The notes below the pieces were generated by a model. It was not told where the DNA came from and did not search any database. It worked only from the letters and a program-made list of their open reading frames with translations. From a virus, in IMG/VR virus record IMGVR_UViG_3300030116_001611, positions 1-29,447 of that record: a stretch of 29,447 bases of DNA. One strand, written 5' to 3'. The stretch's first letter is position 1, and each line of letters starts with the position of its first letter. Made by a program: the position numbers and the translations under genes. Below are positions 1 through 29,447 of this stretch, in pieces.

Positions 1-25
1 TTGCTACTGGGTGAAAATAATCCAG
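1..25. repeat. Left copy of terminal direct repeat
   Basis: These 25 bases match 29423..29447 at 23 of 25 positions; positions 4 and 13 differ. Both copies lie in the same codon phase of the tail-fibre gene. The pattern fits an assembly overlap of a circular or circularly permuted genome, with two population variants or sequencing errors. Confidence 0.7.
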
Positions 26-416
26 TAGTTCCACTATTTGAAAAAGCATATCTAGGCGAACCAGCACTACCATTTGAAACAAGTAAAGTGTTTGTTCCAG
101 ATAAAGTAACATCTCCACTTATATCTAAAGAACCATTAACATCTATTGTGGTAGCGTTTAATTCTATTTCTGTATCTGAAACTAAATCTAAAACTCCATC
201 TGCTGATTGATGTATATAACTTGCATCATCTCCAAATTCTAGCCTATTGGTGCTAGTTATCATTACTGCATCAGTTGCTAAAGTTATTGGGAATGTAGTC
301 CCATTATCTCCATCTTTTACTGATACATGAGTAGTCCCATTTCCCCCACCATCTCTGTCTACATGTAATAATTGCTCATAAGATGATGCTATTGATTGAT
401 TGCCTAAAGCCGCCAT
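1..416 (-). CDS. Tail fibre, N-terminal part (gene continues at the other end of the window)
   Basis: This open frame starts with ATG at 414..416, behind a strong AAAGGAGAG ribosome site, and runs off the left edge without a stop. It encodes about 138 residues beginning MAALGNQSIASSYEQLL, which looks like the start of marine-phage tail fibres. Glycine-, threonine- and aspartate-rich beta segments follow (LATDAVMITST, SLDISGDVTLSGTNTL). The last visible residues (SGTTGLFSPSS) continue in frame into the open frame entering at 29447 (PSNNALGIATNG), with the 25-bp repeat collapsed. The full product would be about 983 residues and would act at the tail tip in host recognition. The N-terminus probably anchors it to the tail. 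I am confident that it is a fibre fragment and fairly confident of the junction. Confidence 0.85.
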   Translation of the reverse strand, partial: MAALGNQSIASSYEQLLHVDRDGGGNGTTHVSVKDGDNGTTFPITLATDAVMITSTNRLEFGDDASYIHQSADGVLDLVSDTEIELNATTIDVNGSLDISGDVTLSGTNTLLVSNGSAGSPRYAFSNSGTTGLFSPSS

Positions 417-455
417 AATTCTCTCCTTTCCATGAGATTTTTTCCTAGTCTATTT

Positions 456-803
456 CTAGGGGTTGTCAAATTCTAAGTATGTCCTTCCTTCTTGTGCAAA
501 TGACTGTAGTTGATCAGACCAGTTTGGAGATTCTCCTGCAAAGTCTCCTACTAATCCAGATAAACTGGACTGGGTTGATCCTACAGCAGTTGCAAAAGCT
601 AATTTTAAAGCAGAATTAACTGATAAATTAGATGTCCCTGCTGTAGCATTTGCCCAAGCTCTTAACATTGTGCTAAGTGAGCCACTATATCCAGCAGATT
701 CTAAACCTAGTCTTAGACATGTGTTAAATGATTTTCCAGTTGCATCTGTTCCAGCTAAGTCTGCAAAGTATTCTTTTAAAATTGTGTTATTACTTAATGC
801 CAT
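456..803 (-). CDS. Small virion-type protein downstream of the capsid gene, function unknown
   Basis: The 115-residue product is rich in Ala, Ser and Leu with a few Trp and has no cysteine-pair, TM or signal features. It begins MALSNNTILKEYF and seems mostly helical (segments such as SALKLAFATAVG). It sits between the major capsid gene and the tail fibre. A stable hairpin (814..845) ends 11 bases before its ATG, and its ribosome site is weak (AAAAG). Position suggests a head decoration, head-completion or fibre-attachment protein, but I do not recognise the family. Confidence 0.7.
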   Translation of the reverse strand: MALSNNTILKEYFADLAGTDATGKSFNTCLRLGLESAGYSGSLSTMLRAWANATAGTSNLSVNSALKLAFATAVGSTQSSLSGLVGDFAGESPNWSDQLQSFAQEGRTYLEFDNP

Positions 804-813
804 AATTCTTTTA

Positions 814-850
814 GGTTAAGGGTCTAAATAAATAGACCCATAACCTTTTT
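814..850 (+). terminator. Hairpin with T-run between capsid gene and next gene
   Basis: GGTTA (814..818) pairs with TAACC (841..845) and GGGTCT (820..825) with AGACCC (834..839). There is one A/A mismatch and an 8-base loop. A TTTTT run begins at 846 on the plus strand, so the structure is an intrinsic terminator for plus-strand (antisense) transcription. On the minus strand, where the genes lie, an A-run precedes the stem and no U-run follows, so there it may act as a processing or stability element. Confidence 0.6.
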
Positions 851-864
851 ATTTTATTAGTTGA

Positions 865-1728
865 TTATACAACCTTATGATTTAATTCAACACCATAAGT
901 GTCTGCAAGTTCTGTAGTTCCACAGAATATGCTTCCAACATAATCAGTTCTAAGAGCCGCGGCTTTTCTTTCCACTTCTACTCTCATCATTGGTCCTGCA
1001 TAGCCAAAACCTATAGCCATTTTTGAAAATACAGCACCTATTGCATTACTTGAAGAAATTGCAATTTCTGGAGTTGTATAAACATCAATTCCAGCTAAAG
1101 TTCCTAAGAACCCAGTTTTTAGCATGTCATCTTGTGAGCTTGGTGATCCTCCAAACTGATTAGAAGTTACCAAGTCATTTGATAAGCCGTATGTCCCGTA
1201 CACCGCTCTGGGATGATGTACCATAGCATAGGGAGCTGGAGCTGAATTAGCTTGTAAAGTTCCCAATGCCGCAAATATATCATCAACAGATATGCCATTA
1301 GTTGTATCACTAGATGTATTTGAAAAGTTGTCGAAGTTGGCTACAATCAATGAGTCTACCTTCGCGGCTATTGCGTTGCCGACTAGCTCTCCAGCAATTC
1401 CAGTTACATCATTTGCATTAGACAACACAGCTTCATCATGGATAGGCACTCTGATAGAATACATATCTAATGTGATTGTCTTTTTAACTGAATCAAGTTC
1501 TGTTGCACTAATCTCATCTGAATCATGCTCTCCATGTGCCGCAACATCTGCACTTGTAACAGTTGCACTACCTAAGTTATAAACTGGAAAAGTGATTGTA
1601 TCAGCCTTCTCTCTTGATTCCATCATTACTAATGGGGTTGTTACATTGGATTTAGAAAAGTGTACCATCGCATCCGATAGCACCTCAACCAGTGAACCAG
1701 CTAAATCCCCAGTATCATTTACTGCCAT
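865..1728 (-). CDS. Major capsid protein (HK97-fold type)
   Basis: This protein of 287 residues should form the icosahedral shell. Its composition (many Ala, Val, Ser, Thr), its length and its place after a coiled-coil scaffold gene and portal fit HK97-fold capsid proteins without a delta domain. Characteristic stretches are an N-terminal helix, the strand TITFPVYNLG, a long mid-protein helix (about 125-155, VDSLIVANFDNF), then APAPYAMVHHPRA and a C-terminal part with MMRVEVERKAAALRTDYVG, typical of shell-domain ends. The start has a strong AAAGGAG site. The family is inferred from pattern and context. Confidence 0.85.
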   Translation of the reverse strand: MAVNDTGDLAGSLVEVLSDAMVHFSKSNVTTPLVMMESREKADTITFPVYNLGSATVTSADVAAHGEHDSDEISATELDSVKKTITLDMYSIRVPIHDEAVLSNANDVTGIAGELVGNAIAAKVDSLIVANFDNFSNTSSDTTNGISVDDIFAALGTLQANSAPAPYAMVHHPRAVYGTYGLSNDLVTSNQFGGSPSSQDDMLKTGFLGTLAGIDVYTTPEIAISSSNAIGAVFSKMAIGFGYAGPMMRVEVERKAAALRTDYVGSIFCGTTELADTYGVELNHKVV

Positions 1729-1730
1729 TG

Positions 1731-1976
1731 TTATCTCCTTTTAAAGATTCTATCCCACTGCTCTTGGCTTATATGACTAAAAGAAGATCTGATCCTATTA
1801 GGGGTCTTGTCTTTACCTACTGATAAAGAAAAACCATCCTCAAAGGGAACTTCTTTTCCATCTAATTGGTATTTCATGCCATCCCTTGTGTTGGAAGCAG
1901 TTACTCTTCCTTTTGTGGGATCTTCAAACCCATGTAAGTTTGTAGCTTGTTTAGGTTTGGGATTGTCTAAAGGCAT
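1731..1976 (-). CDS. Small conserved-looking protein between scaffold and capsid genes
   Basis: The 81-residue charged product begins MPLDNPKPKQATNLHGFEDP and ends in basic residues (RIFKRR). Its ATG lies 26 bases inside the end of the scaffold gene, so the two are probably translationally coupled. It ends just before the ribosome site of the capsid gene. It has no TM, signal or metal-binding motif. The location suggests a capsid accessory or assembly factor; I do not recognise it. Confidence 0.65.
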   Translation of the reverse strand: MPLDNPKPKQATNLHGFEDPTKGRVTASNTRDGMKYQLDGKEVPFEDGFSLSVGKDKTPNRIRSSFSHISQEQWDRIFKRR

Positions 1977-2505
1977 TTTTTACTTTTTGATAAATGGATA
2001 AGTCAATTTTACCTTTTTGATAGTCTCTAGCCGCATCTAATAAGCTTCTATAGCCTTGTGTAGAACTGGCTGGGGTTGAGCTATCAACAGAGGGAACATT
2101 GTTTTTATTATTAATTATTTTTGAATGGACAACCTTTAATTGTTGGTAATTCATTCCTTTAAAAGCCTCCCTATCTTCTTCTGGGAAGTCTAAAAGCATT
2201 TTTTCAGTCTCAGCATTTTCAAAAGAAACAAAGTTTTCATATTTAGGCATAATGTCATCTAATTTATTCTTAGCTTCTTCATACAGCTTTTTATATTCTT
2301 CCTTTTTTTCTAACTCTTCCAGTCTTTGTGTTTCAAATTTCTGTTCAAGTTCTTTTGCTCGTGATTCTGCTTTTGCAATCCTATCTTTCTTTTGCATTAT
2401 TTCTCGCAACAACTCAGACTCTCGATTGCTTAAAGATTCTGATGCTTCTTGGTTTTCAGTTACCAACTCTTGCTCATTCTCTTGAGCTACTTCTGTTTCA
2501 GACAT
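1951..2505 (-). CDS. Capsid scaffolding-like protein
   Basis: The 184-residue product is strongly acidic at its N-terminus (repeated Glu/Gln). A long coiled coil follows (about residues 25-90, heptad-like Leu/Ala with Glu/Lys), then a Ser/Pro-rich linker (SVDSSTPASSTQ) and a basic C-terminal helix (about 150-184). This is the usual design of phage scaffolds: the coiled coil dimerises and the basic C-terminal helix binds the capsid protein. The gene lies two genes upstream of the capsid gene and has an AAAGGAGACTTT ribosome site. There is no sign of a protease domain. Confidence 0.75.
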   Translation of the reverse strand: MSETEVAQENEQELVTENQEASESLSNRESELLREIMQKKDRIAKAESRAKELEQKFETQRLEELEKKEEYKKLYEEAKNKLDDIMPKYENFVSFENAETEKMLLDFPEEDREAFKGMNYQQLKVVHSKIINNKNNVPSVDSSTPASSTQGYRSLLDAARDYQKGKIDLSIYQKVKNAFRQSQT

Positions 2506-2560
2506 AAAGTCTCCTTTTGTTCATCATAATATAATATAGAAATAAACCTTTATAAAATGA

Positions 2561-2776
2561 TCATCTATAAAGAAATGATTTTTTTTTAAAAGTTTTAATT
2601 TCTTGCTCTGCTTTTTTAAAAAAATCTTTTGTATTTTTTTTTAGATTTTTAAAGTCTTTTCCAGACTCAACATCTACTCCTATTCTAAGCTGATCTTTTT
2701 TTGAAAGCTTAAACCATAAATTTGTCCCCATTACAGCCATTAATCTTCTTGATAACTCTGGTTTTGCACCTATCAT
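2561..2776 (-). CDS. Small basic protein in head operon, unknown
   Basis: This product of 71 residues is rich in Lys and Phe, starts MIGAKPELSRRLMAVMGT and has a C-terminal Lys-rich amphipathic helix (KKAEQEIKTFKKKSF). Only 3 bases separate it from the upstream gpF-like gene, which implies co-translation. It has no known motif. A role in head assembly is possible from position only. Confidence 0.55.
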   Translation of the reverse strand: MIGAKPELSRRLMAVMGTNLWFKLSKKDQLRIGVDVESGKDFKNLKKNTKDFFKKAEQEIKTFKKKSFLYR

Positions 2777-2779
2777 TTT

Positions 2780-4312
2780 TTAATCCTCATAAATCCACTC
2801 CATTTTTTCTCTTAATCCTTTTACTTTTCCTACTTTATTAACACAAATCATTTTTGATCTATTTAAAACAACTGAATATCCAAGCTCTTCTCCATATATT
2901 CCATCAAGAGATCTATCAACATGAATTAAATCAATTTTTTTATGAACTGCATAAGAACCTACATCCTGCAAATGATTATACTTACCACCATATTTAGGAT
3001 TTAAATACTCACCCATTCTAAAAAATTCTCCAGTGCTTAAACCCTTTTCCTTAACAATTTTTCCAACTAAAGAATCTCTTTCATTTTTTAATAAAAGTTC
3101 AAGATCTGAAAAATTAACAGTTTTTGAACCATTTTGCATTGTAAACTTAAGAATCCACCCATTTGGATTTCCTAATTGTTCTGGTGTTGCTTGAGCATAT
3201 CCATTTGCTGTGGCAAGTGACTCTCCTCCTTTTGTTCTAGGGTTTGAACAATAAATGCCATCCCCATAATAACCTTTTCCACTATATGTGTCTTTGCTTT
3301 TAAAATAAGACTCAGCAGACTTTTTATCAACATTAATCCCTCTATAATATATGTCTCCATTTCCATCAGTTCTCAGAATCTTATTAAATTCTTTATTGCT
3401 CACTGATCTTGGTTTTTCCCACATTCCCTCATCTTTTAAATATTGTTTGAGTAAAAGATTTTGCCTTCCAATATCACTTCCTCCAGTAATAGCCTCATTT
3501 ATGCTCCATATCATATCATTAAACATTTCTTCTAATGTTTCACTTGCAAATTCTGGATTAGTATAAACTTTAAAATATGCTTTTTTTGCTAACTCTGGAT
3601 TTTTTTGATAATTATCTAAAAAAGTTTTTGCATGTTTTAAATTTTCAGCTTGTCTTGCTTTTGTTAAATCAAATTTAGAACTAGCTATTTTTTTATTATA
3701 TTTTATATCTTCTATTTTTGCTATTTTAATAGCCTCATCTAAAGATTTGTTTCTTGCTCTTATGTTTTTTTCTAATTGAGTTAATTTTTTTTTCTTTACT
3801 TGTTTTGGTTTAATTTCTGTTTTTTTAATTGCAGTTGATTTTTTCTTATCTCTTAAAATAGGTTGCTCTACTTCTTTGTCTTTATAATCAACTGGCAGTA
3901 ATTGACATCTACAGTTATATCTACAAATGCTAAAACCAGACTGGGGTAATCCAACAGTTTTCCAAAACTCTAATGAATCTACTTCCCCATGTCTAGGCTG
4001 ACAGTCTGCACATACTCTTTTATCACCAATAGCTGTCCATCTATATTGTTTTACTCCTGCTTTTTCAAATGTACTTCTGGAAGCATTACCTCCAGAGATT
4101 CCTATTCCACTTTTAACAGTGTTTTTTATTTGATTTCTATAATTACCAAATAACCTTCCACCAGTTCTTAAATCATTTATAAAAACATCTTTGATAGCTT
4201 TGTTGTCCATTCCAGATGCTTTCATAGTAGAGATCAACCCTTGTAGATCCATTGTAGTCTCTCCTGCAATAGTTGAGAGCTGTTCTCCTATACTAATAAC
4301 TAAATTAGGCAT
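2780..4312 (-). CDS. Mu gpF/SPP1 gp7-like minor head protein with possible C-terminal ADP-ribosyltransferase domain
   Basis: The protein has 510 residues. Around residues 80-145 it shows the head-morphogenesis signature: STFEKAGVKQYRW, then DKRVCADCQPRHGE, then LPQSGFSICRYNCRCQLLP, the Cys/His pattern of Mu gpF relatives. A Lys-rich helical linker follows (about 150-230). The C-terminal part (about 330-495) has an ADP-ribosyltransferase look: an Arg in DIYYRGIN, then GKGYYGDGIYCSNP with ATANGYA, and a late acidic IYGEELGYSVVLNRS. These fit the R, S/T and E positions of R-S-E transferases, but I infer this by eye. The gene overlaps the upstream gpG-like gene by 8 bases. Minor head proteins of this family sit near the portal and can be ejected with DNA, so a delivered enzyme is conceivable. 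Confidence 0.8.
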   Translation of the reverse strand: MPNLVISIGEQLSTIAGETTMDLQGLISTMKASGMDNKAIKDVFINDLRTGGRLFGNYRNQIKNTVKSGIGISGGNASRSTFEKAGVKQYRWTAIGDKRVCADCQPRHGEVDSLEFWKTVGLPQSGFSICRYNCRCQLLPVDYKDKEVEQPILRDKKKSTAIKKTEIKPKQVKKKKLTQLEKNIRARNKSLDEAIKIAKIEDIKYNKKIASSKFDLTKARQAENLKHAKTFLDNYQKNPELAKKAYFKVYTNPEFASETLEEMFNDMIWSINEAITGGSDIGRQNLLLKQYLKDEGMWEKPRSVSNKEFNKILRTDGNGDIYYRGINVDKKSAESYFKSKDTYSGKGYYGDGIYCSNPRTKGGESLATANGYAQATPEQLGNPNGWILKFTMQNGSKTVNFSDLELLLKNERDSLVGKIVKEKGLSTGEFFRMGEYLNPKYGGKYNHLQDVGSYAVHKKIDLIHVDRSLDGIYGEELGYSVVLNRSKMICVNKVGKVKGLREKMEWIYED

Positions 4313-4751
4313 CTCTTAAAAGTTTTTCTATTCTAAGCTCAACAGCTTTTAAACATTGTTGTTCTGCTTTTTTAGTTATCCCAAACCATTCTCTTTTAGG
4401 AAGATTCCCTGCTCCAGTTTGATGATATAAGCCTATTTGTTGATTAGTTACCTTTCCCCTTAATTGTTTTTTACCCGGATGTATATTGACAAACTGTTTG
4501 CTTTTACTAGCTCTTGATCTGACTAATTTTCTCATTTTATCTTCATCAACTAAAACTTGATCATTTCCTTTTTTGTTAATAGTTGATTGTTTAAGAAGTT
4601 TTAAACCTTTTCCATTTACATCAGTTCCAACATTTAATCTTTTAAAGTGATCTTTTACAATAATGTCTCCAGCAAAGTTTAATTCTTTACTGAGATCTAG
4701 TTTTATTTTACTAAGATCAAAATGCTTTTCTAATACCAGTGCTTTGCTCAC
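4305..4751 (-). CDS. Mu gpG-like virion morphogenesis / tail-completion protein
   Basis: A product of 148 residues. Its middle and end match the pattern of phage virion morphogenesis proteins: a short KLLKQSTINKK segment, a beta-rich central part (SKQFVNIHPG), then IGLYHQTGAGNLPKREWFG, the 'His-Gln-x-Gly ... Pro-x-Arg-x-Phe/Trp-x-Gly' signature. A C-terminal amphipathic helix follows. The family acts in joining head and tail or completing the tail. Four-base overlaps with neighbours on both sides indicate translational coupling. Mu also places gpF-like and gpG-like genes together, which supports the call. Confidence 0.7.
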   Translation of the reverse strand: MSKALVLEKHFDLSKIKLDLSKELNFAGDIIVKDHFKRLNVGTDVNGKGLKLLKQSTINKKGNDQVLVDEDKMRKLVRSRASKSKQFVNIHPGKKQLRGKVTNQQIGLYHQTGAGNLPKREWFGITKKAEQQCLKAVELRIEKLLRDA

Positions 4752-4978
4752 ATTCTTCTCAATATCTTTTCAGCAAACTTCTTTCCTTCTTTTGAGGCTT
4801 TTTGTATTTCATCTAAATGCTCTTTTAAAAAAGCATCCCCTAATGATAATAAATAACCTTCTGGATCTTTTAATAAAGCATCAATGTCTATTACTTCCAA
4901 AATGTTATCTGCATTTTTATCTACTTCCTCATTTAACAGATCCATTTTATCTAAGTAATTATTAATTAACTTCGCCAA
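4748..4978 (-). CDS. Small acidic helical protein after portal gene
   Basis: The 76-residue product is acidic and helical (MAKLINNYLDKMDLL, then IDIDALLKDPEGYLLSLGDA), with a basic end (EKILRRM). Its start lies 17 bases inside the portal gene and its stop overlaps the gpG-like gene. It has no metal-binding or membrane motif. I do not recognise a family; context suggests a portal- or head-associated cofactor. Confidence 0.65.
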   Translation of the reverse strand: MAKLINNYLDKMDLLNEEVDKNADNILEVIDIDALLKDPEGYLLSLGDAFLKEHLDEIQKASKEGKKFAEKILRRM

Positions 4979-6314
4979 GTTTTCTTAGTCCTTCAAATGT
5001 AGGAACTGCTGGAGTTTGTTCTTCTGGTTCTTGTGGTTGCTCTTGTTCAATCTCTTCCATCTTCTGATCAATCTCAATGTCTGGGAGATCTGGATTAAAA
5101 TGTCTCATAAGCTCTTTTTGGGTCATAATACCGTTCTCTAACATAAATAAAAGCTTATCTTTTTCTGCACTCCAGTCATCTGGAAAGCTTGTTTCTGCAA
5201 AGTCTACAGCATAAGACTCATCAAATACTCTATTAGTATGAACTTCTATTATTCTCCTATCAACCATGTATCTCATTTCTTCAAACTCTTGAAATACTGG
5301 AATATCAGACTCTCTGCTTTCAATGTTCTCAATGCTTAATATTTTAAGAGCTTGTCCACTTGGAATCTGCCCTTGTTCTCCCCATCTAACAGATAAAGCA
5401 TGATTTTGACCAGTAACATTTAATAACTGTTTAATTCCTTCAATCATACTGGGGATATTGCTTGGAGGAGCTACAAAGTCCATAGAACTTCCTTCTGGTA
5501 AAGATATTAACCTATCTACTCCCCACCTAAGATCTGGAACAGCTTGATCAATGCCAGTAATAACTGGTGATCCCATTTGATAACGAGTAGCTAACATAAC
5601 TTCTGTAAATGCTATTGAAGCATGTAGAGAAGCAAAAACAACATCATAAGAATGATAAGGGAATGAAGCTCTACTAATAGGATTAACCCCATAAGGATTG
5701 ATCATTTCAGTATTATCTCCTATTGGGTACATTCTACCTTCTAAGTCAAATTTAAAGTGCATCCCTTGTTCCCCATCTCTATCCTCAGACCAGAAAACAA
5801 ATTGTCTGTCTCCATTTTCTTTTTTCTCTATCTCATAACTGTAACCATGTGGTTCACTATCTCCTATGTGATAATACTCTTTAACAAATGGTAAAATATG
5901 GTATTCTATTCTTTGCTTTCTTTCATTCCATGTAGACTTCATGTGCATGTTTCCAAGTAGCCAACAAAGCTCAGAAAATACCCTAGACTGCGAATTTAAG
6001 TGATAGGTAAAGTCCATATACTCTTCTGCTATTTTTCCACCTATAAACCTTTCTGCTGGTTTTTTGTATAACATCATTCTAGCTCTTGCAAATCTAGGAA
6101 CTAATCTCAATGGCAACACTGGGATCTGGGATAAAGTAGTTCCGGGAAAGTATTGCTCTATGTGAGCTTCCATGTTTTGATTGTAATAAAAATCTAGTGC
6201 AGTCTCTCTTTTAGCATACTCTTCTTTTAACAAAGCATCTTCTGCATTTTTAACACTATAAAGAACTGCCTCTCTTCCTAGATCTGGGATTGTTATTTTA
6301 TCATGATATTCCAT
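4962..6314 (-). CDS. Portal protein
   Basis: At 450 residues the product has the normal size for a phage portal, the dodecameric ring at the packaging vertex. Visible features are a basic/hydrophobic stretch PRFARARMMLYKKPAERF (about residues 73-90), beta-rich wing segments (QFVFWSEDRDGEQGMHFKF), a helix-rich region with SIAFTEVMLATRYQMG, and the conserved-type IPSGQALKILSIENIESRE (about 318-337), which resembles the portal stem/clip motif. The C-terminus is Glu/Pro-rich. It lies directly behind TerL (3-base gap) and before head-morphogenesis genes. Confidence 0.85.
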   Translation of the reverse strand: MEYHDKITIPDLGREAVLYSVKNAEDALLKEEYAKRETALDFYYNQNMEAHIEQYFPGTTLSQIPVLPLRLVPRFARARMMLYKKPAERFIGGKIAEEYMDFTYHLNSQSRVFSELCWLLGNMHMKSTWNERKQRIEYHILPFVKEYYHIGDSEPHGYSYEIEKKENGDRQFVFWSEDRDGEQGMHFKFDLEGRMYPIGDNTEMINPYGVNPISRASFPYHSYDVVFASLHASIAFTEVMLATRYQMGSPVITGIDQAVPDLRWGVDRLISLPEGSSMDFVAPPSNIPSMIEGIKQLLNVTGQNHALSVRWGEQGQIPSGQALKILSIENIESRESDIPVFQEFEEMRYMVDRRIIEVHTNRVFDESYAVDFAETSFPDDWSAEKDKLLFMLENGIMTQKELMRHFNPDLPDIEIDQKMEEIEQEQPQEPEEQTPAVPTFEGLRKLGEVN

Positions 6315-6317
6315 TTT

Positions 6318-7517
6318 TTACCATTCCATGCTTATTGGTTTTCTATTAACTATTGGATATTTGTAAGCAATATAATAACTACTTGCATCCAGCATGTGAG
6401 TTAACGCTATATCACTTTTATCTATTTTCCCATCCCTTGTTCTTTGGACTTGCTCTAAGTCTTTTATCAAATACCTACATTGTGGATCTACTGTCATCCT
6501 AATTCTTCCATTACTATCTTTTAACATCCTATTAAGTGCATTGAGTCTATCAATAACTGGAGGATTGCTCTTCTTAGCTACAACATGAAAGCCATGATCT
6601 CTTAAAATCTGGTGGTCTGATCTGTTGCTGGTTGTTGATCTGGCTGATCCTGCACTGTCTGGATAACATAAAGTATATGGAGCAACCTTCTTCATTTCTC
6701 TAGCCATTTCCTCTGTGTTGCTGTTTGTCAGTCGTATTTCCTTTAAATAGTGAATTGAATCTGACTGCTCCATAATAAGCACTGCACTCATAGCCGATAC
6801 ATTAAAGTCCAGACCCCATACTAAGTTATCTGTTTTATGAACAGCTTTTCTTATATGGGTTTTCCTATCAAAATTATATGCGGCTCTGTTTCCAGTAGTC
6901 TCAAATGACCCCAGAAATTCTGTTTTAAATGCTCTCTCATCCATTAAGCCTCTGGCTTTGTCTATCTCTTCTTGAGACACATAACCACCATCAACAGTTG
7001 TATAATGCCATGATTCCCAGTCTGGGTTAGCTCCTTGTCCTAACATATAAGCATCATATAAATGATCATAGCCATTAGGTGTTCCAATAAATAAAGCCTC
7101 TCCATCTGTAGTTGTAAGCATAGGATAAACAATTTCATCCCAGACATGTGGTTTGATGTAGCTGTATTCTTCTAAAACCACCATGTTAAGACCAGCTCCC
7201 CTTAAATTATTCTCCTGCTCTGCTCCTTTTATTGCAATCTCTGAGTTATTAGGAAGCTTTATAAGTAATTCACTTTCATTTATTTGACAATCATAGTCTC
7301 TGAATATAGATCTCATCAGCTTCCATGTTGTTGTCTTTCCTTGTCTATAGGTGGGCGTAATTATCCAGCGTCTTTCATCTTCTAAGATAGGCTTAGTTAA
7401 AAGCCATATTAAACTTAAATGAGACTTTCCAAATCTTCTACCAGCTACAAGAACTTTTCTTTTAGCTTTTGATTCAATGATTTCTCTTCTTTTCTTATCT
7501 ATTTTCCAGCTAATCAA
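6318..7517 (-). CDS. terL: Terminase large subunit (packaging ATPase-nuclease)
   Basis: The product has 399 residues. Walker A is VAGRRFGKSH (Lys31), Walker B is NMVVLEEYS (Glu116/Glu117) and the coupling motif is LFIGTPNGYDHLY. The RNase-H-like nuclease is marked by VWGLDFN, CYPDSAGSARS and IALTHMLDAS, which supply its acidic residues. Together these drive ATP-powered DNA packaging and genome cutting. Walker B carries Glu where Asp is usual. The start overlaps the small terminase gene by 8 bases. The length is slightly short but both domains are complete. Confidence 0.95.
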   Translation of the reverse strand: MISWKIDKKRREIIESKAKRKVLVAGRRFGKSHLSLIWLLTKPILEDERRWIITPTYRQGKTTTWKLMRSIFRDYDCQINESELLIKLPNNSEIAIKGAEQENNLRGAGLNMVVLEEYSYIKPHVWDEIVYPMLTTTDGEALFIGTPNGYDHLYDAYMLGQGANPDWESWHYTTVDGGYVSQEEIDKARGLMDERAFKTEFLGSFETTGNRAAYNFDRKTHIRKAVHKTDNLVWGLDFNVSAMSAVLIMEQSDSIHYLKEIRLTNSNTEEMAREMKKVAPYTLCYPDSAGSARSTTSNRSDHQILRDHGFHVVAKKSNPPVIDRLNALNRMLKDSNGRIRMTVDPQCRYLIKDLEQVQRTRDGKIDKSDIALTHMLDASSYYIAYKYPIVNRKPISMEW

Positions 7518-7833
7518 TGGACATTATTTGTATAGGTTCTGATTTATGAGTTACTTCCTTAAACTCTCTGCTCTTTCCTTCTAGCCTCTCTATTATGAAT
7601 TGAATTGCTCTCATATCACCCCTCTCAGCTAGTTGAAACAACTTCCCTACAACTTTGTCTCTTCTTTCCACATCATCTATTTTTGTAAAACTATACTGCT
7701 TTATTAAATCACTATAAGCACTTCTTCTTCCTTTTGGGTTTCCAGATTGCCCCTTTTTCCATCTGTTCCCAAGTTTATTCCCTTTTGCAAATTGACCATT
7801 AGGCTGTTTGTTCACTGTTTGTTTTTTATTCAT
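7510..7833 (-). CDS. terS: Terminase small subunit-like protein
   Basis: The 107-residue product begins with a basic, low-complexity N-terminus containing NGQFAKGN and WKKGQSGNPKGRR. This is the DUF5681-type signature common at the start of phage and transposon-linked DNA-binding proteins. The rest is helical (VVGKLFQLAERGDMRAIQFI), as in small terminases that oligomerise and select DNA for packaging. It overlaps the TerL start by 8 bases. It is the only good TerS candidate; function is inferred from position plus motif. Confidence 0.75.
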   Translation of the reverse strand: MNKKQTVNKQPNGQFAKGNKLGNRWKKGQSGNPKGRRSAYSDLIKQYSFTKIDDVERRDKVVGKLFQLAERGDMRAIQFIIERLEGKSREFKEVTHKSEPIQIMSID

Positions 7834-8005
7834 ATTCCACTAATGCCATTACAAATGCTTTATTTAATTTTTCTACTAATTCTTTTACTTTAGGAGTGTC
7901 AATCTCATAAACATCAAATTCTAATCTATAGTTATGAGTAGACTTTAAATTTTTAATACCCACTAGCTCAGTGGTTAAGACTATCCCTTCTTCTTTATTT
8001 GGCAT
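7826..8005 (-). CDS. 59-residue protein at head of the late operon, unknown
   Basis: ATG at 8003..8005 opens 59 codons ending TAA at 7826..7828, inside the first codons of the small terminase gene (8-base overlap, coupled). The product begins MPNKEEGIVLTTELVGIKNL and contains a clean amphipathic helix (VKELVEKLNKAFVMALVEYE). It has a beta-strand-like first half with alternating hydrophobics. The ribosome site is weak. I do not recognise it; it could aid terminase or be an independent small late protein. The coupling and codon pattern make it a likely real gene. Confidence 0.65.
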   Translation of the reverse strand: MPNKEEGIVLTTELVGIKNLKSTHNYRLEFDVYEIDTPKVKELVEKLNKAFVMALVEYE

Positions 8006-8019
8006 GTGAAAAGAGTGTA

Positions 8020-8048
8020 ATCATACTTTGTAATTTAAATGATGAATA
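8020..8048 (-). promoter_or_regulatory. Weak candidate late promoter upstream of the packaging genes
   Basis: On the minus strand TATGAT (8020..8025) could be a -10 box. Seventeen bases upstream lies TATTCA (8043..8048), which matches only three of six -35 positions. It sits in the short gap between the Mom-like gene and the late genes and would leave a leader of only a few bases. AT-richness makes chance matches common. Confidence 0.25.
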
Positions 8049-8077
8049 AACCTTTTAACAATATTATAAATTATTAT

Positions 8078-8740
8078 TTAAAATAATTTTGTTTGTATTT
8101 TTGGCTTATAGTCTGCATTATATCTTTTGTTAGCTCCTTTAGGATAGTCTTGTATTTTCATTTTTAATGAATTAAGCATTTTTTTCTTTTGTTTTTTAGT
8201 TCCATGAAAAAATAAATATCTATATGTCCTTTTCATTTTTTCTTTTTTAACTACTTTTCCTTTAGACTCATTAAATCTATTCATGTCAAAAGTAGTCCCA
8301 TCATCAAATGTATATCTAAATTTTCCACTACTTCTTCCAGTATAGATCCAATTTGTAGCTTGGTAAATATATCCATGATGGCTTTTATTGGCATCAGCAA
8401 AGCTAACAATACATGTGGGTTTAGGTAGTTTTTTTAATGACTGACTGACAAAGTATGATAATACATTTTTTTTTAAGTTGTCATTAACACATAATCTGTT
8501 AAGCTCTAAAGTATAAACTTTATAATTATTAAAAACACAATCTCCATCATTATAATGAAAATTTGCTGACATTCCAAAAGTAATCACTCCACATAAATTT
8601 TTAAAAGCATTAAATAATCCAAAACAGTAAGATATTGATGGTAATCTTTTTAAGTAATGTTTATGTAATAGCCATTCATAAGTTTCATGCTTTTTTATTG
8701 ACTCAATAGTATAGATGTCTTTTATTGACAGTCTGGACAT
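8078..8740 (-). CDS. mom: Mom-like DNA adenine modification protein (GNAT-like fold)
   Basis: The product has 220 residues. It carries the pattern I associate with phage Mu Mom and its relatives: HYLKRLPSISYCFGLF near the start (about 28-43), GVITFGMSANF, then LELNRLCVND, and the diagnostic IVSFADANKSHHGYIYQATN followed by WIYTG (about 111-136). Mom converts adenine in phage DNA to N6-carbamoylmethyl-adenine (acetamido form), which blocks many restriction enzymes. The C-terminus is very Lys-rich (KKQKKKMLNSLKMK). The gene overlaps the zinc-ribbon gene upstream by 19 bases and is the last gene of the early block. Its chemistry in this phage is inferred. Confidence 0.8.
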   Translation of the reverse strand: MSRLSIKDIYTIESIKKHETYEWLLHKHYLKRLPSISYCFGLFNAFKNLCGVITFGMSANFHYNDGDCVFNNYKVYTLELNRLCVNDNLKKNVLSYFVSQSLKKLPKPTCIVSFADANKSHHGYIYQATNWIYTGRSSGKFRYTFDDGTTFDMNRFNESKGKVVKKEKMKRTYRYLFFHGTKKQKKKMLNSLKMKIQDYPKGANKRYNADYKPKIQTKLF

Positions 8741-8970
8741 GTTTTCTTTTTTTTCCCTATACTTGGCATGATATTATTTGAGTATTTAGTATATCTTCTT
8801 CTGCTTCTAAACTTCTCAACTTTTTCCCATAAACATTTACATTGATCACATACAAAAACATATTTATCAGTATTATCAGCTTTCCACTTTTTCTTTTTTT
8901 TTTCAAAGCTTCTATACCTCCAATGATCTTGCATTTTTAGTATATAATCAATTATATGCTCATCATCCAT
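8722..8970 (-). CDS. Small zinc-ribbon protein
   Basis: This basic 82-residue protein has two Cys pairs, FVCDQCKCLW and TCPDCQ at the extreme C-terminus, spaced about 35 residues apart as a zinc ribbon. The N-terminus is acidic (MDDEHIIDYIL) and the middle Lys/Arg-rich. Its start overlaps the stop of the replisome-organizer-like gene (TAATG type). Probably binds nucleic acid; the proximity to the Mom-like and replication genes fits that, but its exact role is unknown. Confidence 0.65.
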   Translation of the reverse strand: MDDEHIIDYILKMQDHWRYRSFEKKKKKWKADNTDKYVFVCDQCKCLWEKVEKFRSRRRYTKYSNNIMPSIGKKKKTCPDCQ

Positions 8971-9899
8971 TATTTAAGATATTTACTCAAGTGCTGTAGT
9001 CCTCTTGCTTCTGGGTTTTCCTTTTTAAATGTTTCAAAATCAACTCCACCACCTTTGTAGTCTGTTCCTTCTTCATAAGCTGTTATAACATTATTTATAG
9101 CCTTGTTTGGAGCTTTGTTTGTGTAATCAACAGCACAACAACTAGATCCCTTTTGTAAATCCCATTTAGTGCTAGGAAGTTCCCTCTTTCCACATTTACT
9201 GCAATAAGCTTTATAGTATGCTCCAGATGGTACTTTGTCAAATTTAGACTCTATTGGCTGATATGTCTTTTTTTTTACTTTCCACTCTTTATCATTTTTA
9301 AGCCATTTGGATAACCTTCTTTTAATATCAAATGTTTTCTGCATTTCAAATCTCATCTTTCTGCCATTTTCATTTGATTCAGTCCAATAGTCAATAAAAC
9401 TATCTACTTGATTTTCCCCAGCATCTAAATCTTTTCCAATTTTTAATGATTGATTTTTAAACTCTTGTTCCCTTGTTTCTTTATCTTTAACCTTAATTTT
9501 ATATTGATTTTTTTCTTTTTCTTTTTCTTTAAGGGTTATATTTTTATTTTTTAGGGTATCTATACCCTTTAACAAACCTTTTTCATCTAATCTTTTAATA
9601 ACTGATAAATGAGGTTTACTGTTTTCCTTTAACACTCCATATTGAAATTCAATAAAGCTTGGGATGTAGTATTGATCTTCTCCTTGTATATAATTCATCT
9701 TCTTTTGGATCATTTCTGGTAGGTCTTTAAATGCCACCTTTTCTCCTATAAAGAACTCTGCGGCTTCCCAGTCTGCATCCCAGATTCCAGCATGATCACA
9801 TTTAGTGAGTATATAAATCCAGAGTAGTTTGTTTTTAGTTGTTAGCTTTCTAAACCAAGCCTTATCCCATATTTTTGTGTCTATGAATCTTTTTGCCAT
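8970..9899 (-). CDS. Replisome-organizer-like replication initiation protein
   Basis: The 309-residue product begins MAKRFIDTKIWDKAWFRKL with LLWIYILTKCDHAGIWDADW, a winged-helix start typical of phage replisome organizers and DnaD/DnaT-like initiators. A low-complexity Lys/Glu-rich linker follows (about 125-150), then a helical part (FIDYWTESNENGRKMRFE, about 165-200). Near the C-terminus is a Cys cluster (AYCSKCGKREL ... SSCCAV) that could bind zinc. Proteins of this kind bind the origin and load the host helicase. A strong AAGGAGC ribosome site precedes the ATG. No helicase or loader gene follows, so host enzymes must be recruited. Confidence 0.6.
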   Translation of the reverse strand: MAKRFIDTKIWDKAWFRKLTTKNKLLWIYILTKCDHAGIWDADWEAAEFFIGEKVAFKDLPEMIQKKMNYIQGEDQYYIPSFIEFQYGVLKENSKPHLSVIKRLDEKGLLKGIDTLKNKNITLKEKEKEKNQYKIKVKDKETREQEFKNQSLKIGKDLDAGENQVDSFIDYWTESNENGRKMRFEMQKTFDIKRRLSKWLKNDKEWKVKKKTYQPIESKFDKVPSGAYYKAYCSKCGKRELPSTKWDLQKGSSCCAVDYTNKAPNKAINNVITAYEEGTDYKGGGVDFETFKKENPEARGLQHLSKYLK

Positions 9900-9933
9900 T
9901 GTTTTTGCTCCTTTTTTAGTTGTTTTATGTAGT

Positions 9934-10344
9934 TTAATAAAGTTTAGATCTCTGAAAAAACATTAACCTTGCTTTATATTTAGGAATATAGTCATCATCA
10001 ACATCATAAATATAATAAGGTTTTGAGACTCCTTTAGATCTCAAATACATGTTATTAGTTGTCTTTGGAATAAGTAAAAATTTCTTTTTTGATTCTTTAG
10101 TTACTCTTGGAAATGCATGTCCTATCTTTTTAAAATCCCTAAATATTACAAACAAAGGAACACATGATGGGGATTTATAAAACTCAGTATTTCCATTTTC
10201 AACATCTTTAACATTCTTTTTAAAAGTTTCATTATAATTTAAATACCAGCGAACTCTAGCAAAGTTAATAAAAAAATTATTATTTTTATGCTTTGTTAGC
10301 GTGTTAATACTAACCATGTTATCACCTTCTATACCAAATTCCAC
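9934..10344 (-). CDS. Early-region protein of unknown function
   Basis: The 136-residue basic product begins MEFGIEGDNMVSINTLTKH. The GTG at 10342..10344 has a strong GGGAGGT site; an inner ATG nine codons on also has an AGGTGAT site and could be the true start. The sequence is rich in Lys, Phe and Tyr, with mixed beta-like segments (CVPLFVIFRDFKKIG, KKKFLLIPKTT) and an acidic patch DVDDDYIP. It has no cysteine pair, TM or recognised catalytic motif. It lies between the HNH nuclease and the replisome-organizer-like gene. Confidence 0.6.
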   Translation of the reverse strand: MEFGIEGDNMVSINTLTKHKNNNFFINFARVRWYLNYNETFKKNVKDVENGNTEFYKSPSCVPLFVIFRDFKKIGHAFPRVTKESKKKFLLIPKTTNNMYLRSKGVSKPYYIYDVDDDYIPKYKARLMFFQRSKLY

Positions 10345-10355
10345 AACTACCTCCC

Positions 10356-10709
10356 TTAATATTTTTCTAGTTCTTGTTCTAATTGTTCTTTAATTGCTTT
10401 GTAATCCCATAGGCTTTTATCTATCGTGTTTGCCCTTCTTTTTAGTTTAGTGAGTCTTGATCTGCCTAAAGCTTTTTCTGCCCAGTCTTTAGCCTCTAAA
10501 GGATGTTTATGCCACCAATACAGATGGCAACCTAAACACAAAGCCTTTACATTTAATAATTCAAATTGCATTTTAGGGAATTTTCCTCTTGGGTAAATAT
10601 GTGAAGCATGAAGATTCTCAGTTTTACCACATTTTAGACATCTTTTATCCCTTAATAAAACAATTTGTCTAACTAATTTGCTCAGTTTAACCTTTTGATG
10701 CTTTTTCAT
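10356..10709 (-). CDS. HNH endonuclease
   Basis: The product of 117 residues has a complete HNH core: RCLKCGKTENLHASHIYPRG (first Cys pair and the His-Ile helix strand), LLNVKALCLGCHLYWWHKHP (the Asn, second Cys pair and final His), then AKDWAEKALG. This binds zinc and cleaves DNA with a divalent metal. It resembles NinG-like or packaging-associated HNH proteins of phages. It lies in the replication block, not beside terminase, so a recombination or DNA-processing role is likelier than packaging, though either is open. Confidence 0.8.
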   Translation of the reverse strand: MKKHQKVKLSKLVRQIVLLRDKRCLKCGKTENLHASHIYPRGKFPKMQFELLNVKALCLGCHLYWWHKHPLEAKDWAEKALGRSRLTKLKRRANTIDKSLWDYKAIKEQLEQELEKY

Positions 10710-10848
10710 AATTCCTTCTATCCAGCTCTTTCATTCTTTTATGTGCATAACCATCTTTTTGTATAATCCCTTTTCTTAAAAGATCATGATAAAATCTAAC
10801 TATAGCAAATCTTCCTTTTAATTGTTTATAGTTTTCTTTATACCCCAC
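10687..10848 (-). CDS. Small basic protein upstream of HNH gene
   Basis: I prefer the GTG at 10846..10848, which has GGGGG five bases upstream and gives 53 residues (MGYKENYKQLKGRFAIVRF); an ATG at 10867..10869 would add seven. The product is basic and helical with KRMKELDRRNYEKASKG at its end. It overlaps the SSB-like gene upstream and the HNH gene downstream. No family is recognised; a DNA-binding cofactor is possible. Confidence 0.55.
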   Translation of the reverse strand: MGYKENYKQLKGRFAIVRFYHDLLRKGIIQKDGYAHKRMKELDRRNYEKASKG

Positions 10849-11515
10849 CAGAACCCCCAAACAAATCATCTTCTAGCTCTTCTAATGTTTGTTCTTTTGG
10901 CTGTTCAGGGATTTCTGTACTGTTACTTGATGGCTTTTTAAATCCATTGTTAATAAACTCTACAGTTTTTTCCATACCACATGCAACTTGAAACATGTAA
11001 GGAATAATCCTTTTAATTTCATCTACCATGTCTTTATGATCTGTGCTAGTGGTTGTTTGAGCTACAAGCCTAGTAGCATTATTAAAAGCCATTCCCCATC
11101 TAATGTCATCCTCTCTACTACTTTTCATAGGTTCTTTTTTATTAGGATTTATAATTTTAGACCTAATACTTTTTACATCATCAGATGTAGCTGGTCTAAC
11201 ATCCCAAACCATTCTCCCATTTGAAGTGGTTTTCATATTAATATAAACATTCTCATTCTTTTGAAAATCATTTATTTTTTTGTATAAAGTCTCAGACATC
11301 TTAAAATCAAACTCATTGTCTGGATTTATTTTATAAGATTCTTCTCCTTGTGTTGGTATTGCTAAACCTTTATTTTTTGCTTCTATTGAAAAGTCTAAAT
11401 AGGTTTTACCATCAAACTGTCTTGCTTCTCCAACAACACTAGCAGGGTCTTGTAATAGTTCTAAAACTATTGGATTGTTAAGGTGATGTTGTTTTTTTAG
11501 TTGTAAAAATGCCAT
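10838..11515 (-). CDS. SSB-like protein with acidic C-terminal tail
   Basis: The product has 225 residues. The first half is beta-rich (TYLDFSIEAKNKGLAI, ENVYINMKTTSNGRMVWDVR), fitting an OB-like fold. A helical part about 130-190 follows (MAFNNATRLVAQTT, IKRIIPYMFQVACG). A disordered Ser/Pro/Gln linker ends in EELEDDLFGGSGGV, very like the acidic tails of single-strand DNA-binding proteins that dock partner proteins. I infer ssDNA binding during replication. No standard SSB motif is certain, so another DNA-metabolism protein is possible. The start has an AGGAG site that lies at the end of the upstream tiny gene. Confidence 0.5.
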   Translation of the reverse strand: MAFLQLKKQHHLNNPIVLELLQDPASVVGEARQFDGKTYLDFSIEAKNKGLAIPTQGEESYKINPDNEFDFKMSETLYKKINDFQKNENVYINMKTTSNGRMVWDVRPATSDDVKSIRSKIINPNKKEPMKSSREDDIRWGMAFNNATRLVAQTTTSTDHKDMVDEIKRIIPYMFQVACGMEKTVEFINNGFKKPSSNSTEIPEQPKEQTLEELEDDLFGGSGGV

Positions 11516-11516
11516 T

Positions 11517-11642
11517 TTAAGCTCCTTTTATTTTAATAAAATTATAAATTACTACTAATGCTAAAACTATTAGCCAAACTCTCATAGATCTATCTAGCCA
11601 ATAATTAAGCACATCTAATAAGTCATCTAAAAAGTTAATCAT
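11517..11642 (-). CDS. 41-residue membrane protein
   Basis: ATG at 11640..11642 with an AAAGGAG site opens 41 codons; the stop is at 11517..11519. It begins MINFLDDLLDVLNYWL and has one clear membrane span (VWLIVLALVVIYNFI) and a basic end (KIKGA). It is the third of three adjacent tiny membrane proteins in the early block. The role is unknown; holin-like or host-membrane-interacting functions fit. Confidence 0.65.
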   Translation of the reverse strand: MINFLDDLLDVLNYWLDRSMRVWLIVLALVVIYNFIKIKGA

Positions 11643-11653
11643 TATTTACTCCT

Positions 11654-11851
11654 TTACTCATAATACTTTCTACTGTATAAAATAGTCTCTACAGTCTTTT
11701 TTATTTTGTTGAGTTCTTTGTTTATTTTATTGAATTTAATTGAAATATACCACCTTAATAAATAATGATAGATAATAGTTAATATTGCTATATAAACTAA
11801 AGTAGCCACATCAAAACCATTTTCTATCAATGATTCAAACCAATATTTCAT
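11654..11851 (-). CDS. 65-residue single-span membrane protein
   Basis: The product has one hydrophobic span (about residues 15-33, VATLVYIAILTIIYHYLL) followed by a basic, coiled-coil-like tail (FNKINKELNKIKKTVETIL). Its ATG overlaps the stop of the upstream tiny membrane gene (ATGA). This layout resembles small holins or Bhl-like proteins, but it is not near the lysin gene. No family is recognised. Confidence 0.65.
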   Translation of the reverse strand: MKYWFESLIENGFDVATLVYIAILTIIYHYLLRWYISIKFNKINKELNKIKKTVETILYSRKYYE

Positions 11852-12006
11852 TTTTTACTCCTTAATCCTTCAATAAATACACTGATGACAAATATAAAAA
11901 AAGTAACTATTGCAATAAAAATTCCAATTTGTAATAAAGAACTTGCAAACAAACTTAAATTCATATTCCATTCCCAAAACTCTCCAGCATAAATTCCTAA
12001 TAACAT
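11848..12006 (-). CDS. 52-residue membrane protein
   Basis: ATG at 12004..12006 lies seven bases behind a perfect AGGAGG. The 52 residues begin MLLGIYAGEFWEWNMNLSLF, with a strongly hydrophobic span about residues 24-45 (QIGIFIAIVTFFIFVISVF) and a basic end GLRSKK. The stop overlaps the next start. A different frame over the same bases (11870..12085) has no ribosome site and is a shadow. Confidence 0.65.
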   Translation of the reverse strand: MLLGIYAGEFWEWNMNLSLFASSLLQIGIFIAIVTFFIFVISVFIEGLRSKK

Positions 12007-12014
12007 AAGACCTC

Positions 12015-12245
12015 CTAAAATAAAACAGTTTGATTTTTATTAGGCTCTGGATTAATAGCAAAGTATTGAGAATATCTTTTGCCATTTAATGCTACAATAG
12101 TTTTTGATCCTATTTCCATCCCTTGCTTTTTTAGGTCATTTATTCTACTAGCTAATCTCATACATCCAAATAGGCTAAAAGCCTCTAAACTTGTAAGCTT
12201 AAAGCCTTCATTCAGATAGTTCTTGATCTCTTCATTTTGACTCAT
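12015..12245 (-). CDS. Helix-turn-helix DNA-binding protein (HTH_39-like)
   Basis: The 76-residue product contains LTSLEAFSLFGCMRLASRIN followed by DLKKQGMEI. This matches the pattern of small phage HTH proteins of the HTH_39 type ('pLTpleAlelfG..rLaaRI.dLr..G'), ending in a short beta-wing (KTIVALNGKRYSQYF). A GGGGG ribosome site precedes the ATG. It is the only clear transcription-regulator-like gene in the window and a candidate for control of the early or late promoter. Confidence 0.75.
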   Translation of the reverse strand: MSQNEEIKNYLNEGFKLTSLEAFSLFGCMRLASRINDLKKQGMEIGSKTIVALNGKRYSQYFAINPEPNKNQTVLF

Positions 12246-12255
12246 TTTGCCCCCT

Positions 12256-12651
12256 TTATTTTGATTCTGATTGATTAGTAATTTTATTTCTTAAATCTTT
12301 ATATGGAATTTCATTTTCGACAACTCCATACATTTCAATAAAATGATCTATACATTCTAATAACATGTCATATTCTTTTTGATTTAAAAAAGCATGATGT
12401 TTAGGAGTATTTTCTATCTTATCCCTATCTCCATTATACATGTCATTTACAGTTTTATCATAAGCCTTTTGAAATCTATTAGAAATGCTATTGATTCTTT
12501 TACATAAAGCATTAAAGTGATTTAATTTTGCAGTATCACTGTCCAGATTTTCACCTTCTGTTATAGTCAATAAAGACTGAACAGAATTAAATAGATTCAT
12601 AAAATTAGTCTCTAGCTCTAAATATTGTTCTTCACTATGCTCTCTTATCAT
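12256..12651 (-). CDS. Helical early protein, unknown
   Basis: This 131-residue, mostly helical and acidic product begins MIREHSEEQYLELETNFMNL. Later helices contain HFNALCKRINSISNRFQKAY and NQKEYDMLLECIDHFIEMYG. It has a GGGGAG ribosome site. There are no metal-binding pairs, TM or catalytic signatures. It lies between a zinc-ribbon protein and the HTH protein and could be an anti-host or regulatory protein. Confidence 0.6.
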   Translation of the reverse strand: MIREHSEEQYLELETNFMNLFNSVQSLLTITEGENLDSDTAKLNHFNALCKRINSISNRFQKAYDKTVNDMYNGDRDKIENTPKHHAFLNQKEYDMLLECIDHFIEMYGVVENEIPYKDLRNKITNQSESK

Positions 12652-12653
12652 AA

Positions 12654-12962
12654 TTAACTCCCCATTAGTTTGTTTATTTTATTAGGATCAACAATTTCAC
12701 CTAAAAAATTATCTTTAACACTTAATATTTTAATATTAGGACAACCACCTAAGTCAATGTGCCATCCAGACTTTTTAGCATCTTGATACTGTAATAATAA
12801 TCTCCCAAGACTATCATCTATCAATACACCAAAGTCTAAATCTGGATGATCAAATTCCACTTCCATTGAAAACCTTTGAACTTTAGCACATTTATTACAC
12901 ATTTTCATGTAGGTATTATATTGTCTTTTAGTAAACTTTTTGTCACAATGTATGCAAGTCAT
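12654..12962 (-). CDS. Zinc-ribbon protein, unknown
   Basis: The product has 102 residues. The N-terminus has two Cys pairs, TCIHCDKKF and KMCNKCAKV, about 16 residues apart: a compact zinc ribbon. The rest (FDHPDLDFGVLIDDSLGRLL, GWHIDLGGCPNIKILSV) is mixed alpha/beta and unlike any family I recall. It is very close (2 bases) to the neighbouring genes. Nucleic-acid or host-protein binding is plausible. Confidence 0.65.
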   Translation of the reverse strand: MTCIHCDKKFTKRQYNTYMKMCNKCAKVQRFSMEVEFDHPDLDFGVLIDDSLGRLLLQYQDAKKSGWHIDLGGCPNIKILSVKDNFLGEIVDPNKINKLMGS

Positions 12963-12964
12963 GA

Positions 12965-13168
12965 TTATTTATTAAAATATTTTTGTTTTTCTAAAATGTA
13001 ATCTATAGTGTCATCATATTCATCTATACCAGATTTGTCATAAAGTTCCTCAATCATTCTACATAAAGAAACAGTAGTGTCTTTTATATCTTGAGCTAAA
13101 TCTTCTATTTCCCAATTAACTTTTAATTCAGCATCCTTTAGTTTTTCTAGTTTTTTATCTTTAGTCAT
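12965..13168 (-). CDS. Small acidic coiled-coil-like protein
   Basis: I place the start at the ATG 13166..13168, one base after the stop of the histone-fold-like gene and behind an AAAGG site. A longer reading to 13231 would need a poor start inside the upstream gene. The resulting 67 residues begin MTKDKKLEKLKDAELKVNWE and are strongly helical and charged (DLAQDIKDTTVSLCRMIEEL). No known motif. Confidence 0.6.
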   Translation of the reverse strand: MTKDKKLEKLKDAELKVNWEIEDLAQDIKDTTVSLCRMIEELYDKSGIDEYDDTIDYILEKQKYFNK

Positions 13169-13169
13169 T

Positions 13170-13490
13170 TTAAACCTTTTTAGATAATATTGTTGCTTTT
13201 GTATGACACCATTCTTGAGTATTTTTAGCAAATTTTAAAAACTCTGGTTTTATGTTGCAACACTTTTTACAGCTATCCTTTTGAGTAGCTTGAACTGTTT
13301 TAGTTTTTCCACCTATAACAGTATGTTGTTGCATCAAAGTTTTCATACCATCCTGCTCTACTTTTGACAACATCTTAATTACAAGATTTTCTACACTTCT
13401 ATTTATCCCATCATAAGCATTAGGGGATAATCTAAATCCCCTATCTCTGATAAGTTTTTTTATTTTACTTTTTTGAATATAATTGCTCAC
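13170..13490 (-). CDS. Histone-fold-like protein with cysteine-rich tail
   Basis: The 106-residue product starts at a GTG (13488..13490) with an upstream GGGGAAA site. Residues 6-60 align by eye with the archaeal histone fold: first helix KSKIKKLIRDRG, loop FRLSPN, middle helix about 25 residues (AYDGINRSVENLVIKMLSK), then DGMKTLMQQHT at the place of the histone 'GRKTI..ED' turn. The middle helix is about four residues shorter than in archaeal HMf, as in short histone-like bacterial and phage families I recall. A Cys cluster follows (SCKKCCNI ... WCHTK), perhaps zinc-binding. Likely role: binding or wrapping DNA early in infection. The fold is inferred from pattern only. Confidence 0.5.
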   Translation of the reverse strand: MSNYIQKSKIKKLIRDRGFRLSPNAYDGINRSVENLVIKMLSKVEQDGMKTLMQQHTVIGGKTKTVQATQKDSCKKCCNIKPEFLKFAKNTQEWCHTKATILSKKV

Positions 13491-13516
13491 AACTTTCCCC
13501 TTTTTGCTTTTATTAT

Positions 13517-13756
13517 TTAAACTAATTTAGATGCTTGTTCATAAGTGTAGTTAAAAGATTTATAATTAACTGTACACCAAGTGCATTTTTTAGTTCCATG
13601 CTGACAGTAAATGTTTTTACCATTTAACTTTTCATCTTCTTTTCTTATAGCTTTTTCTAATAAAATAATTGCTTTAGTGGCATTTGGTTTTCCTATAATA
13701 TCTGTGTAACCTTTATAAATTATTTCTCTTGCTAATTTTATTATATCATTATTCAT
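13517..13756 (-). CDS. Small Cys-containing early protein
   Basis: A 79-residue product with an N-terminal helix (DIIKLAREIIYKGYTDIIG) and a second helix (NATKAIILLEKAIRKEDEK). A cluster YCQHGTKKCTWCTVNY (Cys-x2-His ... Cys-x2-Cys) could bind zinc. Its start overlaps the stop of the first early gene and it has a GGAGC site. The family is unknown. Confidence 0.6.
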   Translation of the reverse strand: MNNDIIKLAREIIYKGYTDIIGKPNATKAIILLEKAIRKEDEKLNGKNIYCQHGTKKCTWCTVNYKSFNYTYEQASKLV

Positions 13757-14070
13757 TATTTGCTCCTTTTGTTTAATAAATATGATCTATTAATTGCATT
13801 ATAAGTTTGAGACATACCTTTATAATCTCCAAATAATTTATTATCGCTTTTGATCTCTCTTAAAATGTGATCAATATCAATTTGGGTGTACATACCCTCT
13901 TCTTGACCAATCCATTCAAATTTAACAATATTTTTAATCTTCTTTTTTAGTTGTGGTACAAGTAGGGTTTTATAATCATACCAACTCATTCTATTAACAC
14001 CCATTGAGTAATATAGATGAATTAATATAAATTCTTCTATTACATTATAAGTGTATGTTTGTTTTTTCAT
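13756..14070 (-). CDS. First gene of the early operon, unknown
   Basis: The 104-residue basic product begins MKKQTYTYNVIEEFILIHLY and contains WYDYKTLLVPQLKKKIKNIV and DHILREIKSDNKLFGDYKG. It has no metal-binding motif; a helical DNA- or protein-binding role is possible. An AGGAG site (14077..14081) lies six bases before the ATG, and the main early promoter candidate lies about 40 bases upstream. It should be the first phage protein made after infection. I do not recognise it. Confidence 0.65.
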   Translation of the reverse strand: MKKQTYTYNVIEEFILIHLYYSMGVNRMSWYDYKTLLVPQLKKKIKNIVKFEWIGQEEGMYTQIDIDHILREIKSDNKLFGDYKGMSQTYNAINRSYLLNKRSK

Positions 14071-14113
14071 TTTATGCTCCTATTTTGTTAAAAATTAAAC
14101 TATTCACATAACA

Positions 14114-14141
14114 AATATAGTAATAAATATTAAAAAGTCAA
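14114..14141 (-). promoter_or_regulatory. Early promoter
   Basis: On the minus strand TTGACT (14136..14141) and TATATT (14114..14119) are 16 bases apart, each matching five of six sigma70 consensus positions. The same bases also read TTTG, 19 bases, TATATTTG, which is the Bacteroidetes housekeeping pattern (TTTG/TAnnTTTG). Transcription would start near 14106 with a short leader to the ATG at 14070 and would drive the whole early block. Confidence 0.65.
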
Positions 14142-14171
14142 AGGGTTTTAAAAAAAATTTAAAGGGTTTAA
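14140..14171. repeat. Two direct, partly palindromic repeats at the early promoter
   Basis: AAAGGGTTT occurs at 14140..14148 and 14161..14169, exactly 21 bases apart (two helical turns). The second is inside TTAAAGGGTTTAA (14159..14171), a perfect 5-base inverted repeat around GGG. The first overlaps the -35 box. They look like operator sites for a dimeric regulator; no binding partner is shown. Confidence 0.5.
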
Positions 14172-14184
14172 CTCATTAGAGGGG

Positions 14185-14252
14185 ACTAAGGGGAGCAAAG
14201 TAGTTGTGAATAGGTATGACAACGGAGCAAGGCTGTCAAAACTCCCCTTAGT
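14185..14252. other. Long inverted repeat in the only large intergenic region
   Basis: ACTAAGGGGAG (14185..14195) and CTCCCCTTAGT (14242..14252) are perfect 11-base complementary arms around 46 bases. Inside, TGACA (14217..14221) and TGTCA (14234..14238) can form a second stem. It lies 34 bases past the last tail gene and upstream of the early promoter. There is no T-run, so it is not a simple terminator. It could be a structured RNA, a replication origin or a packaging site. GC content is higher than the surroundings. Confidence 0.55.
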
Positions 14253-14286
14253 TGTAGGGAAAAATATAATAATTATTTATTAAAAA

Positions 14287-15321
14287 TCAAAACTCCTCAA
14301 TAATTTTCATATTAACTGAAAAGGTATCAAATGCAACTTGTCTCATAGATAGAGAATTTTGATTAAATCTAGCAAAAATATGCTCTGACTCTGCCCCATC
14401 TCCAGCAGAGCTGTTATCAATGCTAAAAATAAATGGTAGTCCATTCCCATTAGTCATGTTCCAGACATCTTCAACAACTGCATCATCAGCTAACTGATTT
14501 GATGTGTATTCATCTGGCATGACATCTGTAGAAGCTAAATGGCTAAATGACATATCATAAGAAATTCTGCCTCCATAAATGTTCTGAGGATTAGATGAGA
14601 TTGAAAACGGAGATTTAGATGTTGAACTTGCTAATCTTCCAAAATTAGTAATATTAGAATATTTTTGACCTCCTAAACTTTCATTTATTTTAACACCATC
14701 AAAAGTAATTGATCTGGTAACTGCTAAGTCTGGACTCACTGGCATATCATAAAACTGACCTATCATAATGCACCCAATAGATAGATCTGTTGATGTAAAT
14801 GTTCCATCACTTCCCTCAAATTGTAATCCAAAAAACTGCTCACTATTTTCTGTAAATGTTATAATAGTTGATCCATTTGTAGCTGGAGTAACCAGAAAAG
14901 GATCTGATCCAGTTATAGTATCTGCATTAACAACTTCTGTTCCTTGTATTTCAGTTGCACTAGCATCATGATCTATCACATTTATTCTGTTTTCATTAGC
15001 CGATGAAGCTAACCTAAATGATGCTCCTGCACTTACCATGTTATGATTTAAAATAGCTAAAAAACTATATTTTTTACTTGAGTCCCCTTTATCAATTATA
15101 ACTGCAACATGCCCATCAGTATCAGCACTTGTGTCAAAAGTAACTAAATTTAAAGGGTTCATATCAAACAACTCTGCTTCTGATCCAGTCACAAAAGTTC
15201 CCATAAATCCAGATCCAGTTGCCATTACATCAAAATTTCCATCTTGTGCAACTCCTCTTGATAATCTGTAGCTAATATCATCCACATAAAATCTAGGGGT
15301 TCTTATATTCATATTTGCCAT
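14287..15321 (-). CDS. Tail structural protein, last gene of the late operon
   Basis: The 344-residue product begins MANMNIRTPRFYVDDISYRL, a start I associate with tail-tip proteins of marine phages. The whole sequence is beta-rich with many Ser, Thr, Asp and Asn (FLAILNHNMVSAGASFRLAS, SRSITFD-type strands) and no cysteine pairs. It contains FFGLQFEGSD and a C-terminal part NSLSMRQVAFDTFSVNMKII. It follows the 759-residue tail protein by 9 bases. Likely a tail-tip or fibre-attachment component; exact role unknown. Confidence 0.7.
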   Translation of the reverse strand: MANMNIRTPRFYVDDISYRLSRGVAQDGNFDVMATGSGFMGTFVTGSEAELFDMNPLNLVTFDTSADTDGHVAVIIDKGDSSKKYSFLAILNHNMVSAGASFRLASSANENRINVIDHDASATEIQGTEVVNADTITGSDPFLVTPATNGSTIITFTENSEQFFGLQFEGSDGTFTSTDLSIGCIMIGQFYDMPVSPDLAVTRSITFDGVKINESLGGQKYSNITNFGRLASSTSKSPFSISSNPQNIYGGRISYDMSFSHLASTDVMPDEYTSNQLADDAVVEDVWNMTNGNGLPFIFSIDNSSAGDGAESEHIFARFNQNSLSMRQVAFDTFSVNMKIIEEF

Positions 15322-15330
15322 ATTTATCTC

Positions 15331-17610
15331 CTATGAAATTTGTTTAGCTTTAATTTTTAATTCTCCCCTAGATCTTGATGTTGTTATGATCATAAAATTA
15401 ATATTTGACCAGCTACTAGAGTTATATCCAAAAGGGGTCTCTGGATACATATTATTATTATCAAATTGAAGAATAGACCCAACTTCTAAATCATAAAAAG
15501 CTGGATTAACTAAGGTAAAATCAATTTCTAATTTTATATCACCAAATAAATTATAATAATGACTTATAAAAGTTTGTAATGTTCCAGCATCAAACTCAAC
15601 ATCATTTGGATTTTTTACAAAATCTAGTGTAAATGTTCTTATATTTTCTTTTGTTTGAATATTATATTTAGTTCTAGTGGCATCTACTTTGTGAGTCTCT
15701 TGCCTTCTATGTTCAGCTATTGCAGGATGCCTTCCAAAGTTTACAACCATACTTGTGAATATTTCATTAAAATCCACATGTCTTAAACTTACATCTGCTA
15801 TATCATTTTTTGATAGAGTGGTTATGTCTCCAGAGCTATATGAGTTTTTAATATAAATATATTGTGGCTTTGTTGAGTCTCCTTGTTTGAATCTAAAAAT
15901 AAAACACCCTTCAAACTGCATTTGCTCAAGAACTTCTTTTAAATCAAATTCTTTATTTATCCATACCCTTACATCCCAGTCACTTCTATTGCTGTTTAAA
16001 CTTGTCCATCCATCAATATTTACATTTGGACTTGTTGCAACATCTAAGCCAGTAAATCTATTTAATAAATCTAAATGAGCTTCATGAATATTTAAAACTG
16101 GTGATCCACTTCCAGTGATATTGTCACTCGGCCCATCATTAGCTATGTATAATTTTTTAGGGGGTTTTTTCTCTTCTCTACTTGCTACAATTTTTATATT
16201 ATAAATTTTAAAACTTCCTGCTACTGCACTAGCTGTAAATCCATCCCAGATCATAAATACATAAATTTTGTCTCCATTATTAGATGAATAAGGTAATTTT
16301 ATAGTATTTTTAGAAACATCAGCAGTAATGTTATTATCTACAAAATTTTCTGATGGAGTACCTACTGCTAAAATAGCTTTTCCTCCATCAGTTGTTTCAT
16401 CCCATTCATATTCAAACTCTAAAATATTTAAATTTCTAGTGGTAAATATTTCCTCATTATCTTCATGAGAAATAGCTGTAGTGTTGAAAGCTCCTCTAGT
16501 TACTGTTAATGTATTTGAAGAAACATTTGTTATTGTCATTATTTCTTCTTTTAACTTAATCACTGCACCTTCAAAAATATCATTAGTGCTAAAACCACTA
16601 TCTATATTAAATGTATCTGCAGTTGCATTAAAATCAGAGTTATTTACTTTTATTTCATTTTGATCAGAATCAACAACCTTCTTAAAAGACTCCTCATCTT
16701 CTGGAATATTAATATCAAAAACATATCCAGCTAATAATGTTGAGCTTGTTGATGCAGTAAACTGAGCAAATGTGCTAGAATTTCCATCAATCATGTTTGC
16801 TGTGTTTGATGCTGTAATTCCAGAGTCTAATTGATATTGAGTTAATTTATTTGGAGTTACTGTAAAAATATGTCTACATAAAGGGTTGGCTTTTGCATGA
16901 TCAGCGTTGTCTGTGTTTACAGTTGTGTCTATTGCATCTAATAAAGGAACAAAGACATTAAATTGCTCATTATAAATAGCCAACTCTGCTTCTGCACTTG
17001 CACTATTTGCATTTGTATATAAAGCAAATCCCTCATGAATTTTATTAAACTCTACTGGTCTATAAGCATAGGAAGTTAAATCTGTTACATCTTGAGGACT
17101 TGCTAAGGTAGATGCTGAGTTTCTTGTGTAGTTTCCATAAGCAATAGGAACTATTTTTCTTTTATCTGTTGTCCTTGTGTCTGGAATAGTTATCATGTTC
17201 CAAGGTCTATGACTATTCATCCTTATATTTAATTTTTGCCCATCTGTTGTGATGCTTACAATTCTAAATGATCCAATTTGAGTAGGAGTGTCCTCATTTA
17301 TCTTTGAATGAACTGTACACTCTCTGTTAATATAAGCATTTGTGCCTCCAAATAGCTCCTTGCTGATCAAATCTCCTTGATAGGTAAAGTCTGGTATGCT
17401 TATAGTTATTCCACTTGTTTTAGCTGTGCTTCTCATTAAGTCAATAGACTCTCTAATGCTAGGACTGTTTAATATTACACCATGATAAAAATTAGAATTA
17501 TAAGTGACATCTGAAAATGCAAAATATAAAAATCCACTATTATTATTGGATAATTTAAAAAGCCAATTTTCTCTGATATTCCCTAGCTTTATTGAAGTCC
17601 CAAAAGCCAT
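15331..17610 (-). CDS. Large tail-tip / baseplate hub-like protein
   Basis: At 759 residues, after the tape measure and before the last tail gene, this occupies the usual place of the distal-tail or hub protein. The N-terminus (MAFGTSIKLGNIRENWLFKL, then GFLYFAFSDVTYN) and the part SPSIRESIDLMRSTAKTSGI to about residue 130 look like the tail-tip proteins that begin with an 'embedded beta-ring' segment. The centre (about 300-480) is repetitive beta sequence with an Ig-like look. The region WTSLNSNRSDWDVRVWINKE (about 540-560) precedes helices, and the end is beta-rich. No protease or hydrolase motif seen. Its stop overlaps nothing; its start abuts the tape measure stop. Confidence 0.75.
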   Translation of the reverse strand: MAFGTSIKLGNIRENWLFKLSNNNSGFLYFAFSDVTYNSNFYHGVILNSPSIRESIDLMRSTAKTSGITISIPDFTYQGDLISKELFGGTNAYINRECTVHSKINEDTPTQIGSFRIVSITTDGQKLNIRMNSHRPWNMITIPDTRTTDKRKIVPIAYGNYTRNSASTLASPQDVTDLTSYAYRPVEFNKIHEGFALYTNANSASAEAELAIYNEQFNVFVPLLDAIDTTVNTDNADHAKANPLCRHIFTVTPNKLTQYQLDSGITASNTANMIDGNSSTFAQFTASTSSTLLAGYVFDINIPEDEESFKKVVDSDQNEIKVNNSDFNATADTFNIDSGFSTNDIFEGAVIKLKEEIMTITNVSSNTLTVTRGAFNTTAISHEDNEEIFTTRNLNILEFEYEWDETTDGGKAILAVGTPSENFVDNNITADVSKNTIKLPYSSNNGDKIYVFMIWDGFTASAVAGSFKIYNIKIVASREEKKPPKKLYIANDGPSDNITGSGSPVLNIHEAHLDLLNRFTGLDVATSPNVNIDGWTSLNSNRSDWDVRVWINKEFDLKEVLEQMQFEGCFIFRFKQGDSTKPQYIYIKNSYSSGDITTLSKNDIADVSLRHVDFNEIFTSMVVNFGRHPAIAEHRRQETHKVDATRTKYNIQTKENIRTFTLDFVKNPNDVEFDAGTLQTFISHYYNLFGDIKLEIDFTLVNPAFYDLEVGSILQFDNNNMYPETPFGYNSSSWSNINFMIITTSRSRGELKIKAKQIS

Positions 17611-19382
17611 TATGTCTCTAAGGTTGCTCTGTTATCTGATAAAGCTGATTGAATTGCAGGAATAATTGTATCAACAACAGTATCATCAACTAATGGAGCT
17701 GAAATATTTAAGGTTATATTGTTCCCCATGTTGCCAGTAAGATTTTCCTGCTGTGCTTGGTTTAAAATCACTTCTCCTGGAGTTAGCATGGCTGGTACTG
17801 AGTCTGTGTTTCCTTGTCCCGGAACTATACCACCTTCTGCAAAGTTTCTGGCTATTGTGCTAGACATCAATGATCCAAAAGCCGCACCCCCAGCTATAGC
17901 CAAAGGTGCTGAAATAATTGGAGGGAGTGGGGTAGTAGCTAAAAATTTACTAATATAAAAAGCCACTGCTTTTTGTACTTCTCCACTAACAAAAGATATA
18001 GTAGCTTGTTTTGCCGCTTTCTCAGAAGCAAATAAAGCATCTGAAGTTGAGTTAATTGCACCAGCAGAAGCTATAGCAGAAGCTATGGCAGTGTCTAAAT
18101 TTTCATTAAATACTTTAAAATTATCAGAACTGCTTTTTGTTTTGGTTTCTAAATATCCTAATGATTCAGCTAGTTGTGGATATTGATCTATTAACCTTTG
18201 AATATTTTGAGCCTCTATCTCTTGCTCTTCTGCTCTTTCCCTAGATGTAGCTAAAAATTTCTGATAACTTTCATCACTTTGATTTATTATTTCATTCTCT
18301 GCTCTTCTAAGTTCAAGTGTTTGAGGTAATGTGTTTTCATTAACAAATTGAGTTAATTCTGCTTGTTTTTGCTCTTCTATAAGCATAGCACTTAATGCTG
18401 TTTGAACTAATGCAACTTGCTTTTGATAATGTCCATAATTTGTTGATGTTTCTTGAATAAATTGATTATTTCTAGCCAGTTCATTTTGTAACTCTACTAA
18501 CTCTTCTTTTGATAATCCTTTGATAGAATTTGCAAAAGCATCTATTTTTGACTGTGCAGAATCATCAACAATTCCAACAAAAGTTCCAGAGACTTCATCT
18601 CCTAAAGTTATCATGCTAGTCATGGAGTCTGCCATTGAAGCAAGTAAACCAGTAACAGATCTAGTAATTGGACTTAATTTCTCTCCTATTGCAATAGATA
18701 AAGTTTCCATTGATACTGACAACTGTGCTACAGTGTCTTTTGTGTTCAGTTGCTCTTCTCCTAAGTTTGCAACTAACTCATTTGCAACTTTCATAGTTTC
18801 ATTAACAAAAGCTTGTTTTTTTTCTTGATCTGTTAATTCTTTTACAGTTTTATTAATTGAATCAGCAAAATTTTTATTAGCTTTTTCAATATCAACCATA
18901 ATACCTAAGTTATCTAACATTAATTTTGACTGCCTACCTAAACCAGTCACTAATGATTCAACTCCAAACCTTGTGTCTTGTCCTAATGCTGATGCTAATC
19001 TTTGAGCAACATCAAACATATTAGCCATTTGTTCTTCATTATCTGTAATGCCTAAAAGCATGGCATTATTTGCTTGTTCCATCAACTCAATAGAGCTAAC
19101 TGTTCCATTAGTTGCTTTTGTGAACTTGTCTAATGCATCAGCAGAAAAACCAGAAGAACTTGCTAAATTTTCAAATCCAACAGATACAGCTTCAAACCTT
19201 CCAAAATCTTCAATAGACTTAGCAACCCCAGCTATAACTCTTTCAATAGCAACAAAAGCTGTGACAGCTCCTCCAACAGTCTTAGCCATTTTACCTATAG
19301 ACTGCTCTACACTTCCTAACCTTCTTTGAGCTTGTTGTTGTCCTTTTACACTTAACTTAATATTTAAATTTTTATCTGCCAT
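17610..19382 (-). CDS. Tape measure protein
   Basis: The product has 590 residues. The N-terminus (LSVKGQQQAQRRLGSVEQSI) and the Ala/Gly/hydrophobic helices that follow (VGGAVTAFVAIERVIAGV, about 30-55) are the standard start of siphovirus tape measures. Long helical and coiled segments follow, for example SALGQDTRFGVESLVTGLG and ENEIINQSDESYQKFLATSR. A hydrophobic stretch near the C-terminus (PLPPIISAPLAIAGGAAFGS, about 490-510) may insert in the membrane, followed by the Gly-rich EGGIVPGQGNTDSVPAMLTP typical of these proteins. At about 0.15 nm per residue a tail near 90 nm is implied (inference). No muramidase motif seen. Confidence 0.9.
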   Translation of the reverse strand: MADKNLNIKLSVKGQQQAQRRLGSVEQSIGKMAKTVGGAVTAFVAIERVIAGVAKSIEDFGRFEAVSVGFENLASSSGFSADALDKFTKATNGTVSSIELMEQANNAMLLGITDNEEQMANMFDVAQRLASALGQDTRFGVESLVTGLGRQSKLMLDNLGIMVDIEKANKNFADSINKTVKELTDQEKKQAFVNETMKVANELVANLGEEQLNTKDTVAQLSVSMETLSIAIGEKLSPITRSVTGLLASMADSMTSMITLGDEVSGTFVGIVDDSAQSKIDAFANSIKGLSKEELVELQNELARNNQFIQETSTNYGHYQKQVALVQTALSAMLIEEQKQAELTQFVNENTLPQTLELRRAENEIINQSDESYQKFLATSRERAEEQEIEAQNIQRLIDQYPQLAESLGYLETKTKSSSDNFKVFNENLDTAIASAIASAGAINSTSDALFASEKAAKQATISFVSGEVQKAVAFYISKFLATTPLPPIISAPLAIAGGAAFGSLMSSTIARNFAEGGIVPGQGNTDSVPAMLTPGEVILNQAQQENLTGNMGNNITLNISAPLVDDTVVDTIIPAIQSALSDNRATLET

Positions 19383-20045
19383 TTTTCTTGTCTGCTTTAT
19401 TTTTTAAGGCTAAACCCATTTCATTTTTAATAATATTAAACATTGTTAATTTATCTGCACTTGTCTCATCTAATGTTTTTCCCAGTGGAATGTTGTAATC
19501 AGTGACATAATGATACTCATTTATTAAGTTAAAATACTCATCATTAATAACATAAATAGGATTAGCAAATATGGGTAGAAGATAAAAAAGTTGCTGTCCA
19601 ACAGAGTAATCATCTTTTGTTGCAACCAATTCAATTTCTTCCCAGATATCATCTTCTGTAATAAAATCCTTTCTTTTTTTTGTAATAGGGGATAAAGCTG
19701 TGTAGGGTAATATTAATTGATCATGTGGCTTTTTATTAAAAATCCAATACCAAACAGTATAGCTTAATCCCCATCTCCTTTTTTTTCCTTGTCACTGTAA
19801 CCTAAATAATCCATTAGACATTGAGTCAAAATTTTAATTTGATTTACATAATCAAATTTTTCTAAATCTTTTTCTGGATCATTAAAAGCTAACTCAGCTA
19901 CAAAGGCTAATAAAGTATTGTATTCTTTTTGTTTTACATTTTTAGGGTCTTTATAAACATCAGAAAACCAGCCTTGTAAAGTGAGCTTGTCTTTATAGGT
20001 TATTTCTTTTACAATTATTTCTTTTTTATTGTGTTTTATTTTCAT
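19372..20045 (-). CDS. Tail assembly chaperone GT (predicted -1 frameshift product)
   Basis: The G frame starts at 20045 and shifts -1 at a run of eight A (19779..19786). Reading then continues RWGLSYTVWYWIF and on through ILPYTALSPITKKRKDFITE to the stop at 19372..19374. The fused protein would have 89 + 135 = 224 residues. The T part alone has no good start (only a TTG at 19629), lacks a ribosome site and stays open up to the slip site, which supports frameshifting. In lambda-type tails the G and GT proteins at a fixed ratio bind the tape measure during assembly. The T end overlaps the tape-measure start. Confidence 0.85.
19764..20045 (-). CDS. Tail assembly chaperone G
   Basis: This 93-residue product (MKIKHNKKEIIVKEITYKDK) is charged and helical, with AFVAELAFNDPEKDLEKFDY and an end in YSDKEKKGDGD. 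It lies between the major tail tube gene and the tape measure, the fixed position of gpG-type chaperones. The last codons contain the slip run that also makes the GT fusion. It coats the tape measure during tail assembly and is absent from virions in the lambda model. Confidence 0.8.
   Translation of the reverse strand: MKIKHNKKEIIVKEITYKDKLTLQGWFSDVYKDPKNVKQKEYNTLLAFVAELAFNDPEKDLEKFDYVNQIKILTQCLMDYLGYSDKEKKGDGD
19779..19786 (-). promoter_or_regulatory. Programmed -1 ribosomal frameshift site
   Basis: Minus-strand reading is GAA AAA AAA GGA in the G frame. The heptamer A AAA AAA is a classical slippery site. A -1 slip re-reads the last A as AGG AGA TGG, giving an open frame for 135 codons, while the G frame stops five codons later. 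Confidence 0.85.
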
Positions 20046-20048
20046 TGA

Positions 20049-21056
20049 TTAGCAAGTTACTTCAATTAAATCAGCACTGGATGTTATTCCAGATCCTATT
20101 GCTTTTACAGAAATATCTAACATCATTACACTTCCTTCATTAAAAGCAACATCTGTGATAATTGATTTAGGCATCTGAAATTCAAAAGCACCATCACTAG
20201 GGTCATTATCACTTCCCATCAATGTTATGCCAGTTGATGCCCCAGTTGTTTGTGAATTAAAAGCATTAAACATTCCTACAAAATTATTATCATAGACTAC
20301 ACTAAAACTAGCTGTAGCTCCAACTTCTCCAGATCTGGTTGCAACCTCAAAACCTCCAGCAGATATTCCACTAAAGACAACTGGATTGACTAAATCAAGA
20401 CTAAAAGAGCTTAGTACTGCATTTGCTGTTCCTGCTATAATTCTGTCATCTGCATCCCAGCTACTCATAAAATAATTATTTTTTGTAATAGCTGTGTCAA
20501 TAGCAGTGGTTGCATCTATTAAACTTTCAACAGTGCTTCCACTTTGAAAAGTAGCACTGAATTTGATTCTACCACCTTCGGTTCCTGCATCTCCAGAAAA
20601 ACTTAACGAAGTACACAAACAGTCCTTAAATGTTAAATCTGCATTAGTTTCCATAGCTGATTTAAAAACTATTGTTAAAATCTGATTTGATGTGGTTGTT
20701 GTTCCAGACTTATAACTAGCAGAAGCTACATTAGAAGCTAAAACATAAGGAACAGCAGTATCTAAGGTGAAATGAGATAATAATAAATCTAATACCTCAG
20801 TTGTAGCTGTTCCACTTACACTAAATTCCTTTACACTTTGAGTAATTGACTGATGAAAATCAGTTTCTTGTAATACTCTTGATCCACTTTTAACATCCAG
20901 AGCTTGTACTACTCCTAATGTTGGTGACCCTATAGAATCCACATCCACTGCAAGAAAACTATTTCCAGAAGCTCCATTGGCTGTGCCATAAGCATCTTGT
21001 TCTGCAATTAAAAATGAAAAACCTTTAGGATCGTATGCTGTTCCACTTACTGCCAT
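20049..21056 (-). CDS. Major tail tube protein
   Basis: The 335-residue product begins MAVSGTAYDPKGFSFLIAEQ, then DAYGTANGASGNSFLAVDVD, like major tail proteins that contain 'E..yGT...'. It is beta-rich throughout with VSGTATTEVLDLLLSHF and repeated strand-loop segments. The start has a strong AAGGAG site, fitting a high-copy protein. The position after the tail terminator gene and before the G/GT chaperones fits exactly. It should form the hexameric tail tube. Confidence 0.85.
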   Translation of the reverse strand: MAVSGTAYDPKGFSFLIAEQDAYGTANGASGNSFLAVDVDSIGSPTLGVVQALDVKSGSRVLQETDFHQSITQSVKEFSVSGTATTEVLDLLLSHFTLDTAVPYVLASNVASASYKSGTTTTSNQILTIVFKSAMETNADLTFKDCLCTSLSFSGDAGTEGGRIKFSATFQSGSTVESLIDATTAIDTAITKNNYFMSSWDADDRIIAGTANAVLSSFSLDLVNPVVFSGISAGGFEVATRSGEVGATASFSVVYDNNFVGMFNAFNSQTTGASTGITLMGSDNDPSDGAFEFQMPKSIITDVAFNEGSVMMLDISVKAIGSGITSSADLIEVTC

Positions 21057-21079
21057 TTCTGACTCCTTTTCTTATTTAA

Positions 21080-21499
21080 TTAATTTGCTTCAAAAGTCTG
21101 CACATTTAAAGTAATTACTGCTCTCATTTTACCTTCATCCTCATCTTTCTGATATTCAATGGATTCAACTTCTCCACCAAAATAATCATCTCCATCTTTA
21201 GCATTGTTATCTGGAGCAAATAACCTTTTTATATGTTCAGCTATATTTGATACTTGTTTAAAATTTTTAACATTTATCTCTCCCCCTAAATTTATTTCAT
21301 AAGTAATTGTTATTGATACTTGTCTTTGTTGTCCATTTGCAAATGTCTCTACAAGTGTATCTGCTAGGGGATTAATAACAATACTAGATGAACCTTTATG
21401 AGTGTCCATATAAACTGGAATAGATAACTCTCCACCTAAAATTTTTCTCATATTAGATATGACTTTATCATAGATAATATTTGTGTAATCAATAGGCAT
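21080..21499 (-). CDS. Tail terminator / minor tail protein-like
   Basis: The product has 139 residues (MPIDYTNIIYDKVISNMRKI ... SIPVYMDTHKGSSSIVINPL). The alternation of an N-terminal helix, strand pairs (QRQVSITITYEINLGGE), a helix with SNIAEHIKRLF and closing strands (MRAVITLNVQTFE) is the pattern of tail-terminator proteins. It overlaps the start of the adaptor by one base and precedes the tube protein. The ring caps the tail and joins it to the head. Confidence 0.7.
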   Translation of the reverse strand: MPIDYTNIIYDKVISNMRKILGGELSIPVYMDTHKGSSSIVINPLADTLVETFANGQQRQVSITITYEINLGGEINVKNFKQVSNIAEHIKRLFAPDNNAKDGDDYFGGEVESIEYQKDEDEGKMRAVITLNVQTFEAN

Positions 21500-22470
21500 T
21501 AGATTCTACCTACTCTTCCATATTTAACTGGTTGAACTCTTGTGCTAACTCTGGGGTTAATCTCTAGCTCCCATTCATCATTAGTTGTATATACCCCATC
21601 AGAAGCCATTATTTCCATGTTTTTTCCTGCCATATCCCAGTTTCCACTTAAAGTCTCAGTGTCTATTATTTTGTTAATTTTTAAGCCATTATCAGCTTTT
21701 CCAAACACATCAAAAGTAATACTAGAAGCTGATCCATAACTCAAAGTCCCTCCAGATGTTATTATAATTTTTAATTTATCCCACTCACTTGGAACACCTT
21801 TAACATCTATAATTGATCCAGTAGTGTTTGAGTCTATTGAAACTTCTCTGATAATTCCAGCAAGTTTCTCACTTGTTTCATCTTGATATAAAACAATGTG
21901 TCCATTTCTAACTTTATCTAAATCCCCAGTAGCTTCATCATTAGTGACTCTAGCTTTTAACTCATTTGCTTTGTCTAAATCATAGGGAGCTATCAAATAA
22001 TAACAAGCCATAGCGGCAGTGCTTAAAACAATAATCTCTGGAAAATCATGTCCAGTAGATGAATTTGTTGAGACTCCTTTTCTTTTATAGATAGGAACTC
22101 CAGCAACAGATCTAACATAATCACTAGCTCTGCTGATTGCTGTGCTAATATGAGTGCTAAAATCAGTGCCACTTTCAACAATACTAGAGTTTAATGTATT
22201 TGCTGATCCTCCTTGTTGATATAACTCAAGTAAATCAGTTGCAGAATTATATTTATATTCATTATCAGCATTAGGAGTGTCTGTCACTACAGTCATTTCA
22301 ACACCATCAACATATAGCTGGTCTACTGTTCCAGAATCATATAAATAAAATAAATGAGTTGTACCACTAGCAACAAAATTACTGGGTAAAATTCTTTTAG
22401 AATCATATTGATCAATATTAGGGACTAAAAATCTTAAATCTGCACTATCGCAATAACTAAACTCACTCAT
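21499..22470 (-). CDS. Head-tail adaptor-like protein with extra C-terminal domain
   Basis: The 323-residue product begins MSEFSYCDSADLRFLVPNID, a 'YC...DL....P' start typical of phage gp6/DUF1320-like adaptors. A helix HISTAISRASDYVRSVAG (about 107-124) and ALSTAAMACYYLIA-type helices fit the four-helix adaptor core up to about residue 200. The rest (about 205-323) is beta-rich (LKIIITSGGTLSYGSASSIT) and may be an added domain. The gene overlaps its neighbours by a few bases. The adaptor would bind the portal side of the tail. Confidence 0.65.
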   Translation of the reverse strand: MSEFSYCDSADLRFLVPNIDQYDSKRILPSNFVASGTTHLFYLYDSGTVDQLYVDGVEMTVVTDTPNADNEYKYNSATDLLELYQQGGSANTLNSSIVESGTDFSTHISTAISRASDYVRSVAGVPIYKRKGVSTNSSTGHDFPEIIVLSTAAMACYYLIAPYDLDKANELKARVTNDEATGDLDKVRNGHIVLYQDETSEKLAGIIREVSIDSNTTGSIIDVKGVPSEWDKLKIIITSGGTLSYGSASSITFDVFGKADNGLKINKIIDTETLSGNWDMAGKNMEIMASDGVYTTNDEWELEINPRVSTRVQPVKYGRVGRI

Positions 22471-22688
22471 GCTTCTGCCTCTGGTCTTATAGGGTTTTCA
22501 ATTATTTCTATTTCTATCGTTTTAATTTTTTCTATTAATTCTAATAACAATTCTTTTTCCTCATAACACTGATTGTCTATAATAATATTTGTAATGTCAA
22601 GATGCTCTGCAATTTGTTTACATCTTAATATTATATCAAAAGCATTATAATCAGATTCTAATTTTTCTATATTTGAGATCTTTTCCAT
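22467..22688 (-). CDS. Small acidic helical protein, unknown
   Basis: The product of 73 residues is acidic and helical (MEKISNIEKLESDYNAFDII, ELLLELIEKIKTIEIEIIEN). Its start overlaps the metallophosphoesterase gene by 22 bases and its stop overlaps the adaptor start. It has no recognisable motif beyond heptad-like leucines; a connector or assembly cofactor is possible. Confidence 0.6.
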   Translation of the reverse strand: MEKISNIEKLESDYNAFDIILRCKQIAEHLDITNIIIDNQCYEEKELLLELIEKIKTIEIEIIENPIRPEAEA

Positions 22689-23725
22689 TTTAAATATTCT
22701 GCTCCCTCATAAGGGTCAAAAATTGTTGTAATTAATCTATTATCATCATCCTCATATCTTGGGTCAATTATAGTTACTGGACAATTAAAAATGTTTTTGT
22801 CATCTAATCCATTTTTATTAGCATACTCATCCATCCTTTTAAATGAACCCACTTGGATTGCATGAGAAATTAAGCCAGAACTGGGATCTTTTAAAACTTG
22901 ATAACCAGAAACATGTATATGACCAGCAGTTAATATATGATCCCTCCACCCCATCTGGACTGCTCTACTAACTGCATGAGCTGTGTTCCACATTGAATGA
23001 CCTTTAAATTGGTGTCTGGCATTTATCCTTACTTGTCTTTTATTAGGGAATTTTAGGTTAATTCTACAGCCATGATTACTATAAACTGTTTCACTATTTC
23101 TTATAATAAACTCAAGTGGATCTCCATCTCCAGACCAGACATCATGATTTCCACCCACTAAATAAAGCCACTCTAAGGATTTAACAAAATGCTCTGATAA
23201 CATCCATGACTCTTTAGCTGTTGTTGTTTGATTAGCATATAATCTGGCTAGTCTACCTATCCAGTTATTTTGGATGTCTCCTAAGTTACCAGCAAACATT
23301 CCTTCTGTTTTATTAATCAATTTAGTTAGTCCAAATATTTCAGATAAATCAGTTCCATCATCATCAACATGGGGATCACCAAAATGAGCAATTCCAATCG
23401 GCCCATTAATATTGATATTTATATTTACTAGCTTTTCATAAAAATCTCTTTTCTGTTTTACCTTAAATTTTTTAATTCTGTATTTAATTAAATCATCAAT
23501 ATCCATTTCTTTATTTGGTGGATATTTTTCTTGATTGAAATCTTTATTAAAAATTATGTTTGTTCTTGTGCTTCTTCTTTTGCAGTTTAAACAGAAATAT
23601 CTTTGTTTTTTATGTTGTGTTTTTCCATCTCTATGAATTTTTACAGAATTACAATAAAAGCAACTTACTACATTCTTATCAGAATCATATATTAAAGAGC
23701 CTTTTTCTTTCTGTTCTACTTGCAT
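22667..23725 (-). CDS. Zinc-ribbon / calcineurin-like metallophosphoesterase fusion
   Basis: The protein has 352 residues. Residues 22-48 form a zinc ribbon: CFYC, then QRYFCLNCKRRS, as in InsA-type transposase fingers ('QRY.C..C'). From about 112 to 330 the metallophosphoesterase motifs follow in order: HFGDPHVDDDG (Asp117, His119), GNLGDIQN, VGGNHDVW and AGHIHVSG, which hold two metals. The enzyme could act on nucleic acid or nucleotides, and the ribbon suggests DNA binding. It sits between lysin and tail-connector genes, not among replication genes, so the role is unclear. It is complete. Confidence 0.85.
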   Translation of the reverse strand: MQVEQKEKGSLIYDSDKNVVSCFYCNSVKIHRDGKTQHKKQRYFCLNCKRRSTRTNIIFNKDFNQEKYPPNKEMDIDDLIKYRIKKFKVKQKRDFYEKLVNINININGPIGIAHFGDPHVDDDGTDLSEIFGLTKLINKTEGMFAGNLGDIQNNWIGRLARLYANQTTTAKESWMLSEHFVKSLEWLYLVGGNHDVWSGDGDPLEFIIRNSETVYSNHGCRINLKFPNKRQVRINARHQFKGHSMWNTAHAVSRAVQMGWRDHILTAGHIHVSGYQVLKDPSSGLISHAIQVGSFKRMDEYANKNGLDDKNIFNCPVTIIDPRYEDDDNRLITTIFDPYEGAEYLKWKRSQI

Positions 23726-24189
23726 ATCTTTATGAATTTTTCTTGTGTTCCTTTTCCATAAATAGTATTGTAATAAGTTTTCCAGTAAAAAGCTTGTTCT
23801 TTTAAAGTTTTTGGGAGGGGTTTGGGAACTCTTCTATAGTGCATCCTGCACATGATAACACTAAAAGCAATATTAGTGGTTAATAAAAACTCAAGATCTT
23901 TTTTATCAGCAGTTGGCAAAACATAATGATTTAAAAAACAAGCCTCCTCTATTTCAGTCAATAGCTTTGGTCTATGACATAAATAGTTTTTACATATATC
24001 TATTGCTGTGTCCCCCTCCATTTGAAAGAATCCCCTTGCAATAGGTTTTCCAAGTTGCATTAAATACTTATAATTAGACTCAACTAAACCAGTGTTGTAA
24101 ATTAAATTTACTGCATCATTAGAGTAGTATTTTTTGTCTAATCTTTTTAGAGTATCTTTTATTATCTTTAAGATCTGAGCTTTATTCAT
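23716..24189 (-). CDS. Lysozyme/transglycosylase-like endolysin
   Basis: The 157-residue product has the pattern of goose-type-lysozyme-like lysins of marine phages: YNTGLVESNYKYLMQLG (catalytic Glu in LVES), then ARGFFQMEGDTAIDICKNYL, both conserved in that family. It has no signal peptide, so release should need a holin. It overlaps the small basic gene upstream (TAATG). It cleaves the glycan strands of peptidoglycan (family knowledge). The C-terminal part (KPLPKTLKEQAFYWKTYYN) also recurs in such lysins. Confidence 0.8.
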   Translation of the reverse strand: MNKAQILKIIKDTLKRLDKKYYSNDAVNLIYNTGLVESNYKYLMQLGKPIARGFFQMEGDTAIDICKNYLCHRPKLLTEIEEACFLNHYVLPTADKKDLEFLLTTNIAFSVIMCRMHYRRVPKPLPKTLKEQAFYWKTYYNTIYGKGTQEKFIKICK

Positions 24190-24275
24190 TACTTCTTTTT
24201 TCTTCTCATCATTTTATTTTTTTTCTTTTTAGGTCTACCAACCTTACTTCCATAAGTTCCTTTTCCTTGTGGCAT
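24189..24275 (-). CDS. 28-residue Lys/Arg-rich peptide
   Basis: ATG at 24273..24275 gives 28 codons: MPQGKGTYGSKVGRP followed by a Lys/Arg tail. The start overlaps the upstream stop (TAATG) and the stop overlaps the lysin start. I recall similar 'GKGTYG..VGRP' peptides, always near lysis and basic genes, in marine phages. It is very basic and probably binds nucleic acid or another acidic partner. The function is unknown. Confidence 0.65.
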   Translation of the reverse strand: MPQGKGTYGSKVGRPKKKKNKMMRRKKK

Positions 24276-24523
24276 TATCTAGCTCTCCTTACTTTTTTTC
24301 TTGTTGATTTACTATACTTAGCAAACTGTTTTCCAGCTTTACTAGCTTTTCTCTTTTTCCTATTTTCATAAGCTTTTTGACTTGGGGTCAAAGATTTTCT
24401 AACACTAGCTGGGAGATATCTACCCCTTTTTCTTCTAGGTTTTTTCTTGTCTCCCTTAGAAATATAATCCCATTTTTGATCAGTCCATCTTTTTAAACTT
24501 CTTTGAGACTTTTTTAAAGCCAT
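24275..24523 (-). CDS. Small very basic protein of a recurrent marine-phage family
   Basis: The 82-residue product begins MALKKSQRSLKRWTDQKWDY and contains GRYLPASVRKSLTPSQKAYE. Roughly a third of residues are Lys or Arg. The pattern 'W..Q.W' plus 'RYLP' recurs in marine phage and large-virus sequences I recall. No enzymatic motif is seen. It is coupled to its neighbours on both sides by one-to-four-base overlaps. Confidence 0.7.
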   Translation of the reverse strand: MALKKSQRSLKRWTDQKWDYISKGDKKKPRRKRGRYLPASVRKSLTPSQKAYENRKKRKASKAGKQFAKYSKSTRKKVRRAR

Positions 24524-24717
24524 TATTTATAGCCTCCACCCCTTTTTTTATATTCTCTTGCTAACATCTGAGCCTTACGCCCGCTCCACTGCCCAGCTCT
24601 TCCACCTTTTGACCCTGCTTTTATTTTATAAAAAAGTCTTTTTCTCATAGTTGGTTTTGTATAATTACCAGCTTTATTGACTGTTGATTTTCTTCTTTTT
24701 TTTCTTCTTGCTACCAT
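24523..24717 (-). CDS. Small basic protein of a recurrent marine-phage family
   Basis: A 64-residue product (MVARRKKRRKSTVNKAGNYT, then KPTMRKRLF, GQWSGRKAQMLAREYKKRG). The 'NKAGNYTKP.MRKR.F' and 'GQWS.RKAQ.LA' pattern is one I know from a widespread phage family (possibly DUF5872; number not certain). It overlaps the upstream gene by seven bases. Probable nucleic-acid-binding or virion-packaged protein; role unknown. Confidence 0.7.
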   Translation of the reverse strand: MVARRKKRRKSTVNKAGNYTKPTMRKRLFYKIKAGSKGGRAGQWSGRKAQMLAREYKKRGGGYK

Positions 24718-24995
24718 TTTACTTTATTTGCCCAATAAGCCGCACTTAAACGACCTTTTGCTATGTTTTTGGCATGTCTAGCCTTAAAAGATTTTCTTTT
24801 TGCTTTCATCCTTGCTGACTCTCCTTTTTTAGGTTTTCCAGCAGTTCTCGCTCCTTGTTGCCCAAATCTAATTAATTTAATCGTTGATCCAGATTTTGCC
24901 AAAACCACATGACTTTTAGTTTTATGTCTTGGAGTTCTTTTTGGTTTGTTAAATCCTTTTAATCCAAATCTTTTTAATCTAGGATCTCTAGCCAC
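24711..24995 (-). CDS. DUF6321-like basic protein
   Basis: The 94-residue product starts at GTG 24993..24995, one base overlapping the stop of the upstream gene. Its sequence MARDPRLKRFGLKGFNKPKR, then THKTKSHVVLA-like strands, KLIRFGQQGA and KSFKARHAKNIAKGRLSAAY, matches my memory of the DUF6321 family, common in marine phages. It is strongly basic with a conserved-type end (WANKVKW). Function is unknown; DNA binding is plausible. Confidence 0.75.
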   Translation of the reverse strand: MARDPRLKRFGLKGFNKPKRTPRHKTKSHVVLAKSGSTIKLIRFGQQGARTAGKPKKGESARMKAKRKSFKARHAKNIAKGRLSAAYWANKVKW

Positions 24996-25156
24996 TATTT
25001 TTTTTCTTCTTCTAAAATCTTTTTTATTTTAACAATCATATCATCATCTTTTTTAGATGGAGTAATTTTTGCAACCATACCAGCAAACCAAAGTATAGCA
25101 CCAGCCTTTCCTCTTTTTGATACTTGCCTTTCAATCCATTTACTAAGTAAACTCAT
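24995..25156 (-). CDS. 53-residue membrane-associated protein (pair with next gene)
   Basis: ATG at 25154..25156 gives MSLLSKWIERQVSKRGKAGA, then a short hydrophobic span (ILWFAGMVAKI) and ITPSKKDDDMIVKIKKILEE. The stop (24995..24997) overlaps the next start. It shares the 'PS.KDD' segment and charged tail with the protein at 25157..25306, so the two look like paralogues. It could be holin-like or a regulator of lysis. Confidence 0.6.
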   Translation of the reverse strand: MSLLSKWIERQVSKRGKAGAILWFAGMVAKITPSKKDDDMIVKIKKILEEEKK

Positions 25157-25306
25157 TTAATTCTCCTTTTTTAACATTTTTTTTAATCCATCAAATAAAA
25201 CATCTAATAGAATATCATCTTTATCAGATGGGGACATTTTTACAGCTTTTTCTAAAACCATAAAAGCTAATAAAACCCACTCCCAGTTATTGCTTAACCA
25301 TTCCAT
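25157..25306 (-). CDS. 49-residue membrane-associated protein
   Basis: ATG at 25304..25306 opens 49 codons: MEWLSNNWEWVLLAFMVLEK, one short hydrophobic span, then MSPSDKDDILLDVLFDGLKK and a basic end. It shares 'PS.KDD' and its layout with the 53-residue protein downstream. It overlaps the upstream tiny gene by 13 bases. A holin or antiholin role is possible from position. Confidence 0.6.
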   Translation of the reverse strand: MEWLSNNWEWVLLAFMVLEKAVKMSPSDKDDILLDVLFDGLKKMLKKEN

Positions 25307-25440
25307 TTTTTATTCCTTATATTCATAATTAATAAATATATACTTAAAAGAGCCACAATTACCTGCAAAACCTCATGAATACCAGATAGGTGAACTAAGT
25401 AATTACTAAAAGAAATTGAGGCTATTTTGAGGCTATCCAC
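25294..25440 (-). CDS. 48-residue membrane protein
   Basis: GTG at 25438..25440 follows GGAGGAG at the end of the upstream gene. The product (MDSLKIASISFSNYLVHLSG, then HEVLQVIVALLSIYLLI) has one strong span near residues 24-39 and a basic end (NIRNKKWNG), the layout of a small single-span holin. It overlaps the upstream gene by eight bases. Confidence 0.6.
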   Translation of the reverse strand: MDSLKIASISFSNYLVHLSGIHEVLQVIVALLSIYLLIMNIRNKKWNG

Positions 25441-25768
25441 GACTCCTCCCATTCATCTTTCCACTCATGTAACTAATTTTATCACTAAGGTCATCAACTT
25501 CCTTCATAACTGCCTCATGCCTTCGATCTAGTTTATCATTTATGTTTGTTTTAAAATTATTTACAGAATCAATTAACTTAACACAAATGCTCATAGTGTT
25601 TGTCATTTCAGTTGAAAGCTTTGCTAAGTCTGTTTGAATTTCATCAATTATAGTTGTTTGTGATTTGTTTTCTTTTATTAGGCTTGTAATCATAAAGCCA
25701 AACAAAATCATACAACAGCCAATTACTCCTAATTCGCCGTAAGCTTCTATAATTGAAGATGTGTCCAT
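25433..25768 (-). CDS. TM/coiled-coil protein, holin- or i-spanin-like
   Basis: The 111-residue product has an N-terminal span (about residues 12-31, LGVIGCCMILFGFMITSLI) followed by a long charged coiled coil (IIDEIQTDLAKLSTEMTN, then ILDKLDRRHEAVMKEVDDL-like stretch). This fits a Bhl/UviB-type holin or an inner-membrane spanin. It is next to a lipoprotein gene, the usual spanin pairing. The role in lysis is inferred from layout and position. Confidence 0.6.
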   Translation of the reverse strand: MDTSSIIEAYGELGVIGCCMILFGFMITSLIKENKSQTTIIDEIQTDLAKLSTEMTNTMSICVKLIDSVNNFKTNINDKLDRRHEAVMKEVDDLSDKISYMSGKMNGRSRG

Positions 25769-26041
25769 TTATTTAGTAATAACCTTTATTTGCTCAAATT
25801 TTGAATGTTTATAACACCATATAGAACCACTATAAATGTTTGAATTATAATAATGACTTATAGAATCTTGATCTATGATTTCTTGAAATACATTTGAAGA
25901 ATAATCTTCATCAAGTGCATGACCCATAATAGACCATCCAGAGCATCCAATTATAGTTGAAAGCAAACACCCCACAAAGACAAACTTTATGGGGATGTTG
26001 TAGGATGTGGTTTGGTTATTATTTTTCTTTTTTTTCTTCAA
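25769..26041 (-). CDS. Predicted lipoprotein, o-spanin candidate
   Basis: The 90-residue product starts at a TTG (26039..26041) and has a very basic N-terminus (MKKKKKNN), a hydrophobic segment (IKFVFVGCLLSTIIGC) and a lipobox IIGC at about residue 33. The mature part is small and polar with SYYNSNIYSGSIWCYKHSKF-like Tyr/Ser residues. Such small lipoproteins beside a TM/coiled-coil protein often form a spanin pair. A superinfection-exclusion lipoprotein is the main alternative. TTG use and start are uncertain. Confidence 0.6.
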   Translation of the reverse strand: MKKKKKNNNQTTSYNIPIKFVFVGCLLSTIIGCSGWSIMGHALDEDYSSNVFQEIIDQDSISHYYNSNIYSGSIWCYKHSKFEQIKVITK

Positions 26042-26243
26042 TTAAACTCTCTCTAAACATTTGTATCAATGCACCTTTTGTAACTTCTAACTGTTCTCCA
26101 AGAAAACCATTTGACTGGATCTTATCATTTACATTTTTTAAATGAAAATAAATACCTTTTTGTTTTTCACTCATGTCATCAAAAAAGTATCCTTTGTCAT
26201 CTAGCGTTAATTCTGGCTGTTTGTCTTTTTTATTTTTAGCCAT
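26019..26243 (-). CDS. Small acidic protein, DUF6447-like
   Basis: A product of 74 residues (MAKNKKDKQPELTLDDKGYF, then DDMSEKQKGIYFHLKNVNDK). The 'L.lDDk.Y..ddMse.qk....h..' start resembles DUF6447 proteins of marine phages, typically placed near tail genes. The C-terminal helix is acidic/basic mixed. It overlaps the lipoprotein start by 23 bases. Function is not known. Confidence 0.6.
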   Translation of the reverse strand: MAKNKKDKQPELTLDDKGYFFDDMSEKQKGIYFHLKNVNDKIQSNGFLGEQLEVTKGALIQMFRESLIEEKKEK

Positions 26244-26265
26244 TATTGACTCCTATTGTTATTGT

Positions 26266-26592
26266 TTAAAGTTTTTTAAAATCCTCTATCGCTAATGCAA
26301 GACCATCACTATGTGCTTTGGCTCTAGCCATTTCATCATCATATTTTTTCTTTTCATTTTCTAATTCAGCAAGTGAGTATTCTCTTTCTGAATCTGGCAT
26401 AGCTTTACCAGTTTCAGAATCCCAACGCTTACATACACAAGCAATATAACTTTGCTTTACTGCATCTTGTTTCTTTTGAACTACCTCACCAGCTTCATTC
26501 TTAATTTCTTTTTTAGCTGGAGATATTTCTCTTTCTTTTTTAGCAAAATCTGCTGTTTTGCCTTTTTTATCTTTGTATTTTGCCCAATTCAT
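26266..26592 (-). CDS. Charged helical protein behind tail fibre, unknown
   Basis: The 108-residue product begins MNWAKYKDKKGKTADFAKKE and is highly charged. Helices such as YSLAELENEKKKYDDEMARA point to a coiled coil. One Cys pair-like spot (ACVCKRW) is isolated. It follows the 82-residue gene by one base. Small proteins at this place may be fibre-assembly chaperones; that is inference only. Confidence 0.6.
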   Translation of the reverse strand: MNWAKYKDKKGKTADFAKKEREISPAKKEIKNEAGEVVQKKQDAVKQSYIACVCKRWDSETGKAMPDSEREYSLAELENEKKKYDDEMARAKAHSDGLALAIEDFKKL

Positions 26593-26593
26593 T

Positions 26594-26842
26594 TTATTCC
26601 TCGTCTGCTTTTAGTTTATCTGACCACGCTTTTTTAACAGCATCAGTCCAAATTGCACCAGCTAACGCCTTAATCTCATCTGATTCAGAAGAAATATCCA
26701 TATCTGGTGTTAATACTTTTCTATGGTAGGAATATGATATTTCCTTACCATCCTCTATTATTGAAGTTTTAGTACGAACATTGATATGCTTGTACTCTCC
26801 TCTAACTTCATAATCATCTTTTATTTGTTTTTCTAAAGCCAT
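26594..26842 (-). CDS. Small protein directly downstream of tail fibre
   Basis: The 82-residue product (MALEKQIKDDYEVRGEYKHI, then NVRTKTSIIEDGKEISYSYH) has alternating beta strands and a C-terminal helix (LAGAIWTDAVKKAWSDKLKA). This type recurs after tail-fibre genes in marine phages I recall, so a fibre-assembly role is likely. It is separated from the fibre stop by 44 bases and has an AAGGAG site. Confidence 0.65.
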   Translation of the reverse strand: MALEKQIKDDYEVRGEYKHINVRTKTSIIEDGKEISYSYHRKVLTPDMDISSESDEIKALAGAIWTDAVKKAWSDKLKADEE

Positions 26843-26886
26843 TTTAACTCCTTGTTATTTGTTCCATTTAATTATCCAATTAAAAA

Positions 26887-29447
26887 TTAAATTAAATAAG
26901 TTATTGTGAATGTTAATGTATTTGAACCAACATCAGTATTTGTATAGCTAACAAAAGCTCTATCTCCATTACCATCATTATAATAAAATGCTAATTGACC
27001 ACTTCCAGCATTTCCTAAAGCATAAATCATCGTGCTTTCACTAAAAGCTGTAAATCTGAAATTTGCAACTCCAGTTGGAAAACTATTTGTTGCAAAATTA
27101 AATGGAACGCCACTTAAAGTAAATGCATCTCCACCTCCTCCAGAATCATCAAATCCAATGTTCCCTTCAAGTGTAACAACATTTCCTATTTTAGTATATA
27201 CTGCTCTTGTCACAGTTATAGAACTTGGTGCATGACCACTTCCAGAAACAAAAGCTGGTGTCCAAGTACCTTCTTCATAATCATCTAAGGTATTTGCATC
27301 TGCACTAGCTGATTGAGTATCTGGAAAGTTTACTCCAGCACAATGAACTGTTGCTCCACTATCTTGTGACATATAAACATCTGTATGAGAAGCATTACCT
27401 AAAACAATTTTATTAGACCCTTGCCCTATTGCTTCTCTACCAATTACAATAGAGTTGCTATCTGTATTTGTTCCAACATCTGCACCAGCACCTATAATAA
27501 CATTGTTTTCACCAGAGCTTATTAAATCACCCGCAAGATGTCCGATACAAGTATTTTCATCAGTAGCCTCATTGTTGCCATTTGCGAGGGCATTATAACC
27601 TATGGCTGTGTTTCCTAATGCACCTCCGGGTATTGACCCAGCCGCACCATAACCAACTGCTGTATTTTGATTTCCAGTAGTATTTGCATCCATAGCTTGA
27701 TAACCAATAGCTGTATTTCCTTGACCACTTGTTAAAGAATAAAGTGCTTGATGTCCAATAGCAATAGTACCAGTTTGACTATTATTTGTAACTCCATTCA
27801 TAACATCAGAACCAATTCCTATGTTTCCAATAACAGAGCCTTGTCCCCCTTGCATGGCATTTTTCCCAATAAGCACATTATCATGTGAAGCATCGTTGTC
27901 AATGGAATACCCAGCTTGACTTCCAATAACAACATTAAAATCTTCTCCACCATTTGCTGTAAACATAGCTTCATAACCAATAGCAGTATTTCTTTGTCCA
28001 GTAGTTTGACTAGTCATAGCTCTATATCCAATAGCAACTGACTTATCACCAGATGTAATTGAAGCTCCAGCACCATGTCCAATTCCAACTGTGCCTAAAG
28101 CGGCAGTTGTCATTACGCCATTTAATGAGCCATAACCTATTGCAACTGTGCTTAAAACTTCTTGTGAAGAGCTTCCAGATGCAGTTCCTACAGCGACATT
28201 ATATCTTCCAACTGTAATTGCATCTAATGAACCAGACCCAACAGCAGTGTTAGAGGCTTCTCCATCAAAGTTTTGATTTAATAAAGCGTTGTACCCTACA
28301 GCAGTTGAGTGAGTACCAGTGTCCTCTGAACCTAAAGCACTTGAACCAATAGCTAAATTAGCATCTCCAGAGGTAATATCTTCTAATGCCTTATATCCAA
28401 TCGCAATATTGTTTTGCGCTCCAGCAACAGTTCCAGTCCCCATAGCCAAATCACCGATAGCAACATTACCATCTGAACCATTATCAGAACTAGCATTAAA
28501 AGCACTTTTACCAAATACTGTATTATTTGAATTACTATCATTATTACTTAATGAAATTCGAGTGTTGGCATCTAATTTTAATACTTGAGTTAAATTAGTA
28601 TAAAAGCCAAGAGATTCTGATGATGCAGTAGGGTTTAAATCAGCTTGTATATATGTTCTGATTCCACTATTTGAACCAAATAAAATAAATTGATCTGAGG
28701 TGTTTGGAGATAATAAATGAATATTTGTATCGCCATTATTTTCAACAACCAAAGGAGAATTTGAGTTTGCATCTACAGTTCCAGCACTTCCTTTATGAAT
28801 GTGAAGCGTATTGTCTGGAGAAGTAGTGCCAATCCCTACACTACCCCCCTCTTTTACTACTAAACCATTAGAGCCATATACTGAAAGTTCTGCGTAAGCA
28901 TCTGTACCAGTATCATAGTAATAACTAAGAGCCAAAGAATCTCCATTATTTGCGGCTTTTCCCATCCATTGAGCAACATATTCTCCATCAGCATCTACTG
29001 CTCTGAAAAGTTGTACAATACTACCAGAACTTGTAGCTGTGCTATTCACATGAAGCGTAGTAGCTGGAGAGGCAGTTCCAATCCCGACATTTCCATCTAT
29101 TATTTGCAAAGGTTCATTTAATGTGCCATCTTTTGTAACACCAAATTTCATGTGACCAGAATCAGCATCACTTGAATCCCATGTTGAAATTCTGCCAATT
29201 TCATTTGTGCCATTATAAAATTGTATTAATGCAGTAGGACTTCCATTACTTGTTGCAGTAGTTCTTTTTAACTCTAAATATGGATAATTACCTTCAAATC
29301 TAACAAACATATCACTAGAATCTTTAACATGCAATAATCTATCTGCTGAACAATTAATCCCAACAAGTCCAGTATCAGAAATATTTATTCTTTGAACTCC
29401 ATTAGTTGCTATGCCTAAAGCGTTGTTACTGGGTAAAAATAATCCAG
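26887..29447 (-). CDS. Tail fibre, C-terminal part with YadA-like repeats
   Basis: This frame enters from the right edge without a start and ends at a stop at 26887..26889. The first in-frame residues are GLFLPSNNALGIATNGV, fitting the gene part at 1..416. Then come NVGIGTASPATTLHVNS and SVGIGTTSPDNTLHIHKG (fibre-shaft motif 'GIGT.SP...LH'), about 22 YadA-head-like repeats, and a distal domain beginning TLDDYEEGTWTPAFV with YTKIGNVVTLEGNI, seen in receptor-binding tips. A TTG at 29332..29334 is not needed as a start. Trimeric fibre, host recognition. With the left part about 983 residues. Confidence 0.85.
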   Translation of the reverse strand, partial: GLFLPSNNALGIATNGVQRINISDTGLVGINCSADRLLHVKDSSDMFVRFEGNYPYLELKRTTATSNGSPTALIQFYNGTNEIGRISTWDSSDADSGHMKFGVTKDGTLNEPLQIIDGNVGIGTASPATTLHVNSTATSSGSIVQLFRAVDADGEYVAQWMGKAANNGDSLALSYYYDTGTDAYAELSVYGSNGLVVKEGGSVGIGTTSPDNTLHIHKGSAGTVDANSNSPLVVENNGDTNIHLLSPNTSDQFILFGSNSGIRTYIQADLNPTASSESLGFYTNLTQVLKLDANTRISLSNNDSNSNNTVFGKSAFNASSDNGSDGNVAIGDLAMGTGTVAGAQNNIAIGYKALEDITSGDANLAIGSSALGSEDTGTHSTAVGYNALLNQNFDGEASNTAVGSGSLDAITVGRYNVAVGTASGSSSQEVLSTVAIGYGSLNGVMTTAALGTVGIGHGAGASITSGDKSVAIGYRAMTSQTTGQRNTAIGYEAMFTANGGEDFNVVIGSQAGYSIDNDASHDNVLIGKNAMQGGQGSVIGNIGIGSDVMNGVTNNSQTGTIAIGHQALYSLTSGQGNTAIGYQAMDANTTGNQNTAVGYGAAGSIPGGALGNTAIGYNALANGNNEATDENTCIGHLAGDLISSGENNVIIGAGADVGTNTDSNSIVIGREAIGQGSNKIVLGNASHTDVYMSQDSGATVHCAGVNFPDTQSASADANTLDDYEEGTWTPAFVSGSGHAPSSITVTRAVYTKIGNVVTLEGNIGFDDSGGGGDAFTLSGVPFNFATNSFPTGVANFRFTAFSESTMIYALGNAGSGQLAFYYNDGNGDRAFVSYTNTDVGSNTLTFTITYLI
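27397..28530 (-). repeat. YadA-head-like degenerate repeats in tail fibre
   Basis: About 22 copies of a motif of the form N-x-A/V-I/V-G-x-x-A, for example NTAIGYQAM, NTAVGYGAA, NTAIGYNAL, NTAIGYEAM and NVLIGKNAM, with 9-23 residues between copies. This is the repeat of the left-handed beta-roll in trimeric autotransporter heads. The copies differ at DNA level, so recent exact duplication is not seen. Confidence 0.8.
29423..29447. repeat. Right copy of terminal direct repeat
   Basis: Pairs with 1..25 (23 of 25 identical). In the fibre gene both copies encode the same place: GLF-L/S-PS-N/S. The mismatches change one residue each, consistent with population variation rather than two distinct modules. 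Confidence 0.7.

Follow-up and report, generated by a model that had tools for sequence, protein, structure and literature searches.

A small tailed phage encodes a putative member of the phage histone class with a predicted alpha3-type fold

Does a small phage encode a genuine histone and, if so, how might the protein act during infection? This question is raised by a gene for a 106-amino-acid protein on the minus strand (13170..13490) of a 29,447-nucleotide viral sequence, the whole of which is referred to here as the window. The gene has a GTG start at 13490 preceded by a ribosome-binding-like AAGGGG, and its stop codon ends at 13170. Since the ATG starts of its relatives lie at the same or a neighboring place, a start further upstream is unlikely. 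The window also carries the terminase, capsid, tape-measure, and tail genes of a tailed double-stranded DNA phage. The source of the gene is a small marine-type phage, and its capsid distantly resembles pelagiphage capsids (30-32%), a level insufficient to fix the host.

A preliminary description had aligned three segments of the protein (LIRDRG, RLSPNA, and GMKTL) by eye with the archaeal histone HMf and proposed a histone fold. These segments are present and align with histones: when the single protein was searched against the PDB with phmmer, the top three matches were HTkC (9f2c, 3.5e-5) and two to HBb (5.3e-5 and 5.9e-5), with HLp also matched (0.0056). In contrast, the reversed sequence matched no histone in the PDB, its best match (0.023) being to unrelated ATPases. 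The significant scores, set against this negative control, indicate that the by-eye alignment was correct far beyond chance. A profile of the 31-sequence family described below matched the same proteins (HTkC 7.8e-9, HBb 2.9e-6, HLp 9.5e-5). The closest kin, however, are alpha3 histones (the archaeal HTkC and the bacterial HBb and HLp) rather than HMf-type nucleosomal histones. Consistent with a common but diverged fold, PF00808, the family of nucleosomal archaeal histones, gave a weak match of 12.6 bits, below the Pfam cut-off of 21.4, and scans of Pfam, PHROGs, and NCBIfam returned no family above threshold for the phage histone.

Iterative scans of IMG/VR recovered 31 further phage contigs, with exactly one histone copy per contig; many of the 32 contigs are fragments. 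Because the proteins of two records (L009 and L010) are identical, the resulting alignment (A5) has 31 rows. No relative was detected by tblastn in GenBank phages or PLSDB plasmids, nor in the genomes of ~85,000 species, which were scanned twice. BFVD yielded two full-length viral relatives, A0A516LIY4 (53% identity) and A0A516M1G1 (39% identity), which are public members of this family with no name or annotation in the tables consulted. The dN/dS ratio was 0.08-0.26 between the window gene and its four nearest relatives and 0.03-0.26 in pairwise comparisons across the family where it was computable, indicating that the gene is under purifying selection.

AF2 modeling from 5 sequences was poor (pLDDT 49), and this was remedied by the 31-row alignment, which gave an overall pLDDT of 80, with values of 86-94 for most residues of the histone domain. 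In model numbering, to which 1 is added to count from Met1, helices span residues 6-15 and 24-45, a short third helix lies near 53-59, the linker at 59-75 is uncertain, and a C-terminal helix covers 81-104. Counted from Met1, the histone part comprises alpha1 (7-16), alpha2 (25-46), loop L2 with the sequence DGMKT (47-51), and a short alpha3; from the model and the alignment, the histone-fold domain extends over residues ~2-57, or up to ~60 (13320..13487, minus strand). The best nine Foldseek matches were all alpha3 histones, with modest E-values (1.3e-3) that are attributable to the shortness of the domain. VIA-align gave a gapless superposition of model residues 1-56 on residues 8-63 of HLp (9qt0), with 56 residues aligned at 0.9 A and a Z score of 8.4, compared with Z scores of 7.8-8.1 for other alpha3 histones and <6 for nucleosomal histones. 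Structure prediction had been proposed in the preliminary description as one test of the fold; the helices did not come out in the wrong order, no unrelated family matched with confidence, and the shorter middle helix that it had noted recurs in the model. Taken together, the homology searches and the modeling confirm the N-terminal part of the protein as a true alpha3-type histone fold.

Phage histones were first described computationally in 2024 as a minor alpha3 class, with A0A2E7QIQ9 as representative (Schwab et al., Nat Commun 15:7950; PMC11390915), and were listed again in PMC12701072; the main text of neither paper gives experiments on them. The class is known from one computational survey, and a full-text search of open-licence papers found no further paper on phage histones and no DNA-binding or oligomer data for any of them. 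According to the main text of the survey, its members have an N-terminal alpha3 fold, a C-terminal alpha helix, and no RxTxxxD motif, and derive from tailed phages in metagenomes, all of which also holds here. Their lysines K10 and K49, 39 residues apart, have a counterpart in the pair K11 and K50 of the window protein. Both R31 (31/31 rows) and R20 (29/31) are conserved as well, and either may be the arginine that the survey intends.

The residues of HLp that touch DNA are A13, S14, K15, K17, K21, T56, and T57 (PMC12701072). Transferred through the gapless superposition, they correspond to K7 (31/31), S8 (28/31), K9 (20/31), K11 (lysine in 28 rows and arginine in 3), R15 (arginine or lysine in 21/31), K50 (31/31), and T51 (31/31). 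HLp, an FtF histone of Leptospira perolatii (PDB 9QT0/9QT1), therefore shares with the window protein the histone fold and the contact positions in alpha1 and L2. It differs, however, in its dimer-dimer interface, where R49 and N53 are replaced by K43 (K, N, Q, or R across the family) and D47 (31/31) so that the R/N contact pair is absent, and in its R55-D62 clamp, which is replaced by M49 and H56 (both 31/31). HLp also lacks a C-terminal helix, as does HTkC, the FtF histone of Thermococcus kodakarensis (PDB 9F2C), which is the best match to the family profile and a 59-residue histone without any C-terminal extension. The bacterial dimer histone HBb of Bdellovibrio bacteriovorus (PDB 8CMP/8FVX) resembles the window protein in its histone fold and alpha1 lysines (~32% identity), but it is a DNA-bending dimer without a C-terminal helix, and its RKTxxxD motif is MKT...H in 31/31 rows. 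Since D47, M49, and H56 are invariant, the replacement of the interface and clamp residues is a trait of the family, and these replacements exclude the FtF and bacterial-dimer classes while matching the phage-histone class of Schwab et al. The N-terminal ZZ zinc-finger domain of ZZ histones is likewise absent, with the histone fold starting at the N-terminus and the cysteine motif lying C-terminal to it. On sequence and modeling evidence, and as the class is defined in the main text of PMC11390915, the window protein is a new member of the phage histones.

Beyond the histone part, the AF2 model has a C-terminal helix at residues ~82-105 (13173..13250, minus strand). A single face of it is conserved (F84, A88, Q92, C95, and A99), and its conservation periodicity at 98 degrees exceeded that of all 5000 shuffles, while hydrophobicity alone showed no significant periodicity in this helix (p 0.15). 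One-faced conservation fits helix-helix packing and hence the predicted tetramer, so this is likely an oligomerization face, although it could bind a partner protein instead.

The cysteine cluster that the preliminary description had placed at the end of the protein is real and consists of C74, C77, C78, and C95. The first three form a CxxCC motif (13254..13273, minus strand) that precedes the helix and lies either within the low-confidence linker or immediately after it. CxxC occurs in 28/31 rows and is missing from L065, L041, and L040; C95, on the helix face, is kept in 25 rows, and the remaining rows have F, T, or A instead. Since CxxC is found without C95 in 6 rows and C95 without CxxC in 3 rows, the two vary independently, which makes one metal site using both unlikely, and a single zinc site formed by C74, C77, C95, and H96 was set aside for this reason. 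CxxC alone, contributed by two chains, could bind metal.

The C-terminal parts are much more diverged across the family than the histone part. Four members (L015, L019, L020, and L021) are long forms whose extended C-terminus closes with the conserved segment KYDP..AT..GR.NNF. Compared with a short-form relative, three of these show 86-91% identity over the histone part but just 20-36% over the C-terminal part. This combination suggests that the C-terminal part has been exchanged; the tree of the histone part, with 57 columns, is too short to place the type-B members or to count such exchanges.

In the window, as in its closest relatives, the histone gene comes after the tail genes (those for the tape measure and for proteins of 759 and 344 amino acids) and opens a same-strand block of small and replication-like genes. 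The 344-amino-acid protein belongs to a conserved tail-module family (cluster 1; 14287..15321, minus strand; weak match to phrog_8610) whose gene is the fixed upstream neighbor of the locus in most relatives. A 216-bp gap divides the tail genes from the histone block, and the first gene past it encodes 104 amino acids (13756..14070, minus strand; no confident family), followed directly upstream of the histone gene by a 79-amino-acid open reading frame with no family assigned (13517..13756, minus strand). Downstream lie two short reading frames of ~67 (if started at the ATG at 13168) and 102 amino acids (12654..13168, minus strand; cluster 17), which are conserved neighbors in the nearest relatives. 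The early block to which the gene had been assigned thus stands as a position, and early expression in the window is plausible on this ground. In L012, L013, L018, L019, L020, and L060 the histone gene is on the strand opposite to both flanking modules and so is transcribed separately from them.

In three relatives, an integrase gene is found close to the histone gene, at a distance of 1-2 genes. In L060, a diverged tyrosine integrase (8703-9860) lies directly downstream, and small HTH-looking reading frames, repressor- or excisionase-like by eye, lie on the other side in a temperate arrangement; in L022 and L053, the integrase gene is likewise downstream, within a few genes of the histone gene. 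Besides the diverged integrase of L060, 2 of the 32 records have a Pfam integrase domain, and the window is not among these three. These neighbors indicate that some histone-carrying phages are probably temperate, consistent with the prophage possibility raised in PMC11390915. A general role in integration was set aside since an integrase occurs in only 3/32 records.

How, then, might such a protein act? We favor, as a reading with somewhat better than even prospects, a DNA-bridging alpha3 phage histone. Its fold implies that two chains would pair by the histone handshake, and the dimer would bind DNA irrespective of its sequence, using the beginning of alpha1 (K7-S8-K9, K11, and R15) and loop L2 (K50-T51), the places at which HLp contacts DNA. 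The conserved face of the C-terminal helix, which is carried on a flexible linker, would then bring dimers together as tetramers and thereby bridge two segments of DNA; Schwab et al. (PMC11390915) likewise predicted a tetramer formed at the C-terminus, with possible bridging of DNA. Phage, or possibly host, DNA would thereby be organized or bent during replication and transcription rather than inside the capsid. The net charge of the window protein is +14, but several relatives have a low net charge (L041 +2, L065 +3), which counts against this reading. In an improbable elaboration, two CxxC motifs would hold one zinc per chain pair, much as a zinc hook does, and make the bridges metal- or redox-switched, with L065, L041, and L040 constitutive and the C-terminal part serving as an exchangeable module that chooses the DNA or partner.

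The main rival to bridging is DNA bending by a dimer, in the way of HBb or HU/IHF; the protein would then have an architectural role in phage replication or site-specific recombination, and its C-terminal helix would bind a phage protein rather than a second histone dimer. HBb is close in both sequence and fold and bends DNA as a dimer (PMC12701072; PMC11317129), and the integrases a few genes downstream in L060, L022, and L053 are compatible with such a role. We nevertheless consider bending unlikely, since integrases were found in those few records only, many of the contigs being fragments, and one-faced conservation of the C-terminal helix fits self-assembly at least equally well. It is more doubtful still that the histone regulates or inhibits a host function (the nucleoid, RNA polymerase, or a defence protein) instead of organizing phage DNA. 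An accessory-like place at the tail/early junction, with the gene on the opposite strand in the relatives listed above, and diverged or exchanged C-terminal parts would suit a host target, but conservation in the protein is highest at the DNA-contact positions, so DNA binding is probably retained.

As a basic histone-fold protein of a double-stranded DNA virus, it might also condense packaged DNA in the virion, like the histones of giant viruses. In tailed phages a motor packs the DNA and histones take no part, the gene lies outside the head and packaging module, and far more basic small proteins are encoded elsewhere in the window (24275-24995, +22 to +29), all of which makes a virion role very unlikely. 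Least probable of all is a zinc-dependent nucleic-acid binder composed of a zinc finger and helix, with the histone part merely a dimerization scaffold. Although CxxC is widespread in the family and one member weakly matches a Pfam zinc-binding model (0.0083), this explanation has to contend with the independent loss of CxxC and C95, the position of C95 on the helix packing face and its exchange for F, T, or A, and the retention of the histone DNA-contact residues.

To the phage-histone class, the present analysis contributes sequences from 32 phage records, together with their locus context, the conserved contact positions, and the cysteine motif. In the main text of PMC11390915, no mention was found of CxxC(C), of the variable tail, or of the locus context, including the gene's conserved place at the tail/early-gene junction and the nearby integrase of three relatives. 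The set allows DNA binding and bridging to be tested directly, and a histone in bacterial viruses bears on the spread of histones between domains and on the question of whether DNA is chromatinized by phages during infection.

Several other proteins of the window deserve mention. A Mom-like DNA modification protein (8078-8740, minus strand; phrog_1384, 1e-50) is also encoded by G004, in two adjacent copies, and by G011; being present in 3/32 records, the modifier shows no association with the histone, and a link between them was set aside. The basic proteins at 24275-24995 (minus strand) are three adjacent small products of 82, 64, and 94 amino acids, with net charges of +29, +22, and +28. They match PHROGs 14910, 17747, and 7595, to which no function is assigned, and might serve to condense DNA as virion or ejection proteins; the 82-amino-acid protein occurs in 6/32 histone-phage records, including the window. 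Finally, a DNA repair exonuclease-like protein (22667-23725, minus strand; phrog_7339, 3.8e-44) carries an N-terminal InsA-type zinc ribbon (Pfam 0.0015, under the curated cut-off), an unusual fusion.
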